A stretch of 64,000 nucleotides of DNA from NCBI GenBank assembly GCA_021774735.1, contig JAJFIS010000031.1:1-64000 (forward strand), given 5' to 3'. Positions 1-64,000 of the stretch are shown one piece after another. The DNA comes from Alphaproteobacteria bacterium. GTDB lineage: Bacteria; Pseudomonadota; Alphaproteobacteria; Sphingomonadales; Kordiimonadaceae. The stretch's first letter is position 1, and each line of letters begins with the position of its first letter. Both the position numbers and the translations under genes were made by a program. The notes under the pieces are model-generated. The model did not search any database. It was given only the letters and a program-made list of their open reading frames with translations, and was not told the origin of the DNA.

Positions 1-141
1 GAGATGGTCATGCCGGGCGACAACATCAGCTTCACCGTTAAGCTGATTGCGCCGATCGCCATGGATGAAGGCCTACGGTTCGCCATTCGTGAAGGCGGTC
101 GTACCGTCGGTGCCGGTGTCGTAGCAAAAATTATTGAATAA
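1..141 (+). CDS. tuf: Elongation factor Tu, C-terminal end (partial)
   Basis: The window opens inside the gene; only the last 46 codons are present. They encode the end of EF-Tu domain 3, seen as MVMPGDN, then [17 protein letters not shown] and a final KIIE, which is strongly conserved in the family. EF-Tu carries aminoacyl-tRNA to the ribosomal A site as a GTPase. Its place directly before rpsJ is the usual arrangement for the tuf copy at the head of the S10 operon. Only the 5' truncation by the window edge is unusual. Confidence 0.95.
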
Positions 142-152
142 TACATAAAACA

Positions 153-174
153 GGGCCGTCCAATTGGGCGGCTC
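153..174 (+). other. Hairpin between tuf and rpsJ
   Basis: GGGCCGTCC (153-161) and GGGCGGCTC (166-174) can form a 9-pair RNA stem with two G-U pairs and an AATT loop. It is followed only by TCGTTT, so it is not a strong terminator. It could be an RNA-processing or attenuation element that sets the ratio of tuf to ribosomal-protein message. This is inference from the fold alone. Confidence 0.4.
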
Positions 175-196
175 TCGTTTAGTGAGAGTATAAGCA

Positions 197-511
197 ATGG
201 AAGCGCAAAATATTCGTATCCGCCTTAAGGCGTTTGACCACCGTATCCTGGATCAGGCTACCGGTGAAATCGCCAGTACGGCAAAGCGCACGGGCGCTCT
301 TGTACGTGGTCCTATTCCGATGCCGACCCGAATTGAAAAATTCACGGTTCTGCGCGGTCCCCACGTTGACAAGAAATCTCGTGAGCAATTCGAAATACGC
401 ACGCACAAACGTCTGCTTGATATCGTTGACCCAACCCCACAAACCGTGGACGCGCTGATGAAGCTCGATCTGGCTGCTGGTGTTGACGTCGAGATCAAGC
501 TGCAAGGGTAA
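197..511 (+). CDS. rpsJ: 30S ribosomal protein S10
   Basis: This 104-residue protein has the usual S10 length and sequence ([15 protein letters not shown] near the start, [19 protein letters not shown] in the middle). S10 sits in the 30S head and, as NusE, also takes part in antitermination. It is the first gene of the S10 operon. The stop codon (509-511) overlaps the longest possible start of rplC, so the two genes are translationally close. It lies 55 bases after tuf, across a possible hairpin. Confidence 0.98.
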
Positions 512-516
512 TGATA

Positions 517-1299
517 ATGCGTACAGGTTTGATAGCAAAAAAAATAGGTATGACCCGCATCTTTAATGATGCTGGCATGCATGTACCGGTAACGGTGCTA
601 CAGCTGGATAATTGCCAGGTGATAGCACAGCGTACCGAGGAAAAAGATGGTTATACCGCCCTTCAATTGGGTGTAGGTACAGCCAAAGTGAAACGTGTCT
701 CAAAGGCTATGCGCGGCCATTTTGCCAAAGCAGAAGTTGAGCCAAAGCGTAAAGTTACGGAATTCCGCGTTAGCGCTGATGCGCTTGTGGAAGTTGGGTC
801 CGAATTAACGGCTGATCACTTCCTAGTTGGTCAAAAAGTTGATGTGGTTGCTACGTCGAAAGGTAAAGGCTTTGCCGGTGCCATGAAGCGTCACAACTTT
901 GGTGGTCTTCGCGCTTCACACGGTGTTTCAATCAGTCACCGTTCACATGGTTCCACCGGTCAATGTCAAGATCCGGGCCGCGTGTTCAAGGGCAAGAAGA
1001 TGGCTGGCCATATGGGCGATGCTCGCACCACGGTTCAAAATCTTGAAGTTGTTGAAGCACGTTCTGATGAGGGTTTGATCCTAGTTCGCGGCGGTGTGCC
1101 GGGTTCTAAAGAGGGTTGGGTGCTTATCTCAGACGCTGTTAAGAAAGCTCTGCCGAAGGGTGTGCCGATGCCGGCAGCTTTTCGCGCACCGAACAAAGTT
1201 GAAGAGGCCGTCACTGACGCCGCTCCAGCTGATGAAATGACCGAAGCAGCGGATGCGCCACAAGTGGCAGCGGACGACGCTACAACGGATAAGGAATAA
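517..1299 (+). CDS. rplC: 50S ribosomal protein L3
   Basis: L3 nucleates 50S assembly near the peptidyl-transferase centre. The core ([16 protein letters not shown], then the [23 protein letters not shown] loop region) is typical. The start is placed at 517 rather than the in-frame ATG at 511 because AAGGG at 504-508 has correct spacing only to 517. At 260 residues it is longer than the roughly 210 of E. coli L3. The extra length is a C-terminal tail from about residue 215, rich in Ala, Asp, Glu and Thr. It is followed four bases later by rplD. Confidence 0.96.
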
Positions 1300-1303
1300 G
1301 GCC

Positions 1304-1924
1304 ATGAAAGCCGATGTTCTTACATTAGAAGCCAAAAAGGCTGGCAACGTTGATTTAGACGATGCCATTTATGGCTTGGACGCGCGTGCAGACATCCTGC
1401 ACCGGGTCGTAAACTGGCAATTAGCCAAGCGCCGTGCAGGCACTCATGCGGTTAAATTCCGTAGTGATATTGCCCGTACTGGTAAAAAATACGGCAACCA
1501 AAAAGGCGGAGGCGGTGCACGTCACGGTAACCGTCGCTCCAATATCTTTATTGGTGGTGGTCGTGCGTTTGGTCCTATCCCTCGTGATCATGGTTTCTCT
1601 CTTCCTAAGAAGATTAGAGCCCTTGGTCTTAAAACTGCGCTTTCTTCAAAGTTAGCTGGTGGCAAATTGATCGTGGTTGATAGCATTGAGCTAAGCGAAG
1701 GCAAGACCAAGCTCTTGGTTGAAAAACTGGGTAAACTTGGCCTTTCAAACGCGCTGTTCATTGATGGTGCTGAAGTGAATGAAAACTTCAAGTTGGCGCT
1801 GGCAAACATCCCAAATGTTGATGTGTTGCCGAGCCAAGGTGCAAATGTTTATGACATTCTGCGCCGCGATACTTTGGTTTTGACCAAAGAAGCTATCGCC
1901 AAGCTTGGGGAGAGACTGAAATGA
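1304..1924 (+). CDS. rplD: 50S ribosomal protein L4
   Basis: L4 lines the polypeptide exit tunnel and in some bacteria represses its own S10 operon. The protein is 206 residues and contains the typical extended-loop segment [19 protein letters not shown] followed by [13 protein letters not shown]. The start is the ATG at 1304, preceded by AAGGAATAAGGCC; a longer reading frame from 1253 would run inside rplC and is not supported. Its last codons overlap the rplW start (ATGA at 1921-1924). Confidence 0.97.
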
Positions 1925-2214
1925 CATCTCTGAGACATTATGATGTAATCCAAAGCCCAGTGATCACCGAAAAGGCGACGCTTGGTAGTGAATATAACCA
2001 AGTGACTTTTAAAGTTTCATTAGACGCAACAAAGCCTGAAATTAAATCAGCTGTTGAAGCGTTGTTTGATGTGAAAGTGAAAAAAGTTACTACGCTGCGC
2101 CAGCAAGGCAAGATCAAGCGTTTCAAGGGCATTCAGGGCAAGCGCGCTGAATATAAAAAAGCCACTGTAACATTGGTCGATGGGCACAGCATCGACGTAA
2201 CGACAGGGGTCTAG
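1921..2214 (+). CDS. rplW: 50S ribosomal protein L23
   Basis: L23 sits at the exit-tunnel mouth and is the docking site for SRP and trigger factor. The 97-residue product has family landmarks: [13 protein letters not shown] near the N-terminus, [17 protein letters not shown], and [14 protein letters not shown]. It starts with ATGA overlapping the rplD stop, which indicates translational coupling. Length and position are normal for the S10 operon. Confidence 0.97.
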
Positions 2215-2218
2215 GTCA

Positions 2219-3055
2219 ATGGCATTAAAGCAATATAAACCCACGACCCCATCGCAGCGTAATCTTGTTCTTGTGGACCGTACCGGTCTGCATAAGGGCA
2301 AGCCAGTTAAAGCGCTGACCGAAGGTCTGACCAAGTCAGGTGGCCGTAATAATACGGGCCGGATTACATCACGTCGCCGTGGTGGTGGTCACAAACGTAC
2401 ATACCGTCAAATTGACTTCAAACGGACGAAGTTTGACATGGTCGCTGTTGTTGAGCGCCTTGAATATGATCCGAACCGGACCGCATTCATTGCCTTGATC
2501 AAATATGAAGACGGCGAGCTTGCTTATATCATTGCCCCTCAGCGCTTGGCGCCGGGTGATAAAGTGGTGGCAGGTGAAAAAGTTGACGTGAAGCCCGGCA
2601 ACTGTATGCGGCTTGCAAACATGCCAATTGGTACCATTATCCATAATGTGGAAATGAAGCCAGGCAAGGGCGCACAGATCGCACGTTCAGCAGGCACATA
2701 CGCGCAGTTGATTGGACGTGACCGTGGTTACGCCCAGTTGCGTCTATCTTCTGGTGAGCAGCGGATTATTCGCGCTGAATGCCTAGCGTCTGTTGGCGCG
2801 GTTTCAAACCCGGATAACCAAAACGCTAAACTTGGTAAAGCTGGCCGTAATCGCTGGTTGGGCAAACGCCCTTCTGTTCGCGGTGTTGCTATGAACCCAG
2901 TTGATCACCCACATGGTGGTGGTGAAGGCCGGACCTCTGGTGGTCGTAACCCAGTTACACCTTGGGGTAAGCCAACGAAGGGCAAGCGTACACGCTCTAA
3001 TAAATCAACCGATAAATACATCGTCCGCTCGCGGCACGAACGTAAAAAACGATAG
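2219..3055 (+). CDS. rplB: 50S ribosomal protein L2
   Basis: L2 is a primary 23S rRNA-binding protein needed for subunit association. The protein is 278 residues, the standard length. It shows [15 protein letters not shown] at the start, the [20 protein letters not shown] segment, and near the C-terminus the conserved [15 protein letters not shown] loop containing the universally conserved histidine. Four bases separate it from rplW. Confidence 0.98.
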
Positions 3056-3067
3056 GGAGCCTAAGTA

Positions 3068-3349
3068 ATGTCACGTTCTGTTTGGAAGGGTCCCTTTGTT
3101 GACCTGCCTTTGTTGAAGAAGGTCGAAGCAGCCCAGGAAAGTGGAAAATCATCCGTCACGATCAATACTTGGTCACGCCGGTCCACCATTCTGCCGCAAT
3201 TCGTCGGTCTTACCTTCAATGTTTATAACGGTAAGAAATTCATTCCTGTTTATGTGTCCGAAGATATGGTCGGCCACAAATTAGGTGAATTCTCGCCAAC
3301 GCGTACCTATTGGGGTCACGCGGCTGACAAAAAAGCGAAGAGGAAGTAA
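3068..3349 (+). CDS. rpsS: 30S ribosomal protein S19
   Basis: S19 contacts the head of the 30S subunit and the A-site finger. The 93-residue protein begins [18 protein letters not shown] and contains the conserved [14 protein letters not shown] and [13 protein letters not shown] segments. A GGGAG ribosome binding site precedes the ATG. It is followed two bases after its stop by rplV. Confidence 0.97.
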
Positions 3350-3351
3350 CC

Positions 3352-3732
3352 GTGGGTAAGCAAGCTGCAAAACGCCGTCAGGCGGATAATGAAGCGATTG
3401 CTACGGCAACCATGCTTCGTGGTTCGCCTCAGAAACTAAATCTGGTGGCGACAAGCATCCGTGGGATGAAAGTTGAGAAAGCTTTGGCTTCTTTGTCTTT
3501 CAACCGGCGTCGCAATGCGCAAGACGTAAGAAAAGTCCTGCAAAGCGCGATAGCTAACGCGGAAAATAATCATAATCTGGATGTTGATAGTCTTATCGTC
3601 GCTGAAGCCAGCGTTGGCAAAGCCTTGACCATGAAGCGTTTCCGCGCTCGTGCTCGTGGCCGTGTTGGTAAGATTGTTAAGCCTTTCAGTCGTCTGCGCA
3701 TCATTGTGCGCGAAGTTGAGGAGACAGCATAA
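3352..3732 (+). CDS. rplV: 50S ribosomal protein L22
   Basis: L22 reaches into the exit tunnel and is a site of macrolide-resistance mutations in other bacteria. The 126-residue protein uses a GTG start (3352), with AGGAAG in the end of rpsS acting as the ribosome binding site. Typical segments are [12 protein letters not shown] near the start and [12 protein letters not shown] plus SRLRIIVRE near the end. The last base of its stop is the A of the rpsC ATG (TAATG), so the two are coupled. Confidence 0.97.
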
Positions 3733-4427
3733 TGGGTCAGAAAGTTAGCCCCATTGGTCTGCGCCTTGGTGTGAATCGCACCTGGGATTCACGTTGGTAC
3801 GCTGAAGGCGAATCATACGGCAATCTGGTGCATGAAGACTTGAACATTCGTGATTTCGTCAATAAAGAGTTGCCGCAGGCCGGTATTTCTAAAGTGGTGA
3901 TTGAACGTCCTGCGAAAAAATGTCGTGTGACTATCTATTCAGCACGTCCTGGTGTGATCATTGGCAAGAAAGGTGCGGATATTGAAAAATTACGCGCCAA
4001 GATCGCCGCGCGCACCTCTGCTGATGTGACATTGAATATCGTTGAAGTGCGTAAGCCTGAAATTGATGCCAAATTGATAGCAGAAAATATCGCGCAACAG
4101 CTGGAACGCCGTGTTGCATTCCGCCGGGCGATGAAGCGGGCTGTTCAAAGCGCGATGCGCCTTGGTGCCCTCGGTATCCGGATCAACTGTGCGGGCCGCC
4201 TTGGCGGTGCCGAAATCGCACGGACCGAATGGTACCGCGAAGGCCGTGTGCCATTGCACACCCTGCGGGCTGATATCGATTATGGAACAGCTGAAGCCAA
4301 CACTGCGTATGGAATATGCGGCATGAAGGTTTGGGTGTTCAAAGGTGAAATCATGGAACATGACCCAATGGCCCACGAAAAGCGCAGCATTGAAGCGCAA
4401 AACACTGGTCCATCATCGCGCCGTTAA
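3732..4427 (+). CDS. rpsC: 30S ribosomal protein S3
   Basis: S3 lines the mRNA entry tunnel and contributes to ribosomal helicase activity. The 231-residue protein begins [20 protein letters not shown] and has a KH domain with the [17 protein letters not shown] loop around residues 70-90. The C-terminal half shows [21 protein letters not shown] short basic tail follows. It overlaps rplV by one base. Confidence 0.98.
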
Positions 4428-4456
4428 GTCGCGCAGGGTAAGAGGAGCGACACACT

Positions 4457-4867
4457 ATGTTGCAACCGAAAAAAACGAAATTCCGTAAGGCCCATAAAGG
4501 CCGTATCCACGGAAATGCAAAAGGCGGAACTGATCTGAACTTTGGCCAATTTGGCTTAAAGGCAACAGACCCGGGCCGCATTACGGCGCGCCAAATTGAA
4601 GCGGCTCGTCGTGCCATGACCCGTCACATGAAACGTGCCGGTAAAGTATGGATTCGCATCTTTCCTGATGTGCCGGTTTCTGCGAAACCTGCGGAAGTCA
4701 GGATGGGTAAAGGTAAAGGTTCAACAGACTATTGGGCATGCCGGGTCAAGCCAGGCCGGGTTATGTTTGAGGTCGACGGGGTCTCGGAAGAGGTTGCCCG
4801 TGGAGCATTTGAACGCGCTGCTGCGAAATTGCCAATTGGCACTCGCATCATCCAGCGCCAACATTAA
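4457..4867 (+). CDS. rplP: 50S ribosomal protein L16
   Basis: L16 sits near the A site of the 50S subunit and helps organise its tRNA-binding architecture. The 136-residue product starts [16 protein letters not shown] and contains [20 protein letters not shown], both family hallmarks. An AGAGGAG ribosome binding site precedes the ATG. It belongs to the S10 operon between rpsC and rpmC. Confidence 0.97.
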
Positions 4868-4886
4868 TTGATCGGAGGCTGATATA

Positions 4887-5078
4887 ATGAAAGCTGCAGA
4901 TCTTCGTGCCAAGACGTCAGATGAGCTCAAAACTGAGCTCGGAGACCTGAAAAAAGAGCAGTTTAATCTGCGTTTTCAGGCGGCGTCTGGTCAGCTTGAA
5001 AATACGGCTCGTGTCCGTGAAGTTCGTCGCGACATTGCTCGCATTCGTACGATCCTCACATCACAAGCCAGCGCGTAA
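4887..5078 (+). CDS. rpmC: 50S ribosomal protein L29
   Basis: This is a small 63-residue helical hairpin protein that sits beside L23 at the exit-tunnel mouth. It shows the expected pattern: [14 protein letters not shown], then [19 protein letters not shown], then [17 protein letters not shown] upstream gives a strong ribosome binding site. It is the next-to-last gene of the S10 operon. Confidence 0.96.
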
Positions 5079-5090
5079 GGGGCTAATGAA

Positions 5091-5321
5091 ATGCCAAAAC
5101 GTATCCTGCAAGGCGAAGTCGTGAGCGACAAGACCGACAAAACCGTAGTGGTTAAAGTCGAGCGTAAGTTCCCGCATCCGCTTGTAAAGAAAATTGTGCG
5201 CCGTTCTAAGAAGTACCATGCACATGATGAAAACAACCAATTTAAGGTTGGGGACATCGTTCGAATTCAAGAATGTCGTCCTGTTTCTAAACTCAAGTCA
5301 TGGCGTGTTGTGGCTGATTAG
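5091..5321 (+). CDS. rpsQ: 30S ribosomal protein S17
   Basis: S17 is a primary 16S rRNA binder with an OB fold. The 76-residue protein shows [20 protein letters not shown] near the N-terminus and the conserved [20 protein letters not shown] toward the C-terminus. It closes the S10-type gene set. The 52-base spacer that follows, before rplN, is among the longer ones in the block and may mark the start of the spc operon. Confidence 0.97.
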
Positions 5322-5373
5322 ACTTTAAGTCTGTCATCATACACTCCTGACATAACGAATAAGGGTTAAACCC

Positions 5374-5742
5374 ATGATTCAAATGCAAACCAACCTCGAC
5401 GTGGCCGACAACTCCGGGGCCAAGAGGGTGCAGTGCATTAAGGTCCTTGGTGGATCTAAGCGTAAAACTGCCGGGGTCGGAGACGTTATCGTTGTCTCCG
5501 TCAAAGAAGCGATTCCACGGGGTCGTGTAAAAAAGGGTGATGTGCACAGAGCTGTTATTGTGCGCACCGCTAAAGAAGTGCGTCGGGCTGATGGTACCAC
5601 CATTCGTTTCGACCGGAACGCAGCTGTGCTGGTTAACAAAACCCATGAGCCAATTGGCACACGGATTTTTGGCCCAGTTGTGCGCGAATTGCGTGCCAAG
5701 AAGCACATGAAAATCATTTCACTTGCTCCGGAGGTGCTGTAA
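5374..5742 (+). CDS. rplN: 50S ribosomal protein L14
   Basis: L14 forms intersubunit bridges and is also the docking site of the silencing factor RsfS. The 122-residue protein starts [19 protein letters not shown] and has the conserved [15 protein letters not shown] and FDRNAAVL segments. Length is exact for the family. It heads the spc-type gene set and is followed two bases later by rplX. Confidence 0.97.
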
Positions 5743-5744
5743 TT

Positions 5745-6059
5745 ATGGCCGCGAAACTTAAGACAGGTGACAAGGTCGTCGTCATTGCCGGTAAAGATAA
5801 AGGCAAGCACGGCGAAATATTGTCAGTTAACCCGGCTCAAGGCCGCGCTGTTGTCCAAGGTGTAAACCTTGCCAAGAAGCACACCAAGCCTTCGCAAGCG
5901 GGCGCTGGTGGTATTGAAACCAAAGAAGCCGCTATCCAACTGTCCAATCTTATGATTGAAGACCCGAAGGATGGCACACCGACCCGTGTTGGTTTTAAAA
6001 AGGTAGACGACAAAAAAGTTCGTTTTGCCAAGAAATCAGGAGAGCTGATCGATGGCTAA
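5745..6059 (+). CDS. rplX: 50S ribosomal protein L24
   Basis: L24 is an assembly initiator of the 50S subunit. The 104-residue protein has the N-terminal KOW motif ([19 protein letters not shown]) and the following [15 protein letters not shown] segment. Its last codons overlap rplE by eight bases (6052-6059). The GGAGAG inside its final codons probably serves as the rplE ribosome binding site. Confidence 0.97.
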
Positions 6060-6606
6060 ATCAACAGCTCCTCGTCTGCGTCAAATGTATGACGAGACAA
6101 TCCGCGCTGCCATGACTGAGCAGTTCGGATATAAAAACAGTATGATGGTTCCTAAACTGGACAAGATCGTTATCAACGTTGGTGTTGGTGAGGCTGCTCA
6201 GGATAAGAAGAAGATCGAGCGCGTTGTGCGTGAAATAACTTTAATATCTGGCCAAAAGCCAGTGGTTACAGTTGCTCGGAAATCAATCGCTGGCTTTAAG
6301 CTGCGCGATGACATGCCCATTGGTGTGAAGGTAACCCTTCGCGCTGAGCGTATGTATGAGTTCCTTGATCGGCTTGTTACGATTGCCCTGCCGCGCGTTC
6401 GGGACTTTCAAGGCGTAAACGCTAAGTCTTTTGATGGTCGGGGCAATTTTGCCATGGGCCTGAAAGAACAGCTTGTTTTCCCTGAAATCAACTATGATGA
6501 CGTTGATGAAATTCGGGGCATGGACATAGCGATCTGTACGACGGCGAAAACCAATGAAGAAGCTAAAGCGCTTCTAGCTGGTTTTTCCATGCCGTTTAAA
6601 AATTAA
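6052..6606 (+). CDS. rplE: 50S ribosomal protein L5
   Basis: L5 binds 5S rRNA and contacts P-site tRNA. The 184-residue protein carries [36 protein letters not shown] and the C-terminal [17 protein letters not shown], all standard. It begins inside the end of rplX. Position and length are normal for the spc operon. Confidence 0.97.
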
Positions 6607-6631
6607 CGGTATCGTCAGAAGGATTTAAATT

Positions 6632-6937
6632 ATGGCTAAAGTTAGTGCCGTCGAAAAAAATGAACGCCGCAAGCGTCTGGTAGCAAAATATGCTGCTAAA
6701 CGAGCCGCGCTCAAAGCAATCATCAAGGATAAGTCGCTACCGGACGACGAACGCTGGATGGCTTCCATGCAGCTTTCGCAACTGCCGCGTGACAGTGCAG
6801 CAATGCGCGTCCGCAACCGTTGCCAAGTAACGGGTCGTCCCCGTGGTAATTATCGTAAATTTAAAATGTCTCGTATCGCACTGCGCGATCTGGCCTCTGA
6901 TGGCAAGATCCCTGGTGTGGTTAAGTCAAGCTGGTAA
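6632..6937 (+). CDS. rpsN: 30S ribosomal protein S14, zinc-free type
   Basis: This is the 101-residue long form of S14, which binds the 30S head. The zinc-binding CxxC pairs of the short form are absent; the conserved end region reads [19 protein letters not shown] then a KSSW terminus. That marks it as the zinc-independent version. It sits between rplE and rpsH, with AAGGA as the ribosome binding site. Confidence 0.97.
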
Positions 6938-6949
6938 GGAGGTTATGAC

Positions 6950-7348
6950 ATGTCGATGACCGATCCAATCGGCGATATGCTGACAAGAATTCGCAACGGT
7001 TTGCAAGCTGGCAAATCTGTTGTTCAGTCACCTGCATCGAACACACGTCAACGTGTTTTGGATGTGTTGGAGCGTGAAGGCTACATCCGGGGTTATGAGC
7101 GTAATGCGCTTGATAACAATAAATCGGAATTGCATATCGAATTAAAATATCATGAAGGTAACCCTGTGATTAACACGCTAAGTCGTGTATCTAAGCCGGG
7201 TCGCCGTGTGTATAGCTCCGTGCGTGATCTTCCGCGCGTCCATAATGGTTTGGGTATTTCCATCGTTTCGACACCAAAAGGTGTTTTGAGCGATGCAGAA
7301 GCCCGTGACCAGAATGTGGGCGGCGAGATCCTTTGCACGGTATTCTAA
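6950..7348 (+). CDS. rpsH: 30S ribosomal protein S8
   Basis: S8 is a primary 16S rRNA-binding protein and, in E. coli, the translational repressor of the spc operon. The 132-residue product begins [19 protein letters not shown] and ends with the conserved [18 protein letters not shown] and [16 protein letters not shown] (6937-6943) is a near-perfect ribosome binding site. Confidence 0.97.
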
Positions 7349-7365
7349 TCTGGAGAGGATGAGTA

Positions 7366-7899
7366 ATGTCTCGTATCGGTAAAAAAGCAGTAGCAGTACC
7401 TGCTGGTGTAACCGCGACCCTCAACGGATCAGAATTGACCGTAAAAGGGCCCAAAGGCGAGCTAGCAATGTCATTTGTTGCTGAGGTTTCTGCATCTCAG
7501 GGCGAAAAAGGCATTGAAGTTCTGCCTGCTGACCAAACAAAGCGCGCACGCTCCATGTGGGGTATGCAGCGTACAATGGTTGCTAATTTGATGGAAGGTG
7601 TAACCTCCGGATTTTCCAAGAAATTGGAAATAAACGGGGTTGGTTACCGGGCAGCGTTAAAGGGTAAATCCCTGAACCTGCAGCTTGGTTTCAGCCATGA
7701 CGTGGACTTCCCGATCCCTGAAGGCATTAAAATTGAATGCCCGGATCAGACCACGATCATTATTTCTGGTATCGACAAACAAAAAGTCGGCCAGACGGCA
7801 GCTAAAATTCGTGAATATCGCAAGCCAGAACCATATAAAGGCAAGGGTATTAAATACGATAATGAATATATCTTCCGTAAGGAAGGTAAGAAGAAGTAA
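7366..7899 (+). CDS. rplF: 50S ribosomal protein L6
   Basis: L6 lies near the factor-binding site of the 50S subunit. The 177-residue protein has two similar domains and starts [15 protein letters not shown]; the signature [18 protein letters not shown] and the C-terminal [18 protein letters not shown] segment are clear. GGAGAGG precedes the ATG. It is followed by rplR. Confidence 0.97.
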
Positions 7900-7910
7900 T
7901 GGTGGTATAA

Positions 7911-8267
7911 ATGGCTATTCATCTGTCTCTATTCGAACGGCGTCGCCAGCGTAACCGCAATCAGCTCAAAAAAAGAGCTGGCGGGCGGCCGCGCCTTTCT
8001 GTCCACCGTACCAACCTGCACATCTATGCTCAAATCATAGATGACACGCAGGGTGTTACACTCGCTGCCGCTTCCACACTGGAAAGCGATTTGCGTAAAG
8101 ATAACGGAAGCAACAAAGGTTCTGCAACCAATGTTGGTAAGTTGATTGCCGAGCGTGCCAAGGCTGCCGGCGTCGATCAAGTAGTGTTTGACCGAGGTGG
8201 CTATATTTACCATGGCCGGGTTAAAGCACTTGCTGAAGCGGCGCGTGACGGCGGCCTGGACTTCTAA
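7911..8267 (+). CDS. rplR: 50S ribosomal protein L18
   Basis: L18 binds 5S rRNA together with L5 and L25. The 118-residue protein shows [22 protein letters not shown] in its first half and [21 protein letters not shown] near the end, both canonical. Its position between rplF and rpsE is standard. Confidence 0.97.
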
Positions 8268-8294
8268 GGCTTATAAAAGGAAAGGATGTTCCAT

Positions 8295-8864
8295 ATGGCT
8301 CGCCCAGAACGCAATCGCGAAGAAAGCGAATTAATTGAGAAACTGGTTCACATTAACCGTGTGGCCAAAGTAGTAAAAGGTGGTCGCCGTTTCGGTTTTG
8401 CGGCACTTGTTGTTGTAGGAGACCAACGTGGTCGTGCAGGCTTCGGCCATGGCAAGGCGCGGGAAGTTCCCGAAGCTATCCGTAAAGCAACTGAAGCTGC
8501 CAAGCGCAACATGGTTCGTGTACCTCTACGGGAGGCTCGTACGCTTCATCATGACGTGCACGGTCGCCACGGTGCTGGCAAGGTGCTTATCCGCACAGCT
8601 GTTCCCGGCACCGGCATTATTGCTGGTGGTCCGATGCGTGCGGTATTTGAAGCGCTCGGTGTTCATGACGTTGTTACCAAGTCGCAAGGGTCTGCAAACC
8701 CTTACAACATGGTACGCGCAACGTTTGATGCATTGAAGCGTCAAGTATCCCCTCGCCAAGTAGCTGCCAAGCGTGGCCGCAAGGTTGCCGATATCGTGGC
8801 TCGCCGCGGTGATGTAAAAACTGTGAAGGCTGTTGAAGCTGACGCAGCTCTGCAGACGGAGTAG
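8295..8864 (+). CDS. rpsE: 30S ribosomal protein S5
   Basis: S5 affects decoding accuracy and helps form the mRNA entry site. The protein is 189 residues from the ATG at 8295. That start is preferred over the in-frame ATG at 8286 because AAAGGA (8281-8286) is well spaced only from 8295. Key segments are [17 protein letters not shown] and [20 protein letters not shown]-terminal extension of about 25 residues continues beyond the core. Confidence 0.96.
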
Positions 8865-8869
8865 TACCC

Positions 8870-9061
8870 ATGGCTGCTAAGAAAAAAGCAATAGTTACTG
8901 TCACTCAGATCGGAAGCCCGATCCGGAGACAGCAATATCAGCGTCAAACCCTCATTGGTCTTGGTCTAAATAAGATGCACAAGACCAGCGAGTTGGAAGA
9001 CACGCCATCTGTTCGTGGCATGATCAACAAGGTGCACCATCTCGTGCGCGTTGAAGAGTAA
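8870..9061 (+). CDS. rpmD: 50S ribosomal protein L30
   Basis: This is a small 50S protein of 63 residues. The conserved ferredoxin-like fold pattern is seen as [21 protein letters not shown], followed by the [17 protein letters not shown] segment and a VHHLVRVEE end. It begins five bases after the rpsE stop and is followed by rplO. Family length is about 60, so it is complete. Confidence 0.96.
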
Positions 9062-9083
9062 GCTCGAGCGAAGGAATAGAGTT

Positions 9084-9548
9084 ATGAAACTTAATGAATT
9101 GCACGATAATGACGGTGCTCGTAAAAGCCGGATGCGTGTGGGCCGTGGTATAGGCTCAGGCAAAGGTAAAACAGCGGGTTCAGGTCACAAAGGTCAAAAG
9201 GCACGCTCAGGCGTTGCTATTAAGGGCTTTGAGGGTGGTCAGATGCCGATTTATCGTCGTCTACCAAAGCGGGGCTTTAATGCGCTCAACTCCAAACAGT
9301 TTGAAGTTGTGAACATTGGCCGTCTGCAAAAAGCTATTGATGCGGGTGTGCTGGATGCAGCAACCCCGATCACGATTGAAGTGCTAGTTGAAAAAGGGCT
9401 TGTTGGTAAAGTTACCGATGGTGTCCGACTGCTGGCTAAAGGCGCGATTTCTGCAAAAATAGATATCGCTGTCACCGGCGCTTCGAAGTCAGCTATTGCA
9501 GCTGTCGAAAAAGCTGGCGGAAAAGTAACTGTAGCAGCTGCTGAGTAA
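9084..9548 (+). CDS. rplO: 50S ribosomal protein L15
   Basis: L15 is a late-assembly 50S protein. The 154-residue product starts [22 protein letters not shown] and has the glycine-rich [20 protein letters not shown] stretch typical of L15. The start is the ATG at 9084, with AAGGA at 9071-9075; an upstream in-frame start at 9051 lies inside rpmD and is not supported. Its stop codon falls inside a perfect 8-pair hairpin (9538-9558). Confidence 0.96.
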
Positions 9549-9558
9549 TTCTCAGCAG
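9538..9558 (+). other. Hairpin spanning the rplO stop codon
   Basis: CTGCTGAG (9538-9545) and CTCAGCAG (9551-9558) pair perfectly around a TAATT loop that contains the rplO stop codon. A run of T follows only at 9569-9574, ten bases later, so this is not a textbook terminator. It could be a 3'-end stabiliser or a partial attenuator before secY. It lies at the head of the 175-base rplO-secY gap. Confidence 0.45.
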
Positions 9559-9608
9559 TGCGCCACTCTTTTTTGGGCGGCAATGTTACAAAATTGGGAT
9601 TAATCCCG

Positions 9609-9625
9609 TGGTCCACAGTGGGCCA
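9609..9625. promoter_or_regulatory. 17-bp imperfect palindrome upstream of secY
   Basis: TGGTCCAC-A-GTGGGCCA is a dyad with a single mismatch per arm. It lies about 100 bases before the secY start, in the longest gap of the spc block. It has the shape of an operator for a dimeric regulator, but I recognise no specific binding consensus. Function is inference. Confidence 0.3.
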
Positions 9626-9723
9626 AATATGTTTTAGGGCAAAGGGTTGAAACTTTGGCCTGAATTGCTATTTGGAAATGATGACATTTAGCATCATCAT
9701 ATTGTGGGTAGGAGTGTGGTTTT

Positions 9724-11061
9724 ATGGCTTCAGCGGCAGAACAGTTAGCTGCGAATATTAATTTTGGCTCGATTGCTAAGGCAGAAGAGCTGAAAAAGCG
9801 TATCTGGTTCGCCCTTGGCGCACTGGTCGTTTACCGTTTTTGCAGCTATATCACTCTGCCCGGTGTTGACCCGGTCCAGTTGAAGATTTTGTTCGAGCGC
9901 ATGCAAGGTGGCTTTCTGGATATGGTGAATACCTTCTCCGGTGGTTCGCTGCAGCGGATGAGCATCATTGCCTTGAACATTATGCCCTATATTTCTGCTT
10001 CAATCATTATGCAGTTGATGACCAGTATGTCATCGAAACTGGCACAATTGAAAAAAGAAGGCGAGCAGGGTCGCAAAAAGATCAACCAATATACCCGCTA
10101 TGGCACCGTGCTTTTGACCGTCGTGCAAGGCTTCACACTTGCTAAGGGCTTGGAAGCGGGCGGTGTTGTTACAGACCCGGGCTGGTTCTTTGAACTGACA
10201 ACCGTGGTCACGCTTGTGGGCGGCACCATGTTCTTGATGTGGTTAGGTGAGCAAATCACTCAGCGTGGTATTGGTAACGGCATCTCCCTGATTATTTTTG
10301 CAGGCATCGTGGCTGAACTGCCCGGTGCGCTGGCACAAGCTTTCGAGCTCAACAGCCAAGGTTCCATGACGCTCGCTGTATTGTTGGCTATTTTGGTGGG
10401 CTCTGCGGGGCTTATCTGGTTTATCGTTCTCTGTGAGCGGGCGCAGCGCCGTATTCTCGTGCAATATCCCAAGCGCCAAACCGCGCGTGGTGGGGGCATG
10501 CAGGCTGAAACATCGCATTTGCCAATGAAGCTGAATGTGGCTGGTGTTATCCCGCCGATTTTTGCCAGCTCGCTTTTGATGATGCCGCTTAGTGTTGCGC
10601 AATTTTATGCTGCGACCGAAGATGCACCACTTTGGTTGACCACCTTGACGTCTTATATGGGGCAAGGCCAGCCGATTTATATTGCGCTTTATGTGCTGTT
10701 GATCGTTTTCTTCTGTTTCTTCTACACGTCTATTCAGTTTAACCCTGAAGATGTGGCGGATAACCTGAAAAAGCAAAATGGTTTTGTGGCCGGCATTCGA
10801 CCGGGTGAACGTACCGCACAATATTTGGATTATGTTTTAACGCGTCTTACCGTTATCGGTTCAGCCTATTTGGCGGTGGTCTGTGTGATTCCCGAAGTTT
10901 TAATCAGCAATGCATCCATTCCTTTCTATATTGGCGGTACCAGCCTGTTGATTGTGGTGAATGTGACCATGGATACGGTTGGTCAGATCCATAGCCATTT
11001 GATGGCGCAGCAATATGAAAGCCTTATTAAGAAATCGAAAATCCGGGGGAAACGTCGGTGA
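9724..11061 (+). CDS. secY: Protein translocase subunit SecY
   Basis: SecY is the channel subunit of the SecYEG translocon in the inner membrane. The 445-residue protein has ten hydrophobic segments. Landmarks are GIGNGISLIIFAGI in the middle, the cytoplasmic loop with YPKRQTARGG, and PEDVADNLKKQNGFVAGIRPG toward the end. AGGAGTG precedes the ATG. The adk GTG start overlaps its stop by four bases (GTGA), so the pair is coupled. secY followed by adk inside the ribosomal block is usual in alphaproteobacteria. Confidence 0.98.
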   Translation: MASAAEQLAANINFGSIAKAEELKKRIWFALGALVVYRFCSYITLPGVDPVQLKILFERMQGGFLDMVNTFSGGSLQRMSIIALNIMPYISASIIMQLMTSMSSKLAQLKKEGEQGRKKINQYTRYGTVLLTVVQGFTLAKGLEAGGVVTDPGWFFELTTVVTLVGGTMFLMWLGEQITQRGIGNGISLIIFAGIVAELPGALAQAFELNSQGSMTLAVLLAILVGSAGLIWFIVLCERAQRRILVQYPKRQTARGGGMQAETSHLPMKLNVAGVIPPIFASSLLMMPLSVAQFYAATEDAPLWLTTLTSYMGQGQPIYIALYVLLIVFFCFFYTSIQFNPEDVADNLKKQNGFVAGIRPGERTAQYLDYVLTRLTVIGSAYLAVVCVIPEVLISNASIPFYIGGTSLLIVVNVTMDTVGQIHSHLMAQQYESLIKKSKIRGKRR

Positions 11062-11705
11062 TCTTGATACTGTTTGGCCCTCCCGGTGCTGGTAAAGGCA
11101 CACAGGCACAGCGCTTGGAAAAATCGCATGGACTTGTGCAATTATCCACTGGCGATATGTTACGTGCTGCAGTGACTGCAAAAACCGAGAATGGTGTGCG
11201 GGCGCAGGAAAAAATGGCGTCGGGCAAATTAGTATCAGATGATATTGTGATCGGTATCATTAATGAGCGGATCGCTGCAGAAGATTGTAAGGGTGGTTTT
11301 ATTCTCGATGGTTTCCCGCGCACGGCTGCGCAGGCCGAAGCCTTGGATGAAATGCTAAATGAACAAGGCCTGAAATTGGATCATGTAATCCTAATGAGGG
11401 TCGATGACGACGCGCTGGTTGATCGGGTTTCCGGTCGATTTGCGTGCGGTGCCTGTGGCGCTGGCTATCACGATAGTTTTAAACCTACAAAGGTTGAAGG
11501 TGTTTGTGATGAATGTGGGGCTACTGATTTCAGTCGCCGCAAAGATGATAATAGGGAGACCGTGGCAACGCGTTTGACAGCATATTACGCTGACACCGCA
11601 CCAGTGTTGCCATATTATTCCGAACAGGGTGTTTTGACGCAAGTTGATGGCATGGCAGGGATCGATGAGGTTGCTGCTGAAATTGCTAGTGTTCTGGACG
11701 CTTAA
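11058..11705 (+). CDS. adk: Adenylate kinase with a four-cysteine lid
   Basis: Adenylate kinase interconverts ATP and AMP with two ADP in the cytoplasm. The 215-residue protein begins with the P-loop (LFGPPGAGKGTQAQRLE) and has the DGFPRTAAQAEAL motif. The lid domain carries CxxC twice (FACGACGAGYH and GVCDECGATDF), the pattern of the zinc-binding long form. Translation starts at a GTG overlapping the secY stop. The remaining 114 bases before rpsM hold a promoter. Confidence 0.97.
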   Translation: MILILFGPPGAGKGTQAQRLEKSHGLVQLSTGDMLRAAVTAKTENGVRAQEKMASGKLVSDDIVIGIINERIAAEDCKGGFILDGFPRTAAQAEALDEMLNEQGLKLDHVILMRVDDDALVDRVSGRFACGACGAGYHDSFKPTKVEGVCDECGATDFSRRKDDNRETVATRLTAYYADTAPVLPYYSEQGVLTQVDGMAGIDEVAAEIASVLDA

Positions 11706-11723
11706 AAAAAGTGTAACCGGGTG

Positions 11724-11761
11724 TTGACGGCGGGGCTTTAATGCATATAATCCCCGCTTTT
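11724..11761 (+). promoter_or_regulatory. Strong promoter of the rpsM-rpsK-rpoA-rplQ operon, inside a terminator-like hairpin
   Basis: TTGACG (11724-11729), a 16-base spacer and a perfect TATAAT (11746-11751) form a strong sigma-70-type promoter about 70 bases before rpsM. The same bases carry an inverted repeat, GCGGGG (11730-11735) and CCCCGC (11752-11757), followed by TTTT. In transcripts arriving from adk this could act as a weak terminator, while the DNA initiates a fresh alpha-operon transcript. The promoter call is strong; the dual role is inference. Confidence 0.7.
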
Positions 11762-11819
11762 GGCGCGTTCCCCGTGTTATGGACGTTGTTGTGTTATGTA
11801 ATGATCAGGAGAAACGATC

Positions 11820-12188
11820 GTGGCACGTATTGCAGGCGTAAATATTCCAACCAATAAAAGGGTTGAAATTGCGCTAACTTATATTCATGGAATTGGTCAT
11901 ACATCGGCCAAGGACATTTGCTCTAAACTCGGCTTTCCTTTTGAGCGCCGGGTTAATGAATTGTCGGATGCGGAAGTTATCCAAATTCGCGAAATGATTG
12001 ATGGCGACTTTAAAGTGGAGGGTGACCTTCGCCGTGAAGTAGCTATGAACATCAAACGTTTGATGGACCTCAAGACTTATCGTGGGCTTCGTCATCGGAT
12101 GAAATTACCTACTCGTGGTCAGCGGACGCATACAAATGCCCGCACGCGTAAGGGTAAAGCCGTCGCTATTGCCGGTAAGAAGAAATAA
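11820..12188 (+). CDS. rpsM: 30S ribosomal protein S13
   Basis: S13 sits at the top of the 30S head and contacts the P-site tRNA and the 50S subunit. The 122-residue protein starts at a GTG (11820), preceded by AGGAG (11808-11812). It shows [21 protein letters not shown] and the C-terminal [16 protein letters not shown]. It is the first gene of the alpha operon; a strong promoter lies just upstream. Confidence 0.97.
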
Positions 12189-12252
12189 TTTATTTAACAA
12201 AAGCTGTTTAGGACTTCCATAGTACTATACAAATCAGAAGGGTCTGACTGAG

Positions 12253-12642
12253 ATGGCTAAAGAACCAACTCGAATTAAGCGTCGCGAACGCAAGAACATC
12301 AGCAATGGTGTTGCGCATGTGAACGCTTCTTTTAACAACACCATGGTTACCATTACCGACGTCCAGGGCAATGCTATCTCCTGGTCATCTGCGGGCATGA
12401 TGGGCTTTAAAGGGTCTCGTAAATCCACGCCTTATGCTGCGCAGGTTGCCGCTGAAGACGCGGGTAAAAAGGCACAAGATCACGGTGTTAAAACACTTGA
12501 AGTAGAGGTTAAGGGGCCGGGCGCTGGTCGCGAATCGGCTCTGCGGGCGCTTCAGTCCATTGGCCTTACCATCACCTCAATTCGTGATGTCACATCGATA
12601 CCCCATAATGGGTGTCGTCCACCGAAACGTCGCCGCGTCTAA
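12253..12642 (+). CDS. rpsK: 30S ribosomal protein S11
   Basis: S11 forms part of the 30S platform near the mRNA exit. The 129-residue protein contains [21 protein letters not shown] near the start and the conserved [19 protein letters not shown] end. It follows rpsM after a 64-base spacer. No rpsD follows; rpoA comes next, as is usual in alphaproteobacteria. Confidence 0.97.
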
Positions 12643-12703
12643 GGCGGGTGAGTAGTTTACATAACTAATTGCCCATTAGGGCGTTGAAGGCGAGGGATAT
12701 ATC

Positions 12704-13720
12704 GTGATCCAAAAAAACTGGCAGGAACTGATTAAACCAAATGGTCTGACCATTGAACCGGGCGCTGACCCATTGCGTAAAGCAAAGCTTGTCGTGGAGC
12801 CGCTAGAGCGGGGCTACGGTCAAACACTGGGCAATAGCTTGCGCCGGGTGCTTTTGTCATCGCTGCAAGGTGGTGCTGTAACCAGCATTCAGATCGAAGG
12901 TGTTTTACATGAATTTTCGTCCGTACCGGGTGTACGCGAAGATGTGACAGACATTGTTTTGAATATTAAACAACTTCCCGTGCGGGTAACAGCAGATACA
13001 GACAAGCGTTTGCATCTGACGGCGACCGGACCCGGCGAAGTTAAGGCAAGCCAAATCAGTGAAGTTGCTGATGTGGAAATCCTTGATAAAGAACTGGTGA
13101 TTTGTCACCTGGACGAAGGCGCGACCTTAAATATGGAGCTGACCGTGGCAAGCGGCAAGGGCTATGTTTCAGCAGATCGCAACCGTCCTGATGATGCACC
13201 AATTGGTCTTATTCCAATTGATGCGCTCTATAGCCCGGTTACCAAAGTTAGCTACAAAGTAGAGAATACTCGCGAGGGTAAAGTTCTGGACTATGATAAG
13301 CTTTCTATGGAAGTTGAAACGGATGGTACCGTTACACCAGAAGATTCAATCGCTTTTGCATCCCGCATTCTGCAAGACCAATTGCAATTGTTCATCAACT
13401 TCGATGAGCCAGAGCCAACGGTTGTGGATAAAGGTGATGAAGAGCCTGAGATCAACAGGCAATTATTGCGCAAAGTGGATGAGCTTGAGCTATCTGTTCG
13501 GTCGGCCAATTGCCTTAAGAACGATAATATTGTTTATATTGGCGATTTGGTTCAGAAAACTGAAGCAGAGATGCTACGGACACCAAACTTTGGCCGTAAA
13601 TCATTGAATGAAATTAAGGAAGTTCTATCCACCATGGGCTTGCGCCTTGGCATGGAGCTACCGGCTTGGCCGCCTGAAAACATCGAAGAGATGGCCAAGA
13701 AGTTGGAACAAGAATTTTAA
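12704..13720 (+). CDS. rpoA: RNA polymerase subunit alpha
   Basis: The alpha dimer scaffolds RNA polymerase, and its C-terminal domain contacts UP elements and activators. The 338-residue protein starts at a GTG with GAGGGA upstream. It has the N-terminal dimerisation domain ([19 protein letters not shown]) and the C-terminal domain with [19 protein letters not shown] and [13 protein letters not shown]. Length is typical for the class. It is separated from rplQ by 99 bases holding two hairpins. Confidence 0.98.
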
Positions 13721-13726
13721 AAACCT

Positions 13727-13787
13727 CCCCTCTTGCATTAAGAGGGGCCACCTGCTGGTACTATGCTCCGGGATGTATGCTGGAGCA
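13727..13787 (+). other. Two consecutive hairpins in the rpoA-rplQ spacer
   Basis: The first is a perfect 8-pair stem, CCCCTCTT (13727-13734) and AAGAGGGG (13740-13747), around a GCATT loop. The second pairs TGCTCC (13764-13769) with GGAGCA (13782-13787). Neither is followed by a T-run, so they do not look like terminators. They may be RNase processing sites or protein-binding leaders that uncouple L17 from alpha synthesis. The folds are visible; the role is inference. Confidence 0.45.
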
Positions 13788-13819
13788 CAAGGCCGGATAG
13801 GCAAATAAGGAGATGACCA

Positions 13820-14242
13820 ATGCGTCACCGCAAAGCTGGGCGTAAGCTCAATAGAACTTCTAGCCACCGTAAGGCTATGTTTATCAATATGGCTCAGGCC
13901 CTCGTTAAGCATGAGCAGATTGTAACAACCTTGCCAAAGGCCAAAGATTTGGCGCCGATCGTTGAAAAACTGATCACTCTGGGTAAAAAAGGTGGCCTTG
14001 CCAACCGCCGTTTGGCGATAGCCCGTCTGCAAGACGAAGCAATGGTTGCTAAATTATTTGATGAGCTGGCCACCCGCTATGCAGAACGCTCTGGTGGTTA
14101 CACCCGCGTTTTGAAAGCCGGATACCGGTACGGCGATAACGCACCAATGGCTGTTATTGAACTGGTGGAACGCAATGAAGATGCCAAAGGCATGGACAGC
14201 GGCCCCCTTGATGAAGAGATGGGTGAAGACGAAGCAGCTTAA
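13820..14242 (+). CDS. rplQ: 50S ribosomal protein L17
   Basis: L17 is a 50S protein near the exit-tunnel mouth. The 140-residue product begins [20 protein letters not shown] and shows [21 protein letters not shown]. An acidic tail (about 20 residues ending [10 protein letters not shown]) is typical of alphaproteobacterial L17. AAGGAG precedes the ATG. It closes the ribosomal block, and a rho-independent terminator follows. Confidence 0.97.
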
Positions 14243-14267
14243 GGCTCTTTGTTCCTGATATAAGTTT

Positions 14268-14298
14268 AAAAGGCGGCTCAGCTAGGGTCGCCTTTTTC
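14268..14298 (+). terminator. Rho-independent terminator after rplQ
   Basis: AAAAGGCG (14268-14275) pairs perfectly with CGCCTTTT (14289-14296), and the T-run continues to 14297. It closes the ribosomal transcription unit. The stem and T-run are plainly visible. Confidence 0.85.
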
Positions 14299-14472
14299 TA
14301 TTTTATCCAGCATGGGTAGACGCGGCATAGCATGTCAAAGATCCCATTGCCGCAATATCGCCCAGTTTACTCTTCATTTTAAGTGGATAATAATGCATTT
14401 AATGCCTCTTGCATGCAGCGTCGAATAAGGCCAAATTGCAATGATAGACACGATAAGCGGAGTTAAGGATCC

Positions 14473-15978
14473 ATGAAGCGAATAATAAGCCTGTTAATGG
14501 TCGGAATGTTTGCGGCAATATCGCCTGCAACCGCGCAAGACGTTGAAGAGCCCTTGGGCGAAGAAGCTGCCGTGAGGCAGCAGCCTGATGATCCGATCCA
14601 ATTGCGCCGGGTGCCCGATAGCATGATAGAGGCAAAACTGTCTTTTGCGCCGCTCGTTGGCCATGCCGCACCTGCGGTGGTTAATATCTATACCCGTAAA
14701 ATTGTCCAAACGCGTCGGTCTTCTATGCTTGATGATCCGATGTTTAAGCGTTTCTTTGGTGATAAATTTAGTTTCGGTGCGCCGCAAAAAAGGGTGCAAG
14801 GGTCATTGGGCTCTGGCGTTATTGTGCGTAGCAGCGGTGTCATTGTAACCAATAACCATGTGATCGACGGTGCGGATCAAATTACGGTGGTGCTATCTGA
14901 TCGCCGGGAATTTGAAGCGACATTAATATTGGCGGACGCGCGTACCGACTTAGCGATCTTGAAAATAACGCCGAATGAGGATGATAACCTCGCGACCCTC
15001 AGCCTTTCTGATTCTGATGATATTTTGGTGGGTGATATGGTTTTGGCCATTGGCAATCCTTTTGGTGTTGGTCAAACGGTAACCAGCGGTATTGTTTCTG
15101 GCACGGCGCGCACCCAAAAGGGCATTTCTGACTTGGGCTTTTTCATCCAGACCGACGCAGCTATTAACCCCGGCAATTCGGGCGGGGCGCTTGTTTCGAT
15201 GGATGGCACTTTGCTCGGCATTAATTCGGCGATTTACAGTCGCTCGGGCGGTTCCAACGGCATCGGCTTTGCCATTCCGGCCAACATGGTGCGTACCGTA
15301 TTGCGCGCCGCCCTTGATGAAGGCGAGCTAGCACGGCCATGGCTTGGCATTCGCGGGCAATCGGTCACGGCGGAACTTGCTGATGGTTTGGGGCTCACGC
15401 GCCCCGGCGGTGTGCTGGTTGATATGGTGTGGCCCGAAAGCCCAGCTGACTATGCGGGCATAAGAAGCGGTGATGTGGTCATGGGCGTTGATGGCCGCGA
15501 GGTGATCGATAAGGGCGGGTTGAACTACCGCGTTGCCACCCAAGAGGAAGACGCCATTGTGCCCGTTAGCATTTTGCGTGATGGTGAGATGGTATCATTG
15601 GATGTTCCCCTAGCCTTACCGCCAGAAAGTCCGCTTAGAGCAATAACCCTGCTTGATGGACGGCACCCGTTCCAAGGGGTTAGTGTTGGCAATCTATCTC
15701 CGCGCTTTAATGAAGAGTTGAAAATTGACCCCTTTGTCAGCGGCGTGATGGTGCTGCGTCTGACCCGCCGTACACCGGCGGCTCGCTATCAATTTTTACA
15801 CGCGGGTGACCTGTTGCTAGAAATTAATGGCCAGACGATAAATCAGGTCGCGGATGTGGAGGCTGCACTGGACGATAGTGCGGAAGAATATTTATACCGC
15901 ATCAATCGCCGGGGTATCTTGCAGGACTGTATAATCATTCCAAACCAGTCGTACCGTTGCCGGCAGGCGGGTCGGTGA
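14473..15978 (+). CDS. degP: Do-family periplasmic serine endopeptidase (HtrA/DegP type)
   Basis: Periplasmic protease and chaperone that clears misfolded envelope proteins. The 501-residue protein has a signal peptide (residues 1-22, likely cut after ATAQ). The trypsin-like domain has triad residues His129 (TNNHVID), Asp159 (TDLAILK) and Ser236 (NPGNSGGAL), and two PDZ domains follow. It could equally be named DegQ or MucD; the paralogue is not resolvable here. The rarA GTG start overlaps its stop (GTGA at 15975-15978). The 230-base gap upstream holds the rplQ terminator and no other feature I can support. Confidence 0.92.
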   Translation: MKRIISLLMVGMFAAISPATAQDVEEPLGEEAAVRQQPDDPIQLRRVPDSMIEAKLSFAPLVGHAAPAVVNIYTRKIVQTRRSSMLDDPMFKRFFGDKFSFGAPQKRVQGSLGSGVIVRSSGVIVTNNHVIDGADQITVVLSDRREFEATLILADARTDLAILKITPNEDDNLATLSLSDSDDILVGDMVLAIGNPFGVGQTVTSGIVSGTARTQKGISDLGFFIQTDAAINPGNSGGALVSMDGTLLGINSAIYSRSGGSNGIGFAIPANMVRTVLRAALDEGELARPWLGIRGQSVTAELADGLGLTRPGGVLVDMVWPESPADYAGIRSGDVVMGVDGREVIDKGGLNYRVATQEEDAIVPVSILRDGEMVSLDVPLALPPESPLRAITLLDGRHPFQGVSVGNLSPRFNEELKIDPFVSGVMVLRLTRRTPAARYQFLHAGDLLLEINGQTINQVADVEAALDDSAEEYLYRINRRGILQDCIIIPNQSYRCRQAGR

Positions 15979-17276
15979 GCGACCTTTTTGCCAGCGCAGG
16001 CATGGGCGATGATGCGCCGCGCCCACTGGCAGACAGGTTAAGACCCAAGGCTCTCACCGAAGTTGTCGGCCAAGATCATTTGATCGGCGAAGCGGGTCCA
16101 CTCGGGCGGATGGTGAAAAGCGGTAAGCTTGCAAGTGTTGTTCTGTGGGGCCCACCGGGCACAGGCAAGACAACCATCGCCCGGCTGCTCGCAGATCATG
16201 GTAATTTACATTTCGAGCAGATTAGCGCCATTTTCTCTGGCGTCGCGGACTTGAAGAAGATTTTTGCCGCCGCTGAGGCCAAGCGCTTAAGCGGGCAGGG
16301 CACCTTGCTTTTTGTTGATGAGATCCACCGCTTTAACCGCGCCCAACAAGATGGTTTTTTGCCTTTCGTGGAAAATGGCACCGTTGTGCTGGTCGGGGCA
16401 ACGACCGAAAATCCATCCTTTGAGCTTAACGGAGCGCTGCTAAGCCGGATGCAAGTCTTGGTGCTGAAGCGGCATGATGACAGTTCCCTTGATGCCTTAA
16501 TGGACCGCGCCGAAGCGGATATGAACCGCACTCTGCCCTTAGACGCCGATGCACGAGAGACCTTAAAGGCGATGGCGGACGGCGATGGGCGTTATCTTTT
16601 AAACTGCGCTGAGACCTTGTTCGACCTGGTATCAGGCGGTGAAAAACTGGATATCAAGGCGCTTGGCGAGTTGATGCAAAAGCGCGCACCTATCTATGAC
16701 AAAAATAAAGAAGAACATTATAACCTGATCAGCGCTTTGCATAAGTCCTTGCGAGGCTCTGACGCCGATGCCGCGCTTTATTGGCTATCTCGCATGTTGG
16801 TGGGCGGCGAAGACCCGGTTTATATCATCCGGCGGCTCGTGCGTTTTGCCAGCGAGGACATCGGCCTGGCGGACCCGCAGGCGCTAGTTCAATGTTTGGC
16901 GGCTAAAGACGTTTATATGTTTCTTGGCAGCCCAGAAGGCGAGCTTGCCATAGTGCAGGCTGTTATTTACCTTGCAACTGCCCCTAAATCAAATGCTGCT
17001 TATATGGCCGAAAAAGGGGCAAAAAGCCTTGCGCGCAAAACTGGATCGCTAGCGCCGCCCGCGCATATTTTAAATGCCCCCACCGATATGATGAAAGACC
17101 TTGGTTACGGCAAAGGCTATGCCTATGACCATGACAGCGCTGATGGTTTTTCCGGTCAGGATTATTTCCCGGATAGTTTGGATCGCAGCACGTTGTATGT
17201 GCCCAAAGAGCGAGGCTTCGAGCGTGAAATTAAGAAGCGCTTAGATTACTGGGCGAAATTGCGGGCTGAATTATAA
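15975..17276 (+). CDS. rarA: Replication-associated recombination ATPase RarA (MgsA)
   Basis: RarA is an AAA+ ATPase related to clamp loaders and RuvB that acts at stalled replication forks. From the GTG at 15975 the protein is 433 residues. That start overlaps the protease stop in the GTGA manner; a TTG at 15957 is possible but less likely. It shows LRPKALTEVVGQDHLIG, Walker A (WGPPGTGKTTIARLLA), Walker B (LLFVDEIHRFNRAQQD), sensor 1 (VGATTENPSFELN), and the C-terminal tetramerisation domain. Confidence 0.95.
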   Translation: MSDLFASAGMGDDAPRPLADRLRPKALTEVVGQDHLIGEAGPLGRMVKSGKLASVVLWGPPGTGKTTIARLLADHGNLHFEQISAIFSGVADLKKIFAAAEAKRLSGQGTLLFVDEIHRFNRAQQDGFLPFVENGTVVLVGATTENPSFELNGALLSRMQVLVLKRHDDSSLDALMDRAEADMNRTLPLDADARETLKAMADGDGRYLLNCAETLFDLVSGGEKLDIKALGELMQKRAPIYDKNKEEHYNLISALHKSLRGSDADAALYWLSRMLVGGEDPVYIIRRLVRFASEDIGLADPQALVQCLAAKDVYMFLGSPEGELAIVQAVIYLATAPKSNAAYMAEKGAKSLARKTGSLAPPAHILNAPTDMMKDLGYGKGYAYDHDSADGFSGQDYFPDSLDRSTLYVPKERGFEREIKKRLDYWAKLRAEL

Positions 17277-17372
17277 ATAACTGGAACTGGTATCTGTTGG
17301 CGCTTTCGCTTATGGTGCGCGAAAATGAAGGCTTGATTTATGGCCTGATGCTAAAAGCTGGAGAAAAGCAAC

Positions 17373-17750
17373 ATGCGAATGATTTTGGCGATAGCGCTTG
17401 GCGGTGCCTTTGGTGCTGTTTCGCGCCACTTTATTGCAGCAGCCGTTGGTCGCCAAATGGGGCACGGCTTTCCGTGGGGGACGCTCGCGGTCAATCTGCT
17501 CGGCAGCTTTATCATGGGTTTCATGATCGTTTATTTCACCCACCGGTTAAATCTGTCAAATGAAGTAAAAGCCCTGATCACAGTTGGCTTTTTAGGCAGC
17601 CTTACGACATTTTCTACCTTCTCGATGGAAATTGGCAAGTTTATTGAAACCGCACAATATGGAAGTGCCGCCATTTATATTGGTGTCTCTGTGGTTATTG
17701 GCGTAGCGGCATTATTTTTGGGTATGACGACGGGAAGGCTGTTGGTGTGA
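17373..17750 (+). CDS. crcB: Fluoride exporter CrcB (Fluc)
   Basis: CrcB/Fluc forms dual-topology dimeric fluoride channels in the inner membrane. The 125-residue protein has four hydrophobic segments. Family motifs are GGAFGAVSRHF at the N-terminus, PWGTLAVNLLGSFIMG, and the GFLGSLTTFSTFSMEI segment with the conserved Thr/Phe track. The rluC-type GTG start overlaps its stop. The 96 bases upstream do not show a convincing fluoride riboswitch. Confidence 0.95.
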   Translation: MRMILAIALGGAFGAVSRHFIAAAVGRQMGHGFPWGTLAVNLLGSFIMGFMIVYFTHRLNLSNEVKALITVGFLGSLTTFSTFSMEIGKFIETAQYGSAAIYIGVSVVIGVAALFLGMTTGRLLV

Positions 17751-18748
17751 GTGAGGAGAAAAGGGAAACCGGTAAGGGTGTTCAAAAAATTACCGTTACT
17801 GAAAGTGATGTTGGTATAACGCTGGACCGTTGGTTCAAGCGCAATGTGCCAGAACTTACCTTTGGGCGTCTGCAAAAACTGATGCGCAAGGGTGACGTGC
17901 GGCTCGACGGCAAGCGTGTCAAGGGCAAGGAAAAATTGGAAGTGGGACAAGTGGTGCGGGTGCCGCCGATTGGTGTTGTACCGCCCCAGCCCGTGCGGGA
18001 AGCCAAGAGCTTAAGTGACGCTGACATTCAAGAAATTCAAAATATGGTTCTTTATATGGATGATAGCGTCATTGTGCTGAACAAGCCTCCGGGCCTGGCC
18101 ACCCAAGGTGGCACGGGGCAGACCCGCCATATTGATGGGCTGCTGGAAGGCTTGCGTTATGGCAGTGAACACCGGCCACGCTTGGTCCACCGGCTAGATA
18201 AAGACACATCGGGCGTATTGCTCATCGGTCGCAGCCCCAATGCTTCATCAGCGCTCGCCAAAGGCTTTCAAAGCAAGACCTGTGATAAACGCTATTTTGC
18301 ACTGGTTGTTGGTGTGCCGGATGAACGGCGGGGGCGCATCAAGCTGACGATGGAAAAAGTGCCGGGTAAATACGGCGAGAAAATGGAAGTCACCAAAGAC
18401 GGTAAAAAGTCGATGACCGATTATTTTGTCGTCGAAAGCGCTGCACAGCGCACGGCGTGGCTGGCGCTGAAGCCCCATACAGGGCGAACCCATCAATTGC
18501 GCTTACATACTGCCGAAATGGGCACACCCATCGTTGGGGACGGCAAATACGGCGGCGCAGAGGCATTTCTAACTGGTTCTATCAGCCGCAAGTTACATCT
18601 TCACGCCCGTTTCATATCATTTCCCCACCCAAACGGCGGCATGATGACCGCCACCGCCCCCTTGCCGGACCATATGAAGGCATCATTTGAGATGCTCGAC
18701 TTTGATCTCGACAGTTATGAGGACTTATTTACTGAGGATAGTATGTGA
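17747..18748 (+). CDS. rluC: 23S rRNA pseudouridine synthase, RluC/RluD type
   Basis: Converts specific uridines of 23S rRNA to pseudouridine. The 333-residue protein has an S4 RNA-binding domain (TFGRLQKLMRKGDVRLDGKR, about residues 33-55). The synthase domain has catalytic Asp in LVHRLDKDTSGVLL, followed by KPHTGRTHQLRLH. A GTG start overlaps the crcB stop. RluC is favoured because this gene neighbourhood is common for alphaproteobacterial RluC, but RluD-type specificity cannot be excluded from sequence alone. Confidence 0.9.
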   Translation: MSEEKRETGKGVQKITVTESDVGITLDRWFKRNVPELTFGRLQKLMRKGDVRLDGKRVKGKEKLEVGQVVRVPPIGVVPPQPVREAKSLSDADIQEIQNMVLYMDDSVIVLNKPPGLATQGGTGQTRHIDGLLEGLRYGSEHRPRLVHRLDKDTSGVLLIGRSPNASSALAKGFQSKTCDKRYFALVVGVPDERRGRIKLTMEKVPGKYGEKMEVTKDGKKSMTDYFVVESAAQRTAWLALKPHTGRTHQLRLHTAEMGTPIVGDGKYGGAEAFLTGSISRKLHLHARFISFPHPNGGMMTATAPLPDHMKASFEMLDFDLDSYEDLFTEDSM

Positions 18749-19437
18749 TGGCGCCAAACCATTTAGTGCTGTTCGACTGTGATGGAACGCTTGTTGACGG
18801 TCAGCATATGATTGTTGCGGCCATGCAAAGGGCGTTTGAAGATCGAAATTTACCTGAAGTGGCATCGGCAGACGTGCGGGCCATCATTGGCTTGTCGCTG
18901 CATGAAGCGATGGCTCAATTGTTACCAGACGCTGACATGGCTTTTCACGCAGTGATGGCCGAGCAGTATAAAAGCAGCTTTGCTGATATGCGCCGGGCGG
19001 GTGAAATGCAAGAAGAGCCGCTTTATGAAGGCACCATCGAAGCATTGAAGATGCTTGATAGTGCTGGATATTTGCTGGGCGTCGCCACCGGTAAATCTCA
19101 GCGCGGTTTAGACCGGGTTTTAAGCGAGCATGAAATAACCCATATGTTTGTCACCAAACAAACAGCAGACTATCACCCCAGCAAGCCCCATCCATCGATG
19201 GCTGAAACGGCGATGGCCGAGGCGGGCGCAACCCCAGCCACAACTATTATGGTTGGGGACACCAGTTATGATATGATGATGGGAGCCGCCGCTGGTACGC
19301 ATGTTTTGGGTGTCAACTGGGGGTATCACCACCGAGGTATTTTGCTTGAGAGTGGTGCAAGCCATGTGGCAGAGAGCTATAGTTTAGTACCAGCACTTGT
19401 TGCGAAAATATTTGAAGGGGATGGACATGCCGGATGA
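18748..19437 (+). CDS. HAD-IA family hydrolase (phosphoglycolate-phosphatase-like)
   Basis: This is a soluble phosphatase of 229 residues. HAD motif I is LFDCDGTLVDG with the nucleophile and acid Asp pair. Motif II is VATGKS, motif III lysine lies in SKPHPSM, and motif IV is MVGDTSYDM. A helical cap lies between motifs I and II, as in Gph. The substrate is unknown. The ATG at 18748 overlaps the upstream stop by one base (TGATG); a GTG at 18745 is an alternative. The next gene starts inside its last codons. Confidence 0.88.
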   Translation: MAPNHLVLFDCDGTLVDGQHMIVAAMQRAFEDRNLPEVASADVRAIIGLSLHEAMAQLLPDADMAFHAVMAEQYKSSFADMRRAGEMQEEPLYEGTIEALKMLDSAGYLLGVATGKSQRGLDRVLSEHEITHMFVTKQTADYHPSKPHPSMAETAMAEAGATPATTIMVGDTSYDMMMGAAAGTHVLGVNWGYHHRGILLESGASHVAESYSLVPALVAKIFEGDGHAG

Positions 19438-19849
19438 GCCGTTGGATGATTATAAGCCACCAAAACCCAATGTTATTTTTCTAATATTTGCATTCATTTC
19501 TATGTTGGCTGCTGTGGCGGTCTATGCTTATGAAGATGATTTGCTTGTGAATTCAAGCAAAGCTGGTTTTGCAGTGGGTCTTTTGTTGCTGGTGCTTTTA
19601 ACCCTATTTTTCATGCTTTGTTTTCGTAACCCCGTCTTGGGGGACCGGGTTTTGGGAAAGCGGGGTACTGTAAGCAAAGATGAAACAAGCGGCTTTAAAT
19701 ATACAGGTGGTTTCAAGGCCGATTCTGCGATGGATGAAAAACGATTAAACAGCAGCCGAAAGTCGGCCCGCGCAACACGCAAAAAATTCGCAGCCACCCA
19801 GCGGGAAATGGACGCGGGGAAAAATGATCCTAAGCGAGGGCCTCATTGA
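19427..19849 (+). CDS. Small membrane protein, function unknown
   Basis: I do not recognise the family. The 140-residue protein has a proline-rich start (DYKPPKPN) and two hydrophobic segments (about residues 13-29 and 42-62) separated by a short charged loop. A hydrophilic, Lys/Arg-rich C-terminal half follows. The start is the ATG at 19427, well spaced from GAAGGGG (19414-19420); the ATG at 19421 is too close. It overlaps the HAD gene before and the ATP12 gene after, which implies co-translation. A role in F1Fo assembly or membrane stress would be guesswork. Confidence 0.75.
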   Translation: MPDEPLDDYKPPKPNVIFLIFAFISMLAAVAVYAYEDDLLVNSSKAGFAVGLLLLVLLTLFFMLCFRNPVLGDRVLGKRGTVSKDETSGFKYTGGFKADSAMDEKRLNSSRKSARATRKKFAATQREMDAGKNDPKRGPH

Positions 19850-20541
19850 TGAAGCGTTTCTATGAGACGGTTGAGGTAGCGCCAAGCGAAGGCGGACATC
19901 AAATATTATTGGATGGTCGTACGGTGAAAACCCCGAGCAAGGCTCTGTTGATGTTGCCCACTGTTGCACTGGCCGAGGCTGTTGCCGATGAATGGCGGGC
20001 GCAGGGTGAAGTTATAAACCCACACGGAATGCATTTAACCAAGCTGGCGAACACAGCGACCGACCGGGTGGTTGTCCGCGCGCATGTTGTTGCTGCTGAA
20101 GTGGCAGGTTTCGGAGGTACGGACCTTATTTGTTACCGTGCCACCCACCCTCAAGCGCTTGTGGATCGCCAAGCGCAGGTCTGGGACCCCTATGTGGTTT
20201 GGGCAGCCGATGCACTGGGGGCTGATTTAGTGGTAACCCACGGCATCACCCATGTGGCGCAATCGACAGAAACTTTGGCGGCTTTTGTTGCTGCTGTTGA
20301 TGCTTGCTCGGCGCATGCGCTAACGGGCCTGCACGGCTTGACCACTGCATTTGGCTCTTTAACCTTGGGGTTGGCACACTTGAAAGGCTTTGTGGCCTTT
20401 GAGGCTGCGTGGGATGCATCACAACTGGATGAGAATTTTCAAGTGGAACAATGGGGCGAGGATGCGGAAGCCACCGCGCAGAGAAAAGCGCTCTACGCAG
20501 ATGCACAAGCAGCGAGCGTTTTTTTGAGCCATTTGGTTTAA
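19849..20541 (+). CDS. ATP12-family F1-ATPase assembly chaperone
   Basis: ATP12 proteins chaperone the F1 alpha subunit; bacterial members are largely confined to alphaproteobacteria, matching the mitochondrial lineage. The 230-residue protein shows RFYETVEVAPSEGGHQILLDG and RTVKTPSKALLMLPT at the start and the conserved EWRAQGEVINPHGMHLTKLAN stretch around residue 50. The ATG overlaps the previous stop (TGATG). It ends the chain of overlapping genes. No ATP synthase genes lie in the window. Confidence 0.92.
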   Translation: MKRFYETVEVAPSEGGHQILLDGRTVKTPSKALLMLPTVALAEAVADEWRAQGEVINPHGMHLTKLANTATDRVVVRAHVVAAEVAGFGGTDLICYRATHPQALVDRQAQVWDPYVVWAADALGADLVVTHGITHVAQSTETLAAFVAAVDACSAHALTGLHGLTTAFGSLTLGLAHLKGFVAFEAAWDASQLDENFQVEQWGEDAEATAQRKALYADAQAASVFLSHLV

Positions 20542-20631
20542 ATCTGGAAATCATATAGAAATAGCGCTACACAACAATTTCGGTTTTGGGCAGAGGCATT
20601 GTTGGATGCCAACGACAGATAAGGTTGATCG

Positions 20632-22164
20632 ATGAAGGATATTCTTGAACGACTTGAAGAAAAGCGGGCAGAAGCGAAGCTTGGTGGTGGGCAACGCCGG
20701 ATTGATGCGCAACACGCCAAAGGCAAGCTGACCGCACGCGAACGCATTGATCTTTTATTAGATGAAGAAAGCTTTGAAGAATTAGATACCTTTGTGGTCC
20801 ACCGCTGTCATGACTTTGATATGGAAAAAAACAAAGTCGCGGGCGACGGAGTTGTTACGGGTTCCGGCACCATCAATGGCCGCTTGGTTTATGTTTATGC
20901 TCAAGACTTTACCGTTTTTGGTGGGTCCCTGAGCGCAACCCATGCCCAGAAGATACTGAAAGTGATGGATATGGCGCTCAAAAACCGGGTGCCGGTGATT
21001 GGCCTTAGCGATAGTGGCGGCGCCCGCATTCAGGAAGGCGTGGCCGCCCTTGGTGGGTACGCTGATATTTTTCAGCAGAATGTGCTGGCGTCTGGCGTTA
21101 TTCCGCAAATAAGTGTGATCATGGGCCCCTGCGCGGGGGGCGCGGTTTATAGCCCCGCCATCACTGACTTTATTTTCATGGTGAAAAATACCAGTTATAT
21201 GTTTGTCACCGGTCCTGATGTGGTCAAAACCGTGACCAATGAGATTGTATCCCAAGAAGAGCTGGGTGGGGCTGTTACCCACACCAGCAAGTCTGGTGTT
21301 GCGGACAAAGCCTTTGATAATGATGTAGAATGCCTGGCGCAAATTCGACGTTTCTTTGATTTTCTGCCCCTGCATAACCGGGAAAAAGCACCTCAACGCC
21401 CAACTTTTGACTATGATGAGCGGATTGAACAATCGCTTGATACTATAATACCAAGCAACCCGAACAAGCCCTATGATATGCGGGAAGTTATTTTAAAGCT
21501 GATCGATGAGGGTGACTTTTTTGAGATGCAGCCCGACTATGCGGCCAATATAATCACCGGCTTTGCCCGCATGGACGGTGAAACGGTGGGTATTGTTGCC
21601 AATCAACCGATGGTGCTGGCCGGTTGCCTTGATATTAACAGCAGCAAGAAAGCCGCACGTTTTGTGCGCTTCTGTGACGCCTTTTCAATTCCGCTCATTA
21701 CCCTTGTTGATGTTCCGGGCTTTTTGCCGGGCACGGCCCAGGAATATGGCGGTATCATCAAGCACGGGGCCAAGTTGCTCTTTGCATACGGCGAAGCAAC
21801 GGTGCCGAAAATTACCATCATCACCCGCAAAGCATACGGCGGTGCTTATGATGTGATGGCGTCCAAGCATTTACGCGGCGATTTGAACTATGCCTGGCCG
21901 ACGGCGGAAATTGCCGTCATGGGGGCCAAAGGTGCAGTGGAAATTTTGTACCGTAAGGACAAGGGTGATCCTGAATTGCTCGCGGAACATAGCGAGAAAT
22001 ATGAAGATAAATTTGCCAACCCGTTTGTTGCCGCTGAACATGGATTTTTGGATGAAGTTATTCTGCCGCGCAACAGCCGTAAGCGCATCATTCGTGGGCT
22101 TAGGATGCTGGCGAATAAGGACCTGCAAAATCCTTGGAAAAAGCACGATAATATCCCGCTTTAA
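20632..22164 (+). CDS. pccB: Propionyl-CoA carboxylase beta subunit (carboxyltransferase)
   Basis: This subunit transfers carboxyl from carboxybiotin to propionyl-CoA to give methylmalonyl-CoA. At 510 residues it matches PccB. It has two crotonase-like halves: the first with [22 protein letters not shown] and [13 protein letters not shown], the second with [21 protein letters not shown] and [16 protein letters not shown]. AccD-like acetyl-CoA specificity is unlikely given this single-chain architecture and the pccA partner. It is separated from pccA by one small gene. Confidence 0.95.
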
Positions 22165-22179
22165 ACAGAGGAAAGCCTG

Positions 22180-22413
22180 ATGGCGCGCCCACTGCCCAAA
22201 GATATTGAACAACAAATCGCAGGAACCGCGAAGAAACGTGAGCTTATCTCGGTTGGCTTTATGGGTTTTATCATTGGCACGGCTTTCGGTGCAGGCTTGA
22301 TGATGGCTTTGAGCGCCATGGGCTCAGGCCTCAATAGCTTATGGTTATTTGCCGGATTGGGGTGCTGTATTGCGGTTTATGTGATGTTGGCGCGGCGCGC
22401 AGGCTCAGAATGA
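22180..22413 (+). CDS. Small two-helix membrane protein between pccB and pccA
   Basis: This 77-residue protein is not recognised. It begins MARPLPKDIEQQIAGTAKKREL, then has two hydrophobic segments (about residues 24-43 and 52-69) rich in Gly and Met, and a short basic end. GAGGAAAG precedes the ATG by a good distance. It starts 15 bases after pccB and ends 23 bases before pccA, so it is surely co-transcribed. It could tether the carboxylase to the membrane or be an unrelated passenger. Confidence 0.7.
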   Translation: MARPLPKDIEQQIAGTAKKRELISVGFMGFIIGTAFGAGLMMALSAMGSGLNSLWLFAGLGCCIAVYVMLARRAGSE

Positions 22414-22436
22414 TTTGATAAAGGAACAGTTATTCC

Positions 22437-24422
22437 ATGTTCAAGAGAATATTAATAGCGAACCGTGGTGAAATCGCCTGTAGAGTTATTCGCAGTGCGA
22501 AGGCCATGGGCATAAAAACCGTTGCGGTTTATTCAGACGCCGACGCCGACGCGCTGCATGTGAAGATGGCCGATGAAGCCGTGCATATTGGACCGTCACC
22601 AGCGGCAGAAAGTTATTTGCTTGCCGATAAAATTTTGCAAGCCTGCAAGGATACGGGCGCAGAGGCCGTTCATCCGGGTTATGGGTTCCTCTCTGAGCGC
22701 GCCGCCTTTGTGGAAGCCGTTCAAGCGGCAGGCATTGTCTTCATCGGGCCTGATGTTCAAGCCATTGAAGCTATGGGCGACAAGATCACCTCGAAAAAAC
22801 TAGCGGCAGATGCTGGGGTTTCGACCGTGCCGGGGCATATGGGCATTATTAAAGACGCTGATGAAGCGGTAAAAATATCGGCTGCAGTTGGCTATCCTGT
22901 AATGCTGAAAGCATCAGCGGGCGGCGGCGGCAAGGGTATGCGCATTGCTTACAGCGATGCAGAAGCCCATGAGGGTTTTACCTCAGCCCAAAATGAAGCG
23001 CGATCGAGCTTTGCCGATGACCGGGTGTTCGTTGAAAAATTTATAGAAGAACCGCGCCATATTGAAATTCAGGTGTTGGGCGACAAGCACGGCAATGTCA
23101 TTTATTTGGGCGAGCGGGAATGTTCCATTCAGCGCCGCCACCAGAAGGTTATTGAAGAAGCACCAAGCCCCTTTTTAGACGAAGCAACCCGCAAGGCCAT
23201 GGGCGAGCAATCGGTCGCGCTGGCTAAAGCCGTCGATTATTGCAGCGCTGGAACGGTTGAATTTATCGTTGATAAAAACCGTAATTTTTACTTTCTGGAA
23301 ATGAATACCCGGCTGCAAGTGGAGCATCCGGTGAGCGAATATGTCACCGGTGTTGATCTGGTTGAGCAGATGCTGCGGGTAGCAGCGGGCGAAGAACTAT
23401 CCATCGCTCAAGATGATGTAACCCTAACCGGCTGGTCGGTGGAGACGCGGGTATATGCCGAAGACCCAATCAGAGGATTTCTGCCCTCCATTGGCCGCTT
23501 GACCCATTATATTCCGCCGACGCTGGGTGATGATGTCCGCGTCGATACGGGCGTTTTTGAAGGCGCAGAAATTTCTATGTTCTATGATCCGATGATTGCC
23601 AAGCTGGTGACTTACGGTGAGAACCGGGACGCTGCTATCGCCAAGCAACGACGGGCTCTGGATGAATTTTACATTCGCGGTATCGCTCATAATATTCCCT
23701 TTTTGTCGGCGCTGATGGCGCACCCTAGGTTCCAATCGGGTGATATAACCACGGCTTTTATTACAGAGGAATACCCCGATGGCTTTTTGGGTGGAGCCTT
23801 ATCAGAGAGCGTTAAAAGGGCGATGGTGGTTACGGCGACCCTGTTGAATGCGATCGATAAATCCCGCGCGACCCAGCTGGAAGGTCAACTGCTCGATCCC
23901 ACAGGTCCCCATGAATGTGGCTGGTGTGTCACCATTGACGGTGAGGATATCATGACCTCTATCGTGCCGCTTGAAGATAAAGCCTTGGTCGCCATAGGGC
24001 CGGACAAGGCAGAGATTACCTGCGATTGGATGCCGGGGGACCATGTGGTTCAAGCAAATATTGATGGTACTGATTTTGCCATTGAAGTTGACCGTGCCCC
24101 CGTGGGTTACCGCATGACCAGCGACGGCGTGACCATGGAAGTGCGGGTGCAAAGCATCCGTGCTGCGACGCTCTATGGCTTTATGCCGGAAAAAGTTGAA
24201 GCCGATATGTCGCGCTATCTGCTTTGCCCAATGCCGGGCCTTATTGTCGCGCTGAATGTGGAGGCGGGTGACCAAGTGAAGGCAGGCCAAGCGCTGGCGG
24301 TGGTGGAAGCCATGAAGATGGAAAATATCCTGCGGGCTGAAAAAGATGCCGTGGTTAAATCGGTGGAAGCGGCTGAAGGCGATAGCCTGATGGTCGATGC
24401 GGTGATATTAGAATTCGAGTGA
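22437..24422 (+). CDS. pccA: Propionyl-CoA carboxylase alpha subunit (biotin carboxylase and carrier)
   Basis: This subunit carboxylates its own biotin with ATP and bicarbonate. The 661-residue protein has a biotin carboxylase N-domain (ILIANRGEIACRVIRSAK), an ATP-grasp domain (KASAGGGGKGMRI), and the C-domain with MNTRLQVEHPVSEYVTG. A linker BT domain follows, then the biotinyl domain with EAMKMEN, biotin lysine at residue 627. The length matches PccA rather than AccC. It converges on hipA with 21 bases between. Confidence 0.96.
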   Translation: MFKRILIANRGEIACRVIRSAKAMGIKTVAVYSDADADALHVKMADEAVHIGPSPAAESYLLADKILQACKDTGAEAVHPGYGFLSERAAFVEAVQAAGIVFIGPDVQAIEAMGDKITSKKLAADAGVSTVPGHMGIIKDADEAVKISAAVGYPVMLKASAGGGGKGMRIAYSDAEAHEGFTSAQNEARSSFADDRVFVEKFIEEPRHIEIQVLGDKHGNVIYLGERECSIQRRHQKVIEEAPSPFLDEATRKAMGEQSVALAKAVDYCSAGTVEFIVDKNRNFYFLEMNTRLQVEHPVSEYVTGVDLVEQMLRVAAGEELSIAQDDVTLTGWSVETRVYAEDPIRGFLPSIGRLTHYIPPTLGDDVRVDTGVFEGAEISMFYDPMIAKLVTYGENRDAAIAKQRRALDEFYIRGIAHNIPFLSALMAHPRFQSGDITTAFITEEYPDGFLGGALSESVKRAMVVTATLLNAIDKSRATQLEGQLLDPTGPHECGWCVTIDGEDIMTSIVPLEDKALVAIGPDKAEITCDWMPGDHVVQANIDGTDFAIEVDRAPVGYRMTSDGVTMEVRVQSIRAATLYGFMPEKVEADMSRYLLCPMPGLIVALNVEAGDQVKAGQALAVVEAMKMENILRAEKDAVVKSVEAAEGDSLMVDAVILEFE

Positions 24423-24443
24423 GGATTAGTACCGTTGGAGGCG

Positions 24444-25748
24444 CTAGAGTAGAATGTCTAAGCGGTGAGACCGGTATATCTGCTGAATAACAGTGTCATT
24501 TAAGCCTAATTTTTCGGCATGTTGCGGCCAGTTTTCAACAGACTTTAGTACTTGCTCAAGGATGGCTTCGGCACGGCCACGCTTCATGAAAGCAGTTTTC
24601 GCACATATATTGAAATCATCAAGGGTAAAGTTGTCGGCCTTACCATTCAGAGTCATTTGATGTTTGGATGTCCATGCGCCATACGGGTTATAGCTGTATG
24701 TTATGTCATAGGCCGGAGAGAGTGACCATTGACCTGCTTTATTCATCAGAAAGGCTATGTTTTTGACGTGATCATCCTGATTGCGAGCAATGATATTGAA
24801 TGTCATGCGCCGGAACTGTTCTTCGGTATCATCCATGGATAAGCCGAGTTTGCGGATGGTTTGAAAGGCTTGTTCGTATGAGTAAGCCCCAGCTTTTTTG
24901 AAGTCATAATGCTCTATTGAGCCGAAAGATTGCAGGTGATATTTAGAGCCAGAATCTGTGCGATCAAAGCGTTTTGTCATAAAATGACTTCGGCCATTTT
25001 CTTTCAGTAAACGACATTCCATCATGTTGATGCCGGCCGCTTTTGCCATTTTATGATAGGCATATTCAATCAACCCATATCCCGAAGGGTCTTCTAGCTC
25101 TTTGTCTTTATTACCAGACACTCCGTCAAATTTAAGTAACCAATAGGTAAAGCCTTCCGCTGCCTTGATTTGGCCAGACCGAATTTCATTGGTTGTTTCA
25201 TTCCACGCAATAACAGCCTTTGCCCGCGCACCGCCAGCCGATGTCCCAACTTGCAGAATTTCCGTCAGCGATGGTTTGACACCAGCGGCAGCGAATGACC
25301 CGTGAAATTGGTTGCGCGCCGTTAATATTTCGCTGGCCAAATCAACGAGGGCAGCAATATTCACCGGTCCGGACATTTTGTCTTTTGGTCCTATGGTGGG
25401 AACATATTCCAGTGCCCCCATACCACGACTGCCCGTGTAACATAACCGTTCAACAGGGTTAAAGCTTTCTGCTGTTCGGCCATTTGTGGCAAGCCATGCA
25501 TTTATAAGCGCGTTGCCAAAATCGTCGGGCAATGAATCTGTTAACAGGCCCGGCAAACCATGGAATGTTTCAATGGGTAAAGCTGGGAATGAATATATAC
25601 GGCGCGACAAAGGCATTTTTAAGGGAGAGATTTCGATCGCACTACGCACAAAATCAGGGTCATATTCAAAATTACCGCGTCTAAGGGTATCATCCCAACT
25701 GACGGCACCGATGGTTCTGCCCCACATTTTCACGCTAGCAACCGTCAT
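24444..25748 (-). CDS. hipA: HipA-family serine/threonine kinase toxin
   Basis: HipA-type toxins phosphorylate translation factors (GltX in E. coli) and cause persistence or growth arrest. The 434-residue protein has the N-terminal beta domain (MTVASVKMWGRTIG) and a GTSAGGARAKAVIAW segment that matches the phosphorylation/P-loop region. The catalytic motif is ARNQDDHVKNIAF (Asp325, Asp326, His327), followed by the metal-binding SPAYDITYSYN. All catalytic features look intact. Its start overlaps the hipB stop (ATGA). Target protein unknown. Confidence 0.93.
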   Translation of the reverse strand: MTVASVKMWGRTIGAVSWDDTLRRGNFEYDPDFVRSAIEISPLKMPLSRRIYSFPALPIETFHGLPGLLTDSLPDDFGNALINAWLATNGRTAESFNPVERLCYTGSRGMGALEYVPTIGPKDKMSGPVNIAALVDLASEILTARNQFHGSFAAAGVKPSLTEILQVGTSAGGARAKAVIAWNETTNEIRSGQIKAAEGFTYWLLKFDGVSGNKDKELEDPSGYGLIEYAYHKMAKAAGINMMECRLLKENGRSHFMTKRFDRTDSGSKYHLQSFGSIEHYDFKKAGAYSYEQAFQTIRKLGLSMDDTEEQFRRMTFNIIARNQDDHVKNIAFLMNKAGQWSLSPAYDITYSYNPYGAWTSKHQMTLNGKADNFTLDDFNICAKTAFMKRGRAEAILEQVLKSVENWPQHAEKLGLNDTVIQQIYRSHRLDILL

Positions 25749-26089
25749 GTATCATCCCCCCAAGACCATTCTGTTTGTTTTGGAACTCGTCTGGCGGTGG
25801 AGGCACGTTTGCGCTCTCTACCCTGTAATTTAACCTGTTGCAGAGGGCTGGATGCAGGTTCAGGAATGAAGGCATTGAGATTTTCTAATAGATCCAACGC
25901 CCTAAGAAGGCGCAAGAATTTATCCAGTTGTAAACTTTGCCCATTTTCTAGGCGGTGAACCGTCTGGATGGACACACCAGCTTCTTTTGCTAATTTCTTC
26001 TGAGTCCATTCACGGTTCAGACGGTGCCGGGCTAACCGGTCACCAATTGTTACTGTAATATTTTCCTCAGTTAAGCCAGAGATAGACAT
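25745..26089 (-). CDS. hipB: HipB-type helix-turn-helix antitoxin
   Basis: This 114-residue protein has an XRE helix-turn-helix (about residues 13-65: RLARHRLNREWTQKKLAKEAG, then VSIQTVHRLENGQ). It is followed by a basic tail of about 35 residues ending WSWGDDT, which in this family may contact HipA. It should repress its own operon, relieved in proportion to HipA. It ends inside the first codons of hipA. The 108-base gap upstream has two direct repeats and a palindrome around its promoter. Confidence 0.92.
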   Translation of the reverse strand: MSISGLTEENITVTIGDRLARHRLNREWTQKKLAKEAGVSIQTVHRLENGQSLQLDKFLRLLRALDLLENLNAFIPEPASSPLQQVKLQGRERKRASTARRVPKQTEWSWGDDT

Positions 26090-26100
26090 ATTATTAACCT

Positions 26101-26161
26101 ATTTTGGTATATTAAATCCCATTTAAGGCTATAATATAGCAAATTTGGTATTTTAAGTAAA
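26101..26161 (-). promoter_or_regulatory. hipBA promoter with paired direct repeats and a palindrome at the -10
   Basis: Reading the minus strand, TTTACT (26161-26156), a 17-base spacer and TATATT (26138-26133) form a promoter. Two near-identical 15-mers in the same orientation, at 26101-26115 and 26142-26156, match at 13 positions and start 41 bases apart, about four helical turns. The second fills the -35/-10 spacer. A perfect 13-base palindrome GCTATAATATAGC (26128-26140) covers the -10. This looks like cooperative HipB autorepression; HipB binding is inference. Confidence 0.6.
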
Positions 26162-26197
26162 GCGATTAAGTAACATATGTTGACGGCCTATCCCCTT

Positions 26198-26830
26198 TTA
26201 ACCCTCAAAAACCTGCTCAAATTTAGTGCGAATCACCGCGTCAACCTCGGCCATGGTAACATTTTTGCCTAGGTCTTTGATGCTGGTAACCCCGTGCTCA
26301 ACGATGCCGCAGGGCACAATGCCAGTAAAGTGGCTCAGGTCGGGCTCAATATTTATTGCGATGCCGTGGAAGGAAATCCAGCGCCGGACGCGGACGCCAA
26401 TGGCGGCCACCTTGTCTTCTCGGCCATCACCTCTGGCGACCCAAACACCAATGCGATCCTCGCGGCGCTCGCCGTTGATATCAAAGCTCGCTAAGGTTTG
26501 GATGATAACCTCTTCCAAGTTATGGATAAATTTGCGCAGATCACGCCCACGCTTTTTTAAGTCGAGCATGAAGTAAACCACCCGTTGCCCGGGGCCGTGG
26601 TAAGTATATTGCCCGCCGCGCCCCGCGTCATAAACCGGGAAGCGGTCAGGCTCGACCAAGTCGGCGATGTCGGCACTTGTTCCGCTAGTGTAAAGGGGTG
26701 GGTGCTCCAGCATCCAGATACATTCACCGGCCTCGCCCTTGTCGATGGCCTCAACCCGCTCTTCCATAAATTTTAGCGCGTCTTCATAGGCGGTATAGTG
26801 TTGGCTAAACTTCCATTCAATTTGGCTCAT
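26198..26830 (-). CDS. lipB: Lipoyl(octanoyl) transferase LipB
   Basis: LipB moves octanoyl from acyl carrier protein to lipoyl domains of 2-oxoacid dehydrogenases. It has [21 protein letters not shown] (substrate-loop region), the lysine in [12 protein letters not shown] and the catalytic cysteine in [15 protein letters not shown] use the ATG at 26830 (210 residues) because a promoter-like element abuts the ATG at 26851, which would add seven residues. No LipA is in the window. Confidence 0.94.
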
Positions 26831-26858
26831 GTAAAGGGGTCCAATGGTCATGTTTATT

Positions 26859-26886
26859 ATAGTATTATCCTAATGTAATATGTCTT
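26859..26886 (-). promoter_or_regulatory. Possible lipB promoter
   Basis: On the minus strand AAGACA (26886-26881), a 16-base spacer and TACTAT (26864-26859) resemble a sigma-70-type promoter, and a TATAAT overlaps at 26861-26856. Its closeness to the upstream lipB ATG argues for the internal start at 26830. The match is moderate. Confidence 0.3.
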
Positions 26887-26991
26887 AAACTTCCGGCCAA
26901 GCTTAAAACTGCTTGCAAAATGCTGGATTAAGGGAAAAATTAACTCTACACAGGCATTATAGCACTGATCAATGCGATGGAGGACCTAGCT

Positions 26992-27228
26992 GTGGAAGCT
27001 ATTAATAGGGTTACGGTTGAAATTTCAGTCATTTTGGGCCGTACCGAAATGCCTATAAGGCAGCTTTTGAAAATGGGGCGCGGTGCGGTAATTGACCTTG
27101 ATGCCGGCCACGAAGAAGAATGCTGGATCTATGCAAACGATGAACTTATCGCCCGGGGCGAGATCATTATGATCGGTGACCGCATCGGCGTGACTATCTC
27201 TAAAATGATCAGTCAAACTCAAATATGA
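26992..27228 (+). CDS. fliN: FliN-domain (SpoA) protein, isolated
   Basis: FliN forms the lower ring of the flagellar switch complex. This 78-residue protein is essentially one SpoA domain: VTVEISVILGRTEMPIRQLL, GRGAVIDLDAG, then a NDELIARGEIIMIGDRIGVTI segment. The GTG at 26992 is chosen because GGAGG (26979-26983) is 8 bases before it; an ATG at 26977 overlaps that site. The N-terminal extension of most FliN is missing. No other flagellar gene is in the window, so the name reflects the domain rather than a proven role. Confidence 0.82.
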   Translation: MEAINRVTVEISVILGRTEMPIRQLLKMGRGAVIDLDAGHEEECWIYANDELIARGEIIMIGDRIGVTISKMISQTQI

Positions 27229-27290
27229 CCCGCAGACACTTATTTTTCTTGCGCTTGCCGATGCTATTTGATAGCTACGCAACCGCGTAT

Positions 27291-27378
27291 GCGGCCATGG
27301 CGGAATTGGTAGACGCGCAGCGTTGAGGTCGCTGTGGGATTATATCCCGTGGAAGTTCGAGTCTTCTTGGCCGCACCA
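27291..27378 (+). tRNA. tRNA-Leu (anticodon GAG)
   Basis: The acceptor arms GCGGCCA (27291-27297) and TGGCCGC (27368-27374) pair perfectly and are followed by A and an encoded CCA. The anticodon stem CAGCG/CGCTG encloses TTGAGGT, giving anticodon GAG, which reads CUC and CUU leucine codons. The long variable arm (GGGATTATATCCC) and the T-arm GTTCGAGTC fit a class II tRNA. A terminator follows. Confidence 0.96.
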
Positions 27379-27390
27379 ACTTATTTTAAG

Positions 27391-27417
27391 AACCCGGGGT
27401 TCAGGCTCCGGGTTTTT
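27391..27417 (+). terminator. Rho-independent terminator after tRNA-Leu
   Basis: AACCCGG (27391-27397) pairs with CCGGGTT (27408-27414), and the T-run extends to 27417. It closes the tRNA transcript. The rest of the gap up to mgtE (27418-27558) shows nothing I can name; I see no magnesium riboswitch. Confidence 0.8.
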
Positions 27418-27558
27418 GCATATCAAAAACTAGAGCTTCAATTTTTTTATCTATTTTATCAAAGGGTTCTGGATCATTGATGCGCTTTGCGCCATAATCC
27501 GCCTCACTCAAGAAAATCAAGCAGTCCAAAGTGGGCATAGGCGGCGGAGGGGAAGAGC

Positions 27559-28983
27559 ATGACACTCTTGGATAATGATCCTGAACTTCGTGGCCCGGGT
27601 GCTGGTGATAGCGACCCTCACGGCGGGCAGCCCGCTAAAGACGTTCATATTTCCCGCACATTCATGGATGAGCTGACTGATGCCTTGCACACGGGCGATG
27701 AGGACAGTGTTCATGCGTTGGTTGATACGCTCCACGCCGCTGATATTGCCGATGTTTTTGAGACTTTAACTAAAAGTGAGCGCCGAACATTGCTGGCAGC
27801 GATGGGTGATAACTTGCCGCCTGACCTGTTGTTTGAGCTGGAAGGCGCGGCGCAGGATGAAGTTTACGAAAATTTACCGAATGAGAAAATTGCCGATGCG
27901 GTAACCGAGCTCGAGACCGACGAAGCGGTCTCTGTGATTGAAGAACTGGACGATGAAGACCGAGCGGAAGTGCTGAGCGCGTTGGCCGCTGATGACCGCG
28001 CCGCCATTGAAGAAAGCTTGAGCTACCCTGAAGATTCCGCCGGTCGTTTGATGCAGCGGGACCTGTTGGCGCTGCCGGAATTTTGGCAAGTGGGGCAGGC
28101 GATTGATTATCTCAGGGATGCAGGTGATGAACTGACGGAAGATTTTTATGATGTCTTTGTCGTTGACCCGGGCCACCGTCCGCTTGGTTCCATTCCCCTC
28201 AGCCGGATGCTGCGGGTAGCACGGGATAGAACCCTGAATGATATTATGTCCACTGAGCCGCATTTGCTAAATGTTATGGCGGATCAAGAAGAGGTGGCGT
28301 ACCAGTTTAAGAAATATCACCTTATTTCGGCGGGTGTTGTCGATATGCAGGGCCGCCTTGTGGGTATGGTGACGGTGGATGATGTGGTTGAGGTTATCGA
28401 GGAAGAGGCACAAGAGGACATTCTGGCGCTGGCGGGTGTTGGTGATGTTAGCTTGAACGAGTCTGTGGTGGATATAACTAAAACACGCTTTAGCTGGCTG
28501 GCGGTTAACTTGGCGACGGCTATTTTAGCATCTTTTGTTATTGGCATGTTTGATACGACAATTGAGGAAATGGTAGCTTTGGCGATATTAATGCCAATTG
28601 TTGCCAGCATGGGCGGCAATGCGGGCACGCAGACCATGACTGTGGTGGTGCGGGCGATGGCAACCAAGGAGCTTAACCCCGCCAATGCAGGACGTATGGT
28701 CAATCGGGAATTTTGGGTTGCGCTGGCAAATGGGATCATTTTGGCGATCATTGCCGGCACTGTAGCGTGGCTATGGTTTGGCTCACCGCAACTAGGGTTT
28801 GTTTTTGCAGCGGCGATGGTCTTTAATATGATCGTTGCAGGCCTAAGTGGCATTTTGGTGCCCATGGGCTTGGTACGAATTGGGGTAGACCCGGCAGTGG
28901 CATCAAGCGTTTTTGTGACGACTATTACCGATGCGGTTGGCTTCTTTTCTTTTTTGGGATTAGCGGCGTGGATTCTGGTCTAA
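27559..28983 (+). CDS. mgtE: Magnesium transporter MgtE
   Basis: MgtE is a homodimeric Mg2+ channel gated by cytoplasmic Mg2+. The 474-residue protein has an acidic N-domain of repeated helices (AADIADVFETL, then EELDDEDRAEVLSALAADD), and two CBS domains (about residues 155-285, with GRLVGMVTVDDVVEVIEEEA). The C-terminal membrane part has five hydrophobic segments, including PIVASMGGNAGTQTMTVVVR. AGGGG lies upstream of the ATG. Length is typical. A response regulator follows 42 bases after the stop. Confidence 0.96.
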   Translation: MTLLDNDPELRGPGAGDSDPHGGQPAKDVHISRTFMDELTDALHTGDEDSVHALVDTLHAADIADVFETLTKSERRTLLAAMGDNLPPDLLFELEGAAQDEVYENLPNEKIADAVTELETDEAVSVIEELDDEDRAEVLSALAADDRAAIEESLSYPEDSAGRLMQRDLLALPEFWQVGQAIDYLRDAGDELTEDFYDVFVVDPGHRPLGSIPLSRMLRVARDRTLNDIMSTEPHLLNVMADQEEVAYQFKKYHLISAGVVDMQGRLVGMVTVDDVVEVIEEEAQEDILALAGVGDVSLNESVVDITKTRFSWLAVNLATAILASFVIGMFDTTIEEMVALAILMPIVASMGGNAGTQTMTVVVRAMATKELNPANAGRMVNREFWVALANGIILAIIAGTVAWLWFGSPQLGFVFAAAMVFNMIVAGLSGILVPMGLVRIGVDPAVASSVFVTTITDAVGFFSFLGLAAWILV

Positions 28984-29025
28984 CAATGAATATGAGCGCA
29001 TCTTTGAGATGATCATTAGGGCTTT

Positions 29026-29835
29026 ATGGCAAAAGTATCAGTAATTTTGGTGGATGATGAAGCGGTGGCATCACGGGTGTTTGGCGCTGCTGTTGTGCGG
29101 GCGGGCTACCAAACTGCTTATGCTGATACGGCCAGTGATGCGGTTGAAATGATCCGCGACCTTCAGCCGGGTTTGATAATATCTGATGTGCAAATGCCGG
29201 GAATAGATGGCTTCCAATTTGTCGAAGACTTAGTGGATAAAGGCTTAAAAACCATGCCAGTTATCTATCTAACAGGCCTTAATAATATGTCTGTGGTTAC
29301 CGATGGCCTGCATGCAGGCGGTGATGATTTTATTCTCAAAGGTAGCGGCATTAAATGGATCAATGACCGGGTAAGCTTTTGGATTGCAGGTGGTTTTATT
29401 GGCTTGCCTTATGAAATAAGACGCCGTGCTGCCATTGCGGCGCGCGCGTTTCAAAGCGATACGGGTATTGAAATTGGTGAAAATGTCATGCTGCAGGATG
29501 ATATTTTTACGAAAATTGCCCACCAATTACAAGATGAATTGGTAGGACTTCCTGATGATTATGGCACAAGGCTGATTGAGCGTCTGATGTTTCTTGGGCG
29601 GCTGTCAAAGCTAACACTGGATGCCTGCCAAGACTTTGGTGATTATTTACGGTTTCCTGATTATGTGGTGCGGGTGACCTATCACCTGAAAATGCCTTGG
29701 GCGCGGGAACTGGCACCGCTTTTGAAGCATTTTGATGAATGGACCGGTGATATTCGTTTTGTGAAATCTGGGATCGAGCCACTTAATGCCATTCCGGATT
29801 ATGCATGGTTCCGTGAGGGTATGGATTTGCTGTGA
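29026..29835 (+). CDS. Response regulator with an unrecognised C-terminal output region
   Basis: Residues 1-120 form a CheY-like receiver: acidic pair Asp10/Asp11 (LVDDE), phosphoacceptor Asp54 (ISDVQMPG), Thr83 (YLTG) and Lys105 (FILKG). The remaining 150 residues match no output domain I know; they lack a clear helix-turn-helix, GGDEF, EAL or HD motif. They look mostly helical, with ELAPLLKHFDEW near the end. No partner kinase is adjacent. The DUF1489 GTG start overlaps its stop. Confidence 0.85.
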   Translation: MAKVSVILVDDEAVASRVFGAAVVRAGYQTAYADTASDAVEMIRDLQPGLIISDVQMPGIDGFQFVEDLVDKGLKTMPVIYLTGLNNMSVVTDGLHAGGDDFILKGSGIKWINDRVSFWIAGGFIGLPYEIRRRAAIAARAFQSDTGIEIGENVMLQDDIFTKIAHQLQDELVGLPDDYGTRLIERLMFLGRLSKLTLDACQDFGDYLRFPDYVVRVTYHLKMPWARELAPLLKHFDEWTGDIRFVKSGIEPLNAIPDYAWFREGMDLL

Positions 29836-30266
29836 CGGTACATTTGTTAAGGATAGCCCCCGGCATTTCCACGGTCGCTGAATTGGCTGCGCGGCTAGAT
29901 ATGTATGCTGTTGATGATCCAACTCTTGGCCGCATGATGGCGACATCGACCCGAAACACACCCAAAAGGCAGCAAGAACTGCTGGACGGTGGCTCGGTTT
30001 ATTGGATCATGAAGGGCCATATAATGGCGCGGGCACCACTATTGGATATTCGGGTGGAGGAAGACGATGAGGGCCGACGCATATGCCGCTTGTGTGTGGC
30101 AGCTGTTCCCATTGCGGTGGTGCCGACCAAACGGCGTGGTTTTCAAGGCTGGCGCTATTTGCCGGATGCGGATGTCCCTAGTGATCTGGATAAAGTAACG
30201 ACCAGCGCATCAGAGGATATTCCCGCTGAACTGGCAAGTGAGCTGAAAGATTTAGGCCTTATTTAA
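29832..30266 (+). CDS. DUF1489 family protein
   Basis: This 144-residue protein belongs to the alphaproteobacterial DUF1489 family by pattern: an N-terminal VHLLRIAPGISTVAELAARL, then TSTRNTPKRQQELLDGGSVYWIMKG and a KRRGFQGWRYL segment near residue 105. The function is unknown; the SVYWIMKG part resembles nucleic-acid-handling folds, but I would not press that. The GTG start overlaps the stop of the response regulator. Its stop overlaps the end of panC on the other strand by eight bases. Confidence 0.85.
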   Translation: MTVHLLRIAPGISTVAELAARLDMYAVDDPTLGRMMATSTRNTPKRQQELLDGGSVYWIMKGHIMARAPLLDIRVEEDDEGRRICRLCVAAVPIAVVPTKRRGFQGWRYLPDADVPSDLDKVTTSASEDIPAELASELKDLGLI

Positions 30267-31122
30267 AAGCAGGCACCGGCATATTATCAAGCAGCCGCAC
30301 CTTGCCGATGCGGGCAACAGCCAGAAGGCGCGCAGGGCGGTCAAGTTGGGTCAGTGCCTGCAAGCTCTCACAGTCACAGACAGACACATAATCAACTGCC
30401 GCAAAACCGGCGGCTAGCAATTTATTTTCTGCCTCGCTTTCAGCATCTTTGATGCATAAACCAGCGTGCAAACTATCTATAGCTTGCAGCAAAATACCAT
30501 TTAATTTACCGGCCAATTGGCGCTCCGCGACATTTAAATATCGGTTACGGCTGGAGGCCGCAAGTCCGTCGCTTTCCCGGATCAATTTACCACCCATTAT
30601 TTCCACGGGCAGGTTTAAGTCGCGCACAAAGCGGCGAATAAGCGCAAGTTGCTGATAGTCTTTCTCGCCGAAGATAGCGATATCGGCGTCCGATTGGGCG
30701 AACAATTTTGTCACAACGGTGGCGACACCGTCAAAATGCCCGGGGCGCGCTAGCCCTTCCAGAATATGGGTAAGCTCGGGGACTAGGGGGGTGGTGGCAT
30801 AGCCATCCGGGTACATCTCATCGCTGCTGGGTGCGTATATCAAATCACAGGGTGTGGTCATTAATGCCTTGCAATCCGCGGCTTCATCGCGTGGGTAAGC
30901 GCTTAGGTCTTCCCCTTCGCCGAACTGGGTTGGGTTGACGTAAATAGATACAATTATTTTGTCAGCTTTTGCGGCGATTGCTTCCACCAAAGAAAGATGA
31001 CCGTGATGCAAAGCCCCCATGGTTGGGACCAGGCCAACTCTGTGGCCGTCGGCCTTCCACGCTCGCACCTGTTGGCTCAGCTCGCCAGCGGTACGGATAA
31101 TTTTCATCTCAGATTTTTGCAT
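30259..31122 (-). CDS. panC: Pantothenate synthetase PanC
   Basis: PanC condenses pantoate with beta-alanine using ATP for coenzyme A synthesis. The 287-residue protein has the nucleotidyltransferase HxGH motif (PTMGALHHGHLSLV), GEKDYQQLALI and the KLIRESDGLAASSRNRYL motif. The ATG at 31122 has GGAAG six bases upstream; ATG at 31107 is a weaker alternative. It is 12 bases downstream of the Bax-like gene, so the two are likely co-transcribed. No panB is in view. Confidence 0.96.
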   Translation of the reverse strand: MQKSEMKIIRTAGELSQQVRAWKADGHRVGLVPTMGALHHGHLSLVEAIAAKADKIIVSIYVNPTQFGEGEDLSAYPRDEAADCKALMTTPCDLIYAPSSDEMYPDGYATTPLVPELTHILEGLARPGHFDGVATVVTKLFAQSDADIAIFGEKDYQQLALIRRFVRDLNLPVEIMGGKLIRESDGLAASSRNRYLNVAERQLAGKLNGILLQAIDSLHAGLCIKDAESEAENKLLAAGFAAVDYVSVCDCESLQALTQLDRPARLLAVARIGKVRLLDNMPVPAFK

Positions 31123-31134
31123 GAGCGGCTTCCA

Positions 31135-32067
31135 TCAGGCGGCGGCTAATCTGGCATTGTCTAGCCCGTTAAAGCCATTGAAATTAATAATCGACAAGAC
31201 GTCATTAACGTAAGCTTCGCCGCGTTCGCTGTATTTTATAAGGGCAGGCGCCAGGGCAGCGCCGGTAATGGTTAGATTATGATCTCGCAGTTCGCGCCGC
31301 CTTTTACGCAGGTCGGTATATGCCACATGACGGTTTAGGTTGATCATATAGCTCTCAACCGAATCGTAGAGATATTCGAAGCTTTTAATTTTGTGGGTAG
31401 CGCCTTCGTTGCGGCGCTCGGGCAAAATACCTTTTTCATCATCGCCCCAGACCCATTCGCCGAACAAAGCATTGCCACTTTGGGCGAAACGACTGGTGCC
31501 CCATCCACTTTCTATGGCCCCTTGCGCAAGCGCTAGGGATGGCGGGATAACGTCAATGCGCTCTAAAAAAGCCTCGAAAGTCGCATCGCTTAAGGGTTTT
31601 TGGGTATCAACCCTGAAGGTGCGCCCTTTGCTATGAAGCCAATTCATATCGCGGGTGCTTAAAGTGCCGTTTTTGCGCCATTTATTTTCTAAGTCGGTCA
31701 TATAAGAACGATCGACGAGTAGCTTTTCATTGGCGTGTAAAATAAGCGGCAGCAGGGCTGCGGCAAAGAGCTGTTTTTTGCGTTTAACATTTTGTTCCGT
31801 GGTAAGGGCAGGCGGTAAGTCCTTCACAAAAATGCGGGGGATTTGGCTAACGCCCTTGCTATCTTGTGGCAGCTCAATGCCTAGGGTTTTTTCAATTTCA
31901 GCCGGAGAGCTATTCTCAACAACATCATTTAATTTCCAATTTGAACTTGTCGCCGGGCGATTATGTTCTGGTGGGGCAATGGGGGCGGAAAATTTATCAG
32001 CGATGAAAACCGTAATACCTACCGTCAGCAGCATCATGGCGCCAAGCTTGGGTATTTTATGTTTCAC
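31135..32067 (-). CDS. Bax-like glucosaminidase, membrane-anchored
   Basis: This 310-residue protein starts with a transmembrane or signal-anchor segment (LGAMMLLTVGITVFIA). The C-terminal part is a glucosaminidase domain of the Bax type: LAQGAIESGWGTSRFAQSG holds the likely catalytic glutamate, then NALFGEWVW and MINLNRHVAYTDL. It should cut peptidoglycan glycan chains in the periplasm. The GTG start at 32067 has no strong ribosome binding site; translation may start further in. It is transcribed away from mipZ. Confidence 0.85.
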   Translation of the reverse strand: MKHKIPKLGAMMLLTVGITVFIADKFSAPIAPPEHNRPATSSNWKLNDVVENSSPAEIEKTLGIELPQDSKGVSQIPRIFVKDLPPALTTEQNVKRKKQLFAAALLPLILHANEKLLVDRSYMTDLENKWRKNGTLSTRDMNWLHSKGRTFRVDTQKPLSDATFEAFLERIDVIPPSLALAQGAIESGWGTSRFAQSGNALFGEWVWGDDEKGILPERRNEGATHKIKSFEYLYDSVESYMINLNRHVAYTDLRKRRRELRDHNLTITGAALAPALIKYSERGEAYVNDVLSIINFNGFNGLDNARLAAA

Positions 32068-32148
32068 AGGCCGGTGCCCCCTTACAGGATCAATGTTATT
32101 TTTGTTGGTGCTATTTTATAGCTTTATGCGCCACTATAAATCAATATA

Positions 32149-32176
32149 TTGACTATGTTTAAAACTAGGCTACTAA
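32149..32176 (+). promoter_or_regulatory. Possible mipZ promoter
   Basis: TTGACT (32149-32154), a 16-base spacer and TACTAA (32171-32176) resemble a sigma-70-type promoter about 45 bases before the mipZ start. The region between the divergent Bax-like gene and mipZ is AT-rich. I see no clear CtrA or GcrA site here. Confidence 0.3.
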
Positions 32177-32222
32177 AAGTTTTACTAAGTGCCAAGCCCA
32201 AGCGTTTCAGGAGATGTCCTTG

Positions 32223-33110
32223 ATGGACCAAAATTCGCGACAATCTGATCCTAAAAGCGGGGGTGCTAGTGGGCGACCCTATCTCATTGTTGTGGGTAAT
32301 GAAAAAGGCGGCTCAGGAAAATCAACAACGGCGATGCATATTACTGCGACCCTGATGCATTATGGCTTCAGCGTTGGGGTGATAGACCTTGATGCACGAC
32401 AACGCACTTTGTCGCGTTATATTGAAAACCGAATAGCTTATATGAATGAAAGCGGTGTGGATTTGCCCATTCCCCACCAAGAGCTTGTTATTCGCTCAGC
32501 GGCGAAGGAACTAGAATCAGCCGAGCAGGATGAAAAGAACCGCTTTGAAGCAGCTTATGATACAATGGCGAATAGCTGTGCAGCTATTGTTATCGATTGC
32601 CCCGGTAATGATACATTTCTCTCTCGCTTGGCGCATACAGCCGCTGACACGCTTGTAACACCAATTAATGATAGCTTCGTGGATGTTGACCTTTTGGCGC
32701 GGGTTGATCCCGCTACCCACGATGTTCTTGGGCCAAGTTTATATTCTGAAATGGTATGGGAAGCCCGCAAAAGACGACAAATTGCCGACGGTAGTACTAT
32801 TGATTGGGTGGTGTTAAAAAACCGCGTTGCAGCGCTGCGAGCGCGCAATATGGACCGCGTCGACAAGGCCTTAACCAAGCTATCAACCCGGGTTGGCTTT
32901 CGCTATGTGGCGGGGCTCGGCGAGCGGGTTATCTACCGCGAATTATTTCTCAAGGGCCTCACCTTGATCGATCTGCGCCGTGACGGTGTTATGGAAGGCA
33001 AAAGCTTAACTATGAGCCATGTTGCCGCGCGCCAAGAGCTTAGAGCTTTGATAGAAGCGCTGAATTTGCCGATGCTGGCTGAACACCCTGATTACCAGAA
33101 GGCAAGCTGA
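32223..33110 (+). CDS. mipZ: Division-site positioning ATPase MipZ
   Basis: MipZ is a ParA/MinD-type ATPase that forms a polar gradient with ParB and blocks FtsZ away from midcell. The 295-residue protein has the deviant Walker A VVGNEKGGSGKSTTAMHI (Lys33) and the characteristic DLDARQRTLSRYIENR segment that distinguishes MipZ from ParA. VIDCPGNDTFLSRLAH forms the switch region. The start at 32223 is preferred because AGGAG (32209-32213) directly abuts an ATG at 32214 and is well spaced from 32223. Confidence 0.95.
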   Translation: MDQNSRQSDPKSGGASGRPYLIVVGNEKGGSGKSTTAMHITATLMHYGFSVGVIDLDARQRTLSRYIENRIAYMNESGVDLPIPHQELVIRSAAKELESAEQDEKNRFEAAYDTMANSCAAIVIDCPGNDTFLSRLAHTAADTLVTPINDSFVDVDLLARVDPATHDVLGPSLYSEMVWEARKRRQIADGSTIDWVVLKNRVAALRARNMDRVDKALTKLSTRVGFRYVAGLGERVIYRELFLKGLTLIDLRRDGVMEGKSLTMSHVAARQELRALIEALNLPMLAEHPDYQKAS

Positions 33111-33112
33111 TC

Positions 33113-33541
33113 ATGATGGCATCGCTAATATTTGGTATTTTCGTTGCGGCATTACTTTTTATTATCCTGCATTGGTGGGCAAATGCGGAGCAGGGGACGG
33201 CTAAAAATGCGGTGCTGTGGCTGATTGTGCCACTGATTGTGTTGGTTGCCATATTGCTGCTTATGCGCGGGCAAATTGTTACAGCGATTGGCTTATTAAC
33301 GCTGGCTGGCTGGTTTCTTTTTGGCAACAAAGCTAAAAACCCATTCGAGAATGATGGGGGGAGCAGCTCCATGACGCGCTCAGAGGCGCTGGCGATATTG
33401 GGCTTGGAGGAAGGTGCTACTATTGATGATATCAAGGCGGCATACCGACGGCTTATGGCCAAAGCCCACCCGGATGTGGGCGGTACGGGCTGGATGGCGT
33501 CAAAGCTAAATCAGGCAAAAAAACTATTGCTCGACGAATAG
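33113..33541 (+). CDS. Membrane-anchored J-domain protein
   Basis: The 142-residue protein has three hydrophobic stretches in the first 75 residues, then a C-terminal J domain. The domain reads MTRSEALAILGLEEGATIDD, IKAAYRRLMAKAHPDVGGTG and KLNQAKKLLLDE; HPD is intact, so it can stimulate an Hsp70 ATPase. The layout resembles the small mitochondrial Pam18/Tim14-type proteins and DjlA-like bacterial ones. It begins two bases after mipZ, so the two are co-expressed. ATG at 33113 or 33116 is equally possible. Confidence 0.88.
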   Translation: MMASLIFGIFVAALLFIILHWWANAEQGTAKNAVLWLIVPLIVLVAILLLMRGQIVTAIGLLTLAGWFLFGNKAKNPFENDGGSSSMTRSEALAILGLEEGATIDDIKAAYRRLMAKAHPDVGGTGWMASKLNQAKKLLLDE

Positions 33542-33610
33542 GTCTTGAGCATCAAAGCGAATATCCTTACTCTTTAAATTCAGACAATTACAACAGCATA
33601 GGGGTCTATT

Positions 33611-34990
33611 TTGACGAAACATAACTTTCACCATACGGTTCTGCGGGAGTATGACATTCGCGGCATTGTTGACGATACTTTGCATGCTGCTGACGCGCTG
33701 GCTATTGGCCGGGCTTATGGCACAATGGTGCGGGCGGGTGGCGGCTCTGTTGTATCTGTGGGCTATGATGGACGGCATTCCTCGCCGACTATGGCAGCGG
33801 CGCTGATGCAAGGGCTGACGGAAACTGGCCTGAAGGTCTTGGATGTTGGTCTTGGGCCGACGCCGATGCTCTATTATTCGGTGTTTGAGCTGGAAAGTGA
33901 TGGCGGCATCATGATAACGGGGTCGCATAATCCAGCCAATTATAACGGCTTTAAAATGATGATGGGCCAGAAGCCTTTTTACGGCGATGACATTCAGAAT
34001 ATTGGCCGTTTAGCGGCAGCGGGCGACTTTACAAAAGGCGATGGCTGGGTCGAAAAAATTGATCTATTTGACCGCTATATTGACCGGCTATTACAGGACT
34101 ATAATGGTGCGTCCTTTAACGTTGCTTGGGATACGGGTAACGGTGCAGCCGGCGAAGCCGTTCAAGCGGTCATCAACCAACTGCCGGGTGAGCATCACTT
34201 GCTGTTCGGTGAAATTGACGGTGATTTCCCCAACCATCACCCCGATCCAACGGTAGAGAAGAACCTCATCGATGTTAAAGCTATTGTTAAAGAGAAGGGC
34301 CTTGATATTGGCCTGGCCTTTGACGGCGACGGAGACCGTATTGGCGCGGTAGACAGTGATGGTACGGTTATTTGGGGTGATCAGATTTTGGCAATATTGG
34401 CTGAAGATGTGCTTCTTGATGTGCCGGGTGCGCCGATCATCGCTGACGTGAAAGCCAGCCAAGCTTTCTTTGACCGCATTGACAGCCTTGGTGGCCGTGC
34501 CATCATGTGGAAAACTGGTCATTCGCTGGTTAAGGTCAAAATGGCAGAAGAAAATTCGCCGCTCGCCGGTGAGATGAGTGGTCATATTTTTTTCAAGCAT
34601 AAATTCTATGGCTTTGATGATGCCATATACGCCGCCCTGCGTTTGTTGAATGCTATCGAGCGCCTTGGCGGTGACCTGAAGGCCATTCGCGCTAAGTTGC
34701 CCGAGGCTATCAATACGCCAGAACTGCGTTTTGACTGCGATGAAGATCGCAAATTTCAGGTGGTCGAAGAAGTGCGCGCAGCCCTTGAAGCGTCAGGAGC
34801 TAATATGTCCACCGTGGACGGTGTGCGGGTTAAAACTGACGATGGTTGGTGGTTGCTGCGGGCATCCAACACCCAAGCGGTTTTGGTGGCGCGCTGTGAA
34901 AGCGACACGGAAGCTGGTCTTGAGCGCCTGAAAGCAGCATTATCAGCAGCCCTTGAAGCTTGTGGCGTCGCAGCGCCGAGCGATATGTAA
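33611..34990 (+). CDS. Phosphomannomutase/phosphoglucomutase
   Basis: This alpha-D-phosphohexomutase interconverts hexose 6- and 1-phosphates for cell-surface sugar synthesis. At 459 residues it has four domains. The phosphoserine loop is [14 protein letters not shown], the metal loop is [13 protein letters not shown], the sugar loop is GEMSGHIFF, and the phosphate-binding end shows [15 protein letters not shown]. The start is a TTG with AGGGG upstream. It is most like ManB/AlgC-type dual enzymes; substrate preference cannot be read from sequence. Confidence 0.93.
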
Positions 34991-35079
34991 GGCTTGGGCG
35001 GGTAGTGATCTATGGGTATTTGTGTAAAAAAAGCAGTGTTTAGACTGGTATTCATCATTTTTTCACCTAAATTAGGGTT

Positions 35080-35475
35080 ATGATAGATGTCATGACAGAA
35101 GCAAATACATATTTACCCAGCCGAAATGGGAATGATGACGCGCCGGGACGTGCCGGCAACGATGATGGTGATGATGGCGGTGCTGATACCGGCACCCTGA
35201 CCAAAACCCGTACCAAAACCAAAAAACCATCCATGTATAAAGTCTTGATGATGAACGACGATTATACGCCGATGGATTTTGTCATTTATATTTTACAGAA
35301 CTGTTTTCGCATGACGATAGCCGAAGCAACCGAGGTAATGTTGCATGTTCATCACAAAGGTGTCGGTATTTGTGGTATATTCCCACTGGATGTTGCCGAA
35401 ACCAAAGTGGCGCAGGTGATGGCGGTCGCCCAGAAGAACGAACATCCCCTGCAATGTACGCTGGAAAAAGAATAA
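35080..35475 (+). CDS. clpS: ClpA adaptor ClpS
   Basis: ClpS delivers N-degron substrates to ClpAP. The core from about residue 45 is typical: [21 protein letters not shown] with the NDD site, [21 protein letters not shown], and the C-terminal QCTLEKE. The N-terminal tail, about 45 residues, is long and rich in Gly, Asp, Thr and Lys. Neither ATG (35080 or 35092) has a well-placed ribosome binding site, so the start is uncertain. clpA follows 58 bases later. Confidence 0.94.
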
Positions 35476-35533
35476 ATTTTACAGGCTGTTTTATGAGCCA
35501 GAGCTTGTTTAATAAGAAGAAAGTAGGAATAAA

Positions 35534-37858
35534 GTGCCAAGTTTCTCCCCCCATTTAGAAGAGACGTTTCACCGTGCAATTGTGGCGGCAAATGATCGCC
35601 ACCATGAATATGCAACGCTAGAACATTTATTGTTGGCACTGGTTGATGACCATGAGGCTGCCGCCGTTATGAAGGCCTGCAATGTTGATCTGGAGCTTTT
35701 GCGCAGGCAAGTGGAACGCTACCTTGATGAAGAGCTTGAAAACTTAAAAGTTGATGACACTGCCGTTGAAGCAAGCCCGACAGCAGGCTTTCAGCGCGTG
35801 GTTCAGCGGGCCGTTTTGCATGTGCAATCGTCTGGCCGGGCCGAAATGACCGGGGCCAACCTGTTGGTGGCACTGTTTTCAGAGCGCGAATCGCATGCGG
35901 TATATTTTCTACAAAGTCAGGATATGTCCCGCCTTGATGTCGTCAGCTATATATCCCATGGCCTGGCCAAGGTTGATGAACTTAGCGAACCCCGTTTGGT
36001 GCGCGGTGCGGATGAAGAATTGGGTGAGGATGATGGGGCAGAGGAACCTAAAGAGACCTCACTGGATGCTTATTGTGTCAACTTAAACCAGAAAGCAAAA
36101 GACGGCAACATTGATCCGCTAATTGGCCGCGACGCTGAGGTTGAGCGCACCATACAAATTTTATGCAGGCGCTCAAAGAACAATCCCCTGCTTGTTGGTG
36201 ACCCGGGTGTCGGCAAAACAGCCATTGCCGAAGGTTTGGCGCGGCGTATTGTCGAAGATGACGTTCCTGAGGTGCTCAACGATGCTCTTATCTTCGCCCT
36301 TGATATGGGGGCATTGCTTGCGGGAACCCGCTACCGAGGTGACTTTGAAGAACGCCTGAAAGCCGTCATGAAGGAACTTGAGAGCATCGAAGGCGCCATA
36401 CTTTTCATTGATGAAATTCATACGGTTATTGGTGCGGGCGCTACGAGCGGCGGCGCTATGGATGCGTCCAACTTGCTTAAGCCAGCACTGGCATCCGGCA
36501 ATATGCGCTGTATGGGTTCGACCACTTATAAAGAGTTCCGCAGCCATTTTGAAAAAGACCGGGCTTTGCTGCGCCGCTTCCAAAAAATTGATGTGGTTGA
36601 GCCTTCCGTGGGCGACACCATCAAAATTCTGCAAGGGCTTAAGCCTTATTTTGAAGAGCACCATAATATTCGCTACACCAGTGAAGCGATTAAGTCTGCG
36701 GTGGAGCTTGCTGACCGGTTTATTAATGACCGTAAATTGCCCGATAAAGCCATTGATGTGATCGATGAAACGGGTGCTGCCCAAATGTTATTGCCGCCAT
36801 CAAAGCGCAAGAAAACCGTTGGTGTGCGCGACGTGGAAAATGTGGTGGCAAAAATCGCCCGCATTCCGCCGAAGTCTGTCAGCCGGGATGAAACCCGCGC
36901 CATGCAAACTCTTGAAGATGACCTGAAACGCGTGGTTTTTGGCCAAGATACTGCTATTTCGGCCCTTGGTGCTGCGATAAAAATGTCGCGGGCTGGCTTG
37001 CGGGAGACCAATAAACCCATTGGGTCCTATCTGTTCTCTGGTCCCACGGGCGTTGGTAAAACAGAAGTCGCTAAGCAACTGGCTAGTCTGATGGGTGTGG
37101 AGCTGCACCGCTTTGATATGTCGGAATATATGGAGCGGCATTCCATTTCACGGCTTATCGGTGCCCCTCCCGGCTATGTGGGTTTTGACCAAGGTGGTTT
37201 GCTGACCGATGCGGTGGACCAGCATCCCCACAGTGTATTGTTGTTGGATGAGGTGGAAAAAGCCCATCCAGACCTGTTCAATGTGCTGCTGCAAGTGATG
37301 GATAATGGGATGCTTACCGACCATAGCGGCAAGAAAATTGATTTCCGTAATGTAATTTTGATCATGACGACCAATGCCGGCGCACAGAAAATGAGCAGTA
37401 GCGCCATTGGTTTTGGCCGAGAGACGAATGAAGGGGCCGACGTGGAAGCGGTGGAAAAATTATTCTCGCCAGAGTTCCGTAACCGGCTTGATGCTATCAT
37501 TGGCTTTGACTATCTGCCGCCAGAAATTGTTGAGCGCGTTGTAGAGAAATTTATCCTTGAGCTTGAGCTGCAGCTCGCAGACAGGAACGTGGATATTACA
37601 TTGAGCGGTGACGCCCAAAAATGGCTGGTTGAGCGTGGTTATGACCGGCTTTATGGCGCAAGGCCGCTGGCACGGGTTATTCAGGAAAACATTAAGAAGC
37701 CGCTCGCGGATGAACTGCTATTTGGTAAATTGCTTAAAGGCGGCGAGGTCACTGTGCGGGTTAAGGACGGCAAGTTAACTTTTGAGATTGAACCCCATGC
37801 CCCAAAAGCTGCTAAAAAAACCAAGCCAAGATCGACACCACTTGCGCCGGTGAAGTGA
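35534..37858 (+). CDS. clpA: ATP-dependent Clp protease ATPase subunit ClpA
   Basis: ClpA unfolds substrates and feeds them to ClpP. The 774-residue protein has an N-domain (SPHLEETFHRAIVAANDR). AAA+ module 1 has Walker A LLVGDPGVGKTAIAEGL and Walker B AILFIDEIHTVIGAG. AAA+ module 2 has FSGPTGVGKTEVAKQLA and the VLLLDEVEKAHPDLFNVLLQ stretch. A basic tail ends it. No middle coiled-coil is present, which separates it from ClpB. It uses a GTG start with AGGA upstream and converges on the acyltransferase gene with 11 bases between. Confidence 0.97.
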   Translation: MPSFSPHLEETFHRAIVAANDRHHEYATLEHLLLALVDDHEAAAVMKACNVDLELLRRQVERYLDEELENLKVDDTAVEASPTAGFQRVVQRAVLHVQSSGRAEMTGANLLVALFSERESHAVYFLQSQDMSRLDVVSYISHGLAKVDELSEPRLVRGADEELGEDDGAEEPKETSLDAYCVNLNQKAKDGNIDPLIGRDAEVERTIQILCRRSKNNPLLVGDPGVGKTAIAEGLARRIVEDDVPEVLNDALIFALDMGALLAGTRYRGDFEERLKAVMKELESIEGAILFIDEIHTVIGAGATSGGAMDASNLLKPALASGNMRCMGSTTYKEFRSHFEKDRALLRRFQKIDVVEPSVGDTIKILQGLKPYFEEHHNIRYTSEAIKSAVELADRFINDRKLPDKAIDVIDETGAAQMLLPPSKRKKTVGVRDVENVVAKIARIPPKSVSRDETRAMQTLEDDLKRVVFGQDTAISALGAAIKMSRAGLRETNKPIGSYLFSGPTGVGKTEVAKQLASLMGVELHRFDMSEYMERHSISRLIGAPPGYVGFDQGGLLTDAVDQHPHSVLLLDEVEKAHPDLFNVLLQVMDNGMLTDHSGKKIDFRNVILIMTTNAGAQKMSSSAIGFGRETNEGADVEAVEKLFSPEFRNRLDAIIGFDYLPPEIVERVVEKFILELELQLADRNVDITLSGDAQKWLVERGYDRLYGARPLARVIQENIKKPLADELLFGKLLKGGEVTVRVKDGKLTFEIEPHAPKAAKKTKPRSTPLAPVK

Positions 37859-37869
37859 CCGATTGAAGT

Positions 37870-39090
37870 TTAATCAAGTGTTTTAAAGGGTAGGTGATCG
37901 CTTAGGTAATCACTTTCCAGCTTCACTTGCTTACGTTCACGGCGCAGGTAACGCTCAATTGCTTCAGAAAAATTGGGATCCGGCAAATGATGCAGTGACC
38001 ATGTTGTGGTTGGCTCGTATCCTCTGGCAACCTTATGCGGCCCCTGCGCCCCTGCTTCCACGCGGGCTAATTTATGCTCGATTGCATAATCAATTGCTTG
38101 ATAGTAACAGGCTTCAAAATGTAAAAAAGGATGATGCTCGCTGGCACCCCACCACCGCCCATAGAGGGCATCAGGCCCGATGAAATTTAGGGCGGCTGCA
38201 ATGGGTTTACCAGCGCGCTCGCACATGACAAGCATAAGGTTATCTGGCATGCTTTTGCCGATGAGAGAGAAAAATTCTCGGTTCAAATAGGGCTGGCCCC
38301 ATTTGCGCATACCAGTATCAAGATAAAAGCCATAAAAAGCATCCCATTGGGCTTCGCTTATGTCGCGCCCATGGATTTGGGTGATAGTGATGTCGGATGC
38401 CATTGCCGCCTTGCGTTCACGGCGGATTTGCTTGCGCTTGCGGCTGTTTAAAGTTTCAAGAAATTCGCCGAAAGATGCATAACCCCGATTGTACCAATGG
38501 AATTGCTGGTCTGTCCGAATGAACAGGTCGGGGGCTTCATGAGTTTTGGCAAATTCTTCGCTGACAAAATTAATATGCAAGGAAGATAGCCCACTATTGG
38601 CTGCGATACCTTTGGCAGCTTTGATCAGCAGCGCTTCTGCTTGATCTTTATCATAACCATCTTGGACGATTATTCTTGGTCCAGCAACGGGGGTGAAGGG
38701 AACCGCTGATAACAGCTTTGGATAATATTGACCACCAGCATTATCGAAGGCTGCGGCCCAAGCATGGTCAAAGACATATTCACCCATGCTATGGCCTTTC
38801 AAGTATAAAGGCATGAAGGCAACCGAGCGCTCATTCGCATCTTTCAAGAGGAGATGTTTTGGTGCCCAGCCTGTGTCTGGGGCTACCGCACCGCATTCTT
38901 CTAGCGCGGTTAGAAAAGCCATGCTGGTGAAGGGGTCGTTATTAGCAAGGGTCCATCGCTCATCAGCCAGTGCCGTCACCGAGGTGAAAGCTGTGGTGTA
39001 GGTATCGCTAATTTTGAGAGGTGGGTTGTTGGTCAAGTGGGCCGCCTGTTCAGTCTTTTGCCGGTGGCCCCACAATGGCTGGAGCTTCAA
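37870..39090 (-). CDS. GNAT-superfamily acyltransferase (COG3146/DUF482 type)
   Basis: This protein of about 406 residues resembles the DUF482 family, related to FemAB and GNAT aminoacyl/acyl-transferases. Supporting segments are WYNRGYASFGEFLETLNSRKR with KQIRRERKAA, GMRKWGQPYLNREFF, and ARVEAGAQGPHKVARGYEP near the end. Substrate unknown; relatives sit with GDPD and RidA genes, as here. The start is unsure: the ATG at 39090 overlaps the GDPD gene by 41 bases, and a TTG at 39036 would remove the overlap. Confidence 0.83.
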   Translation of the reverse strand: MKLQPLWGHRQKTEQAAHLTNNPPLKISDTYTTAFTSVTALADERWTLANNDPFTSMAFLTALEECGAVAPDTGWAPKHLLLKDANERSVAFMPLYLKGHSMGEYVFDHAWAAAFDNAGGQYYPKLLSAVPFTPVAGPRIIVQDGYDKDQAEALLIKAAKGIAANSGLSSLHINFVSEEFAKTHEAPDLFIRTDQQFHWYNRGYASFGEFLETLNSRKRKQIRRERKAAMASDITITQIHGRDISEAQWDAFYGFYLDTGMRKWGQPYLNREFFSLIGKSMPDNLMLVMCERAGKPIAAALNFIGPDALYGRWWGASEHHPFLHFEACYYQAIDYAIEHKLARVEAGAQGPHKVARGYEPTTTWSLHHLPDPNFSEAIERYLRRERKQVKLESDYLSDHLPFKTLD

Positions 39091-39808
39091 AAATTAAGGC
39101 ATCGGCATGGGGGCGAATTTTATTTTCCATCTCCGGTGTGCGGACTGTCCATGATATCAGCGGGCGGCCAGTTTTGCGCCATTTGTTTGAGAATCTGTTG
39201 GGCATGGAAGTTGCGTCATGGGCGATAAAATCAGCCGCTGCACGACGAGCCATCCAACTACGGTAGATACCCACATGGAATAGCCGCTTTGCCGTGTCTA
39301 CGACCAAACCACGCGGCAGGTGAGGCACATGTATGGTGAACCAGAACACTGCTTCGGGGTTGAAAGACATAACGGCTAATTGACCACGGTAACCTTCGAT
39401 GGCGCGTCTAATGGCGCGGGGGAGAGCAGCAGCGCTGCGTAGCTTTGTCGTTTTCATTTCAATGAATAGCGGTACCCGGCCTGCGATCACTTCCAACACA
39501 TCTTCAAGGAGCGGCATCGGTTTACCGCTTTCACCTACGTTATATGTTTGCAGGCGGCTCAAAAGTTGCTCACCGACGAAGCCTGTACCATTCGTTAATC
39601 TGTCTAATTTCGCATCATGAAACACAACAACTCGGTCATCTTTGGTAACGCGGACATCTATTTCCACTGCATAGCCTGCGTCCGCCGCAGCGCCAATAGC
39701 GGCTATAGTATTCTCTTCACGCAGGGTGCCGAGTGAAAAAAGGCCACGGTGAGCAATGTCTTGCTGTGAAATCCATGGAAAGCTACGTTTGCTGGGTAAT
39801 TTACTCAT
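39050..39808 (-). CDS. Glycerophosphodiester phosphodiesterase
   Basis: GDPD enzymes hydrolyse glycerophosphodiesters to glycerol 3-phosphate and an alcohol. The 252-residue protein has the GDPD signatures IAHRGLFSLGTLREENT, VEIDVRVTKDDRVVVFHDAK with catalytic His and metal-binding Glu/Asp, and LFIEMKTTK. No signal peptide is seen, so it is cytoplasmic, like UgpQ. It lies six bases after ridA and overlaps the acyltransferase gene downstream, so the three form an operon. Confidence 0.9.
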   Translation of the reverse strand: MSKLPSKRSFPWISQQDIAHRGLFSLGTLREENTIAAIGAAADAGYAVEIDVRVTKDDRVVVFHDAKLDRLTNGTGFVGEQLLSRLQTYNVGESGKPMPLLEDVLEVIAGRVPLFIEMKTTKLRSAAALPRAIRRAIEGYRGQLAVMSFNPEAVFWFTIHVPHLPRGLVVDTAKRLFHVGIYRSWMARRAAADFIAHDATSMPNRFSNKWRKTGRPLISWTVRTPEMENKIRPHADALIFEAPAIVGPPAKD

Positions 39809-39814
39809 ATGAAA

Positions 39815-40282
39815 TCACTGCTCCGATATTTCGACCAAAGCATCAATTTCCACTGGTACATTAAGGGGTAGGGCATTGGTGCCGACGGCGGCACGACTGT
39901 GACGGCCCGCATCACCGAACACATCAACCATCAGGTTTGATGCGGCGTTTATAACTTGTGGCTGTTGCGAGAAGCCATCAATACAGTTGACGAAGCCCCC
40001 TAGCTTAATGATCCGAGTGACCCGGTCTAAATCGCCGTTAAGAGCGGTTTTTAATTGGGCAATGATATTGATGGCACAGAGATGGGCAGCTTTGCAGGCA
40101 TCCTCTAGGTTAATGTCATCACCAACCTTGCCAATGAAAGCTGGACCATCAGAACCCATTGGTATTTGCCCGGAAATACTGACTAAGTTGCCACTGATAA
40201 CATAAGGAACATAATTTGCCACGGGCGCTGCTGCATTTGGTAAATTGATACCAAGCGCTTCAAGCCTATCACTCACTGACAT
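39815..40282 (-). CDS. RidA/YjgF-family protein
   Basis: RidA-family proteins deaminate reactive enamines or imines from amino-acid metabolism. The 155-residue protein starts at the ATG at 40282, with AAGGA placed correctly; the longer frame from 40312 lacks one. It shows VISGNLVSISGQIPMG, LDRVTRIIKLGGFVNCIDGF and GRHSRAAVGTNALPLNVPVEI. The conserved arginine of that last segment is present as HSRAAVG. It belongs to the longer RidA subgroup near GDPD genes. Confidence 0.9.
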   Translation of the reverse strand: MSVSDRLEALGINLPNAAAPVANYVPYVISGNLVSISGQIPMGSDGPAFIGKVGDDINLEDACKAAHLCAINIIAQLKTALNGDLDRVTRIIKLGGFVNCIDGFSQQPQVINAASNLMVDVFGDAGRHSRAAVGTNALPLNVPVEIDALVEISEQ

Positions 40283-40361
40283 AATTTTGTCCTTCTCTTC
40301 CCATGGGTACACGAATTGTGTAACGGGAAGTGGACACGAAAGAAAGAGAAATCGCGGGCGC

Positions 40362-41051
40362 TTATGTGCGGCGGCTTCGTTTGTTATTATACATGGCAGT
40401 ATCGGCGAGCTCCAATAGGTCTGGCATGCTTGAATTTCCGCTAAATGGTATGCAGCCCATAGACAGTTGCAAGGGGATAACTTTATTGCCCAATGTTATT
40501 TTTGTGCCGTTGATTTTATCTTGAATAGCATGTAAACGCTCCATGCCTTCGCCGGCATTACAGCGCGTAAGAATGATGACAAATTCATCACCTGAAATGC
40601 GCGCAACAAGATCAGTAGGCCTGACCATTTCCTTCAATAGGGCAGCTGCTTTTCGCAATAACTTATCCCCCTTATGGTGACCAATTGTATCATTGACGAG
40701 CTTAAATCCGTCTAGGTCAATATAGCCCACAACACCGTGGTCGCGGTGGCGCGCGGCGGCGGATAAGGCGTTTGCTAAAAATTTCGTCATGCCGCGCCGG
40801 TTCGCAAGGCCTGTCAGGTCATCGGTAAGGTTGATATGTTCTAGCTGCTCGATCCGGGCTCGCTGTTCCATTAAACGTTGTTCAGCCGCAGCGGCGTAGG
40901 ACAACACTTCTGTGATAAGTTCCCATCCACGGCTATCAAAGCGTAGTTCTGCGTCTGTTGCTGTCTCCATTAACCTACCCGCAAGTTTGCTAACATAAGG
41001 GTTAATTTCACGCTGCAATGATGATGGTGGTGTTCTATCCATGTGAGCCAT
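40362..41051 (-). CDS. GGDEF-domain diguanylate cyclase
   Basis: The 229-residue protein has a helical N-terminal region of about 75 residues ending in coiled coil (RLMEQRARIEQLEHI), then a GGDEF domain. The active-site loop reads RISGDEFVIIL, a serine variant of GGDEF still expected to be active. An RxxD inhibitory site (RPTD) lies five residues before it, so product inhibition by c-di-GMP is likely. NDTIGHHKGDKLLRKAA is the nucleotide-binding helix. No sensor domain is recognised. Confidence 0.88.
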   Translation of the reverse strand: MAHMDRTPPSSLQREINPYVSKLAGRLMETATDAELRFDSRGWELITEVLSYAAAAEQRLMEQRARIEQLEHINLTDDLTGLANRRGMTKFLANALSAAARHRDHGVVGYIDLDGFKLVNDTIGHHKGDKLLRKAAALLKEMVRPTDLVARISGDEFVIILTRCNAGEGMERLHAIQDKINGTKITLGNKVIPLQLSMGCIPFSGNSSMPDLLELADTAMYNNKRSRRT

Positions 41052-41232
41052 AAAAATCTTTCTTACATTCTATATTCATTAGTGCCCACAAAAGGGCATG
41101 CCTGTTACCAAGCAAAGCCTGTGCCAATATTGGTTGTTTGAGAGTGAGGCTAACTATTTGAAATTATGGAGTTTTTATAGAGTAAATGTAACATTAACCT
41201 TGGGTGGGGACAATTGTGCCATTGGTCTTGGT

Positions 41233-42534
41233 TCATTCGGCGTTTTTTGCCGAGTTGAAAGACCGTCCTTTTGTGATGGACTTTTCACCATATTTGGATC
41301 GTAGATTGTCCATCGCGCGTTCGGCGCTGATGCGTTTTGTCCGACCCGGTTCAATCAGATCAGGAGGGTCAGCTTGGTCGGGTACGGTAAGTTGGCTGGC
41401 ACCAATGCCAATCAGTCTATAATAGCTGGTACCACAAACAGTTTTAAGCAAGCTGGAGCCTACTTCAAACAAAAGCTCTGCCATTTGGGTTGGATTATCC
41501 AGTGTTCGGGACCTCGTGACGCTCTTATGCTGTGAGTTTTTCATTTTTAACGTTATGGTCATAGCGGCAAAGTTCTTTTGTTTAAGCTCATGAGAGACAC
41601 GCTCACACATGGGCCATAACAGGGCTTCTAAGCTTTCATATGTTTTTAAGTTTTTTTCAAGCGTTCGTTCCGTTGAGATGCTTTTTGTCGGCCTGCTCGG
41701 ATTAACGGTGCGTGTGTCTATTCCTCTCGATAACTTATATAACCGCTGACCCAACTCACCGTAACGTTTGATGAGGGGGGCTTCTTGCATTTGTTGCAGC
41801 TGAGCAATATGGGTGAGGCCAGCTTGGGTCAATTGCCGTTGCATGCTTTTCCCGACTCCCCAAATGCGCTTTATTTCCATGGCCGCCAGAGTTTCGATCA
41901 TATCGCCCTTGCCGATAACGCTGAAACCACGGGGCTTGTTGATGTCGGACGCTAATTTGGCGAGAAATTTGTTAGGCGCTAGACCAACCGAAGCAGAGAT
42001 GCCAATTTCATCTTCAATATTTTTGGCGAGCCGGGCCATGGTCTCGGCCGCAGAAACCCCTTGCATGCGCTCAGTGCCACTTAAGTCTAAAAATGCTTCA
42101 TCGAGGGATAGTGGCTCAACAAGGGGGGTTAATGCTTGCATCATGCTGCGAATTTGGCGGGAAACATCGCGGTATTTTTTCATATTCGGGGGAATGAAGA
42201 TCGCGTCGGGGCATAATTTACGCGCTTTAAAAACGGGCATAGCTGATCCAACGCCGGACAAGCGGGCAATATAACAAGCAGTGGCTACAACACCGCGCTT
42301 GCCGTGCCCGATGATAAGGGGTTTGTTTTTTAGCGCAGAATTGTCACGTTTTTCAACCGCTGCATAAAAGGCATCGCAGTCAATATGGGCAATAGTGAGC
42401 TGATATAATTCTGGATGGCTTAGCAGCCTGCGACTGCCACAATTAGAGCAAGTTGGAGCTGATGGTATCCGCGTCAAGCAATCGCGACACAAACTGGTTT
42501 CCAAAGGATCAGTTGCATGGGATGTTGCATCCAT
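41233..42534 (-). CDS. dinB: DNA polymerase IV with an N-terminal zinc-finger-like motif
   Basis: This Y-family translesion polymerase has 433 residues. The palm starts at about residue 50 with IAHIDCDAFYAAVEKRDN, followed by PLSLDEAFLDLSG with catalytic Asp/Glu and helix-hairpin-helix KRIWGVGKSMQRQL. A little-finger domain ends it. Before the palm it has CRDCLTR and CSNCGSRRL, two CxxC pairs resembling a zinc ribbon, as in some alphaproteobacterial DinB proteins. It lacks an obvious C-terminal clamp-binding motif. It lies two bases after the HAD gene. Confidence 0.94.
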   Translation of the reverse strand: MDATSHATDPLETSLCRDCLTRIPSAPTCSNCGSRRLLSHPELYQLTIAHIDCDAFYAAVEKRDNSALKNKPLIIGHGKRGVVATACYIARLSGVGSAMPVFKARKLCPDAIFIPPNMKKYRDVSRQIRSMMQALTPLVEPLSLDEAFLDLSGTERMQGVSAAETMARLAKNIEDEIGISASVGLAPNKFLAKLASDINKPRGFSVIGKGDMIETLAAMEIKRIWGVGKSMQRQLTQAGLTHIAQLQQMQEAPLIKRYGELGQRLYKLSRGIDTRTVNPSRPTKSISTERTLEKNLKTYESLEALLWPMCERVSHELKQKNFAAMTITLKMKNSQHKSVTRSRTLDNPTQMAELLFEVGSSLLKTVCGTSYYRLIGIGASQLTVPDQADPPDLIEPGRTKRISAERAMDNLRSKYGEKSITKGRSFNSAKNAE

Positions 42535-42536
42535 GG

Positions 42537-43181
42537 TCAGTGACCAAACTTGGCAAAATGTTGCAGAATATAATCAGTAGCTTCTGGCCAAGTATCAATA
42601 CGAGCATGGGCATGTTCGGCTTTGCCAATGAGGAGGGCCAGCCGTGGGTCGGCAATGAAATGTAAGCGGTGAACATCCGGTGCAGCTTTCGCCACCGATT
42701 GGTGATGGGGCGGCAAATCATCAATGAACAAAACAGGTGCCCGCATATGCGCTTGAATTTCAGCAATTGCAGGTCCTTTAGCACCAGAGTTAGCCAGCAC
42801 TGGAAAGGCCATTCCAAGGTCTTTAAGCGCTTTTCTTCGGCGGCTTTCAACTCTTTTCGGAACATTCGAAATGATAAGTATTTGTGCCTGTTCATTCAAG
42901 CGCTTAAGGGCATCGCATGCACCAGGCACAGGGGGGATATTCTCTGTTTCTGTGTCAAAGAACATGCCTAAAAGGTCGCTTACTTCCTTTTGGGTAGAAG
43001 CTTCAGGATTCCCACGTTTGCGTATGTTACCGGCTAAGCGGAACTCTGTCATAGATATGTCATAACCCTCGCATTTTAGAAATGTTTCAAAGCTATAGAT
43101 GAATTGCAATAGAACTTCATCAGCGTCGCTTAAAATTAAGGGGCGGTCTGGGTCAAGCTCAGGAATAAAGCGTTGCGGCAT
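42537..43181 (-). CDS. HAD-superfamily hydrolase-like protein
   Basis: The 214-residue protein has HAD features: motif I as ILSDADEVLLQF, motif II as LIISNVPK, a lysine in SGAKGP, and motif IV as FIDDLPPHH. The first acidic residue and the +2 acidic residue of motif I are present (DAD), so catalysis is possible. Substrate unknown. It is co-transcribed with dinB and DUF3572. No signal peptide. Confidence 0.8.
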   Translation of the reverse strand: MPQRFIPELDPDRPLILSDADEVLLQFIYSFETFLKCEGYDISMTEFRLAGNIRKRGNPEASTQKEVSDLLGMFFDTETENIPPVPGACDALKRLNEQAQILIISNVPKRVESRRRKALKDLGMAFPVLANSGAKGPAIAEIQAHMRAPVLFIDDLPPHHQSVAKAAPDVHRLHFIADPRLALLIGKAEHAHARIDTWPEATDYILQHFAKFGH

Positions 43182-43205
43182 AGATATGGGTGTCCCGGCA
43201 TTTGG

Positions 43206-43499
43206 TCACCCGTGTTTCAAGATACAGGCCTTTGCTGCGGCAGGATTGGCGGGTGGAATTTCTTTCACATCACAGAATGCCAGCAGATCGACCTCATGGT
43301 CCAGCAGAAAGTCCAAAACAGCTATAAGAAAGCTTGGATCGTGGATGCGGGCATGCAGGTCTGGGGCCGATAGACCCGTGAGTGAAAAAAATCGCGCCTG
43401 AAGGCGGTCATCCTCTAAAATAAAAGTCAATGCTTTTAAGGCGATAGCTTGACTTGTTTCAATATTGATTAGATGTTCTGGGTTGTCTAAATTATGCAT
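43206..43499 (-). CDS. DUF3572 family protein
   Basis: This 97-residue protein matches DUF3572: SQAIALKALTFILEDDRLQARFF followed by LTGLSAPDLHARIHDPSFL and DFLLDHEVDLLAFCD. Such small helical proteins are regularly found beside dinB and divK in alphaproteobacteria; their function is unknown. It is transcribed away from divK across a 204-base gap. Confidence 0.85.
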   Translation of the reverse strand: MHNLDNPEHLINIETSQAIALKALTFILEDDRLQARFFSLTGLSAPDLHARIHDPSFLIAVLDFLLDHEVDLLAFCDVKEIPPANPAAAKACILKHG

Positions 43500-43599
43500 T
43501 CATAGAGCATGCCAGATTTTATAATTAAAGGAAAGAAACCTGCATCTTTTTATTAAATATCAAATAAATCCATTCTTTGTTAAGGGTTTAGTCTCAAAA

Positions 43600-43678
43600 T
43601 GAAACTTTCAGGGTTGAGTTTTGGGCGATATGAAGCATAATCATTCGGAATTGCCGAGTGAAAGTTAATTTTCAACCC
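43600..43678. promoter_or_regulatory. Inverted-repeat cluster upstream of divK
   Basis: TGAAA-C-TTTCA (43600-43610) is a perfect 11-base palindrome. TGAAA (43659-43663) and TTTCA (43670-43674) repeat the half-sites with a six-base spacer. GGGTTGA (43611-43617) is matched by TCAACCC (43672-43678). Two sites with the same half-site suggest an operator or an RNA fold in the divK leader. No CtrA-type TTAA-N7-TTAA is present. The role is inference. Confidence 0.35.
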
Positions 43679-43703
43679 AAAAAGAGATATTTCGGAGGGG
43701 CGC

Positions 43704-44069
43704 ATGCCAAAAAAAATATTGATCGTTGAAGATAATGAGCTGAATATGAAGCTTTTTTGCGATCTGCTAGAAGCGCATGATTATGAAACCGTTCAGACTA
43801 GTGACGGTATGGCAGCGCTAGATTTAGCCCGCGAACATAATCCTGATTTGATCCTAATGGATATCCAATTGCCTGAAATTTCTGGGTTAGAGGTTACAAA
43901 ATGGCTTAAGGAAGATGAAGATTTGCGGAATATTCCGGTTGTTGCCGTTACAGCATTTGCCATGAAAGGAGATGCCGAGAAAATTCGTGAAGGTGGCTGT
44001 GAAGCCTATATTTCGAAGCCTATTTCGGTTGTTCATTTCTTAGAAACAGTAAAATCATTCGCAGGATAA
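43704..44069 (+). CDS. divK: Single-domain response regulator DivK
   Basis: DivK controls asymmetric division by acting on DivL and the CckA-CtrA pathway, and is phosphorylated by DivJ and dephosphorylated by PleC. The 121-residue receiver has acidic residues in [10 protein letters not shown], phosphoacceptor Asp53 ([13 protein letters not shown]), a threonine in VAVTAFAM and lysine in YISKPIS. Directly upstream of pleD it matches the Caulobacter arrangement. GGAGG precedes the ATG. Confidence 0.96.
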
Positions 44070-44074
44070 TATAG

Positions 44075-45445
44075 ATGACCGCCCGAGTATTGGTAGTTGA
44101 TGATGTATTACCAAATGTGAAGCTGCTCGACGCAAAGTTGACAGGTGAATATTTTGACGTATTAAGTGCCTATTCAGGCCCGGAAGCTTTAGAGATTATC
44201 TCTAGGGAGCATCCAGATATTATTCTATTGGATGTGATGATGCCCGGCATGGATGGCTTTGAAGTTTGTCGCCGTATTAAGGCAGACCCAGCCACCACGC
44301 ATATCCCCGTTGTGATGGTTACAGCACTTGACCAGCCGTCTGATAGGGTTGCAGGCCTTGAAGCAGGGGCGGATGATTTTCTGACTAAACCTGTGCAGGA
44401 CTTGGCCCTGTTTGCTCGTGTACGCTCGCTCGTCCGCCTAAAGTTGATGATGGATGAGCTGCGCAACCGTGAAGCAACGGGCGCATCTTTGGGTCTTGAT
44501 GAAAATGACGGCGGAGAGGGCCTGTTAGAGGCTCCAACTGATGCAAAAATTCTAGTAGTTGATGACCAAGTACGGTTGATGGAACGCATCGCTAGAGCAT
44601 TGGACGGTATGGGTGAAATTGGATTTTTAGAGGGCAGTGACCAAGTTGCTGAAGAGGCAAGAACTAAGACCTTGGACTTGATAATTGTCTCTCTTTCGAT
44701 GACCAAGGCTGATGGCCTGAGAATATGCTCTAAACTGCGGTCCTATGAGGAAACCCGCCATGTGCCAATTTTGGTTATGGTGGATGATGGCAACACCAAA
44801 ATGCTGGTGCGCGCGCTGGAGATGGGCGTGAATGACTATGTGGTTCGCCCCGTTGACCGGATGGAGTTTCTTGCCCGGGTGAAAACTCAAGTACGGCGCA
44901 AGCGCTACGCTGATAAATTACGCGAAAATTTCCATATCAGTATGCAAATGGCCACAACTGATGCCGTTACAGGTCTTTATAACCGCCATTATATGAGCAG
45001 CCACTTAGATACTCAGCTGCGAGCCGCAGAATCGCGCGGTAAACCGCTTAGCTTATTGATGATGGATATCGACCACTTTAAAGAAGTCAATGATACCTAT
45101 GGCCATAAGGCGGGTGATGAGGTGTTAAAAGAGTTTGCCGAGAGAATCGCTCGTAATATTCGCGGCGTTGATTTGGCTGCTCGATACGGCGGTGAAGAAT
45201 TTGTTATAATCATGCCGGATACGACCAAAGAATTTGCTGCTCTAATTGCCGAGCGACTTCGCTCTGAAGTTGACGAACAGCCTTTTGATATCTCAGACAA
45301 ACGTGGCCCCATCCATGTTTCGGTGTCCATTGGCGTAGCATCATCACCGGATGGTAGTGAGGCTGCCTCGTCCTTGTTAGAGCGGGCTGATGCGATAATG
45401 TATAAGGCGAAGTCTGAAGGTAGAAACCGAGTATTAATCGCTTAA
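44075..45445 (+). CDS. pleD: Diguanylate cyclase response regulator PleD
   Basis: PleD makes c-di-GMP and controls the swarmer-to-stalked change in Caulobacter. The 456-residue protein has receiver 1 with Asp53 (IILLDVMMPGMDG), then a receiver-like adaptor domain that has Ser in place of the acceptor Asp (LIIVSLSMTKADG). The GGDEF domain reads ARYGGEEFVIIM with inhibitory RGVD five residues before. The architecture is as in the known PleD. It starts five bases after divK. Confidence 0.96.
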   Translation: MTARVLVVDDVLPNVKLLDAKLTGEYFDVLSAYSGPEALEIISREHPDIILLDVMMPGMDGFEVCRRIKADPATTHIPVVMVTALDQPSDRVAGLEAGADDFLTKPVQDLALFARVRSLVRLKLMMDELRNREATGASLGLDENDGGEGLLEAPTDAKILVVDDQVRLMERIARALDGMGEIGFLEGSDQVAEEARTKTLDLIIVSLSMTKADGLRICSKLRSYEETRHVPILVMVDDGNTKMLVRALEMGVNDYVVRPVDRMEFLARVKTQVRRKRYADKLRENFHISMQMATTDAVTGLYNRHYMSSHLDTQLRAAESRGKPLSLLMMDIDHFKEVNDTYGHKAGDEVLKEFAERIARNIRGVDLAARYGGEEFVIIMPDTTKEFAALIAERLRSEVDEQPFDISDKRGPIHVSVSIGVASSPDGSEAASSLLERADAIMYKAKSEGRNRVLIA

Positions 45446-45481
45446 AGAGCGCTTATCTAGTTTTAATCAGTTGAATACGAA

Positions 45482-45509
45482 AAACGCCGCCCAATGACAG
45501 GCGGCGTTT
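45482..45509. terminator. Terminator between pleD and rpmG (likely bidirectional)
   Basis: AAACGCCGCC (45482-45491) pairs perfectly with GGCGGCGTTT (45500-45509) around an eight-base loop. On the minus strand the stem is followed by a five-T run, a good terminator for rpmG. On the plus strand the T-run is shorter but may still stop pleD transcripts. Confidence 0.8.
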
Positions 45510-45531
45510 GTTCATCTAACAGAAAACAAAA

Positions 45532-45699
45532 TTACTTAATTTTCGCTTCTTTAAATTCTACATGTTTGCGTACAACGGGGTCGTACTTTTTTAAAACAAG
45601 CTTTTCAGTCATGGTCCGTGGATTCTTTTTGGTTACATAAAAATAACCTGTGTCCGCAGTGCTCAATAACTTGATTTTAATACCGGCTGGTTTTGCCAT
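45532..45699 (-). CDS. rpmG: 50S ribosomal protein L33, zinc-free type
   Basis: The 55-residue protein begins [20 protein letters not shown] and has [19 protein letters not shown]. No cysteines are present, so it is the zinc-independent form. The start at 45699 gives the usual length; a longer frame to 45762 adds an unrelated stretch. The 187 bases between it and rnr hold nothing I can support. Confidence 0.95.
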
Positions 45700-45886
45700 T
45701 GTACTAACTCCAAAAAAATCTTTGTGAACGGTCCGTCTCATACGTCCGCTTCGAGGGCGCAAAAATAGCCGCGAATCCTAATAAGTCAAGCGCGACCTGC
45801 ATAAGGGTGCATTTTTTTTATAATTTGGCAGAATTAAGGGCTTTTCAACGGCGTAATATGGGTGCTTAAGTTTATATTCGAGTGGT

Positions 45887-48184
45887 TCAACCTCGGTGTC
45901 TTGGAGGTTTTTGATTATGGGATGGTTTTTTGCCGCCTCTTTTCCCCGCTTTATGTTTGCCGCGATGGTGTTTTTTGGCCTTTGGGCGACGAATGAAATC
46001 AGGCATATTGTCGCCGCCAACCACTTCAAGCTTTAATCCGCCAGAATATTTGTTGGCTTCAGTCAGTTTAACTTCTAGCCGGTCGCCTAATTTATAGGTA
46101 TGGCCGGTGCGCTCCCCAACTAAGGCATGGATTACTTCGTCGTGGCGGTAATAATCATGCACCAAAGTTGAAATGGGCACTAAGCCATCAGCTCCGGTTG
46201 GTTCCAATTCTACAAATAAGCCAAAGCGAGTTACACCGCGAATGCGACCGGTGAAAACATCACCCAATTGGCCAGACAGGTAGGCCGCCATATAGCGGTC
46301 GGTGGAATCGCGCTCTGCCGTCATCGCTCGCCGTTCAGTAGATGAAATATGCTCGCCGATCTCGCTCAACATCTGCATATTTTCATCGCTAAGGCCGTCG
46401 TTACCTAATTTTAGTCCACGGATAAGTCCACGGTGGACAATCAGGTCAGCATAGCGGCGAATGGGCGATGTAAAATGGGCATAACGCATTAAAGCCAGAC
46501 CAAAATGACCTACATTATCGGGGGTGTAATAGGCTTGGGTTTGACTACGCAGAATAACCTGATTAACGAGATGCTCTGTGTCACTGTCTTTAACTTTTGC
46601 CAATATGCCATTGAAGAGATGCGGGCGCATCACTTGCCCCTTGGTTAAGCTGAGATCAAGGGAGCGCAGAAACTCCCGCAGGGCTTCAAGTTTATCCATT
46701 GGTGGAACATCATGGATACGGTAAAGCGCCGGCATATGCTGTTTTTCCAGCTCTTCAGCAGCACAAACATTGGCGGAAATCATGAATTCTTCGACAATTT
46801 TATGAGTATCAAATCGTTCTCGAAGTTGAATCGAGGCTATTACACCGTCATCGCCCAATATAATTTTCCGCTCGGGCAAATCAAGTTCAAGTGGTTGACG
46901 CTTGTCCCGCGCAATCATCAAAGCTTTCCATGCGGCGTGCAGGGGCTTTAATACAGGCTCTACCCACATCCCGCTGTTGTCATTGGGGCGGCCATTCAGG
47001 GCGCTCTGGGCATCTGCGTAGCTGATGTTGGCTCTTGACCGCATGAGCCCGCGAACAAATTTATGCCGCAGTTTTTTACCCTTGGCATCTATCCAAATAT
47101 GTACGGCCATGCAGGCACGGTCCTCATTTGGTTTCAACGAGCATAAGCCGTTTGACAAGGCCTCAGGCAGCATTGGTACGACCCGGTCGGGAAAATAGCA
47201 GCTGTTACCGCGCTTATAGGCTTCCTTGTCTAGGGCACTATTTGGTCGCACATAATGGGACACATCCGCGATAGCAACGATTAGGTGCCATCCACCGGAG
47301 TTGGCGGGATCGCTGTCAGGCTCTGCATATATGGCATCGTCATGGTCGCGGGCATCAGAGGGATCGATGGTGATCAGATTGATCTCCCGCATGTCGGTGC
47401 GGTCTTTTAATGTGACCGGCTTTGCGGCTTCAGCCATTTTATTGGCTTCACTCGGGAAGTCGGTCGGAATGCCGTGGGCATGGATGGCGATCAAACTGAT
47501 GGATTTCGGGGCTGTGATATCCCCTAAGCGTTCTTTGACCTGCGCTTTTTTCCTACCATGTTGTTGGCTGCGTTTGTTTTGCGCTATCGGTTCAATCAGC
47601 ACAAGCTCACCGTCTTTCGCACCATTTGTGTCTTTACTATCGACCAACCATTCATCGCGATTTTTACGCTCCACTGGCGTTACCCGGCCTCCGCCGTGAC
47701 TGCTGTGAAATACGCCGAGCATAGATTGAGGCCCACGACTTAAATGCTTGATCACGGTGGCTTTATAAGTTGGTGGGTCTTGCTTTAATCGGGAGAGACG
47801 CACCAATGCCCTGTCGCCCGCACCCATGGCAGGCCCATTGCGGCTGCGCTTTTCATTCAAGTAAATCAGGGGTGCATTTTCACCCACAGGCTGCTCGCCC
47901 ACGGGGTTCATTATTGGTTCACCGTCGCGGGTTGTGCCAGCAAATTCGGCGACAATAACATCAGGCAACTGATCGGCAGGACGCAAAGAACGTCCCACAT
48001 CTTTGGCAATCAAACCTTCCTCGGTCATCTCTCGCAGCAGTTTTTTCAGCAGGACCTTATCTGGGCCTGTAACCTTAAAGGCACGAGCAATTTCACGTTT
48101 ACTATTTTTGCCATTTTGCGTTCGTAGAAAATCTAAAATTTCCTCGCGGCTTGGCATATGGGGACTGCGGTCAGATTTTACCAT
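45887..48184 (-). CDS. rnr: Ribonuclease R
   Basis: RNase R is a processive 3'-5' exoribonuclease for structured RNA. The 765-residue protein has an N-terminal helix-turn-helix-like region, cold-shock domains, and the RNB catalytic domain with the metal site TIDPSDARDHDDAIYAEP. The S1 domain shows RIRGVTRFGLFVELEPTG. The C-terminal tail is short and basic (about 35 residues of Lys, His and Arg), typical of the family. It is transcribed downstream of topA. Confidence 0.96.
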   Translation of the reverse strand: MVKSDRSPHMPSREEILDFLRTQNGKNSKREIARAFKVTGPDKVLLKKLLREMTEEGLIAKDVGRSLRPADQLPDVIVAEFAGTTRDGEPIMNPVGEQPVGENAPLIYLNEKRSRNGPAMGAGDRALVRLSRLKQDPPTYKATVIKHLSRGPQSMLGVFHSSHGGGRVTPVERKNRDEWLVDSKDTNGAKDGELVLIEPIAQNKRSQQHGRKKAQVKERLGDITAPKSISLIAIHAHGIPTDFPSEANKMAEAAKPVTLKDRTDMREINLITIDPSDARDHDDAIYAEPDSDPANSGGWHLIVAIADVSHYVRPNSALDKEAYKRGNSCYFPDRVVPMLPEALSNGLCSLKPNEDRACMAVHIWIDAKGKKLRHKFVRGLMRSRANISYADAQSALNGRPNDNSGMWVEPVLKPLHAAWKALMIARDKRQPLELDLPERKIILGDDGVIASIQLRERFDTHKIVEEFMISANVCAAEELEKQHMPALYRIHDVPPMDKLEALREFLRSLDLSLTKGQVMRPHLFNGILAKVKDSDTEHLVNQVILRSQTQAYYTPDNVGHFGLALMRYAHFTSPIRRYADLIVHRGLIRGLKLGNDGLSDENMQMLSEIGEHISSTERRAMTAERDSTDRYMAAYLSGQLGDVFTGRIRGVTRFGLFVELEPTGADGLVPISTLVHDYYRHDEVIHALVGERTGHTYKLGDRLEVKLTEANKYSGGLKLEVVGGDNMPDFIRRPKAKKHHRGKHKAGKRGGKKPSHNQKPPRHRG

Positions 48185-48230
48185 CTGAATTCCTTTGCGT
48201 GTCCACTGGTCCTATAAGCATAAAATATAT

Positions 48231-50843
48231 TCAAGATGCTTTTTTAGCTGCTGTTTTTTTCTTAGGGGCTGCTTTTTTCTTCGCAGCAGGTTTTTTCTTT
48301 GCCGCAGTCTTTTTCTTCGCGGCTTTACGCGCAGGCTTTTTCTTGGCGGCCTTGGCAGCAATCCACTCTAAAGCTTGTTCCACTGTTACGCTTTCCGGCT
48401 CAATACCTTTGGGCAAAGTTGCGTTAATTTTGCCGTGATTAACATAGGGGCCGTAGCGCCCATCGAAAACCTTCATGGGGCCGCCGTCCGGATGCTCGCC
48501 CAAATCTTTTAGGGTGGTTTTAGCACCACCGCGTCGCTTGCTTGCAGCATCAGCGAGTGCAGCTACTGCGCGGTTAACACCCACGTCAAACACTTCTTGG
48601 GTGGTGGATATGCTGGCAAAGGCACCGTCATGGGCTACATAGGGACCATAGCGACCAATGCTGGCCGTGATAGGCTTGCCGCTTTCAGGGTGGTCGCCCA
48701 CCTTGCGGGGCAGGGACAAAAGCTTGAGCGCCATGGCCAAATCAAGGCTGGCGGCGTCTACATCCTTGGGGATGGAAGACCGCTTGGGCTTATCGCCTTT
48801 TTCAGCGGGTTCGCCGAGTTGGACATAGGGCCCAAACCGGCCTTTGCGCAATAGGACATCAAGGCCTGATTCTGGATCTTGGCCCATAATGCCGTCGCTG
48901 TCATCGTTGCCGTTTTCTTTTGCTTTTTCAGCGCTGCCAAAGGGGCGGGTGAAAGCACATTCCGGATATTGGTTGCAGCCAACGAAAGCACCATATTTGC
49001 CGGTACGCAGGCTCAAGCGGCCCTCATCGCACTTAGGGCATTTGCGAGGGTCAACGCCGTCTTCACTCTCACCAAATAAATAGGGCCCAAGGAACTCATT
49101 CAGTGTCTCAATGACTTCTGTATTGGAAATATTCAGTATTTCTTCGGTGCGTGGCTTAAAGTCTTGCCAGAAACTGGTCAACACATCTTTCCAGTTTTCT
49201 TTATCGTCCGAGATCAGATCAAGTTGATCTTCGAGATTTGCGGTGAAATCAAATTCAACAATACGGCTGAAAAATTTCGTTAGGAAAGCCGTAACAACAC
49301 GACCTTTATCATCAGGGATAAAGCGGTTGCGCTCCATGGTCACATAGCTGCGTTCGCGCAACACATTCAATATGGATGCATAGGTGGAAGGTCGGCCAAT
49401 GCCCAATTCTTCCAGCTTTTTCACCAAAGAGGCTTCCGAGAATCGCGGTGGTGCTTCGGTGAAATGCTGCTTCGGTGTAACCTTTGTAAGCGCTAATTCT
49501 TCACCCACGCTCATTTTTGGTAACTGGTGGTCGGCTTCATCTTTATCGTCGTCGCGGCCTTCCTGGTATAGTTTCAAGAAACCATCAAACAGGGTCACGG
49601 TTCCTGTGGCTTTCAGCCCGGCGCTGTTGTCCGCGTTCTGAATGGTTACACTGGTTCGTTCTAAGCGGGCGCTTTCCATCTGAGAGGCGAGCGTGCGCTT
49701 CCAAATAAGTTCATAAAGTTTCATTTCATCAGCGTTTAACATCGCGGTTAAGTCGCTGGGTAAGCGCCTTGGGTCGGTTGGGCGGACGGCTTCGTGGGCT
49801 TCCTGTGCATTCTTAGCCTTGGATTTGTAAAATTTAGGACTGTCCGGGAGGAAATTATCGCCGAATCGGTCACCAATAACTTGGCGGGTGGCATTAATAG
49901 CTTCCTGGGCGATGGTAACACCGTCGGTACGCATATAGGTGATCAAACCGGTGACTTCACCGTTGATACTTTTACCTTCATATAGCTTCTGCGCCGTGCG
50001 CATGGTGTTGGTGGCGGTAAAGCCAAGCTTACGCGCCGCCTCCTGCTGCAGGGTTGATGTGGTGAAGGGTGGCTGCGGATGGCGCTTGGCGGGCTTGGTT
50101 TCAATATCACTGATGGTCAGCGGTGTCTTGCCAGCAAGCAGGGCAGCAGCCTTGGCAGCGGTTTCATCCCCCAGTGAAAATTTGGTTAGTTTTTTACCGC
50201 CCATCACATTAAGGCGGGTTGGCACCTCTTTGCCGCCAGTGCTTTTCAGCAAGGCTTCAACTGACCAATATTCTTGCGGCTTAAAAGCTTCAATCTCAAG
50301 CTCGCGGTCGCAGACTAACCTAAGAGCAACCGACTGGACGCGGCCAGCAGAGCGGGCACCGGGCAGTTTGCGCCACAAAACCGGTGAAAGGTTGAAGCCG
50401 ACCAGATAATCAAGCGCGCGGCGTGCTAAATAGGCATTGACCATCGGCTGATCAAGGTCCCGTGGCTCAGCCATTGCTTTTAAAATTGCTGATTTAGTGA
50501 TCTCATTAAAGACAACGCGTTTAACGTCAACATTTTTCAGGGCTTTTTTCTTGGCCAAAATTTCCATCACATGCCAGCTAATGGCCTCACCCTCGCGGTC
50601 GGGGTCAGTTGCCAGATACAGACGGTCAGCGCCTTTGGTGGCAGCGGCAATTTCATTCATGCGCTTATTACTGTCGCGGTCCACTTCCCAAATCATCTCA
50701 AAATCTTCGTCAGGAAGTACGGAGCCATCTTTGGAAGGCAAGTCACGCACATGGCCAAAGCTGGCTAGAACCGTATAGCCACTACCAAGATATTTATTGA
50801 TAGTTTTTGCTTTAGCGGGTGATTCAACAATAACAACATTCAT
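48231..50843 (-). CDS. topA: DNA topoisomerase I
   Basis: TopA relaxes negative supercoils. From the ATG at 50843 it is 870 residues; an upstream frame to 50879 would add 12 residues. The Toprim domain starts MNVVIVESPAKAKTINKYLG with LATDPDREGEAISWH. The catalytic tyrosine lies in TGLITYMRTDGV. One zinc finger (CPKCDEGRLSLRTGKYGAF) is followed by zinc-free repeats with GRYGPYV motifs. A tail of about 40 residues is almost entirely Lys and Ala. It follows dprA after about 120 bases. Confidence 0.96.
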   Translation of the reverse strand: MNVVIVESPAKAKTINKYLGSGYTVLASFGHVRDLPSKDGSVLPDEDFEMIWEVDRDSNKRMNEIAAATKGADRLYLATDPDREGEAISWHVMEILAKKKALKNVDVKRVVFNEITKSAILKAMAEPRDLDQPMVNAYLARRALDYLVGFNLSPVLWRKLPGARSAGRVQSVALRLVCDRELEIEAFKPQEYWSVEALLKSTGGKEVPTRLNVMGGKKLTKFSLGDETAAKAAALLAGKTPLTISDIETKPAKRHPQPPFTTSTLQQEAARKLGFTATNTMRTAQKLYEGKSINGEVTGLITYMRTDGVTIAQEAINATRQVIGDRFGDNFLPDSPKFYKSKAKNAQEAHEAVRPTDPRRLPSDLTAMLNADEMKLYELIWKRTLASQMESARLERTSVTIQNADNSAGLKATGTVTLFDGFLKLYQEGRDDDKDEADHQLPKMSVGEELALTKVTPKQHFTEAPPRFSEASLVKKLEELGIGRPSTYASILNVLRERSYVTMERNRFIPDDKGRVVTAFLTKFFSRIVEFDFTANLEDQLDLISDDKENWKDVLTSFWQDFKPRTEEILNISNTEVIETLNEFLGPYLFGESEDGVDPRKCPKCDEGRLSLRTGKYGAFVGCNQYPECAFTRPFGSAEKAKENGNDDSDGIMGQDPESGLDVLLRKGRFGPYVQLGEPAEKGDKPKRSSIPKDVDAASLDLAMALKLLSLPRKVGDHPESGKPITASIGRYGPYVAHDGAFASISTTQEVFDVGVNRAVAALADAASKRRGGAKTTLKDLGEHPDGGPMKVFDGRYGPYVNHGKINATLPKGIEPESVTVEQALEWIAAKAAKKKPARKAAKKKTAAKKKPAAKKKAAPKKKTAAKKAS

Positions 50844-50961
50844 GGTGTCTGCGTCGCTTTCATTATATTTAAGGTGCATGATTGGGCATCATCTGTGCCG
50901 CTCCTTTTTTTCTGGCCTAGAGCCAATTAGAAGAAATAGCAACGGTTGAATTAAATTTATT

Positions 50962-52080
50962 CTATAATAATGCCACCATATTGCCCGAATATCGGATGGC
51001 AACACCCCCAAGTTCTAATTCTAAGATGATACTTAAAACCACCCCAGCGGGCAGGTCAGATTGGCGGACGATCTCATCAATTGGCACGGGTGTGAAAGCC
51101 AGTAATTGCAGGATGACCCTGCGGGCTTCACCGTAATCGCCTTCGCTGTTCGCTGCCTGAAACAGGGGCAGGTCGGTGGGATCCATCAAGGGGCGGGAGC
51201 GCAAGCTGGCTAGTTCATCAAGGATGTCATCAACATTCTGGGTGAGCTTGGCGCCGTTACTGATAAGCTGGTTGGTGCCTGCAGCGCGTGGGTCTAATGG
51301 CGAACCGGGCACAGCAAACACCTCACGCCCTTGTTCGCCTGCTAGCCGAGCGGTGATGAGCGAGCCTGACCTTTTGGCCGCTTCTATGACAACAATACCC
51401 AGCGACACACCTGATATAAGTCGGTTACGGCGCGGAAAATGCCGTGCAGTGGGCCGAGTGCCCAGCGGTGCTTCGGTGATAATCAAACCTTCCGCCGCGA
51501 TGGCTTCTTGCAGCTTTCTGTTTTCCTTGGGGTAAAAATTGTCTAGCCCACCGGCGATACAGGCGATGGTGCCACCGCTGAGGCTGGCTTGGTGGCACGC
51601 GCCGTCAATGCCGCGCGCTAGGCCAGAGCAAACAATGATACCTGCTTCTGCTAGCCCTGAGGCCAATATGGCAGAGAAGCGAACCCCGGCCGCACTGGCA
51701 TGACGGGAGCCGACCATGCCAATAATGTCTTTATTTAACAGGTGCGAGTGACCGTAAGTGAAAAGTACGGGAGGGGCATCATCGATTGCCGCTAATTGCT
51801 TTGGGTAAGTGATATCTCCTAAAAAGAGAACATCAGCACCAAAGTTACTTAAAGTTTCCAGCTCACGCTCGGCATTGGCTCGGCTGGCTATTTTTAAAGG
51901 TTTGCCACCTCGGGAGGCCATTTCTGGGATAGCGTCAATGGCATTTTCGGCGCTTTCATAACGCGCCAGTAAGTGGCGGTACGTTATGGGACCAACCCGC
52001 TCCGTGCGGATTAAACGTAAGCACGCTATTTTTTCAGCGTCGCTAAATGTGGAGCCTACTTGTCCGTCACCATCCTGCAT
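50962..52080 (-). CDS. dprA: DNA processing protein DprA
   Basis: DprA loads RecA on incoming single-stranded DNA in transformation. The 372-residue protein has a Rossmann-type core: GMVGSRHASAAGVRFSAIL, CSGLARGIDGACHQASL, and IAGGLDNFYPKENRKL, then REVFAVPGSPLDPRAAG with NQLISNGAKL. A C-terminal winged-helix-like segment follows (FTPVPIDEIVRQSDLPAG). No competence pilus genes are in the window, so uptake ability cannot be judged. Confidence 0.95.
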   Translation of the reverse strand: MQDGDGQVGSTFSDAEKIACLRLIRTERVGPITYRHLLARYESAENAIDAIPEMASRGGKPLKIASRANAERELETLSNFGADVLFLGDITYPKQLAAIDDAPPVLFTYGHSHLLNKDIIGMVGSRHASAAGVRFSAILASGLAEAGIIVCSGLARGIDGACHQASLSGGTIACIAGGLDNFYPKENRKLQEAIAAEGLIITEAPLGTRPTARHFPRRNRLISGVSLGIVVIEAAKRSGSLITARLAGEQGREVFAVPGSPLDPRAAGTNQLISNGAKLTQNVDDILDELASLRSRPLMDPTDLPLFQAANSEGDYGEARRVILQLLAFTPVPIDEIVRQSDLPAGVVLSIILELELGGVAIRYSGNMVALL

Positions 52081-52167
52081 GCCACCCCCTCTGTCATGAT
52101 CTATAGTTGTTATATAAACCTTGAATGGAGAAACGTCTATCTTGTTATGTTTGAAATATTATGAAAC

Positions 52168-52767
52168 TTAAATTTGAGCATCACCGATTCTAGGTTCCGT
52201 ACCTTTGAGTAATCGGCTGATATTGTCTTTATGCCTAAACAGAATGACCACCGTCATGAATAAGGTAACCCATAGGGTCATTATAGGGGCTAAGAAATAG
52301 GATAAAACCGGTGCGGCTATCGCAGATATTATACCAGCAAGGGAGCTAATGCGCAGAATAGAAGCAACGGCGAGCCAGATGAGCAAGCAAAAAACGCCCA
52401 CCATCCAGTTTATGGCCAGAAGGGTGCCAAAGAATGTTGCGACGCCCTTACCGCCTTTGAAGCGTAAATATACGGGGAAGCAATGCCCGAGAAAGGCAGC
52501 GGCTCCTGCTAACATAGCCAGTTCAATGTTGGCATAATGGGCGGCAATCAATACCGCGATAGCCCCTTTGCCGCCGTCTAAAAATAAGGTCATCAAAGCA
52601 AGAGACTTATTGCCAGTGCGCAAAACATTGGTGGCACCGATGTTGCCTGAACCAATGTTGCGGACATCGCCGAGACCGGCAAATTTAGTGATCAATATCC
52701 CAAATGGGATCGAGCCCACCAGATAGGCAGCAATAATGATTAGTTTATCAATGGATCCAAATTCCAT
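52168..52767 (-). CDS. plsY: Acyl-phosphate:glycerol-3-phosphate acyltransferase PlsY
   Basis: PlsY makes lysophosphatidate from acyl phosphate and glycerol 3-phosphate in the inner membrane. The 199-residue protein starts MEFGSIDKL and has hydrophobic segments. The signature loops are YLVGSIPFGILITK, RNIGSGNIGATNVLRTGNK and CFPVYLRFKGGKGVATFFG. A longer frame to 52917 adds a segment inside pyrC and is not supported. It is 16 bases after the pyrC-like gene. Confidence 0.95.
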   Translation of the reverse strand: MEFGSIDKLIIIAAYLVGSIPFGILITKFAGLGDVRNIGSGNIGATNVLRTGNKSLALMTLFLDGGKGAIAVLIAAHYANIELAMLAGAAAFLGHCFPVYLRFKGGKGVATFFGTLLAINWMVGVFCLLIWLAVASILRISSLAGIISAIAAPVLSYFLAPIMTLWVTLFMTVVILFRHKDNISRLLKGTEPRIGDAQI

Positions 52768-52783
52768 ATTTCGCCTATTTTGT

Positions 52784-54034
52784 TTATGCTTCTGAAGAGA
52801 AAAGCATGTGACCCTGAGCCATCGTTCGCCATACCTTACCCTGAACAGGGATGGTAGCAAAGGGGGTATTGCGGTGCCTACCAATAAAGCTGTCCGGGTC
52901 GATGCGCCAAGGGGCATTTGGGTCGAATATCATAATGTCAGCGGGCGCGCCAACGGCCAACCTGCCACTGCTTAAGCCTAAAAGATTAGCCGGCGTGATG
53001 GTTAAGGTTTTAAGCACGGTCATGATGTCGGTTCTACCCGCGTGGGCGGGCGCGAGTGCAAGTGCTAATAAAGTCTCGAAACCCGCTATGCCATTGGAAG
53101 CTTGGGCAAAGGGCAGGCGCTTGGTGTCTTCACTTTTGCCATTATGGTCCGAGCATATCACATCAATGGTGCCATCAGATAGGCCGTCAACTAAGGCTAG
53201 TCGGTCTTCTTCACTGCGCAGCGGTGGGCTGACTTTGGCAAAGGAGCGGAAGCCTTCGACATCATTTTCATTCAATTGTAGATAATGGGGGGCCACGCCG
53301 CAGGATATTTGGACCCCTCTCGCCTTGGCGGCACGAATGGCATTCAGCCCTTCACGGCTTGATACCAGCGCGATGTGAAGCCTTGCGCCCGTCATTTCTG
53401 CCAGCCGGGCATCCCGTTCAATTTGAATGACCTCTGCGCTAACCGGGATAGCGGCCAAACCTAGCCGGTCAGCCACACTGCCATCATGGGCAAAGCCACC
53501 TGCGGCCAGTGATGCTTCTTCAGCGAACTGCACTATTAGGGCGTCAAAAAAGCCAGCATATGTAAGTAATCGGCGCATGACTTGGGCGTCGGCCACAGCG
53601 TGATTGCAATCGGTAAAGGCAACGGCGCCACTGGCTTTCATTTGACCAATTTCAGCGATTTCACGGCCCATAAAGCCTTTGGTGGCGGCTCCCATTGGGT
53701 AAACACGCACATTGTCAGGGTTTTCAGCCCGGCGAATGATGCGCTCAACGGGTGCGTCTGTATCAATGATGGTCGTTTGGTCGGGCTGAAGGATGATGGT
53801 GGTGATGCCACCAGCAGCGGCGGCGTCACTGTCCACCTGATGGGCGCGCATATCAATAATACCGGGGGATAATATCCGCCCGCCACAGTCAATAATTTTA
53901 ACCCCAGCTGGGATGGTGACATCCGCTCCCAGCATGTCGATATGGCCCCCGTTGGTGATTAGGCTGCCATTGCAGTCAAGCCCTGATTCTGGGTCCATAA
54001 GGCGGGCGTTTGTGTAAGCGACTATATTTTTCAT
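52784..54034 (-). CDS. pyrC: Dihydroorotase-like protein, probably non-catalytic
   Basis: The 416-residue protein has the amidohydrolase dihydroorotase fold ([43 protein letters not shown]). The metal-binding DxHxH after the first strand reads [15 protein letters not shown], so the first His is Arg. About 15 residues usually present between it and AAAAGGITT, holding EPG and a substrate Arg, are missing. It may be a pseudo-dihydroorotase that supports PyrB assembly, as noncatalytic homologues do elsewhere. It overlaps pyrB by four bases. Confidence 0.88.
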
Positions 54035-55038
54035 GGCCCCACCTCTTCTTCGCGTTGCTTGCGGGTTAGTATATCAAGGCAGGCCATGCGCACCGAAACC
54101 CCCATTTCCACCTGTTCCTGAATGGCGGAGCGGTCAATATCATCAGCAACGTCAGAGGCAATTTCAACGCCCCGGTTCATTGGGCCGGGGTGCATGACCA
54201 GAACATCATCTTTGGCTACTGATAGTTTTTCATGGGTCAGGCCCCAGAATTTATAATATTCCCGCAAGCTGGGTAAAAAGGCACCGCTCATACGCTCTTG
54301 TTGCAGACGCAGCATCATAACCACATCAGCGCCAGCCAAACCTGCAGTCATGTCATGGTAGACCTCAACCCCCATGGAGGTGGCATTGACGGGCAACAGG
54401 GTAGGTGGGGCCACCAAGCGCACGCGCGCCCCCATGGCAGACAGAAGCCAAATATTAGACCGCGCCACTCGGCTGTGAGTAACATCACCGCAGATGGCCA
54501 CGGTAAGGCCGTTCAGGTGTCCTTTGCGGCGGCGAATGGTTAGGGCATCCAGTAGCGCCTGTGTCGGGTGCTCATGGCGACCATCTCCCGCGTTAATAAC
54601 GGCGCAGTCAACCTTCCGGCTCAGCAGTTCCACCGCACCACTATCCCCGTGGCGAATAACAAGCACATCGGGCCGCATCGCGTTCAAGGTCAAGGCTGTG
54701 TCCAGCAAGGTTTCGCCCTTTTTGATCGAACTGGTGGAAGTGGACATGCTTATCGTGTCCATCCCCAAGCGCTTGCCCGCTATTTCAAAGCTCATGAGAG
54801 TGCGAGTGCTATTCTCGAAAAAGAGATTTATTTGGGTTAGGCCAGCAAGGGTTTTGGTATTTTTCCCGCTTTGACGGTTGCTGTCAGCATAATGGTCAGC
54901 ACAATCGAGCAGATATTTTATCTCCGCAGGGTCAAGGCCCCAAATGCCGAGTAAATGTTTATGCGGGAAAGGATTGCCACCGGGCGGCGTAATATCCGCG
55001 CGGGCGTATGATTCGTTTTTGATATTGTCATATGTCAT
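54031..55038 (-). CDS. pyrB: Aspartate carbamoyltransferase catalytic subunit
   Basis: PyrB joins carbamoyl phosphate and aspartate in pyrimidine synthesis. The 335-residue protein has the carbamoyl-phosphate loop [20 protein letters not shown], the KKGETLLDT loop, [14 protein letters not shown] and [16 protein letters not shown] use the ATG at 55038; a TTG at 55041 is adjacent. Its 3' end overlaps the pyrC-like gene (ATGA), which suggests a fixed complex of the two. No regulatory pyrI is present. Confidence 0.96.
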
Positions 55039-55122
55039 CAAAGCGGGCCTTATAATCCCATAAACTTAAAAGAGCAAGCCCCATCATGGCCCAATTAATA
55101 AACATAGGAAATTCGTTCCACA

Positions 55123-55146
55123 GGTTAATTAACCAATCATTATCAT
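55123..55146. promoter_or_regulatory. Perfect palindrome in the pyrB-kinase divergent gap
   Basis: GGTTAATTAACC (55123-55134) is a perfect 12-base palindrome in the 211-base gap between divergent pyrB and the histidine kinase. Its right half continues as TTAA-CCAATCA-TTAT (55129-55143), one base away from the alphaproteobacterial CtrA consensus TTAA-N7-TTAA. It may control either gene. CtrA binding is inference. Confidence 0.4.
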
Positions 55147-55249
55147 AAAGCTAGTAAGTTTAAAATATAGCAGCAAGAATTTTGCTAGAGTTTTAAGTAA
55201 ATAGTGTTTTTTGGGGCAGCACTGTCAATGAATGTATGGGGTATCTATA

Positions 55250-56893
55250 ATGATAGGGCAAAATATTGAAGGCCTAGAAGCAAAGGTCCTCCGTCTAGAG
55301 AGAAATGAAGCTGCACTGAGAGTAATTAATCAGTTTGCAGTCGATCTGATTCAAACTAGGTCGGTTGAGGACTTGGTGTGGCATGTAGCACGAGAAGTTG
55401 TTGGAAAGCTTGATTTCCTCGATTGTGTAATTTATCTGCTGGATCATAAAACCCAACATTTAGTTCAATATGCCGCCATGGGTGATAAGGACCATGGGGG
55501 GAAGAGCATTAATAATGCTTTGCTTATCCCTTTTGGAGAAGGCATCACGGGGGCTGTTGCAAAGACAGGAAAACCATTAATTATCGGCGATTTATCAAAG
55601 GACGCTCGGTATATGGTTGATTTGAAGCCTATGCAAAGTGAGATTTGCGTACCGCTAATATTTGAAGACGAAATCTTTGGTGTCATTGATTGCGAGGACG
55701 CTCGTTTAGATTATTTTGATGCATTTCATTTGGATATATTGACGACTATCGCATCAATCACAAGCGCGAAACTTGCTCAAATTGAAATTTCTGAAAGATT
55801 TGACCTCATGGTTCAAACTATAGAGCAGGTTAGTGAGGGTATTCTTATAGTAGATAAGCAAGGGGCCATTATTGAATGTAATCAAGCGGTGACAGCAATA
55901 TCAGGGTATGAGCGTGAAGAAATTAAGAGTAAAAAATTTGGTAATTTAGCAGTTACTTCAGGAGATATAAGCCCTCTACTGACTGGTGGTTATTTAGAAG
56001 GAGAATCACGGGGGGAAATGGAAATAATATGTAAAGATGGCCAACATAAGATGTTAGAGCTAAGCATGACCCATCTCCGCGATGAGCATCAACAAGCCTT
56101 TGGCATCATAGTTGCCCGAGATATTTCAGTACGGGTTGCCGCTGATGACGAAGCTAAACTTAAAAACCGTGAATTGTTAGGCGCTCTGAAAAGTGCAGAG
56201 AAAGCGCGTCATGCTCAAATTACATTCCTAGCTAACGCATCCCATGAGCTTAGGACACCGCTAAATGCGGTAGTAGGGTTTTCTGAGATGCTGAAAACAT
56301 ATGTGGATATTCAATCTGATGCAGAAGTTGCTCTTGAATATTCGTCCTATATCCATGAAGCTGGCAAGCATTTAACGCAGATTGTAAATGATTTACTTTC
56401 CATTTCTACTCTTGATTCTGGGGCTTCTGAGCCTACAAAAACTGAGTTTTGTCCCCGCATGAAGATATTGGAATGTGTACATATTTTGGAACATAAAGCG
56501 GCCACCAAAGGTTCATCTATTGACTTTTCGGTATTAGGCGATGCTTATAAAATTGATTTCGACCCTGTTCATTTCAAGCAAATAATTATCAATTTGATCG
56601 ATAATGCGATTAAATATTCGCCGTCAGAAACTACGATAAAGGTTGACTGTCGCTATAGCCCAAATAATGGCGTGAAAGTTGAAGTTGAAGATAATGGCTG
56701 TGGCATCGCGGCCGAGCGTTTGGATACCATTTTTGAGCCTTTTGCCCGCGAAGCGGATGTTGTGATTAAAGAAATTGACGGTGTTGGTCTGGGGCTTACG
56801 CTCTCTCGGAGGCTGGCAAGGGTGAATGGTGGTGACATTGTCGTGACTAGCAAATTGGGCGAGGGTTCTATTTTTACTTTGAAAACCCAATAG
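55250..56893 (+). CDS. Soluble sensor histidine kinase with GAF and PAS domains
   Basis: The 547-residue protein has an N-terminal coiled coil, a GAF domain (about residues 20-180, with IPFGEGITGAVAKTGKPLIIG), a PAS domain (DKQGAIIECNQAVTAISGYE) and a kinase core. The H-box is NASHELRTPLNAVVGFSEML (His332), the N-box is NLIDNAIKYSP, and G boxes are EDNGCGIA and GVGLGLTLSRRL. No membrane segment. The ATG at 55250 has GGGG upstream; 55232 would add six residues. No response regulator is adjacent, so it is an orphan. Confidence 0.92.
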   Translation: MIGQNIEGLEAKVLRLERNEAALRVINQFAVDLIQTRSVEDLVWHVAREVVGKLDFLDCVIYLLDHKTQHLVQYAAMGDKDHGGKSINNALLIPFGEGITGAVAKTGKPLIIGDLSKDARYMVDLKPMQSEICVPLIFEDEIFGVIDCEDARLDYFDAFHLDILTTIASITSAKLAQIEISERFDLMVQTIEQVSEGILIVDKQGAIIECNQAVTAISGYEREEIKSKKFGNLAVTSGDISPLLTGGYLEGESRGEMEIICKDGQHKMLELSMTHLRDEHQQAFGIIVARDISVRVAADDEAKLKNRELLGALKSAEKARHAQITFLANASHELRTPLNAVVGFSEMLKTYVDIQSDAEVALEYSSYIHEAGKHLTQIVNDLLSISTLDSGASEPTKTEFCPRMKILECVHILEHKAATKGSSIDFSVLGDAYKIDFDPVHFKQIIINLIDNAIKYSPSETTIKVDCRYSPNNGVKVEVEDNGCGIAAERLDTIFEPFAREADVVIKEIDGVGLGLTLSRRLARVNGGDIVVTSKLGEGSIFTLKTQ

Positions 56894-56910
56894 GGTCAGA
56901 CTTTATTTAA

Positions 56911-57357
56911 TCACCGTAAATCTAGGGCACCTTGCAGAATGTAAGCTGCGGCCATTTTGTCCACCACTTCGGCACGGCGAGCGCGGCTGGCATCGGCTTC
57001 CAGCAAGGTGCGGGTTACGGCGGCGGTCGATAATCTCTCATCCCAAAATAGTTGGGGCAGGTCAATCTTACCAGCCAAATTGCGGGCAAAGGTCCGAACA
57101 CCTTGGCAACGCGGTCCCTCAGACCCATCCATATTCATCGGCAGGCCAATCACAAAGCCATATATATTTTCTTTTGCAATTATACTGCGGAGTTTATCAA
57201 CGTCTTTCGTGAATTTGGTCCGCTTTAATGTTTCATAGGGTGTAGCAATGGTTAAACTAACATCGCTGAGCGCAAGCCCCACTGTTTTGGTGCCAACATC
57301 TAGGCCTAATAACCTTTGGCCTTTGGGCTGCATGTTTTTTAGGTCATGAATATCCAT
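56911..57357 (-). CDS. ruvX: Putative pre-16S rRNA nuclease / Holliday junction resolvase-like RuvX (YqgF)
   Basis: YqgF is an RNase H-fold nuclease that matures 16S rRNA 5' ends. From the ATG at 57357 the protein is 148 residues; this start overlaps the upstream stop (TGATG). It shows [15 protein letters not shown] with the first acidic residue, [31 protein letters not shown] and [11 protein letters not shown], the last giving further acidic residues. It converges on the kinase gene with 17 bases between. Confidence 0.93.
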
Positions 57358-58517
57358 CAGTCTTCGTTTGCCTTTAGCCATGCCCCGGCGCGCATGGCTG
57401 CATTGTTGCGGATGTTCATATAAAAGAGATTAAAGTCATAAACATGATAGTTACCGGTGCCTAAAAGATAGTCAGTCCAAGGGGCTGACTGGGGTGGGGT
57501 GGTTAAATATAAAAATCCATCGGTTCCACATTTTGCCCCTGTTAAAGCCGCAATAGGGCCCCCAAGCGGAACTTGCTCTTGTCGCATTTGCACGGCCCCA
57601 AGGTTTGCTTTGGCATCTGTTTCTCCGCCAACTGACCAGTTAAGGGGATTGGTACATAACATTGTACTATTCTTGCGGGATTGCCCGCTAAGCCCGACCT
57701 CAAGGTCAAAGGCCTGCTGGAAGCCAGAGATATCGCCGCCGCCAGCAAAGCTGAGCCAACTGATAACACAGCCAGTCTGTAAGGCTTGAGCGCAGGCGGG
57801 GATATTATCTAAAGCGCCAATATCTTCTTCCATGCTTATGGGCCAGCCGACAAGGTAGGCTGCCACCATGCGATCAGCAAGAGAGGTGCCAGAAATGCGG
57901 TCACGCAATAGCTTTAGCCCGTGGGTGGAACCTTGGCTGTGGCCCACTATGATGAAAGGCCGACCATCGTTGTCATGGGTGATGTAATGATCAAATGCCA
58001 CTAGAACATCACCGTAAGCACGGTCTCTTGCCGTAATACCTTGGCCGCTATCATCCATGAAGGCGCCCAGCGTTGCTTGCCGGTAGCGCGGCATGTAAAA
58101 TTGCCCGGCGGGCGAAAATGGGGTCAGTTGGTGCATAACAACAAAACCTTCAATGGCATCATTGGTGCGTTCATCATCCAAGGGCGCATTCCAGTGGGTG
58201 CGCTTTAGATATGTCGTCGGGTGGATGAAAAATATATCAGCTTCAGGCACTTGGGTAATACTAGTGGTGCCAGCTGGCCGGTAATGGCTGGTTTTAGATG
58301 GCGCATCGGGGCGCACGACCCAACCGCTATTGTCTGTATAATTGGGTGCCGCTGGCATTGGGTCATCAGCTATGTCTACACTTGGCACAAACACAGTCTT
58401 TAAGGCTTTTTCCGGGTTCATCGCCACATAGATGAAACCTATTAGGAACAGGACTATAATGACCACAATGACCAGTAAAAACTTGCTGGCAGGGCTAATT
58501 TTGGCCTTTTGTGTCAT
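57357..58517 (-). CDS. DUF3089 family alpha/beta hydrolase
   Basis: The 386-residue protein begins with a membrane anchor ([21 protein letters not shown]), followed by the DUF3089 domain. [20 protein letters not shown] and the nucleophile elbow [15 protein letters not shown] are typical of lipase-like folds. The start at 58517 is chosen because AAGGA lies seven bases upstream; the ATG at 58532 overlaps that site. Its substrate is unknown. It overlaps the GNAT gene before and ruvX after. Confidence 0.86.
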
Positions 58518-59076
58518 CTTCATTTCCTTCATTTGCGAGCCATAGCCCCATTGTTATATCGTCTATGTAACGGCCATCAGCATGCTTGATCGCCCGGGGG
58601 CTGACCCCTTCTTCTATAAAGCCAGCGCCTTTGTAAAGGGCTATTGCTGCCTTGTTGGGGCTATGGACATGTAATTGCAGTTTTTCCGTTACGCCGTTGC
58701 TATTTGCCCACCCGATGAGCGCCTTTATCAAGGCCTTGCCAATGCCTTTTCCCTGGTGGGAGGCAGCTACCCCCATGGATAGCGTGGCCACATGGCGGGT
58801 GCGGGCTCTAGCATCACTGTAACATTCCCCCATGCCGATAACGGCACCGGCATCAATCGCGATTAGGCATGTCTCTAAGGCTCTTGCGTCTTTCATTGCC
58901 AGCCACCACCGCCGCCGCCACCAAGACATGTGTGCTTCATTAGGGCTAGAGATCAAAAAATCGCTGCTCTCAAATATCTCAGCCACATAGGCATTCACCG
59001 CCCGCGCATCACCGGCGGTGGCGGGCCGAATGCATGCTGACGAAGTCCCCTCATTTGATGGCGCGTTCATATTCAT
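58495..59076 (-). CDS. GNAT-family N-acetyltransferase
   Basis: The protein is about 193 residues from the ATG at 59076 (ATGs at 59169 and 59115 are alternatives but reach into the divergent gene). It has GNAT motifs: acetyl-CoA-binding MGVAASHQGKGIGKALI, then LQLHVHSPNKAAIALYKGAGF, and an N-terminal IRPATAGDARAVNAYVAEI. Substrate unknown. It may be related to RimI/RimL-like or SSAT-like types; I cannot decide. Confidence 0.85.
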   Translation of the reverse strand: MNMNAPSNEGTSSACIRPATAGDARAVNAYVAEIFESSDFLISSPNEAHMSWWRRRWWLAMKDARALETCLIAIDAGAVIGMGECYSDARARTRHVATLSMGVAASHQGKGIGKALIKALIGWANSNGVTEKLQLHVHSPNKAAIALYKGAGFIEEGVSPRAIKHADGRYIDDITMGLWLANEGNEDDTKGQN

Positions 59077-59136
59077 GGTTGCAGCTTTTCCAAATGCATT
59101 GTTACAATGGTCCATATTATTTTGGGGAGTGCAGTT

Positions 59137-60999
59137 ATGACACGAGCATATATGAACGGTGAGCGCCAAGCAATTATTGTTCTCGGCGGCATTATATCAG
59201 GGCTGGGCTTGTATATCACCACGCGCAGCAAAACTGGTGTGGATCTTGATCTGGTTTTTGCCAGCATCATTGCCCTGTTTTATTTTGGTAAGACCATGAT
59301 GTTAACCGGGCATATTGGACCGATATCTAAAGTTGTTTCGGTGTCGGCGGCTATAACAGCGCTCTTCACGCTCCTCGCCTACCAATATGCCGTGCATGTG
59401 GGGTATAACGCTGAATTAACAGGTAGGTCAGACGCTATTTTTGACTTTATCATTGCCGTTCATACTGCCTATTTCCTCATCATTGCAGCGGCCCAAACAT
59501 GGATGGAGGAGGGCAAATCCTTACCCTATTCACGGCTATTTGAAAATGTATGGAACAACCTGATCATATCTGTTTTCCCGTTCATATTCATAGGGCTCTT
59601 CTTTGGTGCGCTTTATTTGGCGCATATGCTTTTGTCGCTAGTGGATATTACATTTATTGAAGACCTGCTGGAGGAAGCATGGTTCTCCTTCATGTTAGCG
59701 GGCTTCCTGTTCGGGCTGACGGTCATTTATTTGCGGGACCATGACAAATTCATGGGGCTTTCCCGCCGGTTTGTTTTGGCGATGGCCCGCATTGTCGGTT
59801 TGGTCTTATGCACGGCTGCAATCGTATTTGTGCTCTATTTACCCATCGCGGGCTTTGATAAATTCTGGGCGTCGCATGTGGCGGCTGCCGTCATGTTAAC
59901 CGTGGTTATTGTAACCGGTATTTATGCCAATGCCTATGTGGCGGACGGTGAAGGTGAAAGCTGGCGCGATGTTGGGGACCTGCGCAAATGGCTGGTCACA
60001 GCAGCGGTCGCGGCGCTCAGCCTGTTTGCTGTGCTCGGCCTCTGGGCCTTTAAAATTCGCATCGGCGAGTATGGCCTGACGCCGGACCGGGTTCTCGCCT
60101 ATCCCGTCTTCGGGGTAGCGCTGGTGGGGGCGCTGGGTTACTTGGCACAGATTATCCGTTTCCGCCTCGGTTGGGCGCAGCATGTATCAGGCGTCAATAA
60201 AGGCATTGCAGCCCTCATCGTGGTTACAGCGCTTGGTTTTCAGCTGGCGCCCTTCACTGCTTTCAATACAGCAGCGAAAAGCCAATATAACGCCATCATG
60301 GCGGGTGAGATTAAAGAGCCTGATTTTCATGCTTTAAAATTCCGTATGGCCGCACCGGGCAGAGAATATTTTGGTCGATTGGCAGAAGATACTGAAACCT
60401 TAAAGGCACATGGTTATAGCCAAGCATATGAGCGTGCGGTTACCGCCACCTCATGGTGGAATAGTTCTTCTCGTCCTGTAACTCCAGTTGATTGGGATGG
60501 ATTAACGCTGGATGCCATGCAGCATGCCTATAAGATTTATGCGGGTGAGTTTGAAATATCTGACGAAGATTTGCTGAATGGCCAAGTGGCGCTGGCCAAA
60601 AACATGTCTAATTGTCGTGGCAAATTGACCACTGTAGATACATCGGGGCAAGAAAAATGCTTATTGCTTTTGACCGACTTGAACGGCGATGGATATCCGG
60701 AATTTGTTGGTTTCTCGCGACGTTATTCAAGTCCGACACAAATAGCTTACAAAACTGTGGATGTTGCAGAGGGCAGCGCAGCCAAGTGGGACATATATAA
60801 TCTTTCTGGGAAAAATTATTTCACTGATGATGAATGGAAGGCCTTGAAGGAAGCGTTAGAGACGGGAGATTTTAAGGTGAAATTCCCAATGTTTAAGAAC
60901 ATTATGATCGACGGAAAGACCTATGTGGCATCAACGAAGTCGAGTGTATCCGTTGAGTTCAAAGACGGTAAAATCGTTGAAAGTGACGACGAAGAATAG
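59137..60999 (+). CDS. DUF4153 membrane protein with a cytoplasm- or periplasm-facing tail
   Basis: The 620-residue protein is predicted from the ATG at 59137, with GGGGAG upstream; a frame from 59107 has no clear ribosome binding site. The first about 400 residues hold roughly eleven hydrophobic segments in the DUF4153 pattern (GLSRRFVLAMARIVGLVL, WRDVGDLRKWLVTAA). The remaining about 220 residues are soluble. They contain LLLTDLNGDGYPEFVGFSR (about residues 510-528), a DxNxDGxxE loop like EF-hand or FG-GAP calcium sites. Function unknown. Confidence 0.8.
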   Translation: MTRAYMNGERQAIIVLGGIISGLGLYITTRSKTGVDLDLVFASIIALFYFGKTMMLTGHIGPISKVVSVSAAITALFTLLAYQYAVHVGYNAELTGRSDAIFDFIIAVHTAYFLIIAAAQTWMEEGKSLPYSRLFENVWNNLIISVFPFIFIGLFFGALYLAHMLLSLVDITFIEDLLEEAWFSFMLAGFLFGLTVIYLRDHDKFMGLSRRFVLAMARIVGLVLCTAAIVFVLYLPIAGFDKFWASHVAAAVMLTVVIVTGIYANAYVADGEGESWRDVGDLRKWLVTAAVAALSLFAVLGLWAFKIRIGEYGLTPDRVLAYPVFGVALVGALGYLAQIIRFRLGWAQHVSGVNKGIAALIVVTALGFQLAPFTAFNTAAKSQYNAIMAGEIKEPDFHALKFRMAAPGREYFGRLAEDTETLKAHGYSQAYERAVTATSWWNSSSRPVTPVDWDGLTLDAMQHAYKIYAGEFEISDEDLLNGQVALAKNMSNCRGKLTTVDTSGQEKCLLLLTDLNGDGYPEFVGFSRRYSSPTQIAYKTVDVAEGSAAKWDIYNLSGKNYFTDDEWKALKEALETGDFKVKFPMFKNIMIDGKTYVASTKSSVSVEFKDGKIVESDDEE

Positions 61000-61141
61000 A
61001 AAAGCGCTCTAGTCGCAGTGTAAATAGGCTAATTCCGGCTTGAACCGCGCCGCGTCTGGCGTTAAGTTGCGCGCTGCATTCGGGGGCTTCGTGCTTTTTG
61101 CCTTGGCCCTTTTCATTTCCTGTTAGGTTAAAGGGAATTTC

Positions 61142-61432
61142 ATGTCAGAAATTGACAAAGATACCGTCGCGAAAATCGCGCGTCTGGCCCGCATCAAAGT
61201 TGCGGATGACAAGCTTGCACCGCTCGCGGGGGAGCTTAACAATATACTTGGCTGGATCGAGCAATTGAATGAGGTCAATACCGATGACATTGGGCCGATG
61301 GCGAGCCCGGTGAACGCTAAACTGCGTTGGCGCGATGATGTGGTCACCGACGGCGATAAGCAAGAAGATGTGCTGGCAAACGCTCCGCGCAGTGAGTTTG
61401 GCTTTTTCGGTGTGCCGAAAGTGATCGAGTAG
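61142..61432 (+). CDS. gatC: Aspartyl/glutamyl-tRNA amidotransferase subunit C
   Basis: GatC scaffolds the GatCAB complex that converts Glu-tRNA(Gln) and Asp-tRNA(Asn) to amide forms. The 96-residue protein has [34 protein letters not shown] and the [10 protein letters not shown] end. It begins after AAAGGGA and is followed by gatA 11 bases later. The 142-base gap upstream shows nothing conclusive; a weak promoter guess was rejected. Confidence 0.96.
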
Positions 61433-61443
61433 GGATATTGGAC

Positions 61444-62925
61444 ATGACTGAATTAACCAAAATGACAATTGCAGAAGCCCGCGATGCTATGGCTTTGGGT
61501 GATCTGACTTCCGTTGAGCTAACCGAAGCGCACATTAAAGCCGTCGAAGGCTTTGGTGCCACCAATGCTTATATCATGAAAACACCGGAAAAAGCGCTGG
61601 ATATGGCGAAAGCTGCCGACGCAAAAATTCAATCCGGCAATACATCGGCGATGACCGGTATTCCTATCGGGGTTAAAGACCTGTTCTGCACCGAGGGTGT
61701 TCGCACCACCGCCTGCAGCCATATCTTGGATGGCTTTGTCCCGCGCTATGAAAGCAGCGTCACCACCAACCTGTGGAATGACGGCGCAGTGATGCTCGGC
61801 AAGCTAAACATGGACGAATTTGCCATGGGCAGTTCGAACGAGACCAGCTTTTACGGCCCGGTGAAAAACCCTTGGCGGGCAACAAATTCCAACCGGGACT
61901 TTGTGCCCGGTGGTTCATCAGGCGGTTCCGTAACATCGGTGGCCGGGTATGCCGCCATGGGGGCCACAGCGTCCGATACCGGTGGCTCTATCCGCCAACC
62001 TGCGTCCTTCACGGGCACCGTGGGCATAAAGCCAACCTATGGCCGTTGCTCACGCTTCGGCATGGTCGCTTTTGCCAGCAGCCTAGATCAAGCGGGTTCG
62101 ATCACCCGCACGGTGCGCGACGGCGCAATTATGTTAGAGAGCATGTGCGGTTTCGACGTTAAAGACAGCACCAGTATGGACATGGTAGTGCCAAATTTTG
62201 AAGCGGCACTGACCGGCGATATTCGCGGGCTTAAGGTTGGCATTCCGCAAGAATATCACCTCGCGGACATGCCGGGTGAAATTGAAGCGCTGTGGCACCA
62301 AGGCATTGAATGGCTGAAGGCAGCAGGCGCTGAGATTGTTGATGTCAACCTGCCGCACACTAAATATGCCTTGCCGGCTTATTATATCATCGCGCCCGCC
62401 GAGGCATCATCTAACCTAGCGCGCTATGACGGCGTTCGTTACGGCCTACGGGACGTGGGTGATGGCAGCAGCCTTGACGAAATGTATTATTCCACGCGCG
62501 GCGAAGGCTTCGGCGAGGAAGTGAAGCGCCGTTTGATGATTGGCACCTATGTGCTGTCCGCCGGATACTATGATGCTTATTACATCAAAGCCCAAAAGGT
62601 GCGCCAACTGATCGCCGATGATTTCAAGCGCGTATTTGAAAAAGTTGATGTCTTGCTGACACCGACCGCGCCGAGCGCCGCTTTTGCCTTTGGCGATAAG
62701 TCAAATGATCCACTGGCGATGTATTTAAACGATGTATTTACCGTGCCTGCCTCGCTTGCGGGTCTACCGGGGTCCAGCGTACCTGCGGGGCTTAGCGCGG
62801 ACGGCCTACCGCTTGGCCTTCAGGTGTTAGGCAAAGCGTGGGACGAAGAAACGGTGTTGAAAGTATCCCATGTGATCGAAGCTGCGGCGGGCTTTAATGC
62901 CACGCCAACAGACTGGTGGAGTTAG
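61444..62925 (+). CDS. gatA: Glutamyl-tRNA(Gln) amidotransferase subunit A
   Basis: GatA is the amidase that frees ammonia from glutamine. The 493-residue protein has the amidase signature: catalytic lysine in [31 protein letters not shown], and the cis-Ser/Ser pair in [19 protein letters not shown] at 61444 is preferred to a TTG at 61438. It is followed four bases later by gatB. Confidence 0.97.
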
Positions 62926-62929
62926 CCCC

Positions 62930-64000
62930 ATGAGCAATTATAGTATTCAAGGCGCGACGGGTGATTTTGAAGTAGTTATTGGGCTTGAAATTCACGCTCA
63001 GATATCCTCAAAGGCCAAGCTATTTTCCGGTGCATCGACCGAATTTGGTGCCGAGCCTAACACGCAGGTATCGCTGGTGGATGCCGCCATGCCGGGCATG
63101 CTGCCGACCATTAACGGCGAATGTATTCGCCAAGGGGTTCGCACCGGATTGGCGATTGGCGCGCAGATCAATAATTTCAGCGTTTTTGACCGCAAAAACT
63201 ATTTTTACGCTGACCTGCCACAAGGCTACCAAATCAGTCAGTTCAAACACCCCATTGTCGGTGAAGGCATGGTAGTGGTTGACCTTGAAGATGGCAGCAA
63301 AAAAGAGATTGGTGTTGAGCGTATTCACCTTGAGCAGGATGCAGGCAAGTCAATGCATGATCAGCATCCTGAGCTGACCTATGTGGACCTGAACCGCACG
63401 GGCGTTGCTTTGATGGAAATAGTTTCCAAGCCCGATATGCGCAGCCCGGAAGAAGCCGGTGCCTATGTCACTAAAATACGCTCTATTGTGCGCTATATTG
63501 GTGCTTGTGACGGTAATATGGAGCAAGGCAGCATGCGGGCGGATGTGAATGTTTCCGTGCGCAAACACGGCGATCCGCTGGGCACGCGCTGCGAGATCAA
63601 GAACGTTAATTCGATCCGCTTTGTGCGCCAAGCCATTGAAGTAGAAGCCAACCGCCAAGTGGATGTTATCGAAGCGGGTGGTACCATCGACCAAGAAACC
63701 CGCTCCTTCGATCCGGTCAAAGGCGAGACCAAATCGCTGCGCAGCAAGGAAGAAGCGCATGATTATCGCTATTTCCCGGACCCTGACCTGTTGCCGATTG
63801 AATTTGATGATGCCTATGTGGACGCCGCGCGGGCTAGCCTGCCTGAATTGCCGGATGCCAAGCGGGCGCGGCTTGTGGGCGAGCTGGGCATAAGCGACTA
63901 TAATGCTGCGGTTCTGGTGGCGGAAAAAGAAAACGCTGACTATTTTGAGGCTATTCTAGCCGCCACTATGGACGCCACGGGCAAGGATGCCTCTAGCGTT
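62930..64000 (+). CDS. gatB: Aspartyl/glutamyl-tRNA amidotransferase subunit B (partial)
   Basis: GatB activates the tRNA-bound Glu or Asp and accepts ammonia from GatA. The gene is open to the window end: 357 codons are present, about three-quarters of the usual length. Visible segments are [56 protein letters not shown] and [18 protein letters not shown], all canonical. It starts four bases after the gatA stop. The C-terminal helical and YqeY-like domains lie outside the window. Confidence 0.96.

Follow-up and report, generated by a model that had tools for sequence, protein, structure and literature searches.

The region considered here is the 114-bp gap between adk and rpsM in a window of 64,000 nt, the term window denoting the whole stretch of DNA that was analysed. 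The genes and elements mapped in and beside the gap lie on its forward strand. The gene adk (11058-11705; Pfam ADK, 6.4e-55) is an open reading frame that closes the secY-adk unit, and its GTG start codon overlaps the stop codon of its upstream neighbour secY (9724-11061). On the other side of the gap, rpsM (11820-12188), recognized as an open reading frame and by Pfam, encodes ribosomal protein S13 and is the first gene of an alpha operon that in the window consists of rpsM, rpsK, rpoA and rplQ only. No rpsD, the gene for S4, was found within this operon among the open reading frames and Pfam matches; according to the available text of PMC10931766, rpsD is located apart from the alpha operon in alphaproteobacteria. 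The gap houses a promoter, a 6-bp stem and a TTTT run, followed by the Shine-Dalgarno sequence AGGAG (11807-11811), which is flanked by GATC on either side and forms a conserved block of columns in the alignments. The two GATC motifs could form a mini-hairpin (11803-11819) with AGGAG in its loop. This pairing is missing in some members of the window's family, and GATCGGGAGAAACGATC is strikingly conserved at the Shine-Dalgarno region in several loci of family f8. Downstream of rplQ, a canonical terminator-like hairpin with a T-rich tail (14268-14296) likely marks the end of the alpha operon.

The locus was compared across 29 genomes of the window's family, 28 of which gave an rpsM match, with upstream DNA readable at 27 loci. 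The window comes from a genome of Kordiimonadaceae type, and its genus, g1, is represented in this sample by the window genome only. Another 30 rpsM-upstream loci were picked from 118 genomes belonging to other families of the order.

A preliminary description of this DNA had placed a near-consensus promoter, TTGACG-N16-TATAAT, at 11724-11751 and had proposed that it starts new rpsM-rpoA transcripts. Letters and coordinates are right: a -35 element TTGACG (11724-11729) and a -10 element TATAAT (11746-11751), both near the sigma70 consensus, are separated by 16 nt, inside the usual 16-18 bp range, and a G+C-rich discriminator, CCCCGC (11752-11757), follows. A consensus scan ranks this site first of 12 in the first 18 kb, with agreement at 11 of 12 consensus positions. 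The pattern alone is no more than chance would give, since TTGAC-N16-19-TATAAT occurs six times in 2.78 Mb compared with eight occurrences of a reversed-pattern control; the promoter is convincing because of its position and conservation, not of match quality alone. At 26 of the 27 family loci, rpsM is preceded by TTGAC(G/C) and, 15 or 16 bp further on, by TATAAT or in one case TATACT, with CCCCG as the discriminator. The remaining locus, L020, has TATATG as its -10 element and retains TTGAC(G/C) and CGGGG/CCCCG, so that CCCCG is present in 27 of 27. Conservation ahead of rpsM thus bears out the proposed role, and the sequence makes a convincing candidate for a sigma70-type promoter driving rpsM-rpsK-rpoA-rplQ. 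From promoter geometry, transcription would begin some 7 nt downstream of the -10 element, within the region 11758-11761. The promoter extends beyond the family: 23 of the 30 rpsM loci from the order's other families and 26 of 76 from other alphaproteobacteria agree with TTGAC...TATAAT at 10 or more of its 11 positions. The discriminator in both of these groups is G+C-rich yet different (CGCGCG, CCCGCG and others).

Superimposed on the promoter is an inverted repeat, which the preliminary description had also reported correctly to the letter. GCGGGG in the spacer (11730-11735) pairs with the discriminator CCCCGC (11752-11757) to give a stem of 6 bp, here called P2, with a loop of 16 nt. TTTT (11758-11761) follows directly, and GG comes after it. 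The 5′ arm is supported by sequence, fold and arm covariation. The TTTT run, in the predicted start-site region, does not belong to a conserved U-tract, as at least four consecutive T follow the stem only in the window and in L011 (TTTTT), which makes 2 of 27 family loci. The other 25 have three consecutive T or fewer, and relatives show GGCTTC or similar in place of the run.

These features bear on the earlier proposal that the promoter is embedded in an intrinsic terminator which trims read-through from secY-adk. The perfect G+C stem and adjoining TTTT of the window, the TTTTT of L011, and in L020 an extended hairpin standing directly before UUUUUU all speak for it. The long loop, the run of only four T before GG and its rarity among relatives speak against it, and the 38-bp segment named in the preliminary description, folded alone, does not form an RNA structure beyond chance (z -1.09; 28 of 200 shuffles as good). 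In the available text of PMC7566282, the definition of terminators in Zymomonas, an alphaproteobacterium, includes 7-9 nt of U-rich RNA, a tract longer than the four U of the window. A terminator scan of the first 18 kb returned 27 terminator-like sites, among them the canonical one after rplQ; the segment 11724-11761 is absent because the scan admitted loops of 3-8 nt. Judged by U-tract, loop length and relatives, the intrinsic terminator was rejected, and we regard a terminator around the promoter as improbable. A separate observation concerns L020 (genome G028; about 2006-2100, minus strand), where GCAUA:UAUGC lengthens the read-through hairpin and UUUUUUGU follows it immediately, which points to a possible conversion of the element to a terminator in this genus.

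P2 forms the end of a longer hairpin, which in the window spans about 11713-11780 and takes in the -35 flank as well as the beginning of the rpsM leader. Its basal part, P1, comprises in the family 16 pairs between a segment A, the -35 flank (11713-11727 in the window, overlapping the -35 element), and a segment B, the first ~20 nt of the leader (11760-11780 in the window). Segment A would be present in read-through RNA only, and segment B in both read-through and promoter-born RNA. Together P1 and P2 make an imperfect hairpin of ~65 nt with about 26 bp and small bulges in read-through RNA. The consensus structure derived from alignment A1, which covers the stretch between the adk stop codon and the rpsM start codon, pairs the -35 flank with the first leader bases. 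A structure-free scan of 1378 pairs of 9-column segments found the strongest covariation for A with B, for the spacer with the discriminator (P2), and for B with a segment C nearer the start codon. By eye, an AACUGUC/GACGGUU hairpin can also be drawn just after adk; the main model places these bases in P1.

Some loci were set aside for these comparisons. L018, L022 and L024 were dropped from the 27 because they duplicate other loci: L022 and L024 correspond to L021 and L023, and L018 equals L009 in the promoter core with a different flank. L029, at a contig edge, and L030, a second, weak match in G013, were set aside too. L020, with an adk-rpsM gap of 229 nt and a quite different leader but a persisting hairpin, was left out of alignments A1 and A3 and kept in A2; L008 was left out of A3 for its long insert. 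From A5, L015, L020, L028, L008 and L002 were deliberately held out.

Several measures agree on the hairpin within the family. A 74-nt promoter segment folds with a mean z of -4.75 over 24 sequences, each compared with 300 dinucleotide shuffles. Across 24 sequences, P1 and P2 have 85.6% of their cells paired and two-sided changes at 10 of 26 pairs, counted on the same sequences from which the helices were derived; none of 500 shuffles reaches either the paired percentage or the covariation score, and slid controls pair 38-48%. When spacer arms and discriminator arms of P2 were exchanged among 24 distinct family promoters, the mean cost was ~1.1 kcal/mol (-12.35 for natural and -11.26 kcal/mol for permuted combinations; 0 of 20,000 permutations as good). 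The signal comes from L002, L008, L011, L012 and L013, whose 3′ arm is unlike the common CCCCGGC, and from L028. Relatedness inflates such permutation tests, except in versions with one sequence per genus, and these give z -3.57 for P1 (6 of 20,000; 9 genera) and z -3.24 for P2 (13 of 20,000; 9 genera), with the control A:C going the opposite way (z +1.32).

Covariation also weighs on the simplest alternative, in which promoter function alone keeps the G-rich spacer and the C-rich discriminator, and the dyad is a by-product. Family columns in which CCCCG is invariant and GGG nearly so would suit it, as would a promoter kept without the hairpin in the order's other families. The P2 arms covary, however, and P1, which reaches past the promoter elements, covaries more strongly, so that promoter constraint alone seems an improbable account. 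Even less probable is an operator, with the CGGGG...CCCCG dyad over the -10 element serving as the repressor site of a ribosomal-protein regulon. Its arms do lie about two helical turns apart, but of the 29 family genomes, 21 contain GGGG-N7-11-TATAATCCCC, 20 of them at the rpsM locus, and occurrences elsewhere are limited to G015, G018 and G028. The dyad is thus nearly confined to the rpsM locus, which argues against a regulon, and a regulon operator was rejected on this ground. G-U cells are, moreover, tolerated far more than A-C cells (118 against 27 across P1, P2 and the leader helix P3 introduced below), and it follows that the thing selected is the RNA of the forward strand. This count excludes minus-strand RNA as the selected structure; minus-strand matches of the covariance model are weak (best E 0.003) and reflect symmetry.

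The hairpin is a property of the family. The same 74-nt segment has a z of -4.80 +- 0.28 in the family (n=23), -0.91 at promoter-bearing loci of the order's other families (n=22) and -1.08 in other alphaproteobacteria (n=26), with coding controls between -0.53 and -1.14. In other alphaproteobacteria, shifting the segment 14 nt upstream gives z -1.93, which indicates that some of them have other structure there. A covariance model of P1 and P2 locates the element at the rpsM locus of 28 of the 29 family genomes; in the 118 other genomes of the order it gives only five weak matches (E 0.02-0.5). An order-wide hairpin was rejected on the folding of the other families' loci. Since these families keep the same promoter without P1/P2, the promoter is independent of the hairpin and older than it. 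A comparison with related genomes, which the preliminary description had called for, accordingly divides: inside the family the inverted repeat and the promoter are conserved together, and in the order's other families the promoter stands without the hairpin. Apart from Alpha_RBS, no Rfam family matches the window between 8000 and 16000 at E up to 1, and a literature search, with subscription journals mostly outside its scope, found no published description of this element.

Other structures were seen near rpsM promoters elsewhere. Four loci of family f6 (L177, L179, L182 and L183) have a different hairpin upstream of rpsM with the -35 element in its loop, GAATCG.AATGG..CCATTCGATTC in L177; its arms appear to co-change between the four loci (z -2.45 to -0.41). 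L180 (family f2) has a strong stem at its rpsM promoter (z -4.09), in which the upstream flank is the partner of the -10 element and discriminator; the sequence of this stem bears no relation to that of the family hairpin. Loci L186, L193, L196 and L201 of family f8 carry terminator-like, T-rich inverted repeats downstream of adk, just ahead of the rpsM promoter.

The window itself is among the family's most divergent copies, and the argument is carried by the family as a whole. In the window, P2 is perfect and P1 partial, being shifted and interrupted (11713-11727 with 11760-11780), and the 74-nt segment folds weakly (z -1.59; 20 of 300 shuffles as good). The covariance model matches 11704-11781 at 48.7 bits, a score obtained with the window's own copy inside the model. 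Held-out confirmation of the structure was sought for the window and was not obtained, the structure model giving 27.0 bits and a sequence-only model 37.7; L015 behaves likewise (30.4 and 40.3 bits). For held-out L008, L028 and L020, the structure model exceeds the sequence-only model by 1.9, 2.9 and 4.2 bits, respectively.

Segment B also takes part in a second helix. P3 comprises 10 pairs between B and C; over 22 sequences its cells are 77% paired and 7 of the 10 pairs show two-sided changes, again counted on the sequences that defined it, and 0 of 500 shuffles do as well. The one-per-genus arm swap gives z -3.46 (5 of 20,000; 8 genera). P1 and P3 share strand B and are therefore mutually exclusive. 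In predicted ensembles of read-through RNA, A:B outweighs B:C in 22 of 24 sequences, and in predicted promoter-born RNA, the expected number of P3 pairs exceeds 7 in 10 of 24. For the window's promoter-born RNA the expected number of B:C pairs is 0.2, so P3 is not predicted there; a possible P3 seen by eye, GCGUUC/GGACGU (11765-11786), has poor support in the window and is suggested by family covariation.

P3 was also compared with Alpha_RBS (RF00140). The window scores 29.4 bits, below the gathering score of 38, which is reached at 8 of 17 family loci and at none of 18 loci from the order's other families (best 34.2), these 18 being a subset of the 30 picked. As the other families score 24-34 bits, part of the sub-threshold match is the coding start of rpsM. 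In alignments of five family loci, the Alpha_RBS stem falls on P3 in L006, L023, L019 and L011, and not in L016. Assignment of the window to Alpha_RBS was rejected on its score and on the lack of rpsD. A pseudoknot between stem-loop and translation start was looked for by eye and none was seen.

These observations suggest a leader whose structure depends on the origin of the transcript. A sigma70-type promoter of the alpha operon would lie inside DNA whose read-through RNA, coming from secY-adk, folds as a long hairpin. Transcripts started at the promoter would begin between P2 and strand B; lacking strand A, they would leave strand B free for P3, which would then be placed like the stem of an S4-type alpha-operon leader. 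In read-through mRNA, strand B would be held in P1/P2 and P3 blocked, and the two sources of alpha-operon mRNA could be translated or processed differently. The architecture predicts two rpsM transcript populations, which the growth-regulated hairpin formation envisaged in the preliminary description would require. P1/P2 ends near 11780 and leaves the Shine-Dalgarno sequence uncovered, so any effect on translation would be indirect. What computation gives directly is promoter conservation, the covariation of P1, P2 and P3, the exclusivity of P1 and P3, and the lack of the hairpin in the order's other families; the start site, the read-through and every functional consequence we infer. We put the probability that P3 forms in promoter-started mRNA and is locked away by P1/P2 in read-through mRNA at roughly 45%.

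The main rival is that P1/P2 is a processing or end-protection site, for example an RNase III cut or a stop for 3′ exonucleases. It would separate secY-adk mRNA from rpsM-rpoA mRNA, and the downstream piece would resemble promoter-born RNA, so that P3 re-forms and no switch in the strict sense exists. A hairpin of this length, with small bulges and just past the adk stop, would suit such a site, and L020 keeps the hairpin despite its degenerate -10 element and different leader. Processing alone, however, leaves the covariation of strand B with both C and A unexplained, and we consider this rival somewhat unlikely, though well ahead of the promoter-only, terminator and operator accounts. The origin-dependent leader, whose layout resembles that of phage T4 gene e, is favoured.

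A further step would make promoter-born mRNA repressible by a ribosomal protein through P3 as a feedback hairpin, while read-through from the spc operon hides the strand and escapes. This is a doubtful extension, a little less likely than the processing site. If true, one locus would supply S13, S11, RNA polymerase alpha and L17 at a feedback-insensitive baseline with a feedback-controlled supplement on top, and in Kordiimonadaceae the promoter itself would encode the switch strand. With rpsD outside the alpha operon in alphaproteobacteria, the mode of its autoregulation there appears to be an open question, and the reason for the separated rpsD is called open in the available text of PMC10931766. 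A covarying RNA element that overlaps a promoter and competes with a leader hairpin offers a concrete, testable target. It also implies that selection on RNA structure can act on the spacer and discriminator of a promoter, which bears on how promoter conservation is read. For the locus as a whole, the promoter stands and the terminator fails; the small stem tops a family-wide hairpin, which overlaps promoter DNA and competes for strand B with a leader hairpin.

The element shares parts with several known systems. With alphaproteobacterial sigma70 promoters, the window's promoter has the -35/-10 architecture in common. It has a T at -7, unlike the more than 60% of promoters in several Alphaproteobacteria from which this T is absent, as given in the available portions of PMC8407463 and PMC7566282. 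Like intrinsic terminators, the window has a G+C stem followed by T; unlike them, the stem has a long loop and a short T-run and is not conserved as such.

Alpha_RBS, the S4-regulated alpha-operon leader of gammaproteobacteria, occurs at the same gene and position as P3, and each is one stem upstream of the rpsM Shine-Dalgarno sequence. In the E. coli alpha leader the loop pairs with the translation start site. No counterpart of this pairing was seen by eye in the family leader, and rpsD, which in Alpha_RBS systems lies inside the regulated operon, is outside it in the window.

The closest parallel comes from phage T4. In the leaders of gene e (lysozyme), soc, 49 and I-TevI, a helix forms in upstream-initiated transcripts only, its 5′ strand being encoded where the downstream promoter lies, and this arrangement is conserved in related phages, as described in the available text of PMC3014915. 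Gene e and the family locus both have a promoter in the DNA of the helix 5′ strand; in the family, P1 overlaps the -35 element and P2 the spacer, and both covary. The T4 helix hides the Shine-Dalgarno sequence and AUG of the phage gene (PMC3014915, same text), whereas P1/P2 instead takes the strand of a leader hairpin. Unlike the phage leaders, the family element belongs to the chromosome, at a ribosomal-protein operon whose promoter is of the sigma70 type, and, if the origin-dependent leader is real, would be a chromosomal ribosomal-protein example of the layout described for T4.
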